Origin: Thermobrachium celere DSM 8682
GTDB lineage: Bacteria; Bacillota; Clostridia; Clostridiales; Caloramatoraceae
Reading direction: 5' to 3'
Assembly: GCF_000430995.1 (NCBI RefSeq)
Contig: NZ_HF952018.1
Location: forward strand, 873,776 to 937,775
Length of the DNA stretch: 64,000 bases
Of the stretch, positions 1 through 64,000 are shown in pieces; position 1 is the stretch's first letter; every line of letters starts with the position of its first letter. Under the pieces are notes generated by a model. It saw only the letters and a program-made list of their open reading frames with translations. It made no database searches and had not been told where the DNA came from. The translations under genes were made by a program, and so were the position numbers.

Positions 1-389
1 TCAACAGACAAATTAACTCTTTTAGCTAAACTTGACATACTATAAGTATTAGTAAGCTCTGTTATAACGTACATAGATAAAAGATTAGTGATTCTATAAT
101 AACGTGGCAAGAATTCAATATGCTCATAAAATCTTTTACCACAAATATTACAACGATATCTACGCTTTTTAATAACGAGAATAGTAGGTTTTAAGAATAG
201 AGGAATGTGTTTAACACGTTGTGTTCTATAATCATGAACTCTACTGGTTTGAGAATTACAACAAGGGCAAGTATGAGGTTTCTTTTTCATTTCTAAATAA
301 ATCTCAAAACAATTATCAGTATTACGTACTTTTGTTATAATAACATCTTTAAAACCTAGTAAGTTTTTGATAAAATTATTAATATGCAC
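1..389 (-). CDS. ISL3-family transposase, N-terminal part (runs off the window)
   Basis: About 129 codons are visible; the catalytic domain lies beyond base 1. The protein has the zinc-binding N-terminus of ISL3 transposases: a Cys pair in CPCC at residues 41-44 and a second in CNIC at 80-83, within a basic stretch (KKRRYRC). A helical part follows (residues 85-129, ending RVNLSV) that resembles the helix-turn-helix of this family. The start is GTG at 387-389, preceded by AAAGGAGG at a good distance. The ribosome site and start codon lie in one arm of a long inverted repeat. Family assignment comes from motif pattern only; activity cannot be judged. Confidence 0.75.
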   Translation of the reverse strand, partial: MHINNFIKNLLGFKDVIITKVRNTDNCFEIYLEMKKKPHTCPCCNSQTSRVHDYRTQRVKHIPLFLKPTILVIKKRRYRCNICGKRFYEHIEFLPRYYRITNLLSMYVITELTNTYSMSSLAKRVNLSV

Positions 390-467
390 TTGTTGGATGC
401 CTCCTTTCAGGTGGAATTATGTTTTGGTTAATTTTATTTTACCAGGCATCTAAAACAGGTGCATATT
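381..467 (-). promoter_or_regulatory. Inverted repeat sequestering the transposase start
   Basis: Bases 381-401 pair with 445-467: a 9-bp block containing the GTG start codon, a 5-bp block and a 6-bp block touching the Shine-Dalgarno, about 20 bp in all with one small bulge. A transcript reading in from the M20 side would fold the transposase start into the stem. The loop side begins with TGGTAAAAT, an extended -10-like element whose transcript would start after the 5' arm and escape pairing. This is the layout used by several insertion sequences to block translation from read-through RNA. The function here is inferred. Confidence 0.45.
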
Positions 468-500
468 TTTTTGAAAAAATATGCTGGGGCTACGCCCCAA
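466..500 (-). terminator. Terminator after the M20 gene
   Basis: A short GC-rich hairpin, TGGGGC (485-490) pairing with GCCCCA (494-499) over a 3-base loop, lies 17 bp past the M20 stop codon. On the minus strand it is followed by GCAT and then ATTTTTTC. It may equally be part of the insertion sequence end, because a perfect AT palindrome (461-484) abuts it. Confidence 0.5.
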
Positions 501-516
501 CATTTATTATAGAACC

Positions 517-1680
517 TTATTTTATTAGATATTCACCGACAATAGAGCATTGTAGTCCACAACCTATCCATAAACAATCTTCATCAATATCAAAGTAGCT
601 TCCATGTGCAGGATGTACTATTCCTTTATTTTCATTTCTACAACCTAACTTATAATATATACCTGGAACCTTTTCTGTATAATAAGCAAAATCTTCTACT
701 CCCATGCTTGGGTATTCTAATTCTTTTAGTAAAAAATAATCCTTGTTTTTATTATGTATTCTTTTCATTAATTCAAATAAATTATCATCATTTTTGAATG
801 ACGGATAACCTTCTATTATGTTAATTTGAGCTGATCCTCTATACATTTTAGCTGTTGATTCAACAATAGATATAAATCTTTCCATGATCATTTTTCTTAT
901 GTCATTTCCTAAAGTTCTAATAATACCTTCAATTTTAACTTCTTCTGCAATTGCATTTGGGGCAGTGCCACCTGAGATTTTACCAAAAGTAATTACTGCA
1001 CTATTAAAAGGTGAAATTTCCCTTGATAATATAATTTGAACATTGTCTATTAATTTTGCAGCAATAATGATAGGGTCTATCCCATCTTCAGGATGGGCAC
1101 CATGAGCTCCTTTCCCCTTAATTAAAATATTAAATGGATTTGATGCAGCACTCACAATGCCTCTATTAATACCTACTGTTCCTGTATTTAAAGTTTCTTC
1201 TACATGAAGTCCACAAATAAACTGCACATTATCAAGTGCCCCTAAACTAATCATATCTTTAGCTCCGCCATCTGTTTCTTCGGCAGGTTGAAATATAAGT
1301 CTTACTTTGCCATTAAGTATTTGTTCATGTTTTTTTAAGATAATTGCTGCTCCAAGCAATATTGAGGTATGAGCATCATGACCACAGGCATGCATTAATC
1401 CTTTATGTTTAGACTTATAAGATACATTTTTTTTATCCTCTACAGTTAGAGCATCCATATCAGCTCTTAATGCGATAATATTATTTCCTGTACCTATTTC
1501 TGCTATGATTCCGCAGTTGTCATATCTTTTGTAATTAATACCATATTGTTTAAGTATATTTTCAACATAATTAGCAGTAATGTATAATTGTCTATCCAAT
1601 TCAGGATGCATATGTAGATATCTTCTGTATTCAATCATTTTATTTTGAATTTTTTTTGCTTCTTCGAAAAAGTTAATCAA
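517..1680 (-). CDS. M20-family metallo-amidohydrolase (hippurate hydrolase type)
   Basis: Probable zinc/manganese N-acyl amino acid or N-acetyl-diaminopimelate type amidohydrolase, about 387 residues, cytoplasmic. Metal-site motifs of the M20D group are visible: HMHPE near the N-terminus, RADMDAL, MHACGHDAHTS, PAEE and HPAHGS near the C-terminus. A dimerisation-type insert lies in the middle (GKGAHGAHPEDGIDP). I prefer the TTG start at 1678-1680, nine bases after AGGAG, because the ATG at 1687-1689 directly abuts the ribosome site. The gene overlaps the end of ldcA, so the two are co-transcribed. With an LD-carboxypeptidase as neighbour, a role in peptide or peptidoglycan fragment recycling is possible, but the substrate cannot be read from sequence. 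Confidence 0.85.
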   Translation of the reverse strand: MINFFEEAKKIQNKMIEYRRYLHMHPELDRQLYITANYVENILKQYGINYKRYDNCGIIAEIGTGNNIIALRADMDALTVEDKKNVSYKSKHKGLMHACGHDAHTSILLGAAIILKKHEQILNGKVRLIFQPAEETDGGAKDMISLGALDNVQFICGLHVEETLNTGTVGINRGIVSAASNPFNILIKGKGAHGAHPEDGIDPIIIAAKLIDNVQIILSREISPFNSAVITFGKISGGTAPNAIAEEVKIEGIIRTLGNDIRKMIMERFISIVESTAKMYRGSAQINIIEGYPSFKNDDNLFELMKRIHNKNKDYFLLKELEYPSMGVEDFAYYTEKVPGIYYKLGCRNENKGIVHPAHGSYFDIDEDCLWIGCGLQCSIVGEYLIK

Positions 1681-2577
1681 TGAAAACATCTCCTTTTTTT
1701 ATAATTAATTTATTATTTTTTATTTTAATAGGTATGTTAAAAGGAATAATTTTGTTAATATAATCATGTCCACTTTCTAAGCCTTTATATATAGGTTTAT
1801 CTGTCAATTCTTTTAAATAATTAAAGATGTAATCTAAATTAAAACTCTTACTAATATCTTCAGGATCACATTTAGTAAAACTACCTAAAATTATTCCTTT
1901 TATTTTTTTTAGTATATTTGAATGGTAAAGTTGATTAAATAACCTATCAATTTTATATGGCTCTTCATTTATTTCTTCAATAAATAATATTTTATCGTCA
2001 AAATCATATAAGTATTTACTTCCTATTAATGAGCATAGAACAGTTAAGTTGCCTCCGACAATAATTCCGTCAATATCCCCACCTTTAATTGGTATAAGTT
2101 CATATTCTAGAACTTCAAATTTCCCTTCTAAAAAGTCAAACATTATTTTATAGTTATCAGGACTTTTGTATAAATCATAATTAAACATAGGACCATGAAA
2201 TGTTGGAAATTTTAAATATGAAAAAGCAGAATGAAGTGATGTTATATCGCTATAACCTACAAAAATTTTTTTATTTTTTCAATAATGTCATATGGAATTT
2301 TATCAAGCAATCTTATGGTACCATAGCCACCTCTAATACAAAATATAGCTTTTACTTCATTATCAACAAAAGCTTCATATAAGTCTTGAAGTCTTTTGCT
2401 ATCATCTCCTGCTAAGTAACCATGCTTACAATCTATGTATTTGCCTAATTTTACAACATATCCAAAACTATTTATTTTTTCTATTGATTTATCAATTAAA
2501 GAATTTTCAAATACAGCTCCAGCAGGGGCTATTAAAGCTATTTTATCACCTTTATTAAGTTTATTTATTAAATTCAT
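1673..2577 (-). pseudogene. ldcA: LD-carboxypeptidase (S66, LdcA type), broken by a -1 frameshift
   Basis: LdcA trims the terminal D-Ala from murein tetrapeptides during cell-wall recycling. Two reading frames together make one S66 protein. The first (2257-2577, from ATG after GGGGGAG) carries the N-terminus and ends at TAG just after KIKKFL. The second frame continues without a gap as FVGYSDITSL, then FHGPM, the GGNL loop, EEINEEPYKIDR and SGHDY near the end. Those three last regions and the Ser of GYSD correspond to the family's catalytic Ser/Glu/His. Adding one base in the A/T run at 2261-2272 restores KKIFVGYSD and a protein of about 301 residues. As written, the first fragment lacks the nucleophile. 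A real mutation, a homopolymer sequencing error, or slippage on the A-rich run would all look the same. Confidence 0.8.
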
Positions 2578-2942
2578 TTAAACTCCCCCAGAATAATTAT
2601 TTTATATAATTTATTTTCTATTAATTTTAAATGATCACTATCTATAAAGGATATTGCTTCTTTTATAGTTCTATAACTTGCCTTATAATTCTTTAATTTG
2701 TAATAGGAATAGGCTAAGTTTATATATGATTTATCAAAAAATCTATTTTTTTGAATAGATTTTTTAAAAAAGTCTATTGCTTCTTTAAATTGATTTAATT
2801 CTAAATAACAAACCCCTATATTATAATACAATAAATAGCTATTATTATAAGTCAATGCTTTAAAAAATAAATCTATAGATTTTTTGTAATCTTTTGTTTT
2901 ATAATATTGAACTGCTTGATTATAAAAATCTACGTAACTCAT
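2574..2942 (-). CDS. Small tetratricopeptide-repeat protein
   Basis: 122 residues made of about three TPR units; the YYNIGVCYLELNQFKEAIDFFKKS and SYINLAYSYYKLKNYKASYRT regions show the usual spacing of Gly/Ala/Tyr and Pro-less helices. There is no signal peptide or membrane segment. It probably acts as a protein-binding scaffold; the partner is unknown. It follows flgG, but a strong hairpin separates them, and its Shine-Dalgarno (AAAGGGG) sits in the 3' arm of that hairpin. Its stop overlaps the ldcA start, so it is coupled to the cell-wall genes downstream rather than clearly to the flagellum. Confidence 0.75.
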   Translation of the reverse strand: MSYVDFYNQAVQYYKTKDYKKSIDLFFKALTYNNSYLLYYNIGVCYLELNQFKEAIDFFKKSIQKNRFFDKSYINLAYSYYKLKNYKASYRTIKEAISFIDSDHLKLIENKLYKIIILGEFK

Positions 2943-2944
2943 AC

Positions 2945-2989
2945 AAAAACCCCTTTAAAGTATTTTTTAAAATTATATACTTTAAAGGG
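2945..2989 (-). terminator. Terminator ending the fla operon, overlapping the next ribosome site
   Basis: A 12-bp perfect stem (2951-2962 with 2978-2989, CCCTTTAAAGTA/TACTTTAAAGGG) lies 11 bp beyond the flgG stop and is followed on the minus strand by GGTTTTTG. The 3' arm also contains AAAGGGG, the only plausible ribosome site for the TPR gene that starts at 2942. Confidence 0.75.
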
Positions 2990-2999
2990 ATAATTTATA

Positions 3000-3749
3000 C
3001 TATTTAGCTCTTAAATTGTTTGTAATTTGCCACATTTCTTCAGAACTTTTTAAAGCTCTTGAGTTAAACTCAAAGGCCCTTTGAGTAACTAATAAATCAG
3101 TTAATTCCTTAGCAATATCAACATTTGATTTTTCAATGTATCCTTGTTTAATTTTAGAATCTATTAATTGTGGGTTTTTACCTTTAAATAAACTATTACC
3201 TATAGGATATAAATCATCATCGCTTATAAAAGAATATAAATTTATCTTACCAATTTGTTTATCGTTGCAAATAATACTTCCATCTTCTTTTATATTTATA
3301 TTATTATAATCAATTATTCCTTCACTTGCATTTTCATTAAAAATTATTTCTAATTTGTTCCCCATTGAATCAACAATGTTATTTTCTGAATCTATATGAA
3401 AACTACCATTTCTTGTATAAACAAAATTGCCTTCTTTATCAATAAGTTTAAAGTAACCAATTCCTTCTATTGCTAAGTCCAAGTTATTATTAGTTTTTTC
3501 TAATGCTCCTTGTAAATTATTATTTATAAAGCCACTAATTCTACAACCACTGCCTACATATTTATCTTTATCATTATTAATAACTGGTACTCCTAATCTG
3601 TCGATATTTTCTTTCATTATATCTGAGAAATTAACATCTATTTTTTTATAGCCATTTGTGTTTATATTTGCAATATTATTAGATATAATATCTATTCTAT
3701 TTTGATTAGAATTTAGACCAGACATACTGTTCCAAATAGATCTTAGCAT
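3000..3749 (-). CDS. flgG: Flagellar distal rod protein FlgG (FlhP type)
   Basis: Axial rod subunit exported by the flagellar type III apparatus, 249 residues. The N-terminus has the rod/hook signature ([28 protein letters not shown] region). A central hook-basal-body domain follows with LDLAIEGIGYFKL and YTRNGSF. The C-terminal helix has SNVDIAKELTDLLVTQRAFEFNSR-type heptads, and together with the N-terminal helix forms the D0 coiled coil. The start is ATG after GAGGTG. It is the last gene of the flgB operon, after its paralogue at 3762-4514; Bacillus carries the equivalent pair as flhO-flhP. Confidence 0.92.
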   Translation of the reverse strand: MLRSIWNSMSGLNSNQNRIDIISNNIANINTNGYKKIDVNFSDIMKENIDRLGVPVINNDKDKYVGSGCRISGFINNNLQGALEKTNNNLDLAIEGIGYFKLIDKEGNFVYTRNGSFHIDSENNIVDSMGNKLEIIFNENASEGIIDYNNINIKEDGSIICNDKQIGKINLYSFISDDDLYPIGNSLFKGKNPQLIDSKIKQGYIEKSNVDIAKELTDLLVTQRAFEFNSRALKSSEEMWQITNNLRAK

Positions 3750-3761
3750 TTAATCACCTCA

Positions 3762-4514
3762 TTATCTGTTAACGCTGCCTATTTCATTGACTGTTTTTCC
3801 TAAAGTTTCATCGATAGATTGTATTACCTTTTGGTTAGATTCAAAGTTTCTAACAACAGTTATTAATTCAGTGATTAGTTCAATTGTATCAATATTTGAT
3901 TTTTCTATTTTTCCTTGATATATGTTAGATCTATTGTCTATATTTACATTGTCACAAATATAATTATTTTCATTTAATTTTTTCATATCTCCCGTAACTA
4001 AGTAAAATTTATATTCATTATCGGAAGTTATTATTTTATTATTATTAAATTCAAAAATACCTTTATCAATTTTTATAAAACTTTTATTACCATTTTTATC
4101 TATTCCAATAATTTTTTTATCATCTGTAGTTGACAGATAACCATCTTTATCAATTTTGAAACGTCCATTTCTTGTATAGTATTCCTTTTCTCCATCAGAT
4201 ACAGCAAAAAATGCATTACCATCAATCGCAAAATCCAAGTTACGGTTAGTTTCTTCTAAAAGACCTTGAGTAAAATCTGTTTTTGTTTCATCTATACCTA
4301 TTCCTAAAGGCATAGTACCAAGTATTTGCTTAAAATTTTTTGTTCCAACTTTTTTATCATAGTTTTGTATTAAGACTTCATTAAATGATTTAAAAGATAT
4401 TTTATCTTTTTTATATCCAGCAGTATTAATGTTTGCTATATTATTAGTTAAATTTTCTTGTTGTATTTGTCTTGAAATCATTCCACTTGAAGCTATATAA
4501 AGTCCTCTAATCAT
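3762..4514 (-). CDS. flgF: Flagellar rod protein FlgF (FlhO type)
   Basis: Paralogue of the following flgG product, 250 residues, a proximal rod component secreted without a signal peptide. It has the N-terminal SSGM...NLTNNIANINTAGYKK signature, the LDFAIDGNAFFAV core and YTRNGRFKID. The C-terminus reads SNIDTIELITELITVVRNFESNQK. Start ATG at 4512-4514, seven bases after GGGG. Which of the two is FlgF and which FlgG is inferred from gene order (flhO first in Bacillus) and could be swapped. Confidence 0.85.
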   Translation of the reverse strand: MIRGLYIASSGMISRQIQQENLTNNIANINTAGYKKDKISFKSFNEVLIQNYDKKVGTKNFKQILGTMPLGIGIDETKTDFTQGLLEETNRNLDFAIDGNAFFAVSDGEKEYYTRNGRFKIDKDGYLSTTDDKKIIGIDKNGNKSFIKIDKGIFEFNNNKIITSDNEYKFYLVTGDMKKLNENNYICDNVNIDNRSNIYQGKIEKSNIDTIELITELITVVRNFESNQKVIQSIDETLGKTVNEIGSVNR

Positions 4515-4524
4515 CTTTCATCCC

Positions 4525-4740
4525 CTACTTTTTTTCAAAATATGATTTTACCTCATCAGGATATACCATTCCAAGTTCTCTGGCCATTTTTTCAATTTTA
4601 TATTTTGGTATATTATTATATGAATATGTTAGCATAAGCAAAGTAGATATAATTATTCCTATCCCTAGACCAAGAACAAAATCTTTTTTATTAAGGTATA
4701 TTTTTATAAATTTTATTATCTCTTTAATCCTATTCTTAAT
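4525..4740 (-). CDS. Small single-pass membrane protein in the fla operon (MltG-like tail)
   Basis: An open frame of about 67-71 codons fills the space between the DUF6115-like gene and flgF. It has a basic N-terminus, one hydrophobic segment (FVLGLGIGIIISTLLMLTY) and a cytosol- or surface-facing tail with IEKMARELGMVYPDEV. That tail resembles short clostridial proteins named MltG-like. There is no ATG, GTG or TTG before the membrane segment. The best candidate is ATT at 4738-4740, about seven bases after AAAGGGGGA inside the upstream gene; ATT at 4726-4728 is an alternative. It ends 10 bp before flgF, which argues for a real, translationally coupled gene. Function unknown. Confidence 0.55.
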   Translation of the reverse strand: MKNRIKEIIKFIKIYLNKKDFVLGLGIGIIISTLLMLTYSYNNIPKYKIEKMARELGMVYPDEVKSYFEKK

Positions 4741-5153
4741 AGGACTTCCCCCTTTCCTATTCTTAGTTTTGATGAAATTTCTTCTATAGACATGCCTGAA
4801 TTGTAAAGTTCAAGTATTTTTTCATTTAATTTATTTGTGTCACTTTCTTGTTTTAATTCTTCATTATATAATGAGTGATTTATGTCAATTACCCTATTAT
4901 TATCAGCAGTTAAATTTAGTTTGTTATTTATCTCTTCTATTTGCAAGTTTAAAGCAAGAATATTTTCGTTTATATATGTTATATTTTCTTCTAATTCAAT
5001 TATTTTATTTTTAATATCATTATTTTCTTCATAGTATTCTATAATTGTTTTAAAATTATTTTGATAATTTTCATTATTAAAACTAGAATTATCGTTTAAT
5101 TTTAACGAATATATTATTAATGATATTCCTATGATTATCAGGACTAAAGGCAT
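4716..5153 (-). CDS. DUF6115-like membrane/coiled-coil protein
   Basis: 145 residues. A single N-terminal membrane segment (residues 1-16, PLVLIIIGISLIIYS) is followed by a long coiled coil of charged and Asn-rich heptads (about 35-85). A C-terminal helix-turn-helix-like motif (NSGMSIEEISSKLRIGKGEVLLRIGL) closes it. This architecture is found next to the sigma-D gene in clostridial fla operons under the DUF6115 name. No function is established that I can state. It starts 9 bp after the sigma-D stop, so it belongs to the same operon. Confidence 0.7.
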   Translation of the reverse strand: MPLVLIIIGISLIIYSLKLNDNSSFNNENYQNNFKTIIEYYEENNDIKNKIIELEENITYINENILALNLQIEEINNKLNLTADNNRVIDINHSLYNEELKQESDTNKLNEKILELYNSGMSIEEISSKLRIGKGEVLLRIGLKR

Positions 5154-5162
5154 ATACCCTCC

Positions 5163-5903
5163 TTATTCTAAATAACTTAGTTTCTTTAGATTTTCTCTTA
5201 ATCTTACTATTGCTCTACTATGAAGCTGAGATACTCTGGATTCTGTTATTTCTAAAACTTTACCTATTTCCTTTAGCGTTAATTTTTCATAATAGTAAAG
5301 TTGCAGGATAAGTTTATCCTTTTCAGGAAGCATATCTATTGCTTTTTTTAACATTAATACTTTTTCCTCTTCTTCTAATACTTTATCAGGTTGAGGGCTA
5401 TTTTCATTTTCTATCATATTTTTGAAATGAATATCTTCATCATCCGATTTGTAAAAAATATCTTCAAGCGAAACAACAGATAAATAATTTATATATGATT
5501 CTGTTGATCTTATTTCATTAACAGAAACACCTAAATATTCAGCAAGTTCTTTTTCAGTTGGTTCTCTATTCAATTTTGCCTCAAGCTTTTCTCTTGCTAA
5601 GTTGAGTTGAGTTAATTTTGAAAAGGCACTCTTAGGCATCCAGCTAATTTTCCTTAATTCGTCTATTATTGCACCTTTTATTCTCAAGGTAGCATAGGTT
5701 TCAAATTTAATTCCCTTAGAAGGATCATATTTTTCAATTGCATCTATTAATCCTATTATACCATAGCTAACTAAATCATCAAATTCAATTCCAGGAGGGG
5801 TACCTATTATAAGCCTTGAAGCTATATATTTAACAAATGGTAAATATCTTATTATCATCTCTTCTCTCTCATCAAACTGCTTATAACATTTCAATTGAAT
5901 CAC
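5163..5903 (-). CDS. fliA: Flagellar sigma factor FliA/SigD
   Basis: RNA polymerase sigma factor of the FliA/WhiG group, 246 residues, needed for late flagellar genes. Region 2 is visible (IRYLPFVKYIASRL ... FDDLVSYGIIGLIDAIEKYDP ... FETYATLRIKGAIIDELR), then region 3 (NREPTEKELAEYLGVSVNEI) and region 4 with the helix-turn-helix (LTLKEIGKVLEITESRVSQLHSRA). It lies near the end of the operon that builds the hook-basal body, as in Bacillus. Its likely targets in this window are the two close-to-consensus promoters before flgM and flaG, and its antagonist is the flgM product at 31866-32144. Confidence 0.95.
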   Translation of the reverse strand: MIQLKCYKQFDEREEMIIRYLPFVKYIASRLIIGTPPGIEFDDLVSYGIIGLIDAIEKYDPSKGIKFETYATLRIKGAIIDELRKISWMPKSAFSKLTQLNLAREKLEAKLNREPTEKELAEYLGVSVNEIRSTESYINYLSVVSLEDIFYKSDDEDIHFKNMIENENSPQPDKVLEEEEKVLMLKKAIDMLPEKDKLILQLYYYEKLTLKEIGKVLEITESRVSQLHSRAIVRLRENLKKLSYLE

Positions 5904-5905
5904 TC

Positions 5906-6577
5906 CTATCTAAGCAGCTTACTTTGCTCTCTTAATTTGTTAAAAATAAATTGAATTATTTTATCTCTTATTTTTTCTTCGATTCCTTCATACTTTAAAG
6001 CAGTTTTAAATTTTTTATTATCTTCGGATTGTTCAACGCGTACAACAGAACATAATAAGTTTATTTCTTGAGGTATATTTAAAGATAGTATTACATAATC
6101 ACCTATATTTAGCTGTTCATTTGTGATTATTTTTATTCCTCCACCACTTATATCAACAGTTAATGTATTCATAAGTCGACTAAAATACCCTGAAGGAATA
6201 TCTTGTAAAGATGTATATACTTTATCACTTGGCAGAGCATAGTATTTAATTGGCATTGTAATTGGTAGCCTAAAATATTCTCTTCTTTGAACACGCTCTT
6301 TTACTTCTGGTAAGCTTAAAACCAATAAATTTACATTTTCATCTCTCTTTTTACCTAAAACAATTGATTTACATTTTACTATGTCTTTTTCTGTAGTCAC
6401 AAAGTATTCAATAACACTTCCAGCATGAATTAAAAGAGGTCTACTATTATGTGTTGGGTAACTGATTAATATTCCATCCTTTGTAATATCTTGAACTATA
6501 CTTTTATAAGTTATATTATCATCTAAAATTTCAATTTTTTGATTTATGTTTAAATTAATAACTAGATTAGTAGTCAT
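5906..6577 (-). CDS. PilZ-domain c-di-GMP receptor, YcgR/YpfB type
   Basis: 223 residues: an N-terminal YcgR-like beta domain (about 1-90), then PilZ. The c-di-GMP ligands are visible: RREYFR at 98-103 (the RxxxR motif) and VDISGGG at 141-147 (the D/NxSxxG motif). Proteins of this kind bind the MotA stator or rotor and slow the motor when c-di-GMP is high. Here the gene sits between flhG and the sigma-D gene and overlaps flhG by 4 bp, so motor control fits. The target is inferred from the family. Confidence 0.88.
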   Translation of the reverse strand: MTTNLVINLNINQKIEILDDNITYKSIVQDITKDGILISYPTHNSRPLLIHAGSVIEYFVTTEKDIVKCKSIVLGKKRDENVNLLVLSLPEVKERVQRREYFRLPITMPIKYYALPSDKVYTSLQDIPSGYFSRLMNTLTVDISGGGIKIITNEQLNIGDYVILSLNIPQEINLLCSVVRVEQSEDNKKFKTALKYEGIEEKIRDKIIQFIFNKLREQSKLLR

Positions 6578-7437
6578 TTCCCCACCACCTTAAGGAACTT
6601 ATTTAAATAATCTAAAAATGAACTATATTTATTTTTGTGCTGAATACCTAATAAGTTAGATGCAATTTTATTTATACATAAAGAAAATTCTGAATTAGGA
6701 TATTCTTTAACATAAGGAGTTTGTTTTTTTATTGCTTGTCCAATTCTTAAATCTTCTGTAATATAACCTAAATATTTAATGTCCTTTTGTAAAAAATTAT
6801 TGACAGTATACTTTATTTTATTAAATGTTTCTTCAGCCTCATTTCTATTTTTAACTCTGTTTACTACTACGTTTATGTTTGAATTTAAATTATTTATATA
6901 AATTAATTTAATTAAGCTGTATGCATCTGTTAAAGATGTTGGTTCAGAATTAGTAATAATAATTACATCATCTGCAATTTCTATAAAATTTAGTACATTA
7001 TCTGAAGCTCCAGCTCCAGTATCAATTAATAACAAGTCATAATTGGAGAATTCGTAAAATTGATGTATAAGTTGTTGTTTTTTTTCTTCATCTATATTAT
7101 AGATCTTATTTAAACCTGAACCACCAGGTATTATTTCAATGCCATCTTCTGTTCTAATTATAATTTCTCTTAATGTTTTATTTCCACTAAATACATCAAA
7201 AATATTGTTTTTAGAAAGACACCCAAACATAATATCTACATTGGCCATTCCAAAATCAGCATCTAATATTCCTACCTTTAAACCACGTTTAGCTAGAGAA
7301 GTTGCTAAATTAACAACGAAACTAGTCTTACCAACCCCACCTTTTCCACTAGAAATTGTAATTACTTTGAACTTTGGTTTTAATAAATCTTGTCTTTTTC
7401 TTTCGACAAGTTGTCTTAACTTTTGAGCTTGATCCAT
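6574..7437 (-). CDS. flhG: Flagellar number regulator FlhG (MinD-like ATPase)
   Basis: MinD/ParA-type ATPase, 287 residues. The N-terminal DQAQKLRQL is the FlhF-activating helix. The deviant Walker A is ISSGKGGVGKTS (about 29-39) and switch motifs are DADFGMANVD and LLIDTGAG. The C-terminus is amphipathic, consistent with membrane targeting. FlhG limits flagellar number and stimulates FlhF GTPase. It directly follows flhF with a 2-bp gap. Confidence 0.93.
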   Translation of the reverse strand: MDQAQKLRQLVERKRQDLLKPKFKVITISSGKGGVGKTSFVVNLATSLAKRGLKVGILDADFGMANVDIMFGCLSKNNIFDVFSGNKTLREIIIRTEDGIEIIPGGSGLNKIYNIDEEKKQQLIHQFYEFSNYDLLLIDTGAGASDNVLNFIEIADDVIIITNSEPTSLTDAYSLIKLIYINNLNSNINVVVNRVKNRNEAEETFNKIKYTVNNFLQKDIKYLGYITEDLRIGQAIKKQTPYVKEYPNSEFSLCINKIASNLLGIQHKNKYSSFLDYLNKFLKVVGK

Positions 7438-7439
7438 GG

Positions 7440-8486
7440 CTATTCAGCCTCCAAAATCAAATTGATTATTTTAGTTTTTTCTGCTTCTTCTATATCATCA
7501 GGTACATTTTGACCAGTAGTTATATAAGAAATTGGAGTATTTGAATAATATATAGCTGTGACTAGTGATCCCATTGAGTTTGTTTCATCTATTTTAGTTA
7601 AAATCAAACTATTGTAATTTAAAATTTTATAATCTTCTATAATTCGTTTAATATCTTTTTCTTTTGTTGTCATGCTAATTACTAAATGAACATTATCTGG
7701 ATTAATTTCATTAATTAGTTTTTTTGTTTCTTGAAGTTGCATATAGTTTTTGCTGTTTCTTCCTGTAGTATCAATTAAAATTATATCACAATTTGTCATT
7801 TCATTTAATACACTATTTATTTCATTGTTGGAATAAATTACTCCAAAAGGAACTCCAAGAATGTCTGCATAAGTTTTCAATTGTTCAATGGCACCAATTC
7901 TATAAGTGTCAATAGTTATAAGACCAACCTTTTTATTTTTATATAAAGAATATAAACTTGCTAGTTTAGCTATTGTTGTAGTCTTACCAACACCGGTTGG
8001 ACCAACAAAAACGTGTATTTTACCATTATCTATATTGTTTATTTTTATAATTTCATCTAATATATTTTTAAATTCCTTTTCGTATATTTTTTGATTTAAC
8101 TTTTTACCTTCATTTCTTTTTTTTATTTCACTAACTATTTCTTCTACTATTTCTTCTGGAATTCCTGATTTTATTAAATTAGACTTAAATTTATTTTTGC
8201 TTTCACTCTTCTTTTCATTTTTTTTATCAACTTGTTTGTTCATTGAAGAAATTAGATTTTTTAATTCTATTATCTCTTTCTCTAATTCAATTGTTTTAGG
8301 TACAGATGGTTGTTTTTTTTCATCTACTGCTGCAGTAACTTCTAATTTTTTTGCTTTAAAAAATCCCAGTAGTCCCTTTTGACGTATTTTTCTTTGACTA
8401 ACAATAATTGCATCATTACCTAATTCATTTCTAATTCTATTCATTGCTTCATTCATGTTGTTAACAATATATCTTTTTATTATCAT
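7440..8486 (-). CDS. flhF: Flagellar biosynthesis GTPase FlhF (SRP family)
   Basis: 348 residues. A basic, low-complexity N-terminal B domain comes first, then a helical N domain (about 100-150). The SRP-type G domain carries GPTGVGKTTT (162-171), DTYRIGAIEQL, DTTGR and TKIDE motifs. FlhF directs where flagella are built and dimerises through GTP. It overlaps flhA by 4 bp and precedes flhG, the standard flhA-flhF-flhG order. Confidence 0.94.
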   Translation of the reverse strand: MIIKRYIVNNMNEAMNRIRNELGNDAIIVSQRKIRQKGLLGFFKAKKLEVTAAVDEKKQPSVPKTIELEKEIIELKNLISSMNKQVDKKNEKKSESKNKFKSNLIKSGIPEEIVEEIVSEIKKRNEGKKLNQKIYEKEFKNILDEIIKINNIDNGKIHVFVGPTGVGKTTTIAKLASLYSLYKNKKVGLITIDTYRIGAIEQLKTYADILGVPFGVIYSNNEINSVLNEMTNCDIILIDTTGRNSKNYMQLQETKKLINEINPDNVHLVISMTTKEKDIKRIIEDYKILNYNSLILTKIDETNSMGSLVTAIYYSNTPISYITTGQNVPDDIEEAEKTKIINLILEAE

Positions 8487-10549
8487 TCTGCTGTCACCAT
8501 CCCTAAGGTTTCGATTTGGGCATCAGTAGGTATTTCATTCATAGATAGAACTTGTATTTGTGGGAATACCATCTCTATCATTTTTCTGAAGGCAGCCCTT
8601 ATATTTGGTGAAACTAAAATTACTGGTATATCATTATTAAATTGATTAATTTGTATATTTTCTTGAATCGACTGATATATTTTTGTTGTAATATTTGGAT
8701 CAATTGCAGGGTATGAACCGTGAATAGATTTATGAATATTTTTTGCAATTAGATTCTCAATGTTTGTATCTATGGTTAATACTCTAATAACACCTTCTTC
8801 ATTAATAAGATTTCTACATATAGTTCTACTAAGTGCAATTCTTACGTATTCTGTTAGCAATTCTAAATCCTTTGTCATAACAGCATTATCTGCTAATGTT
8901 TCTAATATTGTTACAAGATCTCTAATAGATACTTGTTCTTTCAATAGATTTTGAAGAACTTTTTGTACCTCACCTATACTCAATATATTTGGTATAAGTT
9001 CTTCAACTACTGCTGGATAATTTTCTTTAATATTGTCTATTAACATTTTTACTTCTTGTCGTCCAAGTAATTCATGTGAATGTCTCTTAATTATTTCACT
9101 TAAGTGAGTTACAAGGACTGTTGTTGGATCTATAACGGTTATACCCATTAATTCTGCCTCTTCTTTTTTAGAGTCTGGAATCCAAACTGCAGGTAGACCA
9201 AATGCTGGTTCCACTGTCTTTATCCCATCTATAGGTATTCCATCTCCTGTAACATCTATTGCTAAGAAATGATTACATAAAATTTCTCCTTTTCCTACTA
9301 TTGTGCCTTTGATTTTTATTCTATATTCATTTGTAGCTAATTGTAGGTTATCCCTAATTCTAATTGGTTGAACAATTATTCCTAATTCAACTGCACACTG
9401 GCGTCTAACCCCTGCAATTCTATCAAGTAGATCCCCACCTGATGTTACATCGGCAAGAGGAATAAGGCCATATCCAATTTCAATTTCAAGAGGTTCAACA
9501 TTTAATAGATGTAAAACATTTTCAGGTTCTTTATTGGTTTGAGTATCAGCTTCTACATTAGGAATTTCAGATTCTAATACGTTATTTTCTTTTTCTTTAG
9601 ATAATAAATATGCTGAAAATCCTGTAGCTGCTGACATTATTAAAAATGCTGGAGCTGGCAAATTAGGTATCCAAGCCATAAGGAACATAATAAAACTTGC
9701 AATCGCAAGAACTTTTGGGTAAGAAGTAAATTGAGTAGATAATTCTTTCCCAAGAGAAGTTTCACTTGTTGTTCTTGTTACGATAATACCAGAGGCTGTT
9801 GAAATTAAAAGTGCTGGAATTTGGCTTACAAGACCATCACCAACTGTTAATAATGCAAATCTTTTTAAAGATTCTAAAGCCGGTAGGTTTAAGAATAACA
9901 TACCAATAATAATACCGCCAATTAGATTTATTATTGTTATAACAATACCGGCAATTGCATCACCTTTAACGAATTTACTTGCACCGTCCATAGCTCCATA
10001 AAAATCTGCCTCTTGTTGTAATTTTTTTCTTCTTAGTTTTGCCTCTTGTTCAGTGATGATACCAGCGTTTAAATCTGCATCAATACTCATTTGTTTACCA
10101 GGCATTGCATCAAGTGTAAATCTTGCTGATACTTCAGCTACTCTGCCTGCACCATTAGTTATAACTACAAATTGTATAACAACTATGATGATAAATAGAA
10201 TAAAACCAACTACATAATTACCACCTACAACAAAGTTACCAAATGCATTTATAATTCGTCCAGCTTCACCTTTACTTAGTATAAGCCTTGTAGATGATAT
10301 ATTTAATCCTAATCTAAATAAGGTTGTTACAAGTAATATTGTTGGAAAGGATGAAAATTCTAGTACGTCGGTTGTAAACATAGTTAAAAGTAATATAATT
10401 AATGAAAAAGTAATATTAAATGCCAATAATATATCTAATAACGTAGGAGGTAATGGTATAATTATCATAAAAACTATAAGTATAACAAGTAGAGCAACAA
10501 TCACATCTAAATACTTTTTTATAAAATTGTTACTTTTATTAAAGTCCAT
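8483..10549 (-). CDS. flhA: Flagellar export gate protein FlhA
   Basis: About 688 residues. Eight hydrophobic segments occupy the first ~330 residues and include the conserved FHIPEP-region sequence TRLILSKGEAGRIINAFG and the FMDAMPGKQMSIDADLNAG-type loop (here FTLDAMPGKQMSIDADLNAG). A large cytoplasmic domain follows (from about residue 350) that docks chaperone-substrate complexes. I prefer ATG at 10547-10549, eight bases after GAGGG, over the GTG codons at 10558 and 10564. The gene runs on from the fliR-flhB fusion with near overlap. Confidence 0.95.
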   Translation of the reverse strand: MDFNKSNNFIKKYLDVIVALLVILIVFMIIIPLPPTLLDILLAFNITFSLIILLLTMFTTDVLEFSSFPTILLVTTLFRLGLNISSTRLILSKGEAGRIINAFGNFVVGGNYVVGFILFIIIVVIQFVVITNGAGRVAEVSARFTLDAMPGKQMSIDADLNAGIITEQEAKLRRKKLQQEADFYGAMDGASKFVKGDAIAGIVITIINLIGGIIIGMLFLNLPALESLKRFALLTVGDGLVSQIPALLISTASGIIVTRTTSETSLGKELSTQFTSYPKVLAIASFIMFLMAWIPNLPAPAFLIMSAATGFSAYLLSKEKENNVLESEIPNVEADTQTNKEPENVLHLLNVEPLEIEIGYGLIPLADVTSGGDLLDRIAGVRRQCAVELGIIVQPIRIRDNLQLATNEYRIKIKGTIVGKGEILCNHFLAIDVTGDGIPIDGIKTVEPAFGLPAVWIPDSKKEEAELMGITVIDPTTVLVTHLSEIIKRHSHELLGRQEVKMLIDNIKENYPAVVEELIPNILSIGEVQKVLQNLLKEQVSIRDLVTILETLADNAVMTKDLELLTEYVRIALSRTICRNLINEEGVIRVLTIDTNIENLIAKNIHKSIHGSYPAIDPNITTKIYQSIQENIQINQFNNDIPVILVSPNIRAAFRKMIEMVFPQIQVLSMNEIPTDAQIETLGMVTAE

Positions 10550-10563
10550 TTCTTTCACCCTCA

Positions 10564-12378
10564 CTATTTTCTTAAACTGTATATATAAGCAATAATTTCT
10601 GCTATAGCTTGATATAATTCAACAGGTATTTCATCATTAATTTCGCATGAATAATATAGATTACGGGCTACTTCCCTGTTTTCAACAATTGGAACGTTTG
10701 AGTTTTTTGCAACCTCTTTTATTTTTAGTGCTAGATAATCAGTTCCTTTAGCTACAACTTTAGGAGCATTGTTATCTGCACGTTCATATTTTAAGGCTAC
10801 TGCAAAGTGAGTAGGATTTGTAATTACTACAGTGGCTTTAGGAACTTCATGCATCATTCTTCTCATGGCAATTTCTCTTTGCTTTTGCCTTAATCTTGAT
10901 TTAATTTGTGGATTACCTTCAGTTTGTTTTAGTTCTTCCTTGATTTCTTCTTTAGTCATTCTTAATTCTTTTTTTAACTGGCGTTTCTGAAAGATAAAGT
11001 CTAATATACCAATAATGAACAATATGATAACTAATCTTACTAATTGACCATTAATTATTCTTGATACTAGTGGTAAAATACCTTTTGGATTCAAATCTGA
11101 AATTTTTAATATATCATATAAAACTGATGAAATATATTTGTATGAAAAATATGAAATAACAATAATTTTAGCTATAGATTTAATTAATTCTTCTAACGAG
11201 CGTTTAGAAAACAATCTTTTAATTCCGTTTATAGGATTTAACTTTGAGAACTGAGGCTTTAGACCTTCTTTAGATATAACAAACCCAATTTGTGCTATGT
11301 TAGAAATAATACCTAATACCATAACTGTTAAAATAATTGGTAGGCTTGATATTAAACCGTTTTTTAACATATATATAAATAAAGTCATAACATATTCGTA
11401 ATCTATATCATTCTTGTTTATTAATTTAAAGCTATTATAAATAAATGATCTACCAAATTCAAAATATAAAGATGAAATAACAATCATAACAATTGTTATT
11501 CCCATTAGTATTATTGCTGAATTTAAATCAATACTTTTTGCTATCTGACCCTTTTCGCGAGCTTCCTTTAATTTTTTAGGAGTGGGTTCTTCTGTTTTAT
11601 CTTCAGTTGCTAAAAGTATTACCGGAAAAAGAGTAAAAAATTTAATAAAATCATTGTTTAGTCCATCAAATACTTTTATAAACATGTGTAAAGTGCCTGA
11701 AAATATAGAAATAATAGTTATTAGTCCAATTAATACCTTGATTGGCATACCAAGTAAGAATATATTAATTTGGGGTACGGACCTAGCAATAAGTCCTAAT
11801 GTAAAATCTGTTATAAACAAAATTAATACAATAGGAGCTGCTAACTTTATGCCTATATAAAAACTCTTGCTAAAGAAATAATAAAAGGATAAAAATACAT
11901 TTTCATTATTAATAAAATATCCTAAAGGAATTACTTTAAAACTATAAAATACTGCCGATAAAATAGTATGATGAAAATTTAATGTAAAAAAAAGAACAAT
12001 AGATGTCCAATAATAAAATCTTTCAAAATTAGTAGTAGAACTATTTGTGTTTGGATCATAATATTGTGACATGGTAAATCCAATACCAAAATCAATAAAT
12101 TGTCCTGCAATTCTAATAGTATTAAATATGAATAATGAAAGATAGCCTATAATCAATCCAATTAAAATTTCATTTAATATTATTAAAATTAAATCAAAAT
12201 TACTATTAATTGTAAATGAAAAAGGTAAATTATAAACAGTTACTATCAAACTTGAAAAGATTAGTGAAAAACCAATTTTTACGATATTAGGTATATTTCT
12301 AAATGAAAAAATTGGAGAAATTATCATCATTGATGATACTCTGATTGCTACTAAAAAATAAACTAAAAAATTTTGCAT
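10564..12378 (-). CDS. fliR/flhB: FliR-FlhB fusion protein of the flagellar export gate
   Basis: One 604-residue frame covers two genes that are usually separate. Residues 1 to about 255 are FliR (six hydrophobic segments, ILNEILIGLIIGY core). From about 257, TEDKTEEPTPKKLKEAREKGQ opens FlhB, with four more membrane segments and the cytoplasmic autocleavage motif NPTH (in VVITNPTHFAVALKY). FliR belongs to the export pore and FlhB plugs it and switches substrate class. The fusion occurs in clostridia and shows that the two subunits sit next to each other at 1:1. There is no stop or frameshift at the junction. Confidence 0.93.
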   Translation of the reverse strand: MQNFLVYFLVAIRVSSMMIISPIFSFRNIPNIVKIGFSLIFSSLIVTVYNLPFSFTINSNFDLILIILNEILIGLIIGYLSLFIFNTIRIAGQFIDFGIGFTMSQYYDPNTNSSTTNFERFYYWTSIVLFFTLNFHHTILSAVFYSFKVIPLGYFINNENVFLSFYYFFSKSFYIGIKLAAPIVLILFITDFTLGLIARSVPQINIFLLGMPIKVLIGLITIISIFSGTLHMFIKVFDGLNNDFIKFFTLFPVILLATEDKTEEPTPKKLKEAREKGQIAKSIDLNSAIILMGITIVMIVISSLYFEFGRSFIYNSFKLINKNDIDYEYVMTLFIYMLKNGLISSLPIILTVMVLGIISNIAQIGFVISKEGLKPQFSKLNPINGIKRLFSKRSLEELIKSIAKIIVISYFSYKYISSVLYDILKISDLNPKGILPLVSRIINGQLVRLVIILFIIGILDFIFQKRQLKKELRMTKEEIKEELKQTEGNPQIKSRLRQKQREIAMRRMMHEVPKATVVITNPTHFAVALKYERADNNAPKVVAKGTDYLALKIKEVAKNSNVPIVENREVARNLYYSCEINDEIPVELYQAIAEIIAYIYSLRK

Positions 12379-12382
12379 TATA

Positions 12383-12652
12383 TCACCTAGTTATTAAAAT
12401 CATATTATTTATCATTGTTTGAATAAAGTTAACCATTGTTTTTAGCATCCATGGACCTAATATTAATAAAACAATAATTATTGAAATCATCTTTGGTACA
12501 AACGTTAAAGTTTGTTCTTGTATTTGTGTAACAGCCTGAAAAATACTAATTATTAGTCCAACTAGCATTGAAACTATCAATACTGGTGCTGCTATCTTCA
12601 GTGCAGTGAAGATTGCTTCTTTTCCTATATATTGTATAAAATTCTCACTCAT
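12383..12652 (-). CDS. fliQ: Flagellar export gate protein FliQ
   Basis: 89 residues, two membrane helices with the family pattern ALKIAAPVLIVSMLVGLIISIFQAVTQIQEQTLTFVPK around the turn. It is part of the FliPQR export pore. Gene order fliP-fliQ-fliR(flhB) is intact; the fusion gene starts 4 bp downstream. Confidence 0.95.
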   Translation of the reverse strand: MSENFIQYIGKEAIFTALKIAAPVLIVSMLVGLIISIFQAVTQIQEQTLTFVPKMISIIIVLLILGPWMLKTMVNFIQTMINNMILITR

Positions 12653-12673
12653 TGTTAATCACCATCACTTTAT

Positions 12674-13432
12674 TTATAAAAAGCTTTCTATTAATGTTTT
12701 AATTACAAGATGCCAACCATCAGCAAGTACAAATAGCAAGATTTTAAATGGTAGTGATATTGATACAGGCGGTAACATAAACATTCCCATTGACATTAAT
12801 ACACTAGCAACTACCATGTCAATTACAATGAATGGGACATAAATTAAAAAACCCATTTGAAAGGCTGTTTTTAATTCGCTAGTAACATATGCTGGTATTA
12901 AAATGTTGAAAGGTACATCATATTTGTTGCTTGGTTTGGATTGACCACTATATTTATAAAATAAAGCTAGATCTTTTTCTCTTGTTTGTTTTAACATAAA
13001 GTCTTTTAAAGGTTTACTTCCGATATTATAGGCTTCCTGCTGGGTTATTTTTCCTTCAGTGTAAGGCTTTATAGCTTCATTATTTATTTTATTATATACA
13101 GGAGACATTATAAAAAAAGTCATAAATAATGCTAAACCAATTAGTACTTGATTTGGTGGTGTCTGTTGTGTTGATAATGCATTTCTCAAGAATCCAAATA
13201 CTATAATTATTCTAGTAAATGAAGTCATTAATAAAATAATTGATGGTATAAAACTTAAACTTGTTAAAAGCAAAAGTAACTTAATATTATCAACATACTC
13301 TTTTGGGTTTGTTGTATTATCTACAGAGATATTTACTTTAGGAACTGTTAAGTTTACTGGTGCAGCAAAAGCCAATTTTGATAAAAAAATAAATAATGTT
13401 AAAAAAATGAATATTTTATGAGTCTTTTTCAT
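12674..13432 (-). CDS. fliP: Flagellar export gate protein FliP
   Basis: 252 residues with a cleavable-looking signal peptide (KKTHKIFIFLTLFIFLSKLAFA, cut about residue 23). Conserved FliP segments follow: SFTRIIIVFGFLRNALSTQQTPPNQVLIGLALF and, late, FLIYVPFIVIDMVVASVLMSMGM. It forms the core of the export pore with FliQ and FliR. It overlaps the end of fliO by 17 bp. Confidence 0.96.
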   Translation of the reverse strand: MKKTHKIFIFLTLFIFLSKLAFAAPVNLTVPKVNISVDNTTNPKEYVDNIKLLLLLTSLSFIPSIILLMTSFTRIIIVFGFLRNALSTQQTPPNQVLIGLALFMTFFIMSPVYNKINNEAIKPYTEGKITQQEAYNIGSKPLKDFMLKQTREKDLALFYKYSGQSKPSNKYDVPFNILIPAYVTSELKTAFQMGFLIYVPFIVIDMVVASVLMSMGMFMLPPVSISLPFKILLFVLADGWHLVIKTLIESFL

Positions 13433-13766
13433 TCTTCATCGTCCCTCTTTTTAATAAATTAATTATATTTAGATCATGTATTAAGTTTCTATTATGAATT
13501 GTATTATTAATATTTATTGGCTCTGTTAGTTCAAATAGTAACTGGCAATTTGCATTAGAGGTTGACATAACATATATTTTGTCGACAATTTTAACTATCA
13601 TTAAGAAACAATTAGGTCCAATTGGAACTCTATCTATTATCTCTATTAAGTTTGATTTATATTGATATTTATTTAAAAATTTAATACTGATAATTATTAA
13701 AAGAAGAGTTAAGGGGAGTAGAATTGCTATTTTTAAAATGTAAAATATATAACTCATTTTATTCAC
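13416..13766 (-). CDS. fliO: Flagellar export assembly protein FliO
   Basis: 116 residues with one N-terminal membrane segment (about 9-29), then a short cytoplasmic domain (IIDRVPIGPNCFLMIVKIVDKIYVMS) typical of FliO/FliZ. It helps assemble the FliP ring. Identity rests on this domain pattern and on its position between fliL and fliP. It abuts fliL with no spacer. Confidence 0.82.
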   Translation of the reverse strand: MNKMSYIFYILKIAILLPLTLLLIIISIKFLNKYQYKSNLIEIIDRVPIGPNCFLMIVKIVDKIYVMSTSNANCQLLFELTEPININNTIHNRNLIHDLNIINLLKRGTMKNEKDS

Positions 13767-14225
13767 CTACTGAATAATGATATCTTGAACATATATATTT
13801 ATTATTTTTCCATTTTGTAAATTATTATTAATTGAGTTAATCAATTCTGTCTTTATATTATTTAAATTATTTTGATTTGAAGTTGTTTCAAAGTCTTTAG
13901 AGGATTTAGATCTTAATATGTTTATTACAGCATCTCTTATTGCTGGAACTTTTTCAGGAATTTCTTTATCAAGTTTTTTATTTTTCTTGTCATAAGCAAT
14001 TGATATTTTAAGTCTGATGTATGTTTTATTTTCATCTGATAAATTTACTACAAATTCATTTAAATCGAATATTTTTTCTTCGATTTTAACATTTTGAGTA
14101 GTGCTGTTTTTAGTTTTATCTTTAAAAAAGATAAAATAGCCTAATGCTAAGCCAAGTACAATAACTAAAATTAATGTAAATATAACTAATGTAATTAATA
14201 ATTTATTATTTTTATTTTCGCTCAT
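13767..14225 (-). CDS. fliL: Stator-associated membrane protein FliL
   Basis: 152 residues: a short cytoplasmic N-terminus, one membrane helix (about 9-33, LITLVIFTLILVIVLGLAL), then an outside SPFH-like domain with FVVNLSDENKTYIRLKISIAYD and an end reading VQDIIIQ. FliL supports stator (MotAB) function. It lies 2 bp downstream of motB. Confidence 0.9.
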   Translation of the reverse strand: MSENKNNKLLITLVIFTLILVIVLGLALGYFIFFKDKTKNSTTQNVKIEEKIFDLNEFVVNLSDENKTYIRLKISIAYDKKNKKLDKEIPEKVPAIRDAVINILRSKSSKDFETTSNQNNLNNIKTELINSINNNLQNGKIINIYVQDIIIQ

Positions 14226-14227
14226 GT

Positions 14228-14974
14228 TTAATTACTCCCCTTATCCTTTGTTAAGATTAAAATATTAACTCGTCTATTTTTCTTTCTTCCTTCAGGTGTT
14301 TCATTGGATGCTATAGGCCTAAACTCACCACATCCAACTGCTTGTATTTTTTGAGGATTTAAACCTTTTTCTTCGACCAAATAACGAACAACTTTAACTG
14401 CTCTATCTGAGGATAATTCCCAATTAGTTTTATAGTAACCTGTGTTAATTGGAATGTTATCGGTATGACCTTCTACTATAATTTCATTTGGATATTTCTT
14501 TAATATATCAGCTATTTTAGAAAGAGTTTGTATACTTTCAGTTTTTAATTCCGCTCTTCCAGTATCAAATAATATTTTTTCCTGTAGTTCAATAATTACT
14601 CCCCTTACGTCTTCTTTAATAGCAACTTTAGTATCTAAATTCTTATTTTTTATTTCTTTAGTAATTTCATTTAATAGTTTTACTGTTTGTCCATTATCTT
14701 GGCTAATTTCAGACCTATTTTTAATACCTTCTCCTGGATTTTGATTAATAGGGATAGGTCCCAAATTTCCGCCATTATTTATTACTCCAGTTTTTCCTCC
14801 TAATGCTTTAGCCAATGACCATGAGATTTCTTTAAACTTAATTGCATCAATAGTTGAAAAGGAATATAAGAGGACGAAGAAGGTTAGCAATAGGGTCATA
14901 AGATCTGCATATGTTGTTAACCATTCACCACCTCCCCCTCCACTATTTTTATTTTTTTCTCTTCTCCTACTCAT
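14228..14974 (-). CDS. motB: Stator protein MotB
   Basis: 248 residues. One membrane helix contains the ion-carrying Asp (D24 in TYADLMTLLLTFFVLLYS). A plug/linker follows, then an OmpA-type peptidoglycan-binding domain (VEGHTDNIPIN ... NWELSSDRAVKVVRYL). It anchors the stator to the cell wall. Overlap of 8 bp with motA shows coupling. Whether the ion is H+ or Na+ cannot be decided from what I can see. Lying inside the fla operon rather than as a separate motAB unit is common in clostridia. Confidence 0.95.
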   Translation of the reverse strand: MSRRREKNKNSGGGGGEWLTTYADLMTLLLTFFVLLYSFSTIDAIKFKEISWSLAKALGGKTGVINNGGNLGPIPINQNPGEGIKNRSEISQDNGQTVKLLNEITKEIKNKNLDTKVAIKEDVRGVIIELQEKILFDTGRAELKTESIQTLSKIADILKKYPNEIIVEGHTDNIPINTGYYKTNWELSSDRAVKVVRYLVEEKGLNPQKIQAVGCGEFRPIASNETPEGRKKNRRVNILILTKDKGSN

Positions 14975-15776
14975 TTTCAGTCACCGCATTTCCTTGAATA
15001 ATATTTTCTTGATATCTAATTCTTTCAGCAGGTGATAGATATGTTTTTAATTTATCCTCTAGTATTCTTGGGTTAACTCCAGATTGAATAGTTAAAATTC
15101 CCTCTAGCATCATTTCTCTTCTATTAACTTCTTGTTCACTTTTAAGTTCAAGTTTATTAGCAAGTGGTGTAAAAACTAAATTAGCTAGTAGTGCTCCATA
15201 AAAGGATGTTATAAGTGATACTGCCATAGCAGGTCCAAGTTTTGATTGATCTTGAAGCTGTGACAACATTTGGATAAGACCTATCAGAGTACCTATCATA
15301 CCAAATGCAGGTGCTAAGCTTGCCCAAGATTTTAGCAAATTGATTCCACTCTGATGCCTTTTTTCCATTTCACCTATTTCAAGCTCAAGAATATCTTTAA
15401 TTGTTTCTGGTTCAAGCCCATCAACAACCATTTGAATACCCTGTTTTAAAAAACCATCTTCGATTTTAGAAATTTCATCTTCTAATGAAAGTAGTCCATT
15501 TCTTCTTGCTTTTTTAGACAACTCAACGAAGGTAACAATTAATTCATCAGCTGGTATATGCTTATCAACAAAAGCATTTTTTAAAACAGAAGGCAATCTT
15601 TTTACTGTGTCAAATGGAAAAGAAATTATTACTGCAAATAATGAACCAAAAACTGTTATGAATAATGAAGGAGGGTCCCAAAATATTTTTAAACTACCAC
15701 CTTGAAGCATACCAAATATTACAGCAGCAATACCAAGTAACAATCCCGCAGCTGTTGAGAAGTCATTTTTTTTCAT
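14967..15776 (-). CDS. motA: Stator protein MotA
   Basis: 269 residues, four membrane segments (about 8-25, 34-54, 150-170, 183-203) around a large cytoplasmic loop that meets FliG. Family motifs are visible: FWDPPSLFITVFGSLFA, the charged loop residues (KKARRNGLLSLE), and SWASLAPAFGMIGTLIGLIQML. It follows flbD with a 4-bp overlap. Confidence 0.95.
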   Translation of the reverse strand: MKKNDFSTAAGLLLGIAAVIFGMLQGGSLKIFWDPPSLFITVFGSLFAVIISFPFDTVKRLPSVLKNAFVDKHIPADELIVTFVELSKKARRNGLLSLEDEISKIEDGFLKQGIQMVVDGLEPETIKDILELEIGEMEKRHQSGINLLKSWASLAPAFGMIGTLIGLIQMLSQLQDQSKLGPAMAVSLITSFYGALLANLVFTPLANKLELKSEQEVNRREMMLEGILTIQSGVNPRILEDKLKTYLSPAERIRYQENIIQGNAVTENE

Positions 15777-15976
15777 TTTAATACCTCCGGTTTAGATAAC
15801 ATATACTCTCTCTTGAAATTAATAATTCTTTGTATAATAACATCTGGTTTTTCTAAAACAACGTATTTTTTATTTGTAGTAGTTGTAATTACTGTATCAG
15901 GAGTTGATTCTATTTTTTCTATTAAATCACAATTTAAAAAGAACTCTTTATTATTTAAAGCAGTCAGTTTGATCAT
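15773..15976 (-). CDS. flbD: Flagellar FlbD family protein (SwrD type)
   Basis: 67 residues, starting MIKLTALNNKEFFLNCDLIEKIESTPDTVI, the family signature, with a short KYVVLEKPDVIIQRI end. The Bacillus homologue SwrD raises motor power. It sits between flgE and motA, the same place as in other Firmicutes. Confidence 0.9.
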   Translation of the reverse strand: MIKLTALNNKEFFLNCDLIEKIESTPDTVITTTTNKKYVVLEKPDVIIQRIINFKREYMLSKPEVLK

Positions 15977-15989
15977 ATGTTATACCCCA

Positions 15990-16907
15990 TTATCTTTTTA
16001 AATTTAGAAGTTCTTGTAAAAGTTCATCTGATGTAGTTATAGTTCTTGAATTAGCTTGGAATGATCTGCTTGTTACAATCATTTCTGTAAATTGTTCTGC
16101 TAAGTCTACATTTGACATTTCTAATATTCCCTGTTGTATAGTACCAAAACCTGGTGAACTTGCTGTACCTATTTGAGGTTCACCTGAGTTTGAAGATGCT
16201 GAATACAGGTTGCTACCTAATTTAAGTAATCCAACTGGGTTTTGGAAAGTAGCTAAAGCTATTCTACCAATTACGACAGTATTATCACCATAAATTGCTT
16301 TTATTAATCCGTCTTTTTCAATTGTAAAACTTGTTAACTTAACTTTGGTTGAAGGAGTACCAAATTCAGCTTCTAATGGTATATATATATCGTGTAGATC
16401 ATTAAGTTTTGTTGAATCATCAATAGTACTTGGATCAATTTCGTTGGTATTAAGATTTGGAATTTGATTATTATTTATATCTATATTTTTATTAAGTGCA
16501 CCTCTAACATGTAAACCTTCTGAAGTAACTAAAGCACCATTCTTATCAAGAGTAAAAGAACCATCTCTTGTAAATTTTGTTTCAACTCCATTGCTTACTA
16601 TAAAAAAACCATTACCTTCAATAGCTAAATCTGTTGCTCTTCCTGTTGGTTGTAGTGCTCCTTGAGACATATTTGTGTCAATACTTGCAACTGCAACTCC
16701 AAGTCCAATTTGTTTAGCATTTGTACCCCCTATGTTTTCATTTGGAGCACTAGTGCCTTGTAGTGTTTGATTGAGCATATCCTTAAATGTAACTCTTGCA
16801 CCTTTAAAGGCAACTGTGTTAACATTTGCGATGTTATTACCAATAACATCCATTTTTATTTGGTTGGATTTCATTCCACTAACTCCTGAAAAAAGGGATC
16901 TTAACAT
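15990..16907 (-). CDS. flgE: Flagellar hook protein FlgE
   Basis: 305 residues. It carries the axial-protein N-terminus (MLRSLFSGVSGMKSNQIKMD...IANVNTVAFKG), a DLAIEGNGFFIV core and the C-terminal helix SNVDLAEQFTEMIVTSRSFQANSR. It builds the hook under FlgD capping and FliK length control, and all three genes are adjacent (fliK-flgD-flgE). It starts 3 bp after flgD. Confidence 0.94.
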   Translation of the reverse strand: MLRSLFSGVSGMKSNQIKMDVIGNNIANVNTVAFKGARVTFKDMLNQTLQGTSAPNENIGGTNAKQIGLGVAVASIDTNMSQGALQPTGRATDLAIEGNGFFIVSNGVETKFTRDGSFTLDKNGALVTSEGLHVRGALNKNIDINNNQIPNLNTNEIDPSTIDDSTKLNDLHDIYIPLEAEFGTPSTKVKLTSFTIEKDGLIKAIYGDNTVVIGRIALATFQNPVGLLKLGSNLYSASSNSGEPQIGTASSPGFGTIQQGILEMSNVDLAEQFTEMIVTSRSFQANSRTITTSDELLQELLNLKR

Positions 16908-16910
16908 AAA

Positions 16911-17318
16911 TTATTCCTCCTTTGTATTTAAAACACTTATAACATTAGAAACACTATATTTTTCATCTTTTGACTTAATATAGATTTCATTGCCTGCTAC
17001 ATAAACTGAATCTACTTTAATTTTTTTTATTGTATCATTATATTTAAGTTCTACTTCTTTACCTATAAGATTTGTCGCATAGTTAAGCTTTTGTGTTGAA
17101 AGTAATTTTTCAATAGAAAGATTTAAATTTTGCATCTGTTCTAAAGCAGAAAACTGTGCCATTTGAGCAATGTATTCTGTATTATCTTTTGCATTTAATG
17201 GATCCTGATTAGATAATTGGACCGTTAGAATTTGTAAAAAAGCATTTTTGTCTAATTCTCTTTTTATTGGTTTGTTTTGATTTGAATTAAATGCATTTAA
17301 TATTTTGTTAACTTCCAT
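16911..17318 (-). CDS. flgD: Hook cap/scaffold protein FlgD
   Basis: About 135 residues, short for FlgD and apparently lacking the FlgD Ig/tudor module seen in longer homologues. The conserved N-terminal part is clear: LDKNAFLQILTVQLSNQDPLNAKDNTEYIAQMAQFSALEQMQNL. The C-terminal part is a small beta domain (IGKEVELKYNDTIKKIKVDSVYV). I prefer ATG at 17316-17318 because AAGGTG lies seven bases upstream. Exported early and lost when the hook is finished. Confidence 0.9.
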   Translation of the reverse strand: MEVNKILNAFNSNQNKPIKRELDKNAFLQILTVQLSNQDPLNAKDNTEYIAQMAQFSALEQMQNLNLSIEKLLSTQKLNYATNLIGKEVELKYNDTIKKIKVDSVYVAGNEIYIKSKDEKYSVSNVISVLNTKEE

Positions 17319-17334
17319 ATCCATCACCTTAGAT

Positions 17335-18585
17335 TTAAATATTATTTATTAGCATTTCTTCATTTAATTCGAATTTAGGTTTATTAGATTTTTTAGTTGG
17401 TCTATAAAGGTTTTTATTTTTGTTTTCACTATCTTTATCATTAGTGTTAATGTTAATACTTACTGATGCTATTTTATAGTCTATAGCCGATATTTTTTCC
17501 TTTAAATAATCTATATTGTTGTTAATTATTGATGTAATATTTTTATTGTTAGTTGTTATAGTTGCTTCAAGTTCACCATTTTTATATCTTAAATTAATAC
17601 TTATTTCACCTAATTCCCTTGGTTTTAACAACAACTTCATTTCAGTTAAGTTTTCGTTTTTTAATATATTTATTTTTTGAACTATAACATCTAATATTTC
17701 CCTTGGATTAGATATTGTAACTTCGTGTGTATTAATATATTTGAGATTATTTACGATAAAATCATTTTTGTTATAACCTGAATTTAGCAAGTTAATCTCT
17801 GAAGAATCACTTTTAAAGTCGTTTTTTAATTCGTTTAAAATATTTTTTATCTGATTTAGAGTATCTTTATTAGAATTTATGAATTGTTTAGATTCAAATT
17901 TTGTTTCATTAAAGGTATCTGTTATTTTATTTAAAGCATTATAATTTAAATTATTTAATTGATTAGGTTCATTTTTTGTTTCTATAAAAATATCAGTAAT
18001 TTGATCTAAGTTTAATAGACTGTCTTTGTTATTGTTTAAAAATTCATTTTTAGCATAATTTAATTGATATGTTGACTCAAAAAGTTTTTCTTTCATAATT
18101 AGATCATTAATTTGTTGTTTAACATAACTTTGTATGTTATCAAATGAAGAAGTTGTAATTTCATTATGTTTTATATTTATATAATCATTAATATGTTTTA
18201 AAAACTTATAAAGATTGTCAGATAAATTACTTGAAATATTATCATTGAGTTTAAAATTTTCAAATATTACAGATAATGAATCAGCATTGGTAATTGCTGA
18301 ATTTAAATTAATAAAGAAATCCTTTAAACCCTCATTGTTGTTTATTGTTGATAAAATGTTATTTTGTATGTTATTTAGTTCATTATTTTCGTTTATCAAG
18401 CTTAATATATTTTTAATCAAGTTATATATTTCTGTGTTGTTACAATCAATTTCAGTTTCTTGATTTGAATTATCGTTTATATAACTATCAAATATTTGTG
18501 TAAAATAGTCTCCTTTATCTAATTTAGTTTTTTCACTATTGCTAGAGATGAATTTATTCGTGCTAATTACATTTTCGATCTTCAT
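17335..18585 (-). CDS. fliK: Hook-length control protein FliK
   Basis: 416 residues, very rich in Asn, Ile, Lys and Ser except for the C-terminal export-switch domain (about 310-385: MKLLLKPRELGEISINLRYKNGELEATITT). A triplicated stretch of roughly 27 residues lies at about 182-258, each unit containing an NKD/NYNxL ... ETKxE-like core. The length and repeats fit a molecular ruler. It overlaps fliJ by 4 bp. The N-terminal two thirds would not be recognisable without position and tail. Confidence 0.82.
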   Translation of the reverse strand: MKIENVISTNKFISSNSEKTKLDKGDYFTQIFDSYINDNSNQETEIDCNNTEIYNLIKNILSLINENNELNNIQNNILSTINNNEGLKDFFINLNSAITNADSLSVIFENFKLNDNISSNLSDNLYKFLKHINDYINIKHNEITTSSFDNIQSYVKQQINDLIMKEKLFESTYQLNYAKNEFLNNNKDSLLNLDQITDIFIETKNEPNQLNNLNYNALNKITDTFNETKFESKQFINSNKDTLNQIKNILNELKNDFKSDSSEINLLNSGYNKNDFIVNNLKYINTHEVTISNPREILDVIVQKINILKNENLTEMKLLLKPRELGEISINLRYKNGELEATITTNNKNITSIINNNIDYLKEKISAIDYKIASVSININTNDKDSENKNKNLYRPTKKSNKPKFELNEEMLINNI

Positions 18586-19025
18586 GAATTCCCCCCCTTC
18601 GTTCTGTAAAAATTAATAATTGAGAATTCATCTATTTTCAATTGTTCAAGTCTGTTTACTTCATTTAAAAACAATTTATATTCTTTCTCCTTTAAGTTCT
18701 CGATTATTTTTTTATCTTTGTTTAATTTCAATAATTCATTTGATATTTTCTCTAATTCTTTTTGTAGCTGTTTTAATACCTTATTTTCTTGATCTATTTT
18801 ATTTGTTAAATATTCTAAAAAGTTAATATAATTTTTAAATTCAACATGTGTAGTAAACACATTTTTCTGTAACTTTAAATTATTTAATTTTTCTTCAAGG
18901 GATTTTATTTCATTTTTTTTATTATTAATTTCTATCATTAATTTGTTATAATCTTTTTTTAAATTGTTTTCACAACGAATTTTATAGTCTAATACATTTT
19001 GAAGTTTAAACTTAAATCCATTCAT
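18582..19025 (-). CDS. fliJ: Flagellar export protein FliJ
   Basis: 147 residues, almost wholly helical with charged heptads, consistent with the antiparallel coiled coil of FliJ. It begins FKLQNVLDYKIRCENNLKKD, a typical start. It links the FliI ATPase to FlhA in the export machine. It lies directly after fliI. Confidence 0.85.
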   Translation of the reverse strand: MNGFKFKLQNVLDYKIRCENNLKKDYNKLMIEINNKKNEIKSLEEKLNNLKLQKNVFTTHVEFKNYINFLEYLTNKIDQENKVLKQLQKELEKISNELLKLNKDKKIIENLKEKEYKLFLNEVNRLEQLKIDEFSIINFYRTKGGNS

Positions 19026-19036
19026 TAAATCACCTA

Positions 19037-20341
19037 CTAGTCAATTGACATTAATTGATTTGTTATTTCTTCAAAATTGTAATGTTCATCGATTTTTTGC
19101 TTTAAAAAAGAATTTATTTTATCAATTAAATTAATTGATTTATCTATTTTAGGATTTGATCCTTTTTGATAAGCTCCGATACTAATTAAATCTTCAGCTT
19201 CTTTATAAACAGCTATTAAGTCTCTTATCTCACTAGCTTTTCTATAATGTATTTCAGTTGCAATTTGGGGCATCAATCTAGATATACTTAACAATATATC
19301 TATTGCAGGAAAATGGTTCATTGCAGCCAATTTTCGTGATAAAACAATATGACCATCTAAGATACCCCTAACGGCATCTGCAATTGGTTCATTTAAATCA
19401 TCACCGTCTACTAAAACAGTGTAAAATGCAGTAATTGACCCTTTATCAGAGTTACCAGATCTTTCTAATAGTCTAGGTAACATTGCAAATACAGAAGGTG
19501 TGTAACCTTTTGTTGTTGGGGGTTCCCCTATAGTAAGGCCTATTTCTCTTTGAGCCATTGCAAATCTAGTAACTGAATCCATCATCAACATTACATTTAG
19601 TCCTTGATCTCTAAAGTACTCTGCTATTGCAGTTGCTGTAAAAGCACCCTTTAATCTTAGAAGAGGAGGTTGATCTGAAGTTGCAACAACTATAACAGAT
19701 TTTTTTAGACCTTCTGGTCCTAAATCCTTTTCTATAAATTCTTTAACTTCTCTTCCACGTTCGCCTATAAGACCAATTACATTGACATCTGCATCACTAT
19801 ATTTAGCTATCATTCCTAATAAGGTACTTTTTCCAACACCTGATCCAGCAAAGATACCAATTCTTTGACCTCTTCCACAAGTTAAAAATCCATCAATTGC
19901 TTTTACTCCAGTTGGAAGAATTGTATCTATTCTTTTTCTTAAAAGGGGGTTAGGTGGATCATTATCTAATTTATATTCAGCTTCAAAATTTATTTTAGAA
20001 TTATCTAACGGTCTGCCTAACCCATCTAATATTTTACCTAATAAGTTTTTGCCAACTGGAACCGTTAATTGGTTTCCAGTTGGATAAACAAGTGAACCAG
20101 TTGAGATTCCAGTTATATCACCAAGAGGCATTAAAAGAACTCCATCGTCAGTAAAGCCAACAACTTCAGCATCTATTTGTTTTCCAGTTAAAAGCTTAAT
20201 TTTACAAAGCTCACCTATGAAAGCATCAATTCCCTCAACTTCTATTGTTAAACCAATTACTTTTTTAACTTTACCTATATATTCAAATGTATCTGTACCT
20301 TTAAATTTATTTATTAGATTGTTATAGTCAATTTTAATCAT
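19037..20341 (-). CDS. fliI: Flagellum-specific export ATPase FliI
   Basis: About 434 residues, F1-beta-like ATPase. Walker A is FAGSGVGKSTLLG (about 164-176), with GERGREVKEFIE and LMMDSVTRFAMAQRE downstream. It energises type III export with FliH and FliJ. I prefer ATG at 20339-20341 (nine bases after AAAGGA) over the ATG at 20348-20350, which abuts the ribosome site. Confidence 0.96.
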   Translation of the reverse strand: MIKIDYNNLINKFKGTDTFEYIGKVKKVIGLTIEVEGIDAFIGELCKIKLLTGKQIDAEVVGFTDDGVLLMPLGDITGISTGSLVYPTGNQLTVPVGKNLLGKILDGLGRPLDNSKINFEAEYKLDNDPPNPLLRKRIDTILPTGVKAIDGFLTCGRGQRIGIFAGSGVGKSTLLGMIAKYSDADVNVIGLIGERGREVKEFIEKDLGPEGLKKSVIVVATSDQPPLLRLKGAFTATAIAEYFRDQGLNVMLMMDSVTRFAMAQREIGLTIGEPPTTKGYTPSVFAMLPRLLERSGNSDKGSITAFYTVLVDGDDLNEPIADAVRGILDGHIVLSRKLAAMNHFPAIDILLSISRLMPQIATEIHYRKASEIRDLIAVYKEAEDLISIGAYQKGSNPKIDKSINLIDKINSFLKQKIDEHYNFEEITNQLMSID

Positions 20342-20346
20342 TGACA

Positions 20347-21099
20347 TCATTCCTTTAGTAATTTTTGAGCTATCAGCTTTATTTGTGTTTCTAATTTTGC
20401 ATCGATAACGCCACTGCTTGTCTCAAGAATAAAGTCACCACTATCAAGTGAAGAATCGGCTAATATTGTTAATGTAGCATTAGATTCAATGAACTGTTCT
20501 AAATCATGCTGTCTCGATTTTAAAACCTTATAATCTCCTATTGAAGTTTTTAAGATAATGTTTTTTTTATTTTTAGACTTTGATAATAGTTTTTGTGCAC
20601 AATTTAAAACAGCTTCATTGTTAATTGTAAGTTCACATTTTACAATTTCCTTTGCTATTTCTAGTGCAAGTCTAATAATATCATTTTGATAGTTAGATAT
20701 ATATTCTTCAGATTCTTTTTGAATGGTATAAAGATAATTATTTGCCTCATCGATAATATTTTTAGAGTCAATTATTGAAGCATCAATTCCAGATTGATAA
20801 CCGTCTGAGTATCCTCTATTATAGCCTTCATTATAACCTTTACTATTTGCATCTTGATAAATTTTTTCTGCATTTTCTTTTGCTTGATTAATTATTTCTT
20901 TTGCTTTTTTATTTGCTTCGTCTATTATTTTTTGCGCTTCATTTTTAGCCTGTTGCTTTATTTGCTCAACAACTTCTTCAATTTTAATTTCATTGTTATT
21001 CCTTGTAATATTTAAAAACATTTTTTCTAATGTAGGTGGTGAAACTAATATTTTATCATTTATATTAGTTTGCTTTATAACGTTATACGATAATTGCAT
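20347..21099 (-). CDS. fliH: Flagellar export ATPase regulator FliH
   Basis: About 250 residues. A long helix with Ala/Lys heptads (about 45-90) leads to a GxxxG run (GYNEGYNRGYSDGYQSG), the FliH hallmark, then a C-terminal domain like the V-type ATPase E subunit (IIRLALEIAKEIVKCEL). It binds FliI and the C ring. ATG at 21097-21099 lies inside the end of fliG, and GGGTGG precedes it. Confidence 0.9.
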   Translation of the reverse strand: MQLSYNVIKQTNINDKILVSPPTLEKMFLNITRNNNEIKIEEVVEQIKQQAKNEAQKIIDEANKKAKEIINQAKENAEKIYQDANSKGYNEGYNRGYSDGYQSGIDASIIDSKNIIDEANNYLYTIQKESEEYISNYQNDIIRLALEIAKEIVKCELTINNEAVLNCAQKLLSKSKNKKNIILKTSIGDYKVLKSRQHDLEQFIESNATLTILADSSLDSGDFILETSSGVIDAKLETQIKLIAQKLLKE

Positions 21100-22099
21100 C
21101 ATCACCACCCCTTGACATTACAATTTCTCCAGCTTCATCTAATCTTCTAATAATTGATACAATTTGTTGTTGAGCTTTTTCAACATCAACTAATCTAACT
21201 GGACCCATAAATTCTAGATCTTCTTTTAATGTTTGTGCAGCACGTTTTGACATATTGCTATATATAATATTTGCTACTTCTTCTGAACAACCCTTTAGAG
21301 CTAATGCTAGTACCTTCATGTCAACTTCTCTTAATATTCTTTGAATAGATGCGTTATCAAGAGAAATTATATCTTCAAATACAAACATGCTATCTCTTAT
21401 TTTTTCAGCAAGTTCTGGTTGATGTCTATCAAGTTCCTCTAAGATTGATTTTTCTGTTGTTCTATCGACGTTATTTAGTATATCAACAAGTGTTTGAACG
21501 CCACCTATTGTTGCTAAATCTGATCTTACAACATTAGATAATTTTTTCTCCAATATTTCTTCAACTTCTTCTATAACAATAGGGGAAGTATTACTCATTG
21601 TCGCGATTCTTTTAGCTACATCTGATTGCAAGTCTTCAGGAAGCCCTGATAAGATTTGTGCAGCTTTTTCTGGTTGAAGATAACATAAAATTAATGCAAT
21701 GGTTTGTGGATGTTCATTTATAATTACATTCAATAATTGTTGCGCATCGGCTTTACGTGCAATTGAAAAAGGTCTATACTGTTGAGTTATTTCAGATACC
21801 TTTTCTATTATCTCCATTGCTTTTTGTGCACCTAGGGCTTTACTTAAAAGATTTTTTGCATAATCAAATCCACCTTCTAAAATATAGTCTTTAGCTTTAT
21901 TAAGATTAACAAATTCTTGTAATACTTCCTCCCTAATTTCTTTTTTTATTTTTTGCATATTAGCTATTTCAAAGGTTATCTTTTGTATATCATTTTCAGG
22001 CAATTTCTTTAATATTGGAGCTGAAGCATCAGGACCTAAAGTGATAAATAATATGGCAGCTTTCTGAACACCTGTTAATCTATCCTTATCTCTTGCCAT
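21083..22099 (-). CDS. fliG: Flagellar motor switch protein FliG
   Basis: About 338 residues with all three FliG domains: N (TGVQKAAILFITLGPDASAPILKKL), middle (EHPQTIALILCYLQPEKAAQILSGLP, the EHPQT motif) and C (charged torque helix near DMKVLALALKGCSEEV...RAAQTLKEDLEFMGPVRLVDVE). It transmits MotA torque to the rotor. ATG at 22097-22099 follows AGAGGTG; GTG at 22108 is the alternative. Confidence 0.97.
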   Translation of the reverse strand: MARDKDRLTGVQKAAILFITLGPDASAPILKKLPENDIQKITFEIANMQKIKKEIREEVLQEFVNLNKAKDYILEGGFDYAKNLLSKALGAQKAMEIIEKVSEITQQYRPFSIARKADAQQLLNVIINEHPQTIALILCYLQPEKAAQILSGLPEDLQSDVAKRIATMSNTSPIVIEEVEEILEKKLSNVVRSDLATIGGVQTLVDILNNVDRTTEKSILEELDRHQPELAEKIRDSMFVFEDIISLDNASIQRILREVDMKVLALALKGCSEEVANIIYSNMSKRAAQTLKEDLEFMGPVRLVDVEKAQQQIVSIIRRLDEAGEIVMSRGGDDAIIV

Positions 22100-22104
22100 A
22101 ATTA

Positions 22105-23667
22105 TCACCTCTCATCCTCAGCAAGCCATGTTTTAATAAGCTCTACAACTTGCTCTGGCTTTGTTGATGCGTAGTTTCTGATTTCTTTTTCTAGGTTCAT
22201 ATTTTGTTCCATATCTTCTAAAACAGGTTCATAGGCTATTGGCTGTTTTTGTAATACATCACCAATTAAAACATCTATATTATTTTGTTGTTCAATTTGT
22301 AGATCTTCAATTTTACGTTTCTTTCTTAGTGCTAAATAGATAATAAATAATACAATAAGTCCTGCTACTGCTTCTCCAATCATAATATACATTTTTCTCT
22401 TTTTAATTAATTCTTCTTGCTTTTTCATTTCTTCAAGATCAGCTTGAATTTTTTTCTTAAATTCATCATTGAAGGTAATGGATTCAATATTTATTACATC
22501 TCCTCTTTCTTCTGAAAGACCAGTAGCTGCTACAACAATATTTTTAATTGATTGCTTTTCTAATTCATTTAAATTGCCGTCTATAACAACTGAAACCGAA
22601 AGCCTCTTTATTTCACCAGGAGCTTTAATTATTTTTTCTTCTGTTTGGCCTATTTCATAATTAGTAATTTCTTCTTCTCTGCTTGATGTTGAAGATTGAT
22701 TATTACCTTGTATAGTATTTGACATATTATTATCAATTGGGCTTGATCCACTTCCCTGAGAATTAGTGTCATTTGATGTTTCTTTAATTTTTTGCTGGCT
22801 TCTTATTATGGAATCTTTATCATATTTTAAAGTAGTTATTTGTCTTGAATCAAAATCAAGGTCTGCATTAATTTTAACTGTGACTTTATCTTTTCCAAAA
22901 ACTTTTTCAAGCATATTTTTTACATCGTTTTGAAGGTCCATTTCAAATTGTTTTTTGAACTCATGTTGTTTGTTTGATGTTAAAATTCCATTTTGTTCTG
23001 ATTCGAATATATTTTCACTTAATAAATTCATATTATTGTCTACCACTTCTACGTTTTCTTTTGGAAGATTTTTAACGCTTGATGATACTAAAGATATAAT
23101 TGCTTTTACTTGTTCTTGTGTTAATTTAGTATTTCCTTTCAATTTAATTGTAACTGATGCTCTAGCCTTTTCTTCATCTCTTGTAAATACTGATTCTTCT
23201 GGGAGAACTAAATGTACTCTAGCTTTTTCAATCTCTTCAAAACCTTGTATTGTTCTTGCAAGTTCTCCCTCCAAGGCTCTTTGATACATTATTTTGGCTT
23301 CAGTATCCGTAACACCAAACTTGTTGTTGTCAAATAATTCAAAACCTTTTATAGAAGATGGCAAGTTAGTATCTGAAAAAATAGATAGTCTTATTTCTTC
23401 TACTTTATCTTTAGGTACTAATATTGAATTCCCATCTATTTTATATTGAATTTTATCTTCTTTAAGTTTTTCAATTATTTTAGCTGAATCTTGAGGTTCT
23501 AAATTTGAAAAAAGAACGTCATATTCAACTCTGTTTAAATATATTCCTATAATTATACTTGAAAGAATAATTCCTGTTAAAAGTACAATGATAGATACTT
23601 TTTTAGATTTTGATAAATTACCCCATTTATCACCTACACTTTTAAAAATATTAAGTAGTTTATTCAT
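22105..23667 (-). CDS. fliF: MS-ring protein FliF
   Basis: 520 residues. Membrane helices lie at about 25-45 and 440-462. Ring-building motifs sit between them (YDVLFSNLEPQDSAKIIEKLKEDKI; RALEGELARTIQGFEEIEKARVHLVLPEESVF; a Ser/Asn-rich insert near 300-325). The C-terminal FliG-binding tail ends KPEQVVELIKTWLAEDE. It is the base on which the rotor and export gate assemble. Confidence 0.97.
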   Translation of the reverse strand: MNKLLNIFKSVGDKWGNLSKSKKVSIIVLLTGIILSSIIIGIYLNRVEYDVLFSNLEPQDSAKIIEKLKEDKIQYKIDGNSILVPKDKVEEIRLSIFSDTNLPSSIKGFELFDNNKFGVTDTEAKIMYQRALEGELARTIQGFEEIEKARVHLVLPEESVFTRDEEKARASVTIKLKGNTKLTQEQVKAIISLVSSSVKNLPKENVEVVDNNMNLLSENIFESEQNGILTSNKQHEFKKQFEMDLQNDVKNMLEKVFGKDKVTVKINADLDFDSRQITTLKYDKDSIIRSQQKIKETSNDTNSQGSGSSPIDNNMSNTIQGNNQSSTSSREEEITNYEIGQTEEKIIKAPGEIKRLSVSVVIDGNLNELEKQSIKNIVVAATGLSEERGDVINIESITFNDEFKKKIQADLEEMKKQEELIKKRKMYIMIGEAVAGLIVLFIIYLALRKKRKIEDLQIEQQNNIDVLIGDVLQKQPIAYEPVLEDMEQNMNLEKEIRNYASTKPEQVVELIKTWLAEDER

Positions 23668-23691
23668 TTTTGAAGCACTCCTTTATAATAA

Positions 23692-23988
23692 CTATAACTG
23701 CATTCTATTTAGCTCTTGGAAAGCCTCTACTAATTTATTTCTTATTTGAATTGCTAGTTCTAATGAAAGCCTTGCTTCTTCTACAGAAAGCATGACTTCA
23801 TGTATATCTTTAGCGTCACCTTTTATAAGTTCAATTGTTTTATTCTCAGCCTCGACTTGTTTTTCATTTAACTGATCAATTTTTTCTTTTACTATCTTTG
23901 AAAAATCGATATTATTTTGTTTTTCAATTAATTGTGTATTTGAAATATTGTTAGTAGTCAAAAAATTGATGTTATTAATATTTGGCAT
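23692..23988 (-). CDS. fliE: Rod-MS ring adaptor FliE
   Basis: 98 residues; the C-terminal half is the FliE domain (GDAKDIHEVMLSVEEARLSLELAIQIRNKLVEAFQELNRMQL). It joins the MS ring to the proximal rod. It lies between flgC and fliF, the standard place. Confidence 0.94.
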   Translation of the reverse strand: MPNINNINFLTTNNISNTQLIEKQNNIDFSKIVKEKIDQLNEKQVEAENKTIELIKGDAKDIHEVMLSVEEARLSLELAIQIRNKLVEAFQELNRMQL

Positions 23989-23997
23989 TTATAACAC

Positions 23998-24420
23998 CTA
24001 CCTTCCAATCTCTAATGCCTTAAGTGCCATTTGTTTTTGTGAATTAAAGGCTGTTACATTTGCTTCGAAAGCACGTGTTGCAGTTATTAAATCCACCATT
24101 TCATTCAAAATATTTACATTGGGCATCATTACATATCCATCTTTATCTGCATCAGGATGAGATGGATTATATACCTTTTTAAACGGTGAATTGTCTTCTG
24201 TTATCTTGTCCACTTTTACGCCATTATATTTTGAGTTTAGTTTGTTAATAGAAGAATTTAAATTTTCTTTGAATGTAACTATTTTTCTTTTATATGGACC
24301 ACCATTTTCAGTTCTTGTAGTTTCAATATTAGCTATATTATTGGAGATTATATCCATTCTAATTCTTTCTGCTGATAAACCACTAGCACTTATTCTCATT
24401 CCGCTAAAAATGTTATTCAT
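23998..24420 (-). CDS. flgC: Proximal rod protein FlgC
   Basis: 140 residues with the axial N-terminus ([28 protein letters not shown]) and C-terminal [31 protein letters not shown]. The middle has [15 protein letters not shown]. Second gene of the operon. Confidence 0.95.
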
Positions 24421-24431
24421 ATTTTCACCCC

Positions 24432-24836
24432 TTATTTAGCATTTATTACACTTCTTCTCATTGCAATTCTAGTATTTGCTTGACTTATAAGTGCATTATA
24501 TAATATTTGGTTTGCTGCCAAATTTGCCATTTCTAGATCTATATCTACATTATTTCCGTCAAGTCGCATTGATTTAGAATTATCTTTTTTTATTGTATGG
24601 GTTAAATTTTTTAAATTGTTACTATCACCTATGTGATTTTTGTTTGTTGTTTTTAAAAATATGGAGCTATTTTCTAATATACCCTTGACCTTTTCTTCGA
24701 AAATAACTCTATTTGCTTTATAGCCTGGGGTGTTTACGTTTGAAATGTTATGAGCGATCGCTCTTGCCCTTTCAGAAGATGCATCTAAAGATTTTTTTAT
24801 TAGAATATAGGATATATTGTCTATGCTATTTGCCAT
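24432..24836 (-). CDS. flgB: Proximal rod protein FlgB
   Basis: About 134 residues; axial signature [24 protein letters not shown], and the C-terminal [27 protein letters not shown] start it at ATG 24834-24836, seven bases after AGGAG. An in-frame upstream start would add 24 residues without family similarity and would run across the promoter. First gene of the long fla operon (24836 to 3000). Confidence 0.95.
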
Positions 24837-24876
24837 ATTTACACTCCTTTTTTGAGTTTTTACTCTTATATATAAC

Positions 24877-24905
24877 AATTTATTACATAATTCATCATTA
24901 GTCAA
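24877..24905 (-). promoter_or_regulatory. Sigma-A type promoter of the flgB (fla) operon
   Basis: TTGACT (24900-24905), a 17-bp spacer and TAAATT (24877-24882) on the minus strand, about 40 bp before the flgB start codon. The -35 matches 5 of 6 consensus bases and the -10 matches 4 of 6. The rest of 24837-25044 is AT-rich with no gene and no evident sigma-D site. Confidence 0.55.
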
Positions 24906-25044
24906 CATAATTTACGTTAATTTAAAAAGAAAAAAACATAAATTTATCAATTTAAAATAATATAAAATAAAATTAAAAAACATATTAAATTCTACAAACT
25001 AATTTTATAATATTTTTTTTCATTTGAAAAGTAAAAATTACAAC

Positions 25045-25081
25045 AAAAATAGGTCCTATTTTACAATAGGACCTATTTTTT
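25045..25081 (-). terminator. Terminator after fliS
   Basis: A 13-bp stem AATAGGTCCTATT (25048-25060 with 25065-25077), 4-base loop, T-runs on both sides. It separates the flaG-fliS unit from the flgB operon promoter. Confidence 0.85.
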
Positions 25082-25090
25082 TACAATATT

Positions 25091-25471
25091 TTATTTCTTT
25101 ATTCTTTTATATGCTTCTTCAAAAGTCTCCTTTAATTCTTCTGCAAATCCAAGTATTTCTTCTGCTATTTTTGCATCTTTTTTTATATTTGCTTCAACTA
25201 ATCTTCTGTACATATAATCATAGAGTGCCATTAGGCTTTTTGCTATTTCTCCTCCAACTTCCATATTAAGTGTAGACATGAATTCTAAAATAATGTTCTG
25301 TGCCTTTATTAAGTTTGTATGTGCTTTTTGTAAATCTTTCTCCTCTAATGATGTAATTGCTTGTCTTATAAATTTTACTAAACCATCATAAAGCATTAAT
25401 AATAGTTTTTCTTTTGATGCTGTATTTACACTGTTTTGTTGGTATATATTTAAAGCTGATGAGCTATACAA
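25091..25471 (-). CDS. fliS: Flagellin export chaperone FliS
   Basis: 126 residues, helical bundle: NIYQQNSVNTASKEKLLLMLYDGLVKFIRQA, then LMALYDYMYRRLVEANIKKD. FliS keeps flagellin unfolded for export. The start is TTG at 25469-25471 preceded by GGGGGT; no ATG fits. Its client flagellin is not encoded in this window. Confidence 0.95.
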   Translation of the reverse strand: MYSSSALNIYQQNSVNTASKEKLLLMLYDGLVKFIRQAITSLEEKDLQKAHTNLIKAQNIILEFMSTLNMEVGGEIAKSLMALYDYMYRRLVEANIKKDAKIAEEILGFAEELKETFEEAYKRIKK

Positions 25472-25476
25472 TGCTT

Positions 25477-25827
25477 TTACCCCCTTATATCAATCAAATT
25501 TCCAGTTTCATATTGTATATTTTTAAAAATAAAATCCAGATCATCTACATATGTTTCAATTAAAACATTTCCTTTATCATTTAAAATTTTAACTTTTATT
25601 TTTTTATTTTTAATTTCTGCGTTTAATTTAAGGTTGAATTTTAATAGGTATTTAGCAAATTCCTCTATTGCCCTTTCCTGTTTTGAAGAATTAAAATTCT
25701 TTTTATTATAATCTCTATTTATTTCAACTTGTGCTGTTTCATGTACTATTCTATCTATTATTTTTGTTTGTATTTGCTTTATAGTATGATAGTCAATTTT
25801 ATCTAATGTTATTGGGTTTATTGGCAT
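25477..25827 (-). CDS. Hypothetical protein with FlaG-like C-terminus
   Basis: 116 residues, not recognised as a named family. The N-terminal half is polar and helical (KQIQTKIIDRIVHETAQVEINR). The C-terminal half (KLNAEIKNKKIKVKILNDKGNVLIETYVDDLDFIFKNI) follows the pattern of FlaG: beta strand, Asp/Asn turn, V-hydrophobic-E strand, helix. It lies between flaG and fliS with 5-12 bp gaps, so it is part of the filament module. It may be a divergent second FlaG; function unknown. Confidence 0.65.
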   Translation of the reverse strand: MPINPITLDKIDYHTIKQIQTKIIDRIVHETAQVEINRDYNKKNFNSSKQERAIEEFAKYLLKFNLKLNAEIKNKKIKVKILNDKGNVLIETYVDDLDFIFKNIQYETGNLIDIRG

Positions 25828-25839
25828 ATAGCCTTCCCC

Positions 25840-26181
25840 CTATCTTTTTTCATCAACAATAACCCCAGCTAACTCACACATTTTAGCAACCATATCTAGT
25901 ATTTTTTTTGGTGGTATTTCTTTTATTACCTCACCTGTATCGTCATTTACTATTTTCACAATTACATCATTAGTTTTTTCGTGTATTTCAAATTTAAGAT
26001 GTGTACTCTCACTAAATATTTTATTAGCTTTTTCAACTGCATCAACGAGTTGATTTTTATTTAAATTTTCTGGTTGGTTATTTTTAATGGGCAAACTAAT
26101 TTCTAATTCAGGATTACCAACATTTTTGGTTCTGTATAATTCTAGATTTAATTGATTATTTATAATTTTTAGGCTTTCCAT
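25840..26181 (-). CDS. flaG: FlaG family protein
   Basis: About 113 residues. The FlaG core is in the C-terminal half: LKFEIHEKTNDVIVKIVNDDTGEVIKEIPPKKILDMVAKM. FlaG affects filament length in several bacteria. I use ATG at 26179-26181, seven bases after GGTGGG, rather than the GTG at 26193. The gene is led by a close-to-consensus sigma-D promoter. Confidence 0.9.
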   Translation of the reverse strand: MESLKIINNQLNLELYRTKNVGNPELEISLPIKNNQPENLNKNQLVDAVEKANKIFSESTHLKFEIHEKTNDVIVKIVNDDTGEVIKEIPPKKILDMVAKMCELAGVIVDEKR

Positions 26182-26217
26182 TTTTATTCCCACCCTCAGA
26201 AGTATTATTTATTTATA

Positions 26218-26244
26218 TTATCGTTTTCCAATTTGCAAACTTTA
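26218..26244 (-). promoter_or_regulatory. Sigma-D (sigma-28) promoter of the flaG-fliS unit
   Basis: Minus strand: TAAAGTTT (26237-26244), an 11-bp spacer, AACGATAA (26218-26225). The Bacillus SigD consensus is TAAAGTTT, 11, GCCGATAA, so 14 of 16 listed bases match. It starts 37 bp upstream of the flaG ATG, directly after the fliT terminator. Confidence 0.85.
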
Positions 26245-26267
26245 GTATTATTTAAAATTAAAATTAC

Positions 26268-26296
26268 ATTTAAAAAAGGAGGTGCGACCTCCTTTT
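26268..26296 (-). terminator. Terminator after fliT
   Basis: A 10-bp stem AAAAGGAGGT/ACCTCCTTTT (26274-26283 with 26287-26296), 3-base loop, then TTTTTT on the minus strand, immediately after the fliT stop. It ends the flgM operon. Confidence 0.88.
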
Positions 26297-26298
26297 AC

Positions 26299-26637
26299 TT
26301 AATATTTTATATGAACATAAACAGAATCTATAGGCTCATTAATTTTATATCTATTATTAACACTTCTTTGCTCTTTAACCTTTTTAATGTTTTCTTTTAT
26401 TTTTTGTTTTAATTCAATAATTGCATTGTTTATTTTTTCATCAATTTTTAATATGTTTAATTCACTTATAATATTTTTAATTTGACTTTTATCTTCGATG
26501 TTTTCAATTTCATTTATAATTAGTTGTCTTTTATCTAAAAGTTCATCTAATAGGTCTACATCTTCATTATTTATTGCATTAATTATATCTATAGATAGTT
26601 CTTTATAAATGTTTAAAAGGTTATATAAATTTATCAT
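26299..26637 (-). CDS. fliT: FliT-like flagellar chaperone
   Basis: 112 residues, all helix: an N-terminal NLLNIYKELSIDIINAI helix, a DLLDELLDKRQLIINEIE hairpin and a long charged third helix. This is the usual form of the FliT/YvaI-like chaperone that follows fliD. It overlaps fliD by 4 bp. Identity is by shape and position; sequence motifs are weak. Confidence 0.65.
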   Translation of the reverse strand: MINLYNLLNIYKELSIDIINAINNEDVDLLDELLDKRQLIINEIENIEDKSQIKNIISELNILKIDEKINNAIIELKQKIKENIKKVKEQRSVNNRYKINEPIDSVYVHIKY

Positions 26638-28181
26638 TTAAACATCGCTCCTAGCTGAGATGATAGCCATGTAGCTTGATCATTATATTTTTGCATTGCC
26701 TTTTCAAGTTTTGCAAATTGCTGATAATATTTATTTTCTTTGTCAAATAATTTTTTATTAAGTTCATCTATAAGTCTGTCTTTCTGTTGTAATTCTTTAT
26801 ATAAAAGATTATTAAATTCACTATAGTCACCCTTTAAACCCGCCTTTTCAAGTAGTAGACCTTTTTTACCTGAGGAATTTCTAGTAGTTCTTATATTATC
26901 CTCTAAGATATCCTTTATTCTTTGGAAAATACCTAACTCACTATTTCTATCACTTCTTGCTGTATATGTTTTATTTGGATCATATGATATTGAAGAAGAT
27001 TTTGTTAGCAGGTTTAACACATCTTGAGGCCTATTTTCAAGTGCATTTTTTAATTTTGATTCATCAATAAATATTTTTCCTTTTTGAGTATAATCACTAG
27101 AGGTTGATAAGCCTATTTCTTGTAAAGTTATACCTACATCTTTAACTGGTTCAAAAAAAGCTTGCCTTAAGTTATAAACTAAATTTTGTAAAATACTGTC
27201 ACCTTTTAGAAGCCCTTCTTTTGCTTTATCTTCCCACTTCTTAATTTCATCTTCCTTCATTTCCTTTTTTTGATCATCTGTTAGGGGTTTATATGAGTAA
27301 GCTCTTTTTTCGGAAAGTTTTTTATTGATTTTATCAATTAGTTCATTATACTTTTCTACAAATTCTTTTATTTTATCTGTGACAGGTTTTGAATCTACTC
27401 CTATTGAAAATTTAATAGTGTCAGTTACTGATTCATTTAATGTAAATGTTAATCCATCTATTGTAAAAGTGTTGTTTGATTTTGTTACTGAAGTATAATC
27501 TTGAGCTCCAGGAACTTTAATATAAAAACTAGCATCTACTCCATTGTTTTCATATCCATTATTAATACCTAATATATTACTTTCTCCAGTTATTTTTATA
27601 TTTGCATCATATCCTGTTTTTACAGTTTCAATAGTAATTTTCTTTGTAATTTCACTATAATATGCTTTTAATTGTCCCTTAGATTCAGCATTAATTGTGT
27701 TAATAATATCTTTATATGTTGTATTTTCATTATAATTTATTGTGATAGTGCTACCATTATTGTATTCAATTGTGAAAGATCCATTAGAATTTACTGTACT
27801 GTTAATATTATCTATATCTTTAGATTGTGCCTTAGCTGTCTGTGCTAAAGTTATATCTTTTATCTCGTATTGACCTACTCTTGCATTTGACGTAGCTGCA
27901 ATTTTTACAGCTGATGTAGCTGATGACATATTTACACTATAAGGTGATAGACTATTTGAAGATAATATATACTTTTCAGGGCTTAAAATATCAAAGTATG
28001 TTCTCTTAAATGTATTTAAATCGTTTATTATTTCTCTATATAAATCTTGTCTCCATTGTATTATTTGTCTGTCTTGTTTTACCTTATTAACTTTTGTTTT
28101 TTCAGCCTGCATAAGCTGTTTAACCATATTATCTACGTCTAAACCAGTTGCAAGTCCTGTAATTCTTAGGGTACTTGGCAT
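26634..28181 (-). CDS. fliD: Flagellar cap protein FliD
   Basis: 515 residues. The N-terminal signature is LRITGLATGLDVDNMVKQLMQAEKTKVNK, with VDSKPVTDKIKEFVEKYNELIDKINKKL in the middle and a C-terminal coiled coil (EKAMQKYNDQATWLSSQLGAMF). It caps the filament so flagellin polymerises. It follows csrA with a 1-bp gap. Confidence 0.95.
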   Translation of the reverse strand: MPSTLRITGLATGLDVDNMVKQLMQAEKTKVNKVKQDRQIIQWRQDLYREIINDLNTFKRTYFDILSPEKYILSSNSLSPYSVNMSSATSAVKIAATSNARVGQYEIKDITLAQTAKAQSKDIDNINSTVNSNGSFTIEYNNGSTITINYNENTTYKDIINTINAESKGQLKAYYSEITKKITIETVKTGYDANIKITGESNILGINNGYENNGVDASFYIKVPGAQDYTSVTKSNNTFTIDGLTFTLNESVTDTIKFSIGVDSKPVTDKIKEFVEKYNELIDKINKKLSEKRAYSYKPLTDDQKKEMKEDEIKKWEDKAKEGLLKGDSILQNLVYNLRQAFFEPVKDVGITLQEIGLSTSSDYTQKGKIFIDESKLKNALENRPQDVLNLLTKSSSISYDPNKTYTARSDRNSELGIFQRIKDILEDNIRTTRNSSGKKGLLLEKAGLKGDYSEFNNLLYKELQQKDRLIDELNKKLFDKENKYYQQFAKLEKAMQKYNDQATWLSSQLGAMFK

Positions 28182-28182
28182 A

Positions 28183-28404
28183 TTATCCCCCCTTTTTAAT
28201 TTTACCTATAAGCATCTCTATATTCTCAATAGAAATTATATTTTGATTCTTTACCTCATCTAGTAATTCTGATCTAATAACTTTTATATTTTTTGGTGCT
28301 TCTATTCCTATTTTTATATTACCTTGGGATATATCTAGTATTGTAATTTCAATATTTTCTCCAATCTTTATTTTTTCACCCTGTTTTCTTGTTAAAATAA
28401 GCAT
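28183..28404 (-). CDS. csrA: Carbon storage/translation regulator CsrA
   Basis: 73 residues; starts MLILTRKQGEKIKIGENIEITILDI, the RNA-binding family start, with the C-terminal KGG tail. In Bacillus CsrA blocks hag (flagellin) translation and is itself held by FliW. It overlaps fliW by 13 bp, keeping the two partners linked. Its expected target, flagellin mRNA, is outside the window. Confidence 0.95.
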   Translation of the reverse strand: MLILTRKQGEKIKIGENIEITILDISQGNIKIGIEAPKNIKVIRSELLDEVKNQNIISIENIEMLIGKIKKGG

Positions 28405-28811
28405 GGTATCTCCTGCCTTATGTTATATTTCTTTTCATTTAAAATTATTTGTTTTGCATTCATATTATTAATATTAATAACTATTGGTGCTAGTAGGTTG
28501 ACTGTAATTTTATCTTTTCTTACTGTAACTACGTTATAAACAATAACATCTTTGTAATCTTTTATTCCTAAATAATTAACTTCCTCATCTGTTAGTTCTA
28601 TCTCATAATCTTTGAAATAATCCCAAGGATTTATAATTAAAAATGCTATTTCTCTTTCATCAATACTCTGCAGACATTTTAAATTAGTATCTTCTATGTC
28701 AAGTATAACAAACCTTTTATATTCATCTAATCCAGGTATACCTTCGTTGAAGTATATAATATTTTCTTCTTGAATTATAATATCTCCAAAAAATTTAGTT
28801 GAAATTTGCAT
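28392..28811 (-). CDS. fliW: Flagellar assembly factor FliW
   Basis: 139 residues; FNEGIPGLDEYKRFVILD and FLIINPWDYFKDYEIELTDEE are typical. FliW binds CsrA and flagellin in a partner switch that matches flagellin synthesis to export. The next gene is csrA. Confidence 0.95.
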   Translation of the reverse strand: MQISTKFFGDIIIQEENIIYFNEGIPGLDEYKRFVILDIEDTNLKCLQSIDEREIAFLIINPWDYFKDYEIELTDEEVNYLGIKDYKDVIVYNVVTVRKDKITVNLLAPIVININNMNAKQIILNEKKYNIRQEIPCLF

Positions 28812-28820
28812 ATCTATCTC

Positions 28821-29687
28821 CTACCTTAAAAAGTCTAATAAACTTGGTTGTAGTATTTTTGCACCTGTTTGAAGTGAGGCTTGATAAATACTCTCCATCA
28901 CTTTGTATTCCATTACTTTTTGTGCCACATCTATATCATAAGTTTTTGCAAGTAGTTGTGTCATATTAAAGGTTTCCTGTTCATTTTTTTGAAGCATATC
29001 CTCTAACCTTTTTTGTTTTGCACCAACCTCTGCACGTATTCTTAAGAGATTATCAAATGCACTATCTAAATTTTTTAACTCATCTGCAGAAGATTCGTTG
29101 TTGTTTAATCTGTTTACAATATTATCTATGATTGAAAATATATTTTCAAAATCTTTCCCTTTTATACCTATATCCATGGTAACACCAAATGACATTTCTT
29201 TTATTAAACCATTGTCGGAGCCATTGTACTTTATTTTATTATTATCTTTTATAAACGGTGGCTCAGTTGTTTTATCTCCACCAAATATATATCTTCCATC
29301 ATATGATGTGTTTCCTATTTGCATTATTTGTTCATTTAACTGTTCTAAATGTTTTGCAATAGCATAACGTTCAGTTTCTGAATATGCCCCATTCCCTCCA
29401 GCAATGGTTTTCTCCCTTACAATTTGCATAACTTCACTTATTTGAGATAAAGCTGCATCTACTGTATCAAGCCAACCAATTCCTTCTTCTATATTTTTTT
29501 TATATCTTTCGTTTGCTGCGATAGAGGACTTAAGTTCCATTGTACGCGCTACTCTAAATGGATCATCAGAAGGTCTTTGAACTTCATGACCAGATGAAAG
29601 TTGGTTTTGGTACTTTTGCATTTCTTCAAGATTTACTTTTAAATTACCTAGAAAGTTTCTTGATAAAACTTTATTTGTAATTCTCAT
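28821..29687 (-). CDS. flgL: Hook-filament junction protein FlgL
   Basis: 288 residues, flagellin-like ends: MRITNKVLSRNFLGNLKVNLEEMQKYQNQLSSGHEVQRPSDDP, and a C-terminal helix ending ILQPSLLDFLR. The YDGRYIFGGDKTTEPPF motif is diagnostic. It follows flgK after 8 bp. Confidence 0.95.
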   Translation of the reverse strand: MRITNKVLSRNFLGNLKVNLEEMQKYQNQLSSGHEVQRPSDDPFRVARTMELKSSIAANERYKKNIEEGIGWLDTVDAALSQISEVMQIVREKTIAGGNGAYSETERYAIAKHLEQLNEQIMQIGNTSYDGRYIFGGDKTTEPPFIKDNNKIKYNGSDNGLIKEMSFGVTMDIGIKGKDFENIFSIIDNIVNRLNNNESSADELKNLDSAFDNLLRIRAEVGAKQKRLEDMLQKNEQETFNMTQLLAKTYDIDVAQKVMEYKVMESIYQASLQTGAKILQPSLLDFLR

Positions 29688-29695
29688 TTAATCAC

Positions 29696-31432
29696 CTACC
29701 TTCTAATTAAGCCATTAACAACTAAATCTAAAAGTTCGTCTATAACACTTATCATTTTTGCATTTGCTTCATAGGCTCTTTGGAATTGAAGCATATTTGT
29801 CATTTCTTCATCTAGTGATACTCCTGATACTGATTCTCTTCTTATCACAAGTTGATCAACTAGATTTTCTTGATTTTTTACCATTCTTTTTGCTTCTTGA
29901 TTAGAAACACCAAGTTGAGATATTGTTGCTTTAAAATAATTGTCAATTGTAGTTCCAGAGTTATTGCTTGTCATTTTCATTTCATCAAAATTAAGTTTAA
30001 CACTACTTATAAAATCCTCTCTACTTTGTAACCCTAAAAGATTAAAGCGTGTATTTCTAAGTTGACCTATTAATAATGCTCTTTCACCATTTCCTATAAA
30101 TGTACCTTGTTTATTTGCAGAGATGTTATTTAAATTTTCTTTTATTTTTTGATCGATGGATATAATTTTTGCTGCAATATCACTATTTTCTACTTCAGGA
30201 TTAAAGAAATTAATACCATTACTACTAGTATTATTAGTATTATTAGTATTACCAGAATGTATTGTATTAACAGAAATAGCTAAACCTCTAGCTAAATTAT
30301 TTAGTTGTTTTTTATAATCATTTATTTCAAACGATAAACTCTCTAATCCTTTTAGACTTCCATTTGAGAAATTTATTGGACTACTATTTTCTATATTATC
30401 TCCAATTAGTATATGAGGCATTATATTTAATATTTTTATATTTTCGCCATTCTGTTCTATATTAAAATATTTCTTTAATTCTTCTATATCATTTATACTA
30501 ACTGTTAGTTCAAATTCTTTGTTTATATCACCATTTATATAACCTTTTATTTTAGCTTCTAATGGTAAACTGTCTCTATTAATTGTAGCTGGAAAGTTAT
30601 TTTTATTAATTATTTTATCAGATAATTCAAATGAAATATCATTTACATAATAAAAATTGTTAACTATGCTGCTATCTGAAACTAATAGTACACCTGGAAC
30701 CTGATTTGATATGTCTTTAGCATAGATTTTTATTCCATTATAATCTGTCTTTTCAATTTCTATTGCAAATCTTTCTGAAAGCTTGTCTAGTAAAAGATCT
30801 CTTTTATCCATTAAGTCATTAGGATTTTTACCACCGATAGTTACAGCCTTAATCTGCTGGTTCAAATCGGATATTTGTTTAAGAATGCTTGAAACTTCAA
30901 ATATTTGATTTTGTATAAGATCAGCAATATTTACTTCAAGATCTTCGAGTTGTTTATAGTTGTGGGATATACCATTACATAATGCTTCTGCATTGCTTCT
31001 TACAAGTTCTCTTTGAGCTTGACTTTCAGGGTTTGAAGCTAACCCCTGCCATGCATCCCAAAAATTCGTTAATAATGTAGCAATTCCTGTATTGGATGGT
31101 TCTGTAAAAATTGTTTCTATAGTTGAAAGAAATTGTTCTCTAACTTTATAATTTTCTAGTGTACTAGTTTCCTTTCTAATATAAAAATCAAGAAATTCAT
31201 CTCTTGATCTTGTTATGCTGTCAACTAAAACACCTGTACCTAATTGCCCTGGTTCTGCTGCTGTTGTTAAAGAAGGCATACCAAATGGTTGAGAGGTTTT
31301 TAAATTAGCCCTTTGTACTGAATAACCTTCAGTATTTGCATTTGCAACATTATGAGAAATAACATGTAGAGCAGTTTGTTGTGCTTGCATCCCCCTTTTT
31401 ACAATATTAAATGTATTAAAAAGACCACTCAT
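29696..31432 (-). CDS. flgK: Hook-filament junction protein FlgK
   Basis: 578 residues with N-terminal GLFNTFNIVKRGMQAQQTALHVISHNVANANTEGYSVQRA and C-terminal GVSLDEEMTNMLQFQRAYEANAKMI. The central domains are Asn/Ile rich, and one loop (about 30225-30250) is encoded by a short repeated unit giving an Asn/Thr run. It is the first junction protein laid on the hook. Confidence 0.95.
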   Translation of the reverse strand: MSGLFNTFNIVKRGMQAQQTALHVISHNVANANTEGYSVQRANLKTSQPFGMPSLTTAAEPGQLGTGVLVDSITRSRDEFLDFYIRKETSTLENYKVREQFLSTIETIFTEPSNTGIATLLTNFWDAWQGLASNPESQAQRELVRSNAEALCNGISHNYKQLEDLEVNIADLIQNQIFEVSSILKQISDLNQQIKAVTIGGKNPNDLMDKRDLLLDKLSERFAIEIEKTDYNGIKIYAKDISNQVPGVLLVSDSSIVNNFYYVNDISFELSDKIINKNNFPATINRDSLPLEAKIKGYINGDINKEFELTVSINDIEELKKYFNIEQNGENIKILNIMPHILIGDNIENSSPINFSNGSLKGLESLSFEINDYKKQLNNLARGLAISVNTIHSGNTNNTNNTSSNGINFFNPEVENSDIAAKIISIDQKIKENLNNISANKQGTFIGNGERALLIGQLRNTRFNLLGLQSREDFISSVKLNFDEMKMTSNNSGTTIDNYFKATISQLGVSNQEAKRMVKNQENLVDQLVIRRESVSGVSLDEEMTNMLQFQRAYEANAKMISVIDELLDLVVNGLIRR

Positions 31433-31443
31433 TCTAATTCCTC

Positions 31444-31869
31444 CTAAATTTTAGTTGTAAAAATACTATTTACATTTTCATTTAATTTTCCTGTATCTTT
31501 ATAAGTTACAACCCTATTCCCTTGACTTAACATATTGTTGAACATTTTTATATATCCAAGAGATTGTTTTGTTAATAACAAACAAAGCTCATTTTTTTCT
31601 TTAACTTCATAAGTTATAGCTTTTAATTGATCAATTAAATCAGCACTTATTAGACCTTCACTTATTAATTCATCAGAGCCTTTGTCACTACATAATTCTC
31701 TTCTCTTTTTTTCAAGTTTTGAAAGTTCTAACATCAATTTCTTTTTTTCTTCAACGATATTAACTAACTTTGAAGCCTCATCTTTTTTTAAAACATCAAT
31801 TTCAATATCTAATAATTTATTTACTTCATTTAACATATTGATTTGTTGAATAATAATTTCTTTAATCAT
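31444..31869 (-). CDS. flgN: Flagellar chaperone FlgN
   Basis: 141 residues, helical: INMLNEVNKLLDIEIDVLKKDEASKLVNIVEEKKKLMLELSKLEKKRREL is the typical FlgN start. It escorts FlgK and FlgL to export. It sits between flgM and flgK and overlaps flgM by 4 bp. Confidence 0.88.
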   Translation of the reverse strand: MIKEIIIQQINMLNEVNKLLDIEIDVLKKDEASKLVNIVEEKKKLMLELSKLEKKRRELCSDKGSDELISEGLISADLIDQLKAITYEVKEKNELCLLLTKQSLGYIKMFNNMLSQGNRVVTYKDTGKLNENVNSIFTTKI

Positions 31870-32144
31870 ATGTTTTCACGTTCCTTTAATTCATTTATAA
31901 TCGATTTTGCAATTTCTTCAGAATCTATAAAATATTTATTATCCTTAATTAACTTTTGTAATTTTTCAATCTTTTCATTGTAAATATCATAATCTTTTAC
32001 TGCATTTATATATTTAGCCAGTTCTTTGCTTGTATTTGATATTTCAATTGTGTCTTTTTTGTTTTTCTTATTTTCTATAGAATTATACTTATTGTTATTT
32101 TTATATATATTAATAACTTTATTTGTATTTAAGCTAATTTTCAT
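31866..32144 (-). CDS. flgM: Anti-sigma-D factor FlgM
   Basis: About 92 residues with the C-terminal sigma-binding part (DTIEISNTSKELAKYINAVKDYD ... EIAKSIINEL). FlgM holds sigma-D until the hook is complete, then is exported. ATG at 32142-32144 follows AGGTGG; the GTG at 32153 lies within that ribosome site. First gene of a sigma-D driven operon, which gives feedback. Confidence 0.88.
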   Translation of the reverse strand: MKISLNTNKVINIYKNNNKYNSIENKKNKKDTIEISNTSKELAKYINAVKDYDIYNEKIEKLQKLIKDNKYFIDSEEIAKSIINELKERENI

Positions 32145-32163
32145 ATAAACCACCTCACTTGTT

Positions 32164-32190
32164 TTATCGTTTAAAATAGAAAAAACTTTA
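32164..32190 (-). promoter_or_regulatory. Sigma-D (sigma-28) promoter of the flgM operon
   Basis: Minus strand: TAAAGTTT (32183-32190), 11-bp spacer, AACGATAA (32164-32171), the same -10 and -35 as at 26218-26244. The -35 octamer overlaps the base and T-tract of the fliY terminator hairpin. Confidence 0.85.
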
Positions 32191-32236
32191 GAGTAAAAAG
32201 TCTGCAGAATTATTTTTCCTGCAGACTTTTTACTCT
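32183..32236 (-). terminator. Terminator of the chemotaxis operon, overlapping the sigma-D -35
   Basis: An 18-bp perfect stem (32190-32207 with 32219-32236, AGAGTAAAAAGTCTGCAG and its complement) over an 11-base loop that contains the fliY stop codon. It is followed on the minus strand by AAAGTTTTTTC, whose bases form part of the next promoter's -35 box. Confidence 0.88.
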
Positions 32237-33334
32237 TTCATCACTACTTATTATACTTGTTATTCTTACTCCAAAATTTTCATCTATTACAACAACTTCA
32301 CCTAATGCTACTTTTTTTCCGTTTACTAATATCTCAACTGGTTCCTCAGTTAATTTATCTAGTTCAACTAGAGAACCTACTGATAGCTCTAAAATTTCTT
32401 TAATTGTTTTTTTAGTTCTTCCTAATACAACTGAAATTTCTAGTGGTACGTCTAAAATTAAATCAATATTTTTCATTTCATTACTTGCTATAGGAGTTAA
32501 TGGAGCAAACTCAGCTTTTTGTACATTATATATCTGATTATTTGTTTGTATATTTGTTTGCATAGTATTAAAATAATTAACTTCAGGTTCTATATTATTT
32601 AATGATACTTCATCAGCATTGAAGATGTCAATGCTATCATTTGTTACTTTTGAATATTGTTGAGTTTGTGTTTCTTCTATGCCAGTTAGTTTATTTATAA
32701 TCATTTTTGCTGTTGGCAATGGTAAAAGGAGCATTATTTCACTATCAACTAGAGCATCAATAGTTAATCTGAATGCTATTTTTACAATTTCTTCATTTTC
32801 AGAAATTTTTTCTGAAAGCTTATTATTTTTTTCGTCCCAAACTGATGCATATGGAGGTGAAATGTTTATTGGCATATTTAACATTTGTGAAAGGGACGTA
32901 GCAGCTGAACCTATCATCTGGTTCATAGCTTCAGAAACAGCACTAATTTCAATATCTGATAGTGAATCAGCCTTTCTTGTACCATCGCCACCCATCATTA
33001 AGTCAGCAATAACAATTGCATCAGTAATTTTAATAAGCAATAAATTTGCACCAATTAATCCTTCTATATATTCTACTTCAACTGAAATTATTGGAACATC
33101 AAATTCTTTTTTCATTTCACTTAGAGTTGTTAGGCTAACTTTTGGTGTTGTTATATTTACCATTCTATTAATTATTGTAGATAAAGCAGTTGAGGCCGAC
33201 CCCATTGAAATATTTCCAACTTCGCCTAGTAAATCCTTATCAGTTTCTGATAAGGAAGGCTGAACAAAAGCACCATTTAATAAAGCATCTATTTCTTCTT
33301 GTGAAAGTAAACCATCATTCATCATCTTCCACAT
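32210..33334 (-). CDS. fliY: Flagellar motor switch phosphatase FliY (FliN fusion)
   Basis: About 374 residues in three parts. An N-terminal FliM-like CheY-P binding peptide reads LLSQEEIDALLNG. A CheC-type phosphatase domain follows, with two E-x2-N-like sites (TDKDLLGEVGNISMGSASTAL and ISAVSEAMNQMIGSAATSL). After a linker comes a C-terminal FliN/SpoA domain (LDVPLEISVVLGRTKKTIKEILELSVGSLVELDK). It is both C-ring part and CheY-P phosphatase. The exact start is uncertain: ATG codons at 33334, 33325 and 33322 are all possible and lie inside fliM. Confidence 0.93.
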   Translation of the reverse strand: MWKMMNDGLLSQEEIDALLNGAFVQPSLSETDKDLLGEVGNISMGSASTALSTIINRMVNITTPKVSLTTLSEMKKEFDVPIISVEVEYIEGLIGANLLLIKITDAIVIADLMMGGDGTRKADSLSDIEISAVSEAMNQMIGSAATSLSQMLNMPINISPPYASVWDEKNNKLSEKISENEEIVKIAFRLTIDALVDSEIMLLLPLPTAKMIINKLTGIEETQTQQYSKVTNDSIDIFNADEVSLNNIEPEVNYFNTMQTNIQTNNQIYNVQKAEFAPLTPIASNEMKNIDLILDVPLEISVVLGRTKKTIKEILELSVGSLVELDKLTEEPVEILVNGKKVALGEVVVIDENFGVRITSIISSDERVKSLQEK

Positions 33335-34304
33335 CCTTATCTAAAATATTTGATATTTGAATTCCTAATTTTTTACCAATAGATCCAGGATAAACTTTAT
33401 AGTGTAGTTTATTTTCAATGTAATAATTTAATGAATCAGATATTTTTGTATTCAATTTTATACAATCACCAACATTTAAATTTAGAAAATCTTTAACAGT
33501 TATAAGTGATTTGCCTAATTCTACATGAGTATTTACTTCAACATTCATTATATTTTTTTCTAGTTTTTTTGTTGTTGAACTGTCTAGCTCTGTTTTTAAG
33601 TTTGTTCTGTATTGAATTATTAATCTATCAATATATTTTTCAACTGAAATATAAGGAATACACATATTTATGAAACTTTGATTATTATTAATTTGTACTT
33701 GCATGGTTATAAGTTCAACAGGTTCATTAGGCGCTAGAAATTGATTTAAAACTGGATTTGTTTCTAGTGAATCAAATCTAGGTTCTACGTCTATTACATC
33801 TTCCCATGCAAGTTTTAAACTTTCAATTAGTTTAATGTTAATTTTCTTTATAATATTTTTTTCTATTTCCGTAAATTCTCGAACCTTTATTAATTCTTTA
33901 CCTTCACCACCAAATAAAATGTCTATAACTTGGAAAACAAATTGTGGTCCAGTTTCAAATAAAAATATACCATTAAATGGTTCTAAAAAATATGTTACTA
34001 AAATTGTCGGGTTAGGTATAGAATGTATAAATTCTTCGTATGTTAATTGTTCTGTTGATATAACTTTAATTTGAACAGAGGTTCTTAAATTTGCTGTTAA
34101 ATAGTTTGATGCAATTCTAGCAAAATTTTCATGAACCATCTCTAAGGTTTTAACATGTTCTTTTGAAAATTTGTTTGGCCTTTTAAAATCATACTTTTTA
34201 ACTTTTTGTTTTGTTTCTTCTGGCTTTTCTTCTAGACTCAATTCACCTGAACTTAAGGCAGACAGGAGGGCATCTATTTCACTTTGAGATAATATTTCTC
34301 CCAT
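33315..34304 (-). CDS. fliM: Flagellar motor switch protein FliM
   Basis: 329 residues. N-terminal LSQSEIDALLSAL binds CheY-P. A CheC-like middle domain follows (VHENFARIASNYLTANLRTSVQIKVISTEQLTYEEFIHSIPNPT) and a C-terminal SpoA domain (VELGKSLITVKDFLNLNVGDCIKLN). It overlaps fliY by 20 bp. Confidence 0.95.
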   Translation of the reverse strand: MGEILSQSEIDALLSALSSGELSLEEKPEETKQKVKKYDFKRPNKFSKEHVKTLEMVHENFARIASNYLTANLRTSVQIKVISTEQLTYEEFIHSIPNPTILVTYFLEPFNGIFLFETGPQFVFQVIDILFGGEGKELIKVREFTEIEKNIIKKINIKLIESLKLAWEDVIDVEPRFDSLETNPVLNQFLAPNEPVELITMQVQINNNQSFINMCIPYISVEKYIDRLIIQYRTNLKTELDSSTTKKLEKNIMNVEVNTHVELGKSLITVKDFLNLNVGDCIKLNTKISDSLNYYIENKLHYKVYPGSIGKKLGIQISNILDKDVEDDE

Positions 34305-34317
34305 CTTATCCCTCCTA

Positions 34318-34707
34318 TTACTTTAATAGATTTTCACCATCTATTAGTGTAACTATATATTCTTTAAAATTGATAACTCCTTTAATTAGATTATTATCAT
34401 TATTTATCTTTTCTATAATTTCATCTTCAACATCAACAACCTCTTGAACACTGTCAACCATAAGTCCAATTTTTTCATCTTTAACTTCTACAATAATAAT
34501 ATTTTCACATTGATTATTGGATATTATATTTAAATATTTTTTTAAATCAATTACAGAAATTATATTTCCTCTAAGATTTGCAAGTCCACTAACGTAATAT
34601 GGTGCTGTTGGCACTTTTGTTATATTCATCATTTTTTCAATGCCATGAACTATTCTTGTTTCAAGGGCATATTTTTCTTTCCCTATGTTAAATATAACAA
34701 CTTGCAT
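34318..34707 (-). CDS. cheW: Chemotaxis coupling protein CheW (second copy)
   Basis: About 129 residues, one CheW domain: VVIFNIGKEKYALETRIVHGIEKM, PYYVSGLANLRGNIISVIDLK and KIGLMVDSVQEVVDV. It links receptors to CheA. ATG at 34705-34707 has AGGAG nine bases upstream; a TTG at 34716 abuts it. A second cheW lies at 40024, and the two differ clearly, so they may serve different receptors. Confidence 0.9.
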   Translation of the reverse strand: MQVVIFNIGKEKYALETRIVHGIEKMMNITKVPTAPYYVSGLANLRGNIISVIDLKKYLNIISNNQCENIIIVEVKDEKIGLMVDSVQEVVDVEDEIIEKINNDNNLIKGVINFKEYIVTLIDGENLLK

Positions 34708-34719
34708 TATAATCAACTC

Positions 34720-35079
34720 CTATCCGAGCACCTTCTTTAATGCTTCTAAAACTCTTTCTGGTTGTAAAGGTTTTACAATAAAATCTCTTGCACCAGATTT
34801 TATTGCTTCCATAACCATAGCTTGTTGCCCCATTGCTGAACACATTATGATTTTTGCATTAGGATCGAATGCCTTTATTTCTTTAACTGCTTGAATACCA
34901 TCCATTTCTGGCATTGTAATATCCATTGTTACAACATCAGGTCTTTCAGCTTTGTATATTTCTACTGCCTTTGCACCATTTGGAGCTTCACCTATAACTT
35001 CATAACCATTCTTTGTTAAAATATCCTTTAACATCATTCTCATAAAAGCAGCATCATCAACTATTAACACTCTTGCCAT
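34720..35079 (-). CDS. cheY: Chemotaxis response regulator CheY
   Basis: 119 residues, a lone receiver domain. Acidic pocket DD at residues 8-9, phospho-acceptor Asp in VVTMDITMPEMDG (about 53), then the conserved Thr/Ser in MCSA and Lys in FIVKPL. CheY-P binds FliM and FliY. It lies between cheC and cheW. Confidence 0.95.
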   Translation of the reverse strand: MARVLIVDDAAFMRMMLKDILTKNGYEVIGEAPNGAKAVEIYKAERPDVVTMDITMPEMDGIQAVKEIKAFDPNAKIIMCSAMGQQAMVMEAIKSGARDFIVKPLQPERVLEALKKVLG

Positions 35080-35095
35080 TTTTATTCCTCCCTTA

Positions 35096-35691
35096 CTAAC
35101 ATAAACCTAGTTTTTTCAAAATAAAATTGAATGTACCTGGTTTTGGTATAAAAAAGAAGTTACCTGCTATTTCATTATTATCTATTATAAATTTTGTATC
35201 AATAGCTAAAATTAGATCACTATACTGTTCTGCGTCAATGAAAGTGGTTGTCATAACTGCTGCCAACATATCATATGCTACTGATGGAACAGAAGTAAAG
35301 ATAGATTAGTTATTTGTGATACAGCATTTAAATAAGAATTACCTAATATATTACCAATTTCTTGGAACATTGAATAAAACATTTCTTCATTAATATTAGA
35401 AAAACCAAACATTAAAGTATCAAAAAACTTTTGAGCTTCTTCATTTTTTACTAAAAACAAAATATTGCCTTGTATATCACCAAAAACTTTTAGTAGAACA
35501 GCAACAACTTCATCATCTTCATTTCCAACTCTTTTAATCATATCGCTAAATTCTAATATGTCAAGTTGAGGAACTGACATATCAACTTTTTTATTTATTA
35601 ATTGTGATAATGCTGTTGCTGCATTACCTGCACCTATATTTCCAATCTCCTTCAAAGCATCTATTTGTAGTTCATTTAGATTTAGCTCCAT
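35096..35691 (-). pseudogene. cheC: CheY-P phosphatase CheC, broken by an apparent one-base loss
   Basis: The first frame (35278-35691) has both CheC active-site helices, LKEIGNIGAGNAATALSQL and FQEIGNILGNSYLNAVSQI, but stops at TAG soon after NLSLLL. In the next frame the family sequence continues at once, SVPSVAYDMLAAV, then TTTFIDAEQYSDLILAIDTKF and a C-terminal FFFIPKPGTFNFILKKLGLC, to a stop at 35096. One extra base near 35291-35296 would give NLSLLSVPS and a normal CheC of 198 residues. Mutation, sequencing error and -1 slippage are all possible. CheD, the CheC partner, is encoded at 39525. FliY supplies a second CheY-P phosphatase. Confidence 0.82.
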
Positions 35692-35704
35692 ATCCTCACC
35701 TACT

Positions 35705-37696
35705 TTATACTATAGCCGCTACATCAAGAATTAGGGTTACTAATCCATCACCTAAAATTGTAGCCCCAACATATTCTTTTAGATTTTGAAGAAGTTTACC
35801 AATAGGTTTAATTACAATTTCTTGTTGACCTAAAAGTTCATCTACTAAAAGTCCTACAGTTTTTTCTCCAGCTTTAACAATTACAATATATTTATTTTCT
35901 GAATAAGTTTCTTCTAAATTTAATTTTTGTGAAAGTCTTATAATTGGTATAATCTTGTCTCTATATAATATTACTTCTTTGTTATTAGTTAATTTAATTT
36001 CATTAACATTAATATTTATTACTCTATCAATAAAACCTAAAGATATTGCAAAAGTTTCTCCAGATACTTTTACTAATAGAGCTTGTATTATAGATAGAGT
36101 TAAAGGAAGTCGTATAATAAATGATGTACCTTTTCCTTTTTCACTTATTACTTCTACTGTACCACCTAAGTTGGCAATTTTAGTCTTGACAACATCCATT
36201 CCAACGCCACGGCCAGAAATATCAGTTATTTTATCACTGGTGCTAAATCCTTGCATGAAAATTAAGTTTTTAATGTCGCTTTCTGACATACCTTCTGTAT
36301 TAATACCTATACTTTCAGCTTTTCTTTTTATTTTTTCAATGTCAAGACCTCTACCATCATCTTCAATTCTTATAACAGCTTTATTTCCTTCTTGATAAGC
36401 AATCAATTTAATTGTTCCTTTTGATGGCTTACCGAGTTTTATTCTTTCCTCTGTTGGTTCTATTCCATGATCAGCTGCATTTCTTATTAAGTGCACTAAT
36501 GGTTCTCCTATTTCATCTATTACTGTTCTATCAAGTTCTGTATCTTCACCCTGAATTATTAATTCAATATCTTTACCAAGTTCTTGTGATAAATCACGTA
36601 TCATTCTTGGGAAACGATTAAATACTCTTTCAATAGGAAGCATTCTTACTTTCATTACTAAGTCCTGTAGATCAGATGTTATTCTTCCCACTTGTTCTAG
36701 TGTTTCATGTAAGTCTGTTAATTTGTAATTCATACTTAATTGTTCTAATCTAGTTCTATGAATTACTAATTCACCAACTAAATTCATAAATTTATCTAGT
36801 CTTTCAAGATCAACACGAACAGATTGATGAGCTTTTTTATTTTTATCTTTATCTTCTTCTTTTTTGTTAATTGGCGTAATTTCAGTATCTTTTTTAGTTT
36901 TATTATCTTGAACTTCTTTATTTATTTGTATTTTCTCATCTTTTTCTTTAACATTGATTTTTAGGTCAGATCCCTTTGGAATATCAATATTTACTTCTTT
37001 TATCTCTGAAACATTTAAAATTAACTTTTTAATTTCTTCCTCATTTTTTTGTGTTAAAAACATAATATAAAATCTATCATTAAAGTTTTCTTGTTCTAGT
37101 TCTTCAACTGATGGAACAGTCTTTAAAATTTCTCCAATATCTTCTATTGTCTTATAAACTAAAAACGCTCTTGCAGATTTTAAAAGACAATCATCAGCTA
37201 AAATAACTTCAGCTATATAAACATTATAGTTTTTCTCTTTTGCTTGTTTTATTATATTTTCATCGTAGATATTTAAAGAAAAATCAATTGAATTATCTGA
37301 TTTAGTATTTTTAGTTTGCTCATTATTTATATTTTCTAATAAATCCATAATTTCCTTAATATCTACTGTATTGTTATTATCTTCTCTTATGTTATTTATC
37401 ATTAATTCTAATGTATCTAAACATTTAAATAAAACAGTTATTATATTTGAATCAACCTTTAAAATATCATTTCTAAATTTATCAAGAACATTTTCCATTT
37501 TATGAGTAAGATCTGCTATGTCATTAAATCCCATGCTTCCTGCCATACCCTTTAATGTATGAGCTACTCTAAATATTGAATTTATTATTTCTTTATTATC
37601 AGGATCCTTTTCTAATTCTAAAATATTTTCATTAAGTGTTTGTAAATTCTCAGTTGATTCTTCTAAAAATATATCGAGATATTGGGACATATCCAT
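35705..37696 (-). CDS. cheA: Chemotaxis histidine kinase CheA
   Basis: About 663 residues. An Hpt domain has the phospho-His in AHTLKGMAGSMG (about residue 46). P2-like and linker regions follow, then dimerisation helices (LVGELVIHRTRLEQLS). The ATPase has N box HLIRNAADHGIEP and G boxes DDGRGLD and GRGVGMDVVK. A CheW-like end follows (QALLVKVSGETFAISL). It phosphorylates CheY and CheB. ATG at 37694-37696 lies eight bases after GGGAGG and overlaps the end of cheR; upstream in-frame codons belong to the cheR overlap. Confidence 0.95.
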   Translation of the reverse strand: MDMSQYLDIFLEESTENLQTLNENILELEKDPDNKEIINSIFRVAHTLKGMAGSMGFNDIADLTHKMENVLDKFRNDILKVDSNIITVLFKCLDTLELMINNIREDNNNTVDIKEIMDLLENINNEQTKNTKSDNSIDFSLNIYDENIIKQAKEKNYNVYIAEVILADDCLLKSARAFLVYKTIEDIGEILKTVPSVEELEQENFNDRFYIMFLTQKNEEEIKKLILNVSEIKEVNIDIPKGSDLKINVKEKDEKIQINKEVQDNKTKKDTEITPINKKEEDKDKNKKAHQSVRVDLERLDKFMNLVGELVIHRTRLEQLSMNYKLTDLHETLEQVGRITSDLQDLVMKVRMLPIERVFNRFPRMIRDLSQELGKDIELIIQGEDTELDRTVIDEIGEPLVHLIRNAADHGIEPTEERIKLGKPSKGTIKLIAYQEGNKAVIRIEDDGRGLDIEKIKRKAESIGINTEGMSESDIKNLIFMQGFSTSDKITDISGRGVGMDVVKTKIANLGGTVEVISEKGKGTSFIIRLPLTLSIIQALLVKVSGETFAISLGFIDRVININVNEIKLTNNKEVILYRDKIIPIIRLSQKLNLEETYSENKYIVIVKAGEKTVGLLVDELLGQQEIVIKPIGKLLQNLKEYVGATILGDGLVTLILDVAAIV

Positions 37697-37697
37697 A

Positions 37698-38474
37698 TCA
37701 ATTACCTCCCGGTTTTCTATATATAAAAGTTGAAGCTTTTTCAAATCCTAATTCGCGATAATTATATATGCTTTCAGTAGCTCCAACAAATAGCAAACCA
37801 CCTGGTTTTAGTGATGTATAAAATTTTCTATATATTTCATTTTTCGTCTCTTGAGTAAAGTATATTACAACGTTCCTACAAACTATTAAATCAAACCCTG
37901 TTTCATAGCTATCCATAATTAAGTCATGTTTTTTAAATATAACACGTTTTTTAATCTCATCAATTATTTGATACTTGTCTTGAACTTGTATAAAGTATTT
38001 CTTTAATAGATCATCATCAACGTTTTTAACTTCATTTTTATTATAAATACCTTGTTTTGCTTGCTCTAGCACGGTTTGATCTATATCAGTGGCCAATATA
38101 TTATGTTTTTTATTTGGTGTAATTTTATCTAATATAATAGCAAGAGTATATGGTTCAGCGCCTATAGAGCAAGCTGCACTCCATATTTTTAGAGTGTTTT
38201 TTTCAGGATTTAAATGTTCTTTTATTTTTCTTTCAAGATCTAGGAATAAATCTTTATTTCTAAAAAATTCTGAGACATTGATTGTTAAATGGTCCAAAAA
38301 CTTTTTGCTTATATTTTTATCCATAGATAGAATATTAATAAACTCTATTTCGTTTTTGGCACCTACACGTTGCATGAAATTTTCAATTCTCCTAATTAAT
38401 TGTTTAGATTTATAGGCAGATAAATTTATTCCATATTCTTTAGCAACAAACTTTTCAATTTTATCAAAATCCAT
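37698..38474 (-). CDS. cheR: Chemotaxis protein methyltransferase CheR
   Basis: 258 residues. A helical N-domain is followed by an S-adenosylmethionine domain with WSAACSIGAEPYTLAIIL, ILATDID and LIVCRNVVIYF. It methylates receptor Glu residues and opposes CheB, the preceding gene. Confidence 0.95.
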   Translation of the reverse strand: MDFDKIEKFVAKEYGINLSAYKSKQLIRRIENFMQRVGAKNEIEFINILSMDKNISKKFLDHLTINVSEFFRNKDLFLDLERKIKEHLNPEKNTLKIWSAACSIGAEPYTLAIILDKITPNKKHNILATDIDQTVLEQAKQGIYNKNEVKNVDDDLLKKYFIQVQDKYQIIDEIKKRVIFKKHDLIMDSYETGFDLIVCRNVVIYFTQETKNEIYRKFYTSLKPGGLLFVGATESIYNYRELGFEKASTFIYRKPGGN

Positions 38475-38478
38475 AAAG

Positions 38479-39522
38479 TCACGCCCTCTTTAATAGTTTT
38501 AAAATGTAATTTAGTATTTCATCTTCTGGTAAAATTATATCAACACAACCTGTTTGTATAGCTGCTTTTGGCATTCCAAAAACGACTGATGTAGATTCAT
38601 CTTGAGCAATTACATGGCCACCATTCTTTTTTACTTCTTTTACACCTTCTGCACCATCTTTTCCCATGCCAGTAAAAATTGATGCGATAACACCTGATTT
38701 ATAGTAATTAGCAGCACTTATAAAAAGTTTATCTACAGCTGGTCTAACTCCATGTATTTGAGGTGATAAATCAAGTTTTATTACACCATTAACGACGGTC
38801 ATATGATAACCACCTGGTGCAATATATACAACATTATTTTCTATCTTTTGATTATCTTCAGCCTCTACTACTCTTAAGTTGCTTGATTTGTTCATTCTAT
38901 CGGCAAATGCTTTGGTAAATCCAGTTGGCATATGTTGAACAACCAAAATCGGTATATCAATATTGTTAGGAAGTTTAGTAATTAAATCAAATAAAACCTT
39001 TGGGCCGCCTGTTGAAGCACCTAATAGTAAAGCATTAAAATTATTATTAAAACTATTAACTTTACTTTTATTTGAAACAAAATTAGATATTACTTTATTG
39101 TTAGTTTTTAATTTGTTTTTATAGGCATAAGCATAGCGTATTTTTTCTGTTATCTCATCTTTTACTTTATTTATATCTAACGATATACTACCCGAAGGTT
39201 TTTGTATAAAATCAAAGGCACCAAGCCTTAATGCTTCGATTGTAATGCTAGAACCTTCACTTGTTAAGCTGCTTAACATAATTACTTCTGCCTTTGATAC
39301 TTTTTTAAGCTCTACCAATGCTTCAAGCCCATTTTTTCTTGGCATTTCAACATCTAGTGTTATAATGTCTGGATTTAACTTAATAGCTTTTTCAATAGCT
39401 TCAAATCCATCTTTTGCTGTATCTATAACATACATATCTTTTTGACTATTTATAATGTCGGATATCATTTTTCGCATAAAAGCTGAGTCATCTACGACTA
39501 GTACTTTTATTTTATCAAACAT
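38479..39522 (-). CDS. cheB: Receptor methylesterase/deamidase CheB
   Basis: 347 residues. The receiver has its phospho-Asp in DIITLDVEMPRKNGLEAL. The C-terminal esterase shows the catalytic Ser in LLGASTGGPKVL, His in VVQHMPTGFTKAFA and Asp in FTGMGKDGAEGV. It demethylates receptors after phosphorylation by CheA. Confidence 0.95.
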   Translation of the reverse strand: MFDKIKVLVVDDSAFMRKMISDIINSQKDMYVIDTAKDGFEAIEKAIKLNPDIITLDVEMPRKNGLEALVELKKVSKAEVIMLSSLTSEGSSITIEALRLGAFDFIQKPSGSISLDINKVKDEITEKIRYAYAYKNKLKTNNKVISNFVSNKSKVNSFNNNFNALLLGASTGGPKVLFDLITKLPNNIDIPILVVQHMPTGFTKAFADRMNKSSNLRVVEAEDNQKIENNVVYIAPGGYHMTVVNGVIKLDLSPQIHGVRPAVDKLFISAANYYKSGVIASIFTGMGKDGAEGVKEVKKNGGHVIAQDESTSVVFGMPKAAIQTGCVDIILPEDEILNYILKLLKRA

Positions 39523-39524
39523 AA

Positions 39525-40007
39525 TTACATCTCCTTTATACCTACCCCTGTTATTTTTAATGTAACAATTCCTGTATTAGAGTCTACTATCATTGTTCTT
39601 CCTTTGTTACCTCCGATATCTTCAGCTGTGATAGGTATATTTAACTCTTTTAATACCTTTCTTACTGCTTCAGCATTTCTAGCCCCAACATCCATAAAGT
39701 TGCTTTTATCAGCGAATGAGAACATACTAGCACCGCCAGCTATTTTTGCTCTTATGTTTAATTTCGATGCACCTAGATCTAATAATTTTTGCAATAAAAT
39801 TGGAATTGCTGTATCTGCATATTTTAAAGGATTGCTAACATTTGAAAAACTCTTACTATCTGGAAGCATAATGTGGGAAAGACCAGCAATTTTATTTTTT
39901 GTATCTAATAAAGCAATACCTATACATGAACCCAAGCCAAGTGTAATTAGTTTATTTGGTGCTTTAGTTACGTTTAAATCTCCAATACCAACCTTTATTT
40001 CTTGCAT
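39525..40007 (-). CDS. cheD: Chemoreceptor deamidase CheD
   Basis: 160 residues with the catalytic Cys in LGLGSCIGIALLD, the His in LSHIMLPDS, and GNKGRTMIVDSNTG near the end. CheD deamidates receptor Gln residues and is regulated by CheC. In this window cheC is interrupted, so CheD may act without that partner. Confidence 0.94.
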   Translation of the reverse strand: MQEIKVGIGDLNVTKAPNKLITLGLGSCIGIALLDTKNKIAGLSHIMLPDSKSFSNVSNPLKYADTAIPILLQKLLDLGASKLNIRAKIAGGASMFSFADKSNFMDVGARNAEAVRKVLKELNIPITAEDIGGNKGRTMIVDSNTGIVTLKITGVGIKEM

Positions 40008-40023
40008 TTATATCTCTCCATTT

Positions 40024-40470
40024 TTATAGTGTAGACAATGATGAGAACTCTTCCTTTGTTAATATTTTCTCTGTATCAATTATCATAATAATTCTATTTT
40101 CTTTTTTTAGTATACCGTTAATATATTTATTTGAATATTGGCTTATTACTTCTGGTGTTGACTCGATTTCATCTTTTTTTACATCAATAACTTCCTGAAC
40201 ATCATCAACTAAAAGACCTATGGATTTTTCATTATGTTTTACTACTATAATTTTAGAATTTATGCTGTCATTGTTTTGTTTGTTAAACTTGGCATTTAAG
40301 TCCATTATTGGTAGAATATTATTTTGATACTTAATGATACCTTTAATGAAATAAGGTGATTCTGGAACTTTTGTTGGTTCAATATATCCTAAAATTCTTT
40401 CAACCTGTTGTATGTCAATAGCAAATTCTTCATTATTAAGCTTAAATACAACTGCTTTTTCAAAAGGCAT
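40024..40470 (-). CDS. cheW: Chemotaxis coupling protein CheW (first copy)
   Basis: 148 residues, one CheW domain: VVFKLNNEEFAIDIQQVERILGYIEPTKVPESPYFIKGII, NILPIMDLN and IGLLVDDVQEVIDVKKDEI. It lies between fapA and cheD at the start of the operon. It is longer than the copy at 34318 and differs in its C-terminal helix. Confidence 0.9.
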   Translation of the reverse strand: MPFEKAVVFKLNNEEFAIDIQQVERILGYIEPTKVPESPYFIKGIIKYQNNILPIMDLNAKFNKQNNDSINSKIIVVKHNEKSIGLLVDDVQEVIDVKKDEIESTPEVISQYSNKYINGILKKENRIIMIIDTEKILTKEEFSSLSTL

Positions 40471-40482
40471 CTAATACCACCC

Positions 40483-42243
40483 CTATAATTTTAGATTTTC
40501 AACTCTAAGTTCACCTTTTTCCATATAGGCTTTAAAACTTTTTACTGGTTCATCAATTTTAAATTTAATTTCATCAAACATTATTATAGTATTTTGATAT
40601 ACTATATCAGCCTCAATTAAACCCTCTTTTGATGTTTTTAATATTGTTGTAACTCCTATAGCTGACCCAACTTCTCTCGCTTTAATAATTTTTTTTGCTT
40701 CGATTTTACCACCTCTTAATACGCTTTTGTTATTTTTAAATATTATACAATTTTCAGCATATACATTAGTATTATAACAACCAACACCTGTAATTTCTAC
40801 ATTGTTTGTCGAAAAAATAGTTGAATTTTGACAATATGCAATTTTAACATCTGAGGGTGATAAATCTATTTTAATATTTTCTATTAATGATGAAGTTAAG
40901 TCTAAAGTTACAAAAACATCCTCCAGACAGCCTTTAATTGATATTAAATTTAAATTGTCATGTATAGATTGTACTTTTTGCAACAAGTCTTTATCAGTTT
41001 TTGGAGTATTAATAATATCTATATACATATTATCGATATTATCTTTTAAAGTTTTTAATTTTGAAATTATAATAATTTTTAACAGTTTTGATATTTTATC
41101 ATTATCAGTTATTACATTTTTATTAGATACCTCTTTATATATTTGAATTAACTTCATTAAAAATTCTCTAACGAACATCAAATAAGATTCAATCTTAATC
41201 ATATTTGCTACTTTTGATCCTACAATAACTTTAGAACCAATAACATTACCTGAAACAGTAATATCTGCATTGGCATATAATTCAGATAAATTAACATTTC
41301 CATTTACTATAATTTCTTTACCACTAATAATTTTAATGCCATCTAATACATTTCCATCAATATATATAGTGCCATTAAATTCAATGTTTCCAACTTTTTT
41401 ATCTATGTCACCTTTTATTTTATAGGTAGGGAAAACACAAATACTGTTGTTTTTAATTTTAGGCATACCTGAAATTTCAGCTATTGCGTTTATTTCATCG
41501 AGAATTTTGCATCCAGGACCATTTTTTATATTAATTTTTTTTCTTTTTCTTGGATGAACTGGTTTTCCATAAATATCAAATCCAATTGTTCCTTCTCTAC
41601 CTATATGCAATGTAGCTAATATACTACCCTTTTCTACAAAATCAACTTCATTGATGTTATTATAATAATCGACTTTTTCAGCATTTTCTAAAGTTATATT
41701 ATTAATTTCCTTTTTTCCAAAATAGTATTCTATTTTATCATCAATTGGATCTACTGGAGGTTTGCCTTGTGCTATAATTCCTTCTCCTGTTTCAATTATT
41801 TTTTTAATTGAATCTATTTGAATACCATAAATTACTTTGTTTTCATTTAAAATATCAAAAATCAACTTTGTTATTTCAGCATCTTGTAGGTCTTCATTTG
41901 TAAAAAAATAATCAATATATATATTACTATCTAAATTAGTATCTTTTATAGACCACTTTTTAAGTTTTGTTTTATTTAATTTAATTTCAGCAATTAATTT
42001 GTCACTAGAAACATTTAGATTTATAAAATTTTTATATATTTTGTGATTTAATTCAACTTCTAATATATCATCTGCATTAAATTTAAATGGCCCATCCATA
42101 ACGATATTATTTACTTTTACTAATAAATCACTGTTAAAACTAACATTTATATTCCCTTCACCTGAATAATAAATTAATTTACCATTTTTAAATTCAGATT
42201 TACTAATATCATCTATTTTTTTAATTTTCTTTTCAACAATCAT
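40483..42243 (-). CDS. fapA: FapA/DUF342 family polymerising protein
   Basis: 586 residues. The centre (about 150-340) holds the FapA core with GKPPVDPIDDKIEYYFG, ILATLHIGREGTIGFDIYGKPV and the beta-helix part GNIEFNGTIYIDGNVLDGIKIISGKEIIVNGNVNLSELYANADITVSGNVIG. A helical hairpin follows and more beta repeats close the protein. DUF342 proteins act in clostridial and Vibrio flagellar polarity or assembly. It is the first gene of the chemotaxis operon. Confidence 0.82.
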   Translation of the reverse strand: MIVEKKIKKIDDISKSEFKNGKLIYYSGEGNINVSFNSDLLVKVNNIVMDGPFKFNADDILEVELNHKIYKNFINLNVSSDKLIAEIKLNKTKLKKWSIKDTNLDSNIYIDYFFTNEDLQDAEITKLIFDILNENKVIYGIQIDSIKKIIETGEGIIAQGKPPVDPIDDKIEYYFGKKEINNITLENAEKVDYYNNINEVDFVEKGSILATLHIGREGTIGFDIYGKPVHPRKRKKINIKNGPGCKILDEINAIAEISGMPKIKNNSICVFPTYKIKGDIDKKVGNIEFNGTIYIDGNVLDGIKIISGKEIIVNGNVNLSELYANADITVSGNVIGSKVIVGSKVANMIKIESYLMFVREFLMKLIQIYKEVSNKNVITDNDKISKLLKIIIISKLKTLKDNIDNMYIDIINTPKTDKDLLQKVQSIHDNLNLISIKGCLEDVFVTLDLTSSLIENIKIDLSPSDVKIAYCQNSTIFSTNNVEITGVGCYNTNVYAENCIIFKNNKSVLRGGKIEAKKIIKAREVGSAIGVTTILKTSKEGLIEADIVYQNTIIMFDEIKFKIDEPVKSFKAYMEKGELRVENLKL

Positions 42244-42264
42244 ACCAACACCACCTTATTAAAA

Positions 42265-42293
42265 ATATTACTATTTTTTTCTACGTATTTCAA
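42265..42293 (-). promoter_or_regulatory. Sigma-A type promoter of the fapA-chemotaxis operon
   Basis: TTGAAA (42288-42293), 17-bp spacer, TAATAT (42265-42270) on the minus strand, 22 bp before the fapA ATG. No sigma-D site is visible in 42244-42358, so chemotaxis genes appear to be on the early, sigma-A side. Confidence 0.5.
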
Positions 42294-42345
42294 CAAAAAT
42301 TTAATTGCAATTTATATATAATTAAACATTGTATTTAATAATATT

Positions 42346-42381
42346 AAAAATAAAAAATTAAGACTGGCAATTGCCAGTCTT
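42346..42381 (-). terminator. Terminator after arsR
   Basis: A 22-bp palindrome AAGACTGGCAATTGCCAGTCTT (42360-42381 region) overlapping the arsR stop, followed on the minus strand by AATTTTTTATTTTT. Confidence 0.85.
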
Positions 42382-42709
42382 ATTCAACTACATCATAAAA
42401 TATACCGCTGCATTCACAATCATATTTTTTATAAGGACATTCAGCAGGTTTAGTTAAAAGTATATCTATTTCATTTTGCAAAGAATTAAATGTTTCTCTA
42501 TTTAATGAGTAATATATCCATTTACCTTTTCTAGTTGTATTTAAAAGACCAGAATCACTTAAAATTTTTAAATGGTGTGAAACAGCAGGTTGGCTTAGAT
42601 TAAGATTTCCACAAATATCACAAACACACATATCACAGCATGCAAGCATTTTAATTATCTTAATTCTATTTTCGTCAGCTAGTGCTTTGAAAATATCTAC
42701 TATCTTCAA
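42380..42709 (-). CDS. ArsR-family metal-responsive repressor
   Basis: About 109 residues, winged helix: FKALADENRIKIIKML, then the recognition helix NLSQPAVSHHLKILSDSGLL and wing TRKGKWIYYSL. The CDMCVCDIC segment before the recognition helix matches the alpha-3 CVC site of arsenite-type ArsR, and a second Cys cluster (CPYKKYDCEC) lies near the C-terminus. No arsenical or metal-efflux gene is adjacent. I prefer TTG at 42707-42709, eight bases after AAAGG; a GTG at 42718 is the alternative. It is a single-gene unit. Confidence 0.87.
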   Translation of the reverse strand: MKIVDIFKALADENRIKIIKMLACCDMCVCDICGNLNLSQPAVSHHLKILSDSGLLNTTRKGKWIYYSLNRETFNSLQNEIDILLTKPAECPYKKYDCECSGIFYDVVE

Positions 42710-42763
42710 ATTTATCACCTTTCCTCAATCATCTTATTTTTATTTTTCTAAAAAACTAAATTA

Positions 42764-42801
42764 ATTATAACATAAAAATAACTTTAGTACAGTCATTATT
42801 T
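42764..42801 (-). promoter_or_regulatory. Promoter and possible operator of arsR
   Basis: On the minus strand TGTTATAAT is an extended -10 (TATAAT at 42764-42769). Just upstream lies an imperfect dyad with AAATAA and TTATTT outer arms (about 42776-42801), where an autorepressor could bind. No good -35 is seen. Confidence 0.35.
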
Positions 42802-42870
42802 AAATTAATCACATACGATTATAAAAAATAATTTTTTAACAAATTATTCATAAAAACATAATCTAAATAT

Positions 42871-42879
42871 TGCTATAAT
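42871..42879 (+). promoter_or_regulatory. Extended -10 promoter of the HAD phosphatase gene
   Basis: TGCTATAAT (42871-42879) on the plus strand has a perfect -10 with the TGn extension; no clear -35. It lies 33 bp before the ATG at 42912. Confidence 0.55.
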
Positions 42880-42911
42880 TAATTTGACAAAATAAGATGG
42901 AGGTAACGTGT

Positions 42912-43727
42912 ATGTATAAAATGATAGCTCTAGACATGGATGGAACTTTATTAAATGAAAAAAAAGAAATTTCAGAGGCAAATATAGAAGCAATTAAGTT
43001 TGCAAGAAAAAAAGGTATAAAAGTTGTATTAGCAACAGGTAGACCAACTAAAGGTATTGAAAAATATTTAAAAGAATTAGATCTTATTGATGATAATGAA
43101 TACGTTGTTTCATACAATGGAGCTTTAGTTCAAGAAGTAAAGTCAGGAAGGGTTATTACTAAAAATACAATGACATATGAAGATTTAATATATTTGTATG
43201 AGTTAAGTAAGGAATTAAAAGTTAATATTCATGCACTAACACTTACGAGTTGTATAACGCCTAAAACAAATGAATATAGTATACTTGAAGCAACAATGAA
43301 TGATATTCCTCTAGAAGTTATAGATTTTAATGATGTTGATAGAAATACAACTATAGTTAAAATTATGTTTGTTGATCCGGAAGATAATTTAAATAGAGTA
43401 ATAAAACAATTACCTGAGTCTCTTTATGATAAATATACCATAGTTAGAAGTGCTCCATTTTTCCTTGAATTTTTAAATAAAAAAGTTAATAAAGGCTTTG
43501 GAGTTGAATTATTAGCTAAAAAACTTGGTATAAAAAAGGAAGAAATTATATGTGTTGGAGATGCTGAAAACGACATACACATGATAAAATATGCTGGTTT
43601 AGGTGTTGCAATGGGGAATGCTTTTCCTGAAGTTAAGAAGATAGCAGACTACATTACAAAAACAAACCAAGAAGATGGTGTAGCACATGTTATAAACAAA
43701 TTTATAATCAATAGGGAATCAGCTTAG
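42912..43727 (+). CDS. Cof-type HAD phosphatase
   Basis: 271 residues. HAD motif I is ALDMDGTLL (nucleophile Asp about 8), motif II VVLATGRP, motif III Lys near KVNKGFGVE, and motif IV GDAENDIHMI. A C2-type cap lies between. These enzymes hydrolyse sugar phosphates, FMN or related substrates; the substrate is not predictable. ATG at 42912 is eight bases after GGAGG. One of two plus-strand protein genes in the window, with its own promoter and terminator. Confidence 0.9.
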   Translation: MYKMIALDMDGTLLNEKKEISEANIEAIKFARKKGIKVVLATGRPTKGIEKYLKELDLIDDNEYVVSYNGALVQEVKSGRVITKNTMTYEDLIYLYELSKELKVNIHALTLTSCITPKTNEYSILEATMNDIPLEVIDFNDVDRNTTIVKIMFVDPEDNLNRVIKQLPESLYDKYTIVRSAPFFLEFLNKKVNKGFGVELLAKKLGIKKEEIICVGDAENDIHMIKYAGLGVAMGNAFPEVKKIADYITKTNQEDGVAHVINKFIINRESA

Positions 43728-43742
43728 TTAATTTGATATAAT

Positions 43743-43780
43743 AAGACCACTGTGCAGTCTGCACAGTGGTCTTATTTTTA
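43743..43780 (+). terminator. Terminator between the HAD gene and rnpB (works both ways)
   Basis: A 14-bp stem (43743-43756 with 43760-43773) followed on the plus strand by ATTTTTA. The converging rnpB RNA ends about 15 bp away, so the hairpin may serve both directions. Confidence 0.85.
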
Positions 43781-43787
43781 TATGTAA

Positions 43788-44160
43788 TTGAGTAAGCCTG
43801 TAAGCCGAGTTCTGTCGTGGATGGTCATCTATCTAGGCCTACTGTTGCCAGTAGGCTCAAGCGACACTACCCGAGGGCACGCCGGGCCAGCGCATAAGCC
43901 CTCCTATTTGGTCTTGCTCCAGGTGGGGTTTACAGAGCCACACTGTCGCCAGTGTGCTGGTGAGCTCTTACCTCACCTTTCCACCCTTACCACGCAACAA
44001 TTGTTGCACTCATCAATCATCAGATTGATTGTGGCGGTATATCTCTGTTGCACTTTCCTTAGGGTCGCCCCCACTGGGTGTTACCCAGCACCCTGCCCTA
44101 TGGAGCTCGGACTTTCCTCTCCCATGATTACTCATGGCAGCGACCATCTAGCTTACTCAA
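43788..44160 (-). ncRNA. rnpB: RNase P RNA (type A)
   Basis: 373 nt catalytic RNA that matures tRNA 5' ends. The 5' TTGAGTAAGC pairs with the 3' GCTTACTCAA as helix P1. Universally conserved blocks are present on the minus strand: GAGGAAAGTCCGAGC near the 5' end, GAGCAAGACCAAATAG in the middle, and ACAGAACTCGGCTTACAGG near the 3' end. Layout is that of bacterial type A. Any plus-strand reading frame here is an artefact. Confidence 0.97.
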
Positions 44161-44186
44161 TATTCAATTCTTCACCACACGAAAAG

Positions 44187-44215
44187 ATTATATCATCTAA
44201 AATATATATTGTAAA
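44187..44215 (-). promoter_or_regulatory. Sigma-A promoter of rnpB
   Basis: TTTACA (44210-44215), 17-bp spacer, TATAAT (44187-44192): 11 of 12 consensus bases. It begins 27 bp upstream of the P1 helix and lies downstream of the Nif3-family gene. Confidence 0.8.
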
Positions 44216-44242
44216 TAAGAATATATTTACTTTTAAGATATT

Positions 44243-45343
44243 TTATATGAAATTATATGGTTGTTTAGTATAGATAGTATGAATATCTAATGAATTAAAA
44301 GAATTATTCAATAACGTTTTTATATGTTCAATAAAAACTTGTTCCAAGCCAAAATGAGTTGCATCCAATACTACGATATCATCTTCTAATGCTTCTATTG
44401 CTACATGATGTTTAACATCACCAGTAATTATTAAATCACAACCTTTATTTTTAGCAATATGGATTAGATCGCCTCCGGCTCCCCCTACTATTGCAACTTT
44501 TCTTATCTGCCTTTCAGTATCTCCAATTATAGCAACAAAATTTAGATTTAGTTTTTCTTTTAATTCGTTAGCAACATCTTTAGCTTTTACTGTTTTTTCT
44601 AAAATACCTATTCTCCCTATTCCTTTATAAATTTTATTTTCTAACTTAATAATGTCATAAGCAGGTTCTTCATATGGATGGGTTTTTAATAAAGCATTAA
44701 TAACTTGTTTAAGATCTTTTTCTCTTACAATAGTTTCAATTCTTATTTCATCTACACTCTCCATAATATTCTTGTTGCCAATAAAAGGATTAGATCCTTC
44801 TAGAGGTCTAAAGGTACCTTTTCCTCTTAAATTAAATGAACACATGTCATAATTTCCAATATGGCCTGCACCAGCTCTAAAAAGAGCACTGCTTACTTCC
44901 TCAGCATAATCAACTGGAACATATACAATCAATTTATATAAGCTTTCAATTTTATTTTGAAGCAATACAGAAATTTCCTTTAAGTTAAGCTTTGTAGCCA
45001 ATATATCATTCATTCCATTATCATTTATATCATAATTAGTATGTAATGCATATACATTTATATCATTTTTTATCAAATCATATATCATTGACGTAATATA
45101 ATTTTTCTTATCTATCTTTTTTATTGATTTAAATATAATTGGGTGATGACTTATTATTAAATCAATATTGTTATCTATAGCATATTTTACTGTATCTGTT
45201 GTTATATCAAGAGTTATTAAAATTTTATTTACTATTTTATCTTCATAGCCAATTAATAAACCGACATTATCATAATCTTCAGCTAAGCTTAATGGATATA
45301 AATTTTCTAAATATGTTGTAATCTCTTTTACTTTAATAGACAT
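44243..45343 (-). CDS. Nif3-like dinuclear metal center protein (YqfO)
   Basis: 366 residues; Nif3/GTP cyclohydrolase-I-type-2 fold in two halves with a central YqfO insert (about 125-225). Metal ligands visible: ISHHPIIF (about 65), ALHTNYD and DATHFGLE near the end. The Bacillus homologue is yqfO. Reaction unsettled. It overlaps trmK by 16 bp, as in many Firmicutes. Confidence 0.92.
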   Translation of the reverse strand: MSIKVKEITTYLENLYPLSLAEDYDNVGLLIGYEDKIVNKILITLDITTDTVKYAIDNNIDLIISHHPIIFKSIKKIDKKNYITSMIYDLIKNDINVYALHTNYDINDNGMNDILATKLNLKEISVLLQNKIESLYKLIVYVPVDYAEEVSSALFRAGAGHIGNYDMCSFNLRGKGTFRPLEGSNPFIGNKNIMESVDEIRIETIVREKDLKQVINALLKTHPYEEPAYDIIKLENKIYKGIGRIGILEKTVKAKDVANELKEKLNLNFVAIIGDTERQIRKVAIVGGAGGDLIHIAKNKGCDLIITGDVKHHVAIEALEDDIVVLDATHFGLEQVFIEHIKTLLNNSFNSLDIHTIYTKQPYNFI

Positions 45344-46017
45344 TTTTTCACCTCTTCAAAATCAGAAATTAAATTTATTAAATTATCATATTTATCTTTA
45401 TGCAGATTTCTATCTAGATTGTTTAATATTAATTTTAAGTGGTCTAATTTATATTGAATATATTCAAATGTAGTAGAATTTTGTTTTTTTATGTTTACTG
45501 GTCCAATATAAAACTCAGCTTGATTTTTGTATTCGTTTTTGTTCCCATAAGAGACTTTCATTATATGATAATATTTATTATCTTCTTTTATAATATTTTC
45601 GTCAATAATTAAAAAATTTAAATTAAAAAGTTCTTGCCTGAGTATTTCTGGGTATTGAACTGGTTGAAGAATAAGGTATTTGCTATTCTTGCTTATTTGG
45701 ATATCATTTTTGATAATATCAGATATGAGATTTCCGCCCATACCTGAAATCACTATTACATCTGCCTCTCCATTTTTTAATGTTGATAAACCTGGTCCTA
45801 ATCTAACTTCAATTAAATTTGATAACTCATATTTTTTTATATTTTTTTTTGCTACTTCAATAGGACCAATCTTTATGTCACTTGCTATAGCTTTTTTGCA
45901 CTTATTTTCTCTTATTGCTTTTATTGGTATATATCCATGATCTGTTCCAATATCAGCTAAACAATTGCATTTTTCAATCATGTCAAAAACAGCTTCTAAT
46001 CTTTTTGATAATATCAT
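45328..46017 (-). CDS. trmK: tRNA (adenine22-N1)-methyltransferase TrmK
   Basis: About 229 residues; S-adenosylmethionine site LADIGTDHGYIPI, followed by AIASDI and VIVISGMGGNLI. It methylates A22 in tRNA. ATG at 46015-46017 is eight bases after GGAG; a GTG at 46026 is in the same frame. It follows rpoD but beyond a terminator-like hairpin. Confidence 0.92.
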   Translation of the reverse strand: MILSKRLEAVFDMIEKCNCLADIGTDHGYIPIKAIRENKCKKAIASDIKIGPIEVAKKNIKKYELSNLIEVRLGPGLSTLKNGEADVIVISGMGGNLISDIIKNDIQISKNSKYLILQPVQYPEILRQELFNLNFLIIDENIIKEDNKYYHIMKVSYGNKNEYKNQAEFYIGPVNIKKQNSTTFEYIQYKLDHLKLILNNLDRNLHKDKYDNLINLISDFEEVKKCLLK

Positions 46018-46035
46018 TTCTTTCACTCCTTTAAA

Positions 46036-46062
46036 AATAAAAGGCCTACAATTGTAAGCCTA
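46036..46062 (-). terminator. Terminator after rpoD
   Basis: A 20-bp near-perfect palindrome AGGCTTACAATTGTAGGCCT right after the rpoD stop, then TTTTATTTTT on the minus strand. trmK, 46 bp further on, probably depends on read-through or its own promoter. Confidence 0.75.
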
Positions 46063-47187
46063 TTAATCTAAATAATCCTTTAATTTTTTGCTTCTACTTG
46101 GATGTCTTAATTTCCTTAGAGCCTTTGCTTCAATTTGTCTTATTCTTTCTCTTGTTACCTTAAATTCTTTACCGACTTCTTCTAGTGTCCTTGCTCTACC
46201 ATCATCAAGTCCAAATCTTAATCTTAACACTTTTTCTTCTCTTGGAGTTAGAGTATCTAAAACATCCATCAATTGTTCTCTTAACATTGTATATGCTGCA
46301 GCTTCAGCAGGTGCTGGAGCATCATCATCTGGTATAAAATCACCTAGATGGCTATCCTCTTCTTCGCCTATTGGTGTTTCAAGCGAAATTGGTTCTTGTG
46401 CTATTTTTAAAATTTCTCTTACCTTGTCTTCTTCCATATCCATTTCTTTTGCTATTTCTTCAGCAGTAGGTTCACGGCCTAATTCCTGTAATAACTGTCT
46501 AGATACCCTAATTAATTTATTAATTGTTTCAACCATATGAACAGGTATTCTAATTGTTCTTGCTTGATCAGCTATAGCTCTAGTTATGGCCTGTCTTATC
46601 CACCATGTTGCATATGTTGAAAATTTATATCCCTTTCTATAGTCAAATTTTTCTACAGCCTTTAATAATCCGAGATTACCCTCCTGTATCAAATCAAGAA
46701 AAAGCATACCTCTTCCTACATATCTTTTAGCTATACTTACAACCAATCTTAGGTTTGCTTCTGCAAGCTTCTTTTTAGCTTCCTGATCCCCTTGTTCAAT
46801 CTTTTTTGCTAATTCTATCTCTTCTTCTGCTGAAAGTAATGGTACTTTTCCAATTTCTTTTAAGTACATTCTAACAGGGTCATCAATACTAATTCCCTCA
46901 GGGATTGATAAATCCAAATCTTCCTCTAAAAGTTGATCTGGATTAAAATCATCCATATCCTCTAATACTTCAATACCCATTGACTCTAAAATTTCATAGA
47001 TCTTATCTATTTGATCAGTAGATAAGTCAATATCACCTAAAGTTTCCATTATTTCTTTATATGTTAAAAATCCCGCCTTTTTACCCCTTTCAATAAGCTC
47101 TTTTACTACAGACATTTTAGCGCTCTTTGCTTGATTTGTTTCTGCCTTTTTTTCTTGTTTGTTTTGCTTATTAGTTTCTTTTTTCAA
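46063..47187 (-). CDS. rpoD: Primary sigma factor RpoD/SigA
   Basis: 374 residues. A Lys/Gln-rich start is followed by region 1.2 ([21 protein letters not shown]), region 2 ([56 protein letters not shown]), region 3 and region 4 ([28 protein letters not shown]). The start is TTG at 47185-47187 with AAAGGAGG eight bases upstream. It recognises the TTGACA/TATAAT promoters listed here. It follows dnaG as in other Firmicutes. Confidence 0.97.
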
Positions 47188-47210
47188 ATGTATAACCTCC
47201 TTTCAAAGGC

Positions 47211-48998
47211 CTATATATGTTCTAACTCCTTTTGGAGCGCTACTAAACGTTGCATAAGATCAATGGATTTTTGTATATTGTTTTCCTTTTCACAATTTTT
47301 AATTTCATTTTTCAGATGGTTTATTTTTTCTTCAATAGAGTAACGTTTTATTGTTTTAATTGCATCGCTTATTATTGTATCATCAGAATTACTTAAATTT
47401 AGACTATTAATATCATAAGCGAAAACTCGTGCAATATCAGAAATATCTTCAGAATTTTGATATTTTGCCATATACTCGTCCTTATTTATATTTATAGATT
47501 CACCTTTTAATAATTTAGAATAAATATCTCTAGCTAAATCTTTATAAACATCTGTAATAAAATCATCTGGTGAAATTTTTGATATTATATTACTAATACT
47601 ATTGTCATTATAAAGTAAAATTGCTAAAATTAAAGCTTCTGCCTTTTTATATGCAGGTATTAAATTGTAAATATTTCCTTTAATATTATTCCTTAAATTC
47701 GGATTATTATTCTTTTCTATTGATAATGTTCTTGATTTGTTTATTTTTTCAATTATTACTGATAATGCAATACCTGTTTCGTTTGATAATTGTTCAGAAT
47801 AATGATGTATCAGAACATCATCCTTCAACTTAGATAATATGTTTATAACTTGATTAACATACTGAATTTTATCAAATTGATTTTTTAAATTTTTTCCTTC
47901 TCTTGCTTTTAAAATTCTATAATCAGTTATATAAATAGCTTCGTCAATTAATTTTTTGAATTCTTCTATACCATAATTATTAACGTATTCATCAGGGTCC
48001 TTCCCCTGAGGAATATTTATAACCTTAACATTTAATCCTACTGATTCTAATATTTCTAAACCTCTTAATGTAGCTGCTTGGCCTGCAGCATCTGAGTCGT
48101 AACATATATATATATCATTTACATATCTTTTTAATAATTTTGCTTGTTCAAGTGTCAGTGCAGTTCCTAAGGAAGCAACAACATTTTCCAATCCATGTTG
48201 GTGCAATTTTATACAATCCATATATCCTTCAACAATTATAATACTGTTTGCACTTTTATTTTTTATTACATAATTCAAACCATATAAATTTTTTCCTTTT
48301 TCAAATATTAATGTTTCTGAAGTATTTAAATACTTAGGTTTTGAATCATCAATAACACGCCCACCAAAACCTATCACTCTACCTTTTATGTCAAATATCG
48401 GGAACATGATCCTATTTCTAAATCTATCATAAATACCTTTATCAGAATTTATAACTAAGCCAGCAGAAATTATTTCTTCATCCTTAAAACCTAATTTTTT
48501 TAAATATTTTAGTAGACTATTCCATTCATTTAAACTAAAACCTAGTCCAAATCTATTAATAATCTTATAATCTATTCCTCTTGACAATAAATAATTAACT
48601 GCCACTTTTGAAGCTTTTAAATTTTTATAAAAGAATCTTGCTGCTTCTAAATTTGCTTTATATAATCTTTCTTTATACTTAGTGTTTTCATCTTTTTTAT
48701 CATTAAGATCAATATTAATATCAGCACGTTCAGCTAAATATAAAACTGCATCTTTAAATTCTAAATTTTTTATTTTCATTATAAAACCAATTACATTTCC
48801 TGCTGCTCCACATCCAAAACAATGAAAAAGTTGTTTGTCTGGAGAAACACTTAGGGACGGGCCTCTGTCGTTGTGAAATGGACAAACTCCAACATAGCTT
48901 CTCCCTACTTTTTTTAAATTAATATAATCAGAAATAACATCAACAATGTCATTATATTCAATTACCTTTGAAATTATTTCATCAGGAATTCTTCCCAT
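47211..48998 (-). CDS. dnaG: DNA primase DnaG
   Basis: 595 residues. Zinc finger of the CHC2 type (C39, H42, C60, C63), core (RNRIMFPIFDIKGRVIGFGGRV), TOPRIM with IIVEGYMD and YICYDSDAAGQAA, and a C-terminal helicase-binding region. It makes replication primers. It starts 130 bp after dgt and precedes rpoD. Confidence 0.96.
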   Translation of the reverse strand: MGRIPDEIISKVIEYNDIVDVISDYINLKKVGRSYVGVCPFHNDRGPSLSVSPDKQLFHCFGCGAAGNVIGFIMKIKNLEFKDAVLYLAERADINIDLNDKKDENTKYKERLYKANLEAARFFYKNLKASKVAVNYLLSRGIDYKIINRFGLGFSLNEWNSLLKYLKKLGFKDEEIISAGLVINSDKGIYDRFRNRIMFPIFDIKGRVIGFGGRVIDDSKPKYLNTSETLIFEKGKNLYGLNYVIKNKSANSIIIVEGYMDCIKLHQHGLENVVASLGTALTLEQAKLLKRYVNDIYICYDSDAAGQAATLRGLEILESVGLNVKVINIPQGKDPDEYVNNYGIEEFKKLIDEAIYITDYRILKAREGKNLKNQFDKIQYVNQVINILSKLKDDVLIHHYSEQLSNETGIALSVIIEKINKSRTLSIEKNNNPNLRNNIKGNIYNLIPAYKKAEALILAILLYNDNSISNIISKISPDDFITDVYKDLARDIYSKLLKGESININKDEYMAKYQNSEDISDIARVFAYDINSLNLSNSDDTIISDAIKTIKRYSIEEKINHLKNEIKNCEKENNIQKSIDLMQRLVALQKELEHI

Positions 48999-49129
48999 CT
49001 TATCACCTTAATATTTCTACAAATTAAATCAAATTCCTTCTTAAAATTGTTATTAAACGCATATCATCACATGACACAATACAATATTATTCGACATTTA
49101 ATCTTATATTCCTTCTCGTTAACAAAAAA

Positions 49130-50134
49130 TTAATATATTTTCCCCCATGATAGTGGTATATAAATATTAATAAATTCATTTATTGCATATCTATCAGTCA
49201 TACCAGCTATAAAATCACAAACTACTCTTTCTTTTCCCCATTCTTCGATTCTATTTATAAATTCAGTAGGCATTTTATTTGGATTATTATAGTAATATTC
49301 ATACAACGCTTGAATCATTTTTATAGCCTTTTCTTCTTCTTGCTTTGCTTTTGATCCTATATAAACATTTTTAAACATAAAATCTCTAAGCTCCCATGTT
49401 GCTTGACCTATTTCTCCAACTAAAGCTACAACTCCAAATTTTATTGCATGCTCGATAACAGCTGTAATCATTTTATTAATTCTTTCAGAATGTCCCTTTC
49501 CTAAAACTTTAATGCATTCCTTAGGTAAATCATCTATTGTAATAATACCTGCTCTTATTGCATCATCTATATCATGATTAATATAGGCTATTTTATCAGC
49601 TAATTTTACAACTTTTCCTTCATTTGTCTCAGCTTCTAAATTTGAAGAATGGCATAGTATACCATTTCTGACCTCATAAGTTAAATTTAACCCTGTTCCT
49701 TTTTCTAAAAAATCTACAACCCTTAAACTTTGTTCATAATGTTTAAAACCACAACTTGCTATTTTATTAAGAACATTTTCACCTGTATGGCCAAAGGGTG
49801 TATGTCCTAAGTCATGTCCTAATGCTATAGCTTCAGTCAAATCTTCATTTAAACCAATAGCTCTAGAAATTGTTCTTGCAATTTGAGCAACTTCCAATGT
49901 ATGTGTAAGTCTTGTTCTGTAGTGATCACCTTCTGGTGCAATAAATACTTGAGTTTTATGTTTTAATCTCCTAAAAGCCTTCGAATGAATGATCCTATCT
50001 CTATCTCTTTGAAATTCTGTTCTAATATTACATTTTTCTTCAAACTTAAGTCTTCCTTTTGTATATTTACTTTTGGTAGCAAGAGGTGAAAGTATTTTTT
50101 CTTCTAATTGTTCGTAATGCTCTCTTATATTCAT
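49130..50134 (-). CDS. dgt: dGTPase-like HD phosphohydrolase
   Basis: About 334 residues. N-terminal RTEFQRDRDRIIHSKAFRRLKHKTQVF, then the HD site: H of RTRLTHTLEVAQIARTI, HDLGHTPFGHTGE, and Asp of KLADKIAYINHDIDDA. It cleaves dNTPs to nucleosides and triphosphate. ATG at 50132-50134 is preferred over the GTG at 50146, which falls in the ribosome site. Close to dnaG, where dgt often lies in clostridia. Confidence 0.92.
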   Translation of the reverse strand: MNIREHYEQLEEKILSPLATKSKYTKGRLKFEEKCNIRTEFQRDRDRIIHSKAFRRLKHKTQVFIAPEGDHYRTRLTHTLEVAQIARTISRAIGLNEDLTEAIALGHDLGHTPFGHTGENVLNKIASCGFKHYEQSLRVVDFLEKGTGLNLTYEVRNGILCHSSNLEAETNEGKVVKLADKIAYINHDIDDAIRAGIITIDDLPKECIKVLGKGHSERINKMITAVIEHAIKFGVVALVGEIGQATWELRDFMFKNVYIGSKAKQEEEKAIKMIQALYEYYYNNPNKMPTEFINRIEEWGKERVVCDFIAGMTDRYAINEFINIYIPLSWGKIY

Positions 50135-50152
50135 AAATACCACCACTTTTAA

Positions 50153-50182
50153 ATTATACTATTCATATTTAATATACAACAA
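50153..50182 (-). promoter_or_regulatory. Promoter of dgt
   Basis: TATAAT (50153-50158) preceded by TTGTTG at an 18-bp spacing on the minus strand, about 20 bp before the dgt ATG. Confidence 0.5.
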
Positions 50183-50242
50183 AAAAATGAAATACCCTTC
50201 TTAATCAAATAATTAATTTTATTCTAATAATTTTATTATTTT

Positions 50243-50283
50243 AGTAAAAAAGCATAATTATTCTATTATTTAGACTTAAATCA
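50243..50283 (+). promoter_or_regulatory. Possible sporulation-type promoter of the CotS-like gene
   Basis: On the plus strand upstream of 50315 lies CATATAAT (-10 like, 6 of 8 to the sigma-E CATACAMT pattern) with TTCTATT 14 bp before it. It is weak, but the gene product is a spore-coat type kinase, so an E- or K-type promoter is expected. Confidence 0.3.
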
Positions 50284-50314
50284 TATAATTTACTGTAAAT
50301 AAAGGGGTGATATT

Positions 50315-51367
50315 ATGGAATATGAAATTGTTAATAAACAGACAACAACTTATACTGCCGAAGATATAAAAAATGTTCTAAACTATTATCCTTATGAAAT
50401 TACAAAAATTGAAAATATAAAAATTAAAGATTCTGATAAGCCACGTGCTGTTTATAAAGTCTATACTAATAATGGTATAAAATGCTTAAAAAAAATGTAT
50501 TATGACAAAGAAGTTCTGCTGTTCATTTATTCCATAATTGAATGGCTAAATTATCACGGAATAAAATGTCCAAGATTTCTAAAAACTAAAAATGGATTAA
50601 GATACGTTTATTATAAAGGAAATTATTTTGTTTTAATGGATTGGATTGATGGTAGAAAATGTGATTATGATAATATTGAAGATGTTAAAGATGCTTCTAA
50701 AAACTTAGCTAAGATTCATAATGCTACAAAGAATTTTAGAAGCATTAGTGGTAGTAAAGTTATTTATGAAGATAAAGATATTTACGATAGTTATTCAAAA
50801 CATTTCTTGCAACTTCTAGATTCTGCAAATAAAGCCTTTTATTACAAGGACAGTTTTTCCAAACTATTTATTGAATATGCTGACTATTACATAGAAAGTG
50901 CAAAGGATTCTATATATTTATTATCTCAAATAGATTTTAGCAACGATAATGTTAGAACTTCTCTGTGTCACTATGATTATGTAAACAAAAACATTATATT
51001 TTCACAAAACGACATTTATATAATTGATTTTGATAAAGCAAAAATTGATTATTCAATTAATGATTTTTATGTATTTATAAAAAGAATAATGAAAAGAAAA
51101 AATACTTCTTGGAATTTTGAAATTTTCAAAACAGCACTTGAAAGTTATGAAAGCATACGTCCATTAAATCAAATAGAATTTAAGTTATTGATTGCACAGT
51201 TGATGTTTCCTAATAAAATATGGAAATTAACAAGAGATTACTATAAGAACATTCAACATTGTAATAAAAAAGCTTTTTATAGAATTTTAAAAGAACTGGT
51301 TAGTCAAAAAAACAATCATCAGCAATTTATGTTAAATATATTTGATTATTTTAATAACAAATATTAA
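50315..51367 (+). CDS. CotS-family spore coat kinase-like protein
   Basis: 350 residues, aminoglycoside-phosphotransferase-like fold. N-lobe Lys in GIKCLKKMYYD (about 53-62); NYFVLMDWIDGR hinge; catalytic loop LCHYDYVNKNIIF (Asp about 221); metal Asp in IYIIDFDKAKIDY. This matches CotS/CotI/YutH proteins of the spore coat. It has AAAGGGG before ATG 50315. Monocistronic, with its own terminator, and transcribed against the surrounding genes. Confidence 0.87.
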   Translation: MEYEIVNKQTTTYTAEDIKNVLNYYPYEITKIENIKIKDSDKPRAVYKVYTNNGIKCLKKMYYDKEVLLFIYSIIEWLNYHGIKCPRFLKTKNGLRYVYYKGNYFVLMDWIDGRKCDYDNIEDVKDASKNLAKIHNATKNFRSISGSKVIYEDKDIYDSYSKHFLQLLDSANKAFYYKDSFSKLFIEYADYYIESAKDSIYLLSQIDFSNDNVRTSLCHYDYVNKNIIFSQNDIYIIDFDKAKIDYSINDFYVFIKRIMKRKNTSWNFEIFKTALESYESIRPLNQIEFKLLIAQLMFPNKIWKLTRDYYKNIQHCNKKAFYRILKELVSQKNNHQQFMLNIFDYFNNKY

Positions 51368-51390
51368 AGGGGCCTAAAAGCCCCTTTTTA
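51366..51390 (+). terminator. Terminator shared by the CotS-like gene and ppdK
   Basis: AAAGGGGC (51366-51373) pairs with GCCCCTTT (51380-51387) over a 6-base loop, then T-run on the plus strand. ppdK converges on it and its stop lies just 2 bp away, so it is likely bidirectional. Confidence 0.85.
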
Positions 51391-51391
51391 A

Positions 51392-54022
51392 TTACCTTGG
51401 ATTTTTAACTTGTGCCTGAGCTGCTGCAAGTCTAGCTATTGGAACTCTAAAAGGTGAACAGGATACATAATCTAATCCAACATTATGGCAGAATTCAACT
51501 GATGTAGGTTCTCCACCATGTTCTCCACATATACCTAACTTAATATCTTGTCTTGTTTGTTTACCTAATTCACATGCCATCTTTACAAGTTTTCCTACAC
51601 CAGATTGATCTAGTTTTTGGAATGGATCATATTCAAAAATCTTTTTATCATAATAATCCTTTAAGAATTTGCCAGCATCATCTCTTGAGAATCCAAATGT
51701 CATTTGTGTTAAATCATTTGTACCAAATGAGAAGAATTCAGCTTCCTTTGCTATTTCATCTGCTGTTAACGCTGCTCTTGGAATTTCAATCATTGTTCCA
51801 ACTTTGTATTGTAAATCTACATTTTCTCTCTTTATTATGTCATTGGCTACTTTTACAATTACATCTTTAACATACTTTAGCTCTTTAACATCACCAACTA
51901 GTGGAATCATTATTTCTGGTACAATATTATAGCCTAATCTCTTCTTAACATCTATTGCTGCTTCTATTATTGCTCTTGTTTGCATTTCAGCAATTTCTGG
52001 ATATGTAACAGCTAATCTACAACCTCTATGGCCTAGCATTGGATTAAATTCTTTTAGACTATCAACAGTTGCTTTTAATTCTTCATATGAAATACCCATA
52101 TTTTCAGCTAATTCTCTTATATCTTCATCTTCTTGTGGTAAAAACTCATGTAAAGGTGGATCAAGTAATCTTATTGTAACAGGTCTGTCTTGCATAGCTT
52201 CATATATACCTATAAAGTCTTGTTTTTGCATTGGTAGTAGTTTATCTAATGCTTTTCTTCTTTGTTCTTCTGTTTTTGCAACAATCATTTCTCTTACAGC
52301 AGGTATTCTGTCTTCATCAAAAAACATATGTTCTGTTCTACATAAACCTATACCTTCAGCACCAAATTTTACAGCTTGAGCTGCATCTCTTGGTGTATCT
52401 GCATTAGTTCTAACTTTTAATTTGCGTATACTATCTGCCCATTCCATGAATGTTCCAAAATAACCTGTAATTTCAGGTTCTACTGTTTTTATTTTTTGTC
52501 CATAAACTTTTCCTGTGCTACCGTCAATTGATATGTAATCTCCTTCTCTTATAACGATATCTCCTACTGTAAAATATTTACCTTCTTCATTAATTTTAAT
52601 ATCTCCACAGCCTGCAACACAACATTTACCCATACCTCTTGCAACAACAGCTGCATGTGATGTCATACCACCTCTTGCAGTTAATATACCTTCAGCAGCA
52701 ACCATACCTTCTATATCTTCTGGTGATGTTTCTGTTCTAACAAGTATAACTCTTTCACCTAATTGTCTTCTTTGTTTTGCTTCTTCAGCTGTAAAATATA
52801 CCTTTCCACATGCAGCACCAGGTGAAGCTGGTAATCCTTTTGCAATTTCTTTAGCTTTCTTTAACTCTTCTTGATCAAACATTGGATGTAACAATTGATC
52901 AAGTTGTTTTGGTTCAACCTTTAACATTGCTTCTTCTTTTGTTATTAGTCCTTCTTCAACCATTTCAACTGCAATTCTTAAAGCAGCTTGTGCTGTTCTC
53001 TTACCATTTCTTGTTTGTAAGAAATAAAGTTTTCCTTGTTCTATTGTAAATTCCATATCTTGCATATCTTTGTAGTGCTTTTCAAGTATATGTGCAATTC
53101 TAACAAATTCGTCATAACACTCTGGCATTACCTCTTTTAATGTTTCAATGCTTTGTGGTGTTCTTATTCCTGCAACTACATCTTCACCCTGTGCATTTAT
53201 TAAATACTCACCAAATATTTTATTTTCACCTGTCGATGGATTTCTTGTAAATGCAACTCCTGTACCTGAAGTTTCTCCCATATTACCAAAAACCATCATT
53301 TGAACATTTACTGCTGTACCCCAATCACTAGGTATATCGTTTAACTTTCTATAAACAATAGCCCTTGGATTGTTCCAAGAACGAAATACTGCCTTAACAG
53401 CTTCTAAAAGTTGAACTTTTGGATCACTTGGGAATTCTTCGCCTTTTTCTTTTCTATATAATTCTTTATATCTCTTTACTACTTCCTTTAAATTTTCTGC
53501 TGTTAAATCTGTATCATATTTTGCATTGTTTTGTTCCTTAATCTCATCTAGTATATTCTCAAACAAATTTTTGTCAATTTGCATTACAACATCACTAAAC
53601 ATTTGAATAAATCTTCTGTAGCTATCATATGCAAATCTTTCGTTATTAGTTAATTTTGCAAGTCCCTCAACAGTTTCATCATTTAATCCTAAGTTTAAGA
53701 TAGTATCCATCATACCTGGCATTGATGCCCTTGCACCAGATCTAACTGATACTAACAATGGGTTTGTAGGATCGCCAAACTTTTTTCCTGAAATTTTTTC
53801 TAATTTTTCCAAGTGTTCGAAAATTTGCTCTACGATGTCGTCCCCTATTACCTGACCATCCTCATAATATCGAGTACATGCTTCTGTTGTAACTGTAAAA
53901 CCTGGTGGCACAGGTAGCCCTATGTTTGTCATTTCAGCAAGATTTGCCCCTTTACCTCCTAATAAATTCCTCATACCTGCATTACCTTCACTAAAAAGGT
54001 AAACATATTTTTTTTGATTCAT
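51392..54022 (-). CDS. ppdK: Pyruvate, phosphate dikinase
   Basis: 876 residues, the full length of the family. N-terminal nucleotide domain (LFSEGNAGMRNLLGGKGANLAEMTNIGLPVPPGF). Phospho-His domain GGMTSHAAVVARGMGKCCVAGC (His about 455). C-terminal TIM barrel ends GICGEHGGEPTSVEFCHNVGLDYVSCSPFRVPIARLAAAQ. It interconverts pyruvate, ATP and Pi with PEP, AMP and PPi, which in clostridia lets PPi be used in glycolysis. No PPDK regulatory protein gene is next to it. Regulator at 54118 may act on its promoter. Confidence 0.97.
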   Translation of the reverse strand: MNQKKYVYLFSEGNAGMRNLLGGKGANLAEMTNIGLPVPPGFTVTTEACTRYYEDGQVIGDDIVEQIFEHLEKLEKISGKKFGDPTNPLLVSVRSGARASMPGMMDTILNLGLNDETVEGLAKLTNNERFAYDSYRRFIQMFSDVVMQIDKNLFENILDEIKEQNNAKYDTDLTAENLKEVVKRYKELYRKEKGEEFPSDPKVQLLEAVKAVFRSWNNPRAIVYRKLNDIPSDWGTAVNVQMMVFGNMGETSGTGVAFTRNPSTGENKIFGEYLINAQGEDVVAGIRTPQSIETLKEVMPECYDEFVRIAHILEKHYKDMQDMEFTIEQGKLYFLQTRNGKRTAQAALRIAVEMVEEGLITKEEAMLKVEPKQLDQLLHPMFDQEELKKAKEIAKGLPASPGAACGKVYFTAEEAKQRRQLGERVILVRTETSPEDIEGMVAAEGILTARGGMTSHAAVVARGMGKCCVAGCGDIKINEEGKYFTVGDIVIREGDYISIDGSTGKVYGQKIKTVEPEITGYFGTFMEWADSIRKLKVRTNADTPRDAAQAVKFGAEGIGLCRTEHMFFDEDRIPAVREMIVAKTEEQRRKALDKLLPMQKQDFIGIYEAMQDRPVTIRLLDPPLHEFLPQEDEDIRELAENMGISYEELKATVDSLKEFNPMLGHRGCRLAVTYPEIAEMQTRAIIEAAIDVKKRLGYNIVPEIMIPLVGDVKELKYVKDVIVKVANDIIKRENVDLQYKVGTMIEIPRAALTADEIAKEAEFFSFGTNDLTQMTFGFSRDDAGKFLKDYYDKKIFEYDPFQKLDQSGVGKLVKMACELGKQTRQDIKLGICGEHGGEPTSVEFCHNVGLDYVSCSPFRVPIARLAAAQAQVKNPR

Positions 54023-54056
54023 GTTGACAACCCCCTGTCTTTTTGCTTTATATTAA

Positions 54057-54096
54057 TTTTTATTTTTGCCAAACCCACTGGGTCAATTTATGACCC
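54057..54096 (-). promoter_or_regulatory. ppdK promoter with overlapping operator palindrome
   Basis: TTGACC (54081-54086), 18-bp spacer, TAAAAA (54057-54062), about 34 bp before the ppdK ATG. The -35 lies in the perfect palindrome GGGTCA-ATTTA-TGACCC (54080-54096). A hairpin here is not followed by a T-run, so an operator is more likely than a terminator. Confidence 0.55.
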
Positions 54097-54117
54097 GCAT
54101 TTTAAAAAGACCCCTTC

Positions 54118-54762
54118 TTATCTACCTTCCCCTAACTTGACAAATAACTTAGTTATATTAGTTTTTGAAACCTTACCTGTTATTTTATAAACCTCTTTGC
54201 CATCATCCAATATTACTTTTTCTACAACAGGTAAACTATCTACTTCATGTTCTATAATTTTTTTAGCCGCATCATATGCTAAATCATCATCAGTTACAGT
54301 TATTATATTAGGCATTCTTGTCATTATTATTCCAACTGGTACTTTGTGTATATCAGAATTTCCCATTGCAATTTTTAAAAAATCTTTTCTAGATACAGCA
54401 CCAGTTAAATATCCATTATTCACTATAAAGATTGTACCTGCATCATTTAAAAATAATTGTACAATTGCATCATAAACAGTTGTATCTTCTGTAACAATTG
54501 CTGGCTTAGATTTAATTTCTGATACTTTTATATCTTTAATTGCTTCAAAAATTAAGCTATTACTACTCTTTTTTGAATATAAGTAACCAACCTTAGGCCT
54601 AGCTTCAAGTATACCAGTCATAGTTAAAATTGCTAGATCGGGTCTTAATGCTGCCCTTGTAACATTTAGCATTTCAGCTAATTTTTCACTTGTTATAGGT
54701 TGATTTTTCTTTACTATTTCAATTATTTCCTCTTGTCTTTTTGTTAGTTTAATAATAATCAC
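54118..54762 (-). CDS. HTH-CBS transcriptional regulator (CcpN type)
   Basis: About 211-214 residues. A winged helix (LTKRQEEIIEIVKKNQPITSEKLAEMLNVTRAALRPDLAILTMTGILEARP) is followed by two CBS domains (about 80-205; DTTVYDAIVQLFLNDAGTIFIVNNGYLTGAVSRKDFLK and DDDLAYDAAKKIIEHEVDSLPVVE), which usually bind adenine nucleotides. Bacillus CcpN, of this kind, represses gluconeogenic genes. Here it precedes ppdK. The start is unclear: GTG at 54762 abuts the AGAGAGG site, and ATT codons at 54753-54759 have better spacing. Confidence 0.85.
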   Translation of the reverse strand: MIIIKLTKRQEEIIEIVKKNQPITSEKLAEMLNVTRAALRPDLAILTMTGILEARPKVGYLYSKKSSNSLIFEAIKDIKVSEIKSKPAIVTEDTTVYDAIVQLFLNDAGTIFIVNNGYLTGAVSRKDFLKIAMGNSDIHKVPVGIIMTRMPNIITVTDDDLAYDAAKKIIEHEVDSLPVVEKVILDDGKEVYKITGKVSKTNITKLFVKLGEGR

Positions 54763-54765
54763 CCT

Positions 54766-54824
54766 CTCTGCATTTATTATACATAAATACACCTAATATT
54801 ATATATTATTATATAAATGCAGAG
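54766..54824 (-). repeat. 12-bp inverted repeat around the regulator promoter
   Basis: CTCTGCATTTAT at 54766-54777 and its exact complement ATAAATGCAGAG at 54813-54824, 35 bp apart. The distal arm touches the -10 box; the proximal arm overlaps the ribosome site AGAGAGG. It could be an autoregulatory operator pair or an mRNA-level stem, though the distal arm lies upstream of the expected transcript start. Confidence 0.6.
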
Positions 54825-54836
54825 AAATAATTACAA
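54808..54836 (-). promoter_or_regulatory. Promoter of the HTH-CBS regulator
   Basis: TTGTAA (54831-54836), 17-bp spacer, TATAAT (54808-54813). One arm of a 12-bp inverted repeat covers the end of the spacer and the first -10 base. Confidence 0.75.
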
Positions 54837-54978
54837 TATATTTTATATAAAAACAGCAAATTGTAATAAAATTTTGTATATTATAATAAATTGTTAAATT
54901 CTTGTATTATTAGTATATTTTATCTTTATGTATATTTTATCACTTATACATAATTTTTCAATAGCATATATTGTCAAA

Positions 54979-55016
54979 ACAAAAGAATAAGTCAGTAAAT
55001 TCTGACTTATTCTTTT
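54979..55016 (-). terminator. Terminator after the DUF4342 gene
   Basis: A 15-bp stem AAAAGAATAAGTCAG (54981-54995) with its complement (55002-55016), 6-base loop, then GTTTTG on the minus strand. It overlaps the DUF4342 stop and closes the yqfC-recO operon. The AT-rich stretch 54837-54978 shows nothing else. Confidence 0.85.
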
Positions 55017-55564
55017 ACATTTTTTAACTCATTTGCTAGTTGTTCGATCTTGTTTTCTACTTCAGTCCTTATATTATTTGTTATTTCGTTTGCATTATTT
55101 TTCACATCTTTAACTTTTTCTTGTACATTATCTTTTACTTCTTCATACTTTTCTTTAATTACATCATTTATTACTTCTATCTTACCATTTGGCCTTTCAA
55201 TCTCTAACGTTACTTTTGTTGCTAGAGCAGCTATTGCTCCAACAACTAAAAGATATGGATTAAATAGTGTTAAAGCTCCTGCTGCAACCCCTGCATTTAC
55301 TGGTATATCAACTAATACCCTTGAATCCTTTTTTACTTTAATTCTTGTAACGTTTCCTTTTTTTATAATATCTTTAATTGTTTCAGTCAATTCATTACTT
55401 ATTTCTGCAACATTCTGTGTAAATGTTTTTTGTTTGTTTTCTAATTCAATTAATGCTTCAATTACATTTCCATTATGTTTCTCTAAAATCTCTTTTGCTT
55501 CTGCATAAGTAACGTTAGCTCTTTCTCTCAATATGTCAATCTTCTCTAAAGTTATATTTTCCAT
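55007..55564 (-). CDS. DUF4342 protein with UBA-like N-terminus and amphipathic tail
   Basis: 185 residues. N-terminal UBA/TS-N-like fold (residues 3-43: KIDILRERANVTYAEAKEILEKHNGNVIEALIELE). A DUF4342 segment follows with one hydrophobic stretch (about 90-115, VNAGVAAGALTLFNPYLLVVGAIAALATKV). The tail is a long charged helix resembling LEA-type repeats (KEKYEEVKDNVQEKVKDVKNNANEI). Function unknown. It is 16 bp downstream of recO and co-transcribed. Confidence 0.75.
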   Translation of the reverse strand: MENITLEKIDILRERANVTYAEAKEILEKHNGNVIEALIELENKQKTFTQNVAEISNELTETIKDIIKKGNVTRIKVKKDSRVLVDIPVNAGVAAGALTLFNPYLLVVGAIAALATKVTLEIERPNGKIEVINDVIKEKYEEVKDNVQEKVKDVKNNANEITNNIRTEVENKIEQLANELKNVKE

Positions 55565-55580
55565 ATAACCATCTCCTAAT

Positions 55581-56306
55581 TTAAATATTAATAAAATCTT
55601 GCGTATTTAACTTGATTGATAAGTAATAGTTAATATAATCTTTTAAAAGATACTCAATTTTCCTTATAATTTTTTCATCATAATTTAGTTTAACCAATTC
55701 TTCTAATTTTATATTCCTTATGATTCTAAAAAATTTAATTTCATTATTATCAAGATTTTTTTTGTTTGTACAATTAGAACAGATTATTCCACCATGTTCA
55801 TTAGAAAATAGACCATTATTTATATTAATATTTCCACAGATAACACACTTTATAACTTGAGGTGTATAACCTAATAATGAAATAAGTTTAAAGTCAAAAA
55901 CTACTTTTAATAGTTTTAAGTTGACTACACCACTTTCAAGGATATAAAGTGTTTTTAATAACAATGCTAAAATATATATATTTTTACTTTCTATTTCTGT
56001 TGATTTATCTATAAATTCTAAAAAGTATGTGCCAAGCATTAACTTTTCATAATCTGTTAAAAGTGTTTGAAATGAATTATTTAAAGCACCTGAATTAAGA
56101 ATATACATATCTTTTCCTTTACTTATTATGTATTCACCAAAACAAAATTGCTGAGTTAAATGTAACACTTTGCTTTTAGTTTTTCGTGCTCCATTACATA
56201 ATACATCAATTTTACCAAATTTATCCGTAAAAATAGTGATGATTTTGTCATAATCACTATAATTACGCACCTTTAATACAACTCCTTGTACTTTAAAGTA
56301 TGACAA
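55581..56306 (-). CDS. recO: DNA repair protein RecO
   Basis: About 241 residues. N-terminal OB fold (YFKVQGVVLKVRNYSDYDKIITIFTDKFGKIDVLCNGARK), then a helical domain with a zinc site (CVICGN ... GGIICSNC). It loads RecA onto SSB-coated DNA. I choose TTG at 56304-56306, eight bases after GAGAGG; earlier in-frame ATG/GTG codons abut that site. It follows era. Confidence 0.93.
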   Translation of the reverse strand: MSYFKVQGVVLKVRNYSDYDKIITIFTDKFGKIDVLCNGARKTKSKVLHLTQQFCFGEYIISKGKDMYILNSGALNNSFQTLLTDYEKLMLGTYFLEFIDKSTEIESKNIYILALLLKTLYILESGVVNLKLLKVVFDFKLISLLGYTPQVIKCVICGNININNGLFSNEHGGIICSNCTNKKNLDNNEIKFFRIIRNIKLEELVKLNYDEKIIRKIEYLLKDYINYYLSIKLNTQDFINI

Positions 56307-56326
56307 AATCATCACCTCTCTATTTT

Positions 56327-57220
56327 TTATTTATATCCTAGACTTCTTAATATTGCTTCACTATCTCTCCAGTCTTTTTTAACTTTTACCCACAACTCTA
56401 AAAATACTTTTGTACCTAAAAATCGTTCTATATCTATTCTAGAACTTTGACCAATCTTTTTCAACATTTGTCCACCTTTACCAATTATTATTGATTTATG
56501 AGATTCCTTCTCACAATAAATTGTTGCATTAATGTTAACACACTGCTTTTCTTTATCTTCTCTCATTGTTATAACTTCTACTGCAGTACCATGTGGTACT
56601 TCCTCCTGTAAATTATGTAGTAACTTTTCTCTAATTATTTCTGCTACAACAAACCTTTCTGGTTGATCTGTAATCATTTCATCTGGGAAATACTTAGGTC
56701 CATATGGTAATTTATCAACAATAACTTTGATTAACTCATCTACATTCTTTTGTTTTAATGCTGATATAGGAACAACTTCATCAAATTTAAAATAGTTATA
56801 ATAATTTTCAATAGTTTTAGCTAACTTTTCTTTGTTCACCGTATCTACTTTATTTATAACAAGTATTTTTATTGGTTTAGATTGTTTTATTTGATCAATG
56901 ATATATTTATCAGAAATATTTATTTCTTCTTCGGGTGTTGTAACAAAAACTATAACATCTACCTGCGACAATGTACTTTGCGCAACTTTAACCATGTATT
57001 CTCCTAATTTATGTTTTGGTTTATGTAATCCAGGTGTATCCATAAAAACGATTTGATAGTTGTCTCTTGTTAGTATAGCTTGAATAGTATTTCTTGTTGT
57101 TTGTGGTTTATTTGATGTTATTAGAAGTTTTTCTCCCATTATAGCATTAATCAATGTTGATTTACCAACATTAGGCCTACCTATAATTGTTACATAGCCT
57201 GATTTAAATTCTTTATTCAT
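56327..57220 (-). CDS. era: Ribosome assembly GTPase Era
   Basis: 297 residues. G1 GRPNVGKSTLINAIMG, G3 DTPG, G4 NKVD and a C-terminal KH domain (IIIGKGGQMLKKIGQSSRIDIERFLGTKVFLELWVKV). It matures 30S subunits. It overlaps cdd by 8 bp. Confidence 0.97.
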   Translation of the reverse strand: MNKEFKSGYVTIIGRPNVGKSTLINAIMGEKLLITSNKPQTTRNTIQAILTRDNYQIVFMDTPGLHKPKHKLGEYMVKVAQSTLSQVDVIVFVTTPEEEINISDKYIIDQIKQSKPIKILVINKVDTVNKEKLAKTIENYYNYFKFDEVVPISALKQKNVDELIKVIVDKLPYGPKYFPDEMITDQPERFVVAEIIREKLLHNLQEEVPHGTAVEVITMREDKEKQCVNINATIYCEKESHKSIIIGKGGQMLKKIGQSSRIDIERFLGTKVFLELWVKVKKDWRDSEAILRSLGYK

Positions 57221-57623
57221 TTATCCTACTCCTTTCAATGTCTTCATTTGTAAAGGCATATGGTAATAGTTCACAAATATTATGGACTTTAAATTCCCCA
57301 TCTCTGTTAGCACAAATAACTTCTATATTCTTTCCATATTCCATTATTACTTGCCTGCATATACCACAAGGATATGTAAAATTAGGACTATCACTTATTA
57401 TTGCTATTTTTTTAAAATTCCTATATCCCTCTGATACAGCCTTGAAAATAGCAGTTCTTTCAGCACAATTTGTTGCTCCATAAGTTGCATTTTCCACATT
57501 ACATCCTGTGAAAACTTTTCCATCTTCAGTTAATAATGCTGCTCCAACTCTAAAGTTTGAATAAGGAACATAAGCATTTTTCATAGCATTTTTTGCAATT
57601 TCTATTAGATTTTTATTCTCCAT
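57213..57623 (-). CDS. cdd: Cytidine deaminase
   Basis: About 136 residues. Zinc ligands and catalytic Glu are visible: NATYGATNCAERTAIFKA and PCGICRQVIMEYG. It deaminates cytidine and deoxycytidine. ATG at 57621-57623 follows GAGGGGGG; a frame extending to 57728 adds residues unlike the family and overlaps dgkA. Between era and dgkA as in Bacillus. Confidence 0.95.
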   Translation of the reverse strand: MENKNLIEIAKNAMKNAYVPYSNFRVGAALLTEDGKVFTGCNVENATYGATNCAERTAIFKAVSEGYRNFKKIAIISDSPNFTYPCGICRQVIMEYGKNIEVICANRDGEFKVHNICELLPYAFTNEDIERSRINE

Positions 57624-57724
57624 ATTTTTCCCCCTCGTTTCTTCATAATATTTAGGAATTACTATTATATATAATTTTGTGAAAAATTCAATACTTTTAT
57701 AAAAAAAAATTGGGTAATTCTGCT

Positions 57725-58423
57725 TCATGATAACAATTTAAATATAAAAATTGTTATCAATATGCCAAGCAGAGCCCCAACAATAGTTTCATAAAGAGAA
57801 TGTATTTTCCCCTCAACCCTACTTTGTGCTACTAAAAATGCTAAAAAATATACCAAAGTTATTATTAGTAAATCTTGTATAAACAGTGATATTGCCGTAG
57901 CTGCTGCAAATGCTAATGCACTATGACCACTCGGCATTCCACCCTTTAATGGAGTTCCTTCTCCATATACAGCTTTTATTATAACTGTAGCAATGACAAC
58001 AAGTATTAAACAAATAAATACAACAGTTATATCTGATTGCTTAATTTTAAATAAAACTGTATTAGATAATGGTTTTAAACGATCAAAAAACAACAAATAC
58101 CCAACAACAACAGCATTTATAGCAGCAATTAAAACAGCACCTGCTGAAACATTTTTTGCTATTTTAGCTAATGGATGATAATAATTAGCAGTAACATCGA
58201 TTGTTGCTTCAATTGCTGTATTTATCATTTCTAGAACAATTACCAACGTTATAGTAAAAAACAATATTAGAATTTCAAGCTTTGAAAAATCGAAAAATAA
58301 ACTCAAAAATAACACTAAAATAGCAGCCAACAAGTGTATTTTCATATTTCTTTGAGTTTTTATTGAGTAAATTATACCCTCAATAGCATAATTAAAACTA
58401 TCAGATATTTTTTTTAGCTTCAT
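57725..58423 (-). CDS. Undecaprenol/diacylglycerol kinase fused to a PAP2 phosphatase
   Basis: 232 residues. Residues 1-115 are a DgkA-type integral membrane kinase (three helices; EMINTAIEATIDVTANYYHPLAKIAKNVSAGAVL). Residues ~130-232 are a PAP2 lipid phosphatase with KGGMPSGHSALAFAAATA and SRVEGKIHSLYETIVGALLG. The kinase would phosphorylate undecaprenol and the phosphatase would dephosphorylate polyprenyl pyrophosphate or a related lipid. It lies between ybeY and cdd, where dgkA normally sits. Confidence 0.9.
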   Translation of the reverse strand: MKLKKISDSFNYAIEGIIYSIKTQRNMKIHLLAAILVLFLSLFFDFSKLEILILFFTITLVIVLEMINTAIEATIDVTANYYHPLAKIAKNVSAGAVLIAAINAVVVGYLLFFDRLKPLSNTVLFKIKQSDITVVFICLILVVIATVIIKAVYGEGTPLKGGMPSGHSALAFAAATAISLFIQDLLIITLVYFLAFLVAQSRVEGKIHSLYETIVGALLGILITIFIFKLLS

Positions 58424-58432
58424 ATTTTCACC

Positions 58433-58936
58433 TTACCTTGGCAGTCCTATTTTGTTTAAGATTTCTTCTTCTTTGTATCTCATAATTTTTTTATCTTCTT
58501 CATTTTCATGGTCATAGCCTAGTAAATGTAACATACTATGAACTACAAGAAAAGCTATTTCTCTTTCAAAGGAATGACCATATTCATTTGACTGTTCTAA
58601 TGCTTTTTCTAAGGATAAAACCATATCACCTAAAACAACACACCCACTTTCAGGGTTTATATCTTCTATACCTATTTCAATTTCACCCTCTTCTTCATAG
58701 CCCTCATCATATTCTAATTGTGGAAAGGACAGAACATCTGTTTCTTTATCAATACCTCTAAATTGTCTGTTTATTTCTCTTATCTCTTCATTATCAGTTA
58801 TTATAACATTTACTTCACATGGATTATTAAATTTTTCATATTCCAAAACTGTTTCAATTGTTTTTTTAATTAAGTCTAAATGTTCATTTTTTAAATCTAA
58901 TTTATTTTGTCTATTTTCAATTTCAATAAAGTTCAT
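58433..58936 (-). CDS. ybeY: Endoribonuclease YbeY
   Basis: 167 residues. Metal site HSMLHLLGYDHE (H-x3-H-x5-H) and upstream RGIDKETDVLSFPQ. It has an acidic insert (EEEGEIEIGIEDINPE). 16S rRNA 3' end maturation and quality control. Between the HD protein and dgkA-PAP2. Confidence 0.96.
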   Translation of the reverse strand: MNFIEIENRQNKLDLKNEHLDLIKKTIETVLEYEKFNNPCEVNVIITDNEEIREINRQFRGIDKETDVLSFPQLEYDEGYEEEGEIEIGIEDINPESGCVVLGDMVLSLEKALEQSNEYGHSFEREIAFLVVHSMLHLLGYDHENEEDKKIMRYKEEEILNKIGLPR

Positions 58937-58941
58937 AAATC

Positions 58942-60987
58942 TTATTCCTCCTTTGTAATATCTGGATACTCTATTCTGTTATGAAAAATACCAATTAGTA
59001 CTTTTACAAACACTTCTTTTATCTTCTCAATATCTTTTAAAGTTAATGGAGAATCATTTAATTGGTTGTCATAGAGTTTTTCATTTACTACCTTTTCTAC
59101 CATGCTTTTTATTTCATCAACTGTAGGATTACTAATTGACCTTACTGCTGCCTCTACACTATCTGCTAACATTATTATTGCCGACTCCTTTGTATTAGGT
59201 TTTGGTCCTTCATACCTAAAGTTCTCTTCTTTTATTATTTCCCCATCATTTAAAGCTTGAACATAAAAATACTTAACTAAGGTTGTACCATGATGCTGCA
59301 TAATAATTTCTTGTAATATCTTTGGAAGCTTATATTTTTGTGCTAATTCAATACCGTCCCTTACATGTGATGTTATAATTGAAACACTTAAGCGTGGAGT
59401 TACTTTATCATGTGGATTGTCATTTGTTATTTGATTTTCTTTAAAAAAGTATGGCCTTTTGATTTTACCAATATCGTGGTAGTAGGATCCAACTCTTGCT
59501 AATAATGCATTGGCTCCAATTTCATCCGCTGCTGCTTCTGCTAAATTTCCAACTAAAATACTATGATGATATGTACCAGGTGCTTCAAATAATAGCTTTT
59601 TTAATAATACTTGATTTGGGTTAGATAATTCAAGTAACTTTATAGGAGTTAAGATATCGAAAAATTGTTCAAATACTGGTAAGATTCCAATAGAAAATAT
59701 AGAAGAAACAATACTATTAATAAAAACAAATATGCTGCTATAAAAAGTTTGTGAAAAAACTGAATTATTTAATATATTTATAGATGATATAATTATAAAA
59801 TTTATTGCACCTACATAGAATCCCGTTAACAATATATTATTTCTTTCATGAACTTTTGAGGTAAAATATGTTCCAAGTATACTACCAAAAACATACATAA
59901 CACAAACATCTAAATTAAAACCTGAGACAATTGTAATAACTAGTAAATTTATAAGAGACAATATAAAAGAAATTTTATGACCAAATATTAATGTTGACAA
60001 TATTGGTAAAAAACTTATTGGTATTAAATATACAGAAATAATTTTAAATGCAAAAGATAATATAGCTGTTAGAACTATCAAAATGTTACTTATGAAGAAA
60101 AATGTAAAATTATCATACATAGTATTATTTTTTACTATTAGGTTTAAAAGAAACAACTCCAATAACACAAGTATAGCAATTCCTGTATATAGTATTAAAT
60201 CATGTTTTTTATTTTGAGATAATATACCAGCCTTTGATAACAAATAAATATGGTGTTCATTTACAACTTCACCTTTTAGAATTATGTTTTGATTTTTTTT
60301 AATGATTACTGGATCAATTTGTTTTTTTATTTGTTGTTTTAAATCTTCAGTTTGTTGATAATCAAAAAACATATTAGGCTTTATTGATATAATACCAATT
60401 GTATTTGCTATATCTCTTAGATTCTTAGGAAGATTTGATGATTTAATATAGAAATCTAAATCTTGCTGAGCCTTTTTTATATCATCAAGGTTATTTTCGC
60501 GAATGTCTTGTGATAAAACTTTTATTAAATTGTTTTTAAAAAACTCATTTAATATATCTAATTCTTCTTCCTTTAATTTCAAAAGATATTTAATATCTTC
60601 GTCAGTTATATTAAGAGTAGTTTTGCTCTTTAATCTTTCAATTTTTAATGTGTCATCTATGTTCTGCTTCTTTTCAGTTTTTATGTCATTAATTAAGCTT
60701 TCTATATCTTCAATTGATTGCTTTGCAATATTTAAATCTTTATTATATTTAGGAGATAGACCTTCCAGTGCCTTATTTATTTTTTCTTGTGTAGCAACTT
60801 CATCTTCAAAATCTCTCGGTGCTTTGATATCTATTGGTGCGATATCTCCAACTTTTAAAGAATATTTTTTAGGTACTACACTAAATGAAGAGATAAGAAA
60901 CAAAATTATAAATGTAATTACAAATATAATCAGTTTTATAATTTTTTCATTGAAAATATCTTTAAACATATATCTTTTGTTTTTCAT
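58942..60987 (-). CDS. 7TM receptor-HD phosphodiesterase (PgpH type)
   Basis: About 681 residues. One N-terminal helix (about 17-37), a large extracytoplasmic 7TMR-HDED domain (to about 265), seven membrane helices (about 270-445), and a cytoplasmic HD domain with YHHSILVGNLAEAAADEIG, SYYHDIGKIKRP and IMQHHGTTLVKYFY. PgpH of this kind hydrolyses c-di-AMP. ATG at 60985-60987 has AGGTG six bases before. It overlaps nothing but nearly abuts phoH. Confidence 0.92.
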   Translation of the reverse strand: MKNKRYMFKDIFNEKIIKLIIFVITFIILFLISSFSVVPKKYSLKVGDIAPIDIKAPRDFEDEVATQEKINKALEGLSPKYNKDLNIAKQSIEDIESLINDIKTEKKQNIDDTLKIERLKSKTTLNITDEDIKYLLKLKEEELDILNEFFKNNLIKVLSQDIRENNLDDIKKAQQDLDFYIKSSNLPKNLRDIANTIGIISIKPNMFFDYQQTEDLKQQIKKQIDPVIIKKNQNIILKGEVVNEHHIYLLSKAGILSQNKKHDLILYTGIAILVLLELFLLNLIVKNNTMYDNFTFFFISNILIVLTAILSFAFKIISVYLIPISFLPILSTLIFGHKISFILSLINLLVITIVSGFNLDVCVMYVFGSILGTYFTSKVHERNNILLTGFYVGAINFIIISSINILNNSVFSQTFYSSIFVFINSIVSSIFSIGILPVFEQFFDILTPIKLLELSNPNQVLLKKLLFEAPGTYHHSILVGNLAEAAADEIGANALLARVGSYYHDIGKIKRPYFFKENQITNDNPHDKVTPRLSVSIITSHVRDGIELAQKYKLPKILQEIIMQHHGTTLVKYFYVQALNDGEIIKEENFRYEGPKPNTKESAIIMLADSVEAAVRSISNPTVDEIKSMVEKVVNEKLYDNQLNDSPLTLKDIEKIKEVFVKVLIGIFHNRIEYPDITKEE

Positions 60988-60991
60988 TTTA

Positions 60992-61957
60992 TCACCTATC
61001 TTCTTTTTCCTCTTCAAATTTATTGTAGGCTTTTATAATTTCAGATACTAATTTATGTCTTACTACATCTTTATCATTAAAATAAACAAAATCAATTCCT
61101 GGAATTCCTTTTAATATCTTTGTAACCTGCTTTAAACCTGAAACTTTACCTTGCCCTAAATCAATTTGAGTTAAATCACCTGTTACAACAATTCTTGATC
61201 CATACCCAAATCGTGTTAAAAACATCTTCATTTGTTCAGGTGTAGTATTTTGTGCCTCATCTAGAATTATAAAACAATCATCTAAAGTTCTACCTCTCAT
61301 GTAAGCTAGAGGAGCAACCTCTATAATACCACTTTCCATATATCTATTAAAACTTTCAACACCTAATATATCAAATAATGCATCATATAATGGTCTTAAA
61401 TATGGATTTATTTTTTCTTGTAAATCTCCTGGAAGAAAACCTAGCCTTTCACCTGCTTCAACTGCTGGTCTTGTTAGAACAATTCTACTAACTTTTTTAT
61501 CTCTTAAAAATTTAACTGCCATTGCTATTGCAAGATATGTTTTTCCTGTTCCAGCAGGTCCTATCCCAAAAACAATTTCATTTTTTCTTATAGAATCTAT
61601 ATAATTTTTTTGTCCTAAAGTTTTACATTTTACAGGTTTTCCTTTTGATGTTGTTATTATAACATCATCTAAGATATTTTCAACCTTTTCTTCACAATCT
61701 TCTAAGACAAGGCTAATTATATAGTTAACAGTTTGTTTTGTTATTATCTCATTTCTTTTAGCTATCTCAAGTAGTTTTAGTATTGTTTTTGAGGCTAAAT
61801 CTACTTGCCCTACACCTGTTATCTTTATTTCATTATCTCTATTTACTATAAATACATTAAAGCATTGTTCTATAATTTTAATATTCTCATCAAATTTACC
61901 ATAAAGATTAGCTAATTGTTCAAGATTCTCAATTTCTATTTTTACTTCTTTCTGCAT
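60992..61957 (-). CDS. phoH: PhoH-family ATPase (PhoH-like)
   Basis: About 321 residues with an N-terminal KH-like part and a P-loop (FGIGPAGTGKTYLAIAMAV), RPAVEAGERLGFLPGDLQEKINPY and ILDEAQNTTPEQMKMFLTRFG, which are diagnostic. Role linked to RNA metabolism, and consistently next to ybeY. ATG at 61955-61957 after GAGGAGG; a frame starting at 61972 would begin within that site. Confidence 0.94.
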   Translation of the reverse strand: MQKEVKIEIENLEQLANLYGKFDENIKIIEQCFNVFIVNRDNEIKITGVGQVDLASKTILKLLEIAKRNEIITKQTVNYIISLVLEDCEEKVENILDDVIITTSKGKPVKCKTLGQKNYIDSIRKNEIVFGIGPAGTGKTYLAIAMAVKFLRDKKVSRIVLTRPAVEAGERLGFLPGDLQEKINPYLRPLYDALFDILGVESFNRYMESGIIEVAPLAYMRGRTLDDCFIILDEAQNTTPEQMKMFLTRFGYGSRIVVTGDLTQIDLGQGKVSGLKQVTKILKGIPGIDFVYFNDKDVVRHKLVSEIIKAYNKFEEEKEDR

Positions 61958-61971
61958 TTTAAACCTCCTCA

Positions 61972-63159
61972 TTATCTATGCTGATCATATGATATTTCTT
62001 CTTCTGTAATATAAAGTAGTCTTACTTTTACTTTGTTTTTTTCTATTATTTTATCATATTTCTTATCTATTAAATTAACATTTTTAGGGATTTGTTTATT
62101 TATTTCCTCTTGAGCTTTTTGTGTAGCAATTTTTATTGCTTGATCTATTGTATAATCTACATTTTCTACATCAACTTCATATATGGTTTCTTCTATCTTA
62201 TCTACAGGAATATTATAACCTAAAATGCTTACTTTTGTCTTATTTTCTATTTTATCATAATTTAAAAAATTATTTTCAAACTTCTTTATGTAAATTTTAT
62301 TTCCGTTTAAGATAATGTACTCATTCTTAATAAATTTGCCAGTTCTTGTCCTTTTTTGTAATTTTAATTCTTGTTCTTGAAAGACCTCATACCATACCTT
62401 TGCATATACTTTTCCTAAAGAATGGACAGTTTTAATAACCTCCTGCTTATTAGTTTCCTTATTGGTATAAATTATATCTCCAGATATTAAAACCTGTCCT
62501 TTTTGAACATAATCACCAACTTTAACAAGTGGAGTTCCTTTATAACAATATAATTTAGTAATAATACCATCTTTTTTTGCTACTATATCAACAGGCTCAT
62601 CTGAATTAAAAATACTTGGAGGCATTGTTCTTTCTACAACATCAACGTTTAGTTTTATACCATCAATAGATAGATTTATTAGCGACAACTCTTTAATTTC
62701 TTTTAATATGTTATTTTCAACTTCTCTTAAATTTGTTTTATTTTTTTTAGTCCCAATTTTAATGCCATTTTTATATAGACTATTTAATATTCTTTCTCTT
62801 GATATTGTTTTATTTCCCTTTATATCAATTTGCCATATTATGTTTGAAAGATAATATAAAGTTATAATAAACAATATTATACCAAAGATAAATATTTTTC
62901 TATTGTTTAATTTATATATTTGGAATGCCAAGCCACGTTTTTGTTTTATCTTTATTTTTGAATTTGTTATCTTTGCTATCTTCTTAATTTTTCTATAATC
63001 CCTAGCAAGTATGTTAAACTCTGTTGTTATAAAGTCACTTTTTTTAATATCCCAAATTTTAATTCCATTTTTATATGTTAAATTTAAAAATTTTTCTAGA
63101 TTAAAGGTTTTAATTTCAACTTTTATTAAACCTTCAATGAAACTATTCCCCCTTCCCAT
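61972..63159 (-). CDS. yqfD: Sporulation protein YqfD
   Basis: About 395 residues. N-terminal IKVEIKTFNLEKFLNLTYKNGIKIWDIKK, a membrane segment near 90 (FIFGIILFIITLYYLSNIIWQIDI), then an extracellular beta-rich region. The Bacillus homologue is a sigma-E-dependent protein of the mother cell needed for sporulation. It overlaps yqfC. I start it at ATG 63157-63159; ATG codons at 63171 and 63174 also exist. Confidence 0.9.
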   Translation of the reverse strand: MGRGNSFIEGLIKVEIKTFNLEKFLNLTYKNGIKIWDIKKSDFITTEFNILARDYRKIKKIAKITNSKIKIKQKRGLAFQIYKLNNRKIFIFGIILFIITLYYLSNIIWQIDIKGNKTISRERILNSLYKNGIKIGTKKNKTNLREVENNILKEIKELSLINLSIDGIKLNVDVVERTMPPSIFNSDEPVDIVAKKDGIITKLYCYKGTPLVKVGDYVQKGQVLISGDIIYTNKETNKQEVIKTVHSLGKVYAKVWYEVFQEQELKLQKRTRTGKFIKNEYIILNGNKIYIKKFENNFLNYDKIENKTKVSILGYNIPVDKIEETIYEVDVENVDYTIDQAIKIATQKAQEEINKQIPKNVNLIDKKYDKIIEKNKVKVRLLYITEEEISYDQHR

Positions 63160-63170
63160 AACCCCCTCCA

Positions 63171-63443
63171 TCATTCATTACTTAACTTAACATTTTCAAC
63201 TTTACCACTTAGAACTATAGAATCTTGACTTATCTCTTTTATAATAAAATTCTCTCCTTTAATTTGTATTGTTCCAATATTGCTACTTACTCTTACTATA
63301 TTCGAGTTGTACTCAACAATTCCTTTGTGATTTTCAATTTCAACTTCTTCTGTACCAATAATCCTAATACAAGGTATGTCTAGAACTACTTCTTTTGGCA
63401 TCTCTAATGATTCACTTATTTTATGCTTCAATTTTCTTTTCAT
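63171..63443 (-). CDS. yqfC: Sporulation protein YqfC
   Basis: 90 residues: ISESLEMPKEVVLDIPCIRIIGTEEVEIENHKGIVEYNSNIVRVSSNIGTIQIKG is typical of the family. It forms the usual yqfC-yqfD pair in sporulating Firmicutes and opens the operon in this window. Confidence 0.93.
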   Translation of the reverse strand: MKRKLKHKISESLEMPKEVVLDIPCIRIIGTEEVEIENHKGIVEYNSNIVRVSSNIGTIQIKGENFIIKEISQDSIVLSGKVENVKLSNE

Positions 63444-63474
63444 AAACCACCCAATTCAAAATTACTTATTCTAT

Positions 63475-63499
63475 TAATATGCTAAAAATTAGCATATTA
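63475..63499 (-). repeat. Palindrome upstream of yqfC
   Basis: An 11-bp inverted repeat TAATATGCTAA (63475-63485) with its complement (63489-63499), 3-base centre, between the yqeY terminator and yqfC. On the minus strand its second arm reads GCATATT, a perfect sigma-E -35 (KMATATT). The -10 expected 14-15 bp later is poor. It may be an operator or part of a sporulation promoter. Confidence 0.35.
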
Positions 63500-63513
63500 T
63501 TAAGTAACTTATA

Positions 63514-63546
63514 AAAATTTAAGAGGTTAACTTGCGTTAACCTCTT
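63514..63546 (-). terminator. Terminator after yqeY
   Basis: An 11-bp stem AAGAGGTTAAC (63521-63531 with 63536-63546), 4-base loop, then AAATTTTTAT on the minus strand, just past the yqeY stop. Confidence 0.85.
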
Positions 63547-63550
63547 TATA

Positions 63551-63994
63551 TTACTGCAGATACTGCTTTACTATTTGATTTACTAACTTACCATCAGCTC
63601 TGCCTTTTACTTTTGGCATTACTATAGCCATGACTTTGCCCATATCCTTGATTGAATTTGCCTGTACTTCGTTCATGGCCTCCTTAACTATTTCAGATAT
63701 TTCTTCTTCTGTTAATTGCTGAGGAAGGTACTCAAGCAAAATCTCAATCTCTTTTTGAACTTGTTCTACAAGATCCTGCCTGTTCCCTTTTTCAAACTCC
63801 TCAATGGAGTCTCTTCTTTGCTTAACCTCTCTATTTAGAACTGATATTATTTGTTCATCATCTAATGTAGTTCCATCAGTTTTTTCAGCTTGAAGAATTG
63901 CTGCCTTTGCCATGTTTAATACATTAGCTCTAAATTTATCTTTATTTTTCATGGCAGCCTTCCAATCTTCTTGAATTCTTTCTTTGAGTGACAT
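63551..63994 (-). CDS. yqeY: YqeY family protein (GatB/YqeY domain)
   Basis: 147 residues, MSLKERIQEDWKAAMKNKDKFRANVLNMAKAAI start and DMGKVMAIVMPKVKGRADGKLVNQIVKQYL end, a complete GatB/YqeY-type helical protein. Role undefined; the tail resembles the tRNA-binding part of GatB. ATG at 63992-63994 gives the family start; a GTG at 63998-64000 is at the window edge and its ribosome site cannot be seen. In other Firmicutes it follows rpsU. Confidence 0.93.
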   Translation of the reverse strand: MSLKERIQEDWKAAMKNKDKFRANVLNMAKAAILQAEKTDGTTLDDEQIISVLNREVKQRRDSIEEFEKGNRQDLVEQVQKEIEILLEYLPQQLTEEEISEIVKEAMNEVQANSIKDMGKVMAIVMPKVKGRADGKLVNQIVKQYLQ

Positions 63995-64000
63995 ATTCAC

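Follow-up and report, generated by a model that had tools for sequence, protein, structure and literature searches.

The closest described systems are the chemotaxis proteins of Thermotoga maritima, for which CheC structures are available alone (1xkr) and in complex with CheD (2f9z), and of Bacillus subtilis. According to a study of B. subtilis (PMC3513319), the main CheY-P phosphatase of that organism is FliY, with CheC showing 6% of the activity of FliY, and the main role of CheC is to bind CheD rather than to dephosphorylate CheY-P. Asp149 of CheC sits at the CheD interface, and the D149K protein binds CheD weakly and is near-null on swarm plates while its phosphatase activity is normal. 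In capillary assays, D149K cells are less tactic than the wild type but more so than a cheC null (PMC3513319), so that abolishing CheD binding by itself does not necessarily amount to a complete null. In the portion of a second paper that was available (PMC10438812), cheC appears once, in the title of a reference, and the frameshift treated there is in flhB.

The cheC gene considered here, from a Caloramator-like bacterium, lies between cheA and cheY in a chemotaxis and flagellar cluster on the minus strand of a 64,000-nt stretch of DNA (the window), which is itself part of a 1.98-Mb contig, C32, in a genome of 2.64 Mb and 55 contigs. A preliminary description had reported that the gene is interrupted and that its active-site helices are in the first frame, and both points hold: the frame that opens at 35691 closes at 35278 while the remaining family sequence lies in a different frame that extends to 35096 (Table 1), and the motif EIGN, of the form E-x-x-N that we take to mark the CheC active site, occurs at residues 15–18 and again at 111–114 of the first frame. 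Residues 1–131 of this product are homologous to CheC, Ser131 being the last of them, and residues 132–137 are out of frame. The product matches the Pfam profile PF04509 with 71.7 bits against a cut-off of 22, and the CheC profile NF041093 over positions 2–133 of 201 with 122.7 bits, below a cut-off of 250 that is also missed by an intact CheC (locus L034, 166.4 bits). With 137 aa in frame it falls short of the full-length alpha/beta CheC fold of approximately 200 residues: the break costs the protein about a third of its length (about 68 of 199 residues), rather than the C-terminal half as originally described. The true start of cheA may be internal to the listed ORF. Elsewhere in the window, a bacterial class A RNase P RNA is found at 43785–44159 on the minus strand (RF00010, 326.7 bits), and the 161-aa ORF opposite it (43788–44273, plus strand) is probably spurious.

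Table 1. Position of the interrupted cheC gene and of the chemotaxis genes discussed in the text (window coordinates)
Feature	Position	Strand	Description
cheC, first frame	35278–35691	−	137 aa; ATG at 35691, TAG at 35278–35280
cheC, remainder in other frame	35096–35305	−	open after the stop at 35306–35308; contains the conserved Asp-Met and the last strands
frame-break site	about 35299–35306	−	four bases fewer than in relatives; a perfect tandem tetranucleotide pair is left
cheY	34720–35079	−	full-length; downstream of cheC
cheA	35705–37744	−	full-length; upstream of cheC; TTG start as listed
fliY	32210–33334	−	full-length; two CheC motifs and a FliN-type C-terminal domain
cheD	39525–40007	−	full-length; GGASMF stretch

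By our reading of the table of matches, a CheC-type match is present in 55 of 60 genomes, the window's own included. The gene is uninterrupted in 53 of the 55, in open frames that are all at least 198 aa long, leaving the window's genome and G004 as the two exceptions. Four of the other five genomes have no match, and in the fifth, G002, cheC runs off the end of the contig short of the break site, so the missing match is a contig edge and is not counted as a loss. The nearest uninterrupted cheC that we found is that of Caloramator proteoclasticus DSM 10124 (L034), which encodes 198 aa in a single frame. We also note that G004 (locus L071, G004:C1:2276001–2292000) is a single-contig genome of the same genus with a completeness of 74, whose apparent gene losses are not trustworthy.

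The extent of the break also follows from the relatives. Between the codon of the second catalytic Glu and that of a conserved Asp-Met pair, the window has 89 nt and all 49 related loci have 93 nt (at least nine of these loci duplicate an already counted contig), and when the gene is aligned with 10 relatives in MAFFT, one gap, of 4 nt, opens in the window's cheC. An alignment with 20 relatives shows no gaps among the relatives themselves in the break stretch. The net loss at cheC is therefore four bases, and both the spacing and the alignment rule out the single-base deletion first proposed, and with it the extra T that had been expected to give an intact sequence. A change of one base does reopen the frame, and the 198 residues predicted from it match the length of the relative only because the C terminus of the window's CheC is one residue longer than that of C. 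proteoclasticus; the protein would still be one residue short where these relatives show no length variation. The break itself lies at about 35299–35306, a few bases away from the 35291–35296 first given. The absence of a long homopolymer had been noted correctly: among the 41 nt examined around the break, no more than 3 in a row are identical, and on this sequence context we dismiss a homopolymer error at cheC.

The tandem tetranucleotide pair at the break suggests slippage without proving it. Within the window, 3.8% of junctions fall inside a pair of this kind or at its edge, so the cheC site is only mildly unusual in this respect. There are two copies only, no repeat tract is visible by eye in 10 relatives, all of them other species, and we found no evidence of phase variation at cheC.

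A broken frame might still yield full-length CheC if a programmed −1 frameshift or slippage recoded the message. Two in-frame heptamers of the slippery type do occur in the first frame, starting at 35449 and 35332, and one of them is 20–26 nt upstream of the break. However, the −1 frame runs into stops after both heptamers, the last at 35306–35308, before the homologous part opens, and the stretch where a shift would be usable has no slippery heptamer and no long A or T run. Since, in addition, a single frame encodes CheC in 53 genomes, we reject recoding and give it next to no chance of being correct. Re-initiation at the internal ATG at 35269, which lacks an evident ribosome-binding site within the 30 nt ahead of it, would yield a piece of 57 aa, for which there is no Pfam match at E 0.001.

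The strain's cheC could instead be intact, four bases having been dropped from the consensus by an assembly or sequencing error. To this question we can bring a survey of frame breaks, in which 652 kb of C. proteoclasticus-type stretches from G003, a genome of the same genus, with 649 ORFs of at least 100 aa (antisense ORFs kept), served as reference for 1.02 Mb of contig C32. Orthologue-like matches of at least 50% identity were obtained for 298 of the 649 ORFs, and because the second piece of a broken gene was accepted only with an E of 1e-10 and an identity of 45% or better, the survey overlooks breaks close to the ends of genes. Three of the 298 are broken, and cheC is the only one with a net change of −4 and the only one outside a homopolymer. 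The other two are both net −1: ldcA, annotated as muramoyltetrapeptide carboxypeptidase, at an A7 run followed by T5 (window about 2266–2275, minus strand, with pieces 2577–2266 and 2275–1676), and a gene with KGCPHDCIFCNQ, presumably radical-SAM-like, at an A8 run outside the window (C32:794324, locus L060). A fourth two-frame case in the first pass was a paralogue match, in which two pieces about 400 bases apart aligned to one and the same part of the query. In the opposite direction, with 220 matched ORFs of the window's genome, no gene of the G003 contig C98 proved to be broken. That paralogue pair accounts for one of the three two-frame cases seen there; the others are an ORF of 60 aa facing ldcA and one of 81 aa at window 25024–25269, which faces a frame on the other strand that we take to be FlaG-like.

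Against the same reference, the window has 2 breaks for 47 ORFs, compared with 17 for 22 ORFs in 16 kb of G004, 0 for 13 in G001 (12 kb) and 0 for 8 in G002 (4.9 kb). Because of this density of breaks, the broken cheC of G004, which is interrupted elsewhere and at an A-run, is best taken as an assembly error, and a parallel loss of cheC in the genus is unsupported. An error-rich assembly thus exists within the genus, and the two homopolymer breaks, which may be errors themselves, indicate that C32 is not error-free either; all three of its breaks moreover fall inside the part matched by C98. On the other hand, the window's assembly is far cleaner than that of G004, and a four-base loss outside a homopolymer is unlike the usual error of this assembly.

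The part of cheC after the break remains under constraint. Compared with C. proteoclasticus, the numbers of identical, synonymous and nonsynonymous codons are 37/15/14 after the break and 60/40/33 before it (two out-of-frame codons included), corresponding to pN of 0.123 and 0.128 and dN of 0.13 and 0.14, respectively. The ratio dN/dS is about 0.21 after the break versus about 0.09 before, which reflects a reduced dS over that short segment, and we read this rise as noise rather than decay. No further stop occurs as far as 35096. Such constraint points either to a recent break or to an artefact and does not separate the two; together with the full-length state of CheD, the partner of CheC, it is also what would be seen if the gene were intact in the strain. 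A DNA search of the genome finds one full copy of the locus and otherwise a 35-nt match at 86%, and profile searches with PF04509 match only cheC and fliY, with no second CheC, so no alternative copy has been assembled. Plasmid records gave no megablast match for window 34700–36200. Taking the evidence together, we consider an error rather unlikely, and the deletion to be quite probably real, present in the DNA and not only in the assembly.

To see what such a deletion would do to the protein, we turn to AlphaFold models, built from the sequences of the window and of related loci only. The intact C. proteoclasticus CheC is modelled with eight strands and six helices at a mean pLDDT of 85.2, and superposes on Thermotoga CheC (2f9z_A) with a TM score of 0.88. 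The model of the truncated protein is without three of the eight strands (138–143, 161–171 and 174–184) and two of the six helices (144–155 and 188–197, the C-terminal helix among them), it builds strand 132–134 from out-of-frame residues, and two N-terminal strands are unassigned. Its mean pLDDT is 75.8, and no residue reaches pLDDT 90, a level attained by 48 residues of the intact relative. The Asp-Met pair, invariant in 20 of 20 relatives, is modelled at the junction of strand 138–143 and helix 144–155, inside the lost part. Its Asp would correspond to Asp149 of B. subtilis, judging from the Thermotoga alignment and from the B. subtilis numbering that we assume for Asp149. The putative CheD-contact segment, with this conserved Asp, then lies outside the 137-aa product, which is in line with the earlier expectation that CheD control should be affected.

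The same models bear on the idea of a separation-of-function allele, in which the 137-aa protein folds, hydrolyses CheY-P and escapes the control of CheD. The two E-x-x-N motifs and the two catalytic helices do survive, and the truncated model superposes on Thermotoga CheC with a TM score of 0.80 by query length. Nevertheless, with the last three strands gone, a fourth replaced, two N-terminal strands unassigned and no residue reaching pLDDT 90, and with all 53 uninterrupted frames reaching at least 198 aa, we find such an allele very improbable. The more elaborate proposal of a natural, CheD-independent short phosphatase, arising by an easily reversible tetranucleotide slip and rewiring adaptation, seems to us extremely improbable.

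Loss of CheC need not abolish the removal of CheY-P. FliY has two E-x-x-N motifs, EVGN at 38 and EAMN at 135, and is possibly a back-up CheY-P phosphatase. The suggestion that FliY could compensate is in this sense reasonable for the phosphatase, but FliY would not be expected to take over the main role of CheC, which in B. subtilis is CheD binding. A genome search for CheX (PF13690) gave only two matches, both below the cut-off and inside or beside cheC itself.

We therefore favour, as the probable reading, a recent and genuine four-base deletion that makes cheC a null allele and removes its control of CheD while FliY continues to remove CheY-P. The four bases would probably have been lost by slipped-strand mispairing at the short tandem tetranucleotide, and translation would then leave the frame after residue 131 and stop after residue 137. 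The resulting protein would retain both catalytic helices but lack the last three strands, the putative CheD-contact segment and the C-terminal helix, so that it would most likely misfold and would not be expected to bind CheD. CheD, no longer restrained by CheC, would cause faulty adaptation without loss of motility. The reach of this result is mostly annotation, in that one chemotaxis gene in one bacterium is probably inactive. Anyone wishing to study adaptation by CheC and CheD in this strain should nevertheless check it first. If the deletion is confirmed, the strain would be naturally cheC-minus, with FliY as the sole protein of the CheC/CheX type found in the genome.

Most likely, the gene is an ordinary disrupted gene and not a new kind of system. 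It shares with C. proteoclasticus the order cheR-cheA-cheC-cheY-cheW-fliM, with 75% identity upstream of the break and 77% downstream, but the C. proteoclasticus gene is one open frame and that of the window is not. The window's CheD has the GGASMF stretch in common with the Thermotoga CheD of the CheC–CheD complex. With Thermotoga CheC, the window product has in common the family, the fold up to the break and both catalytic motifs, whereas the last third, with the putative CheD contact, is out of frame. The predicted loss of CheD binding likens the window's allele to CheC-D149K of B. subtilis, but the latter is a full-length and active protein, while the window's gene is missing a third of its product.
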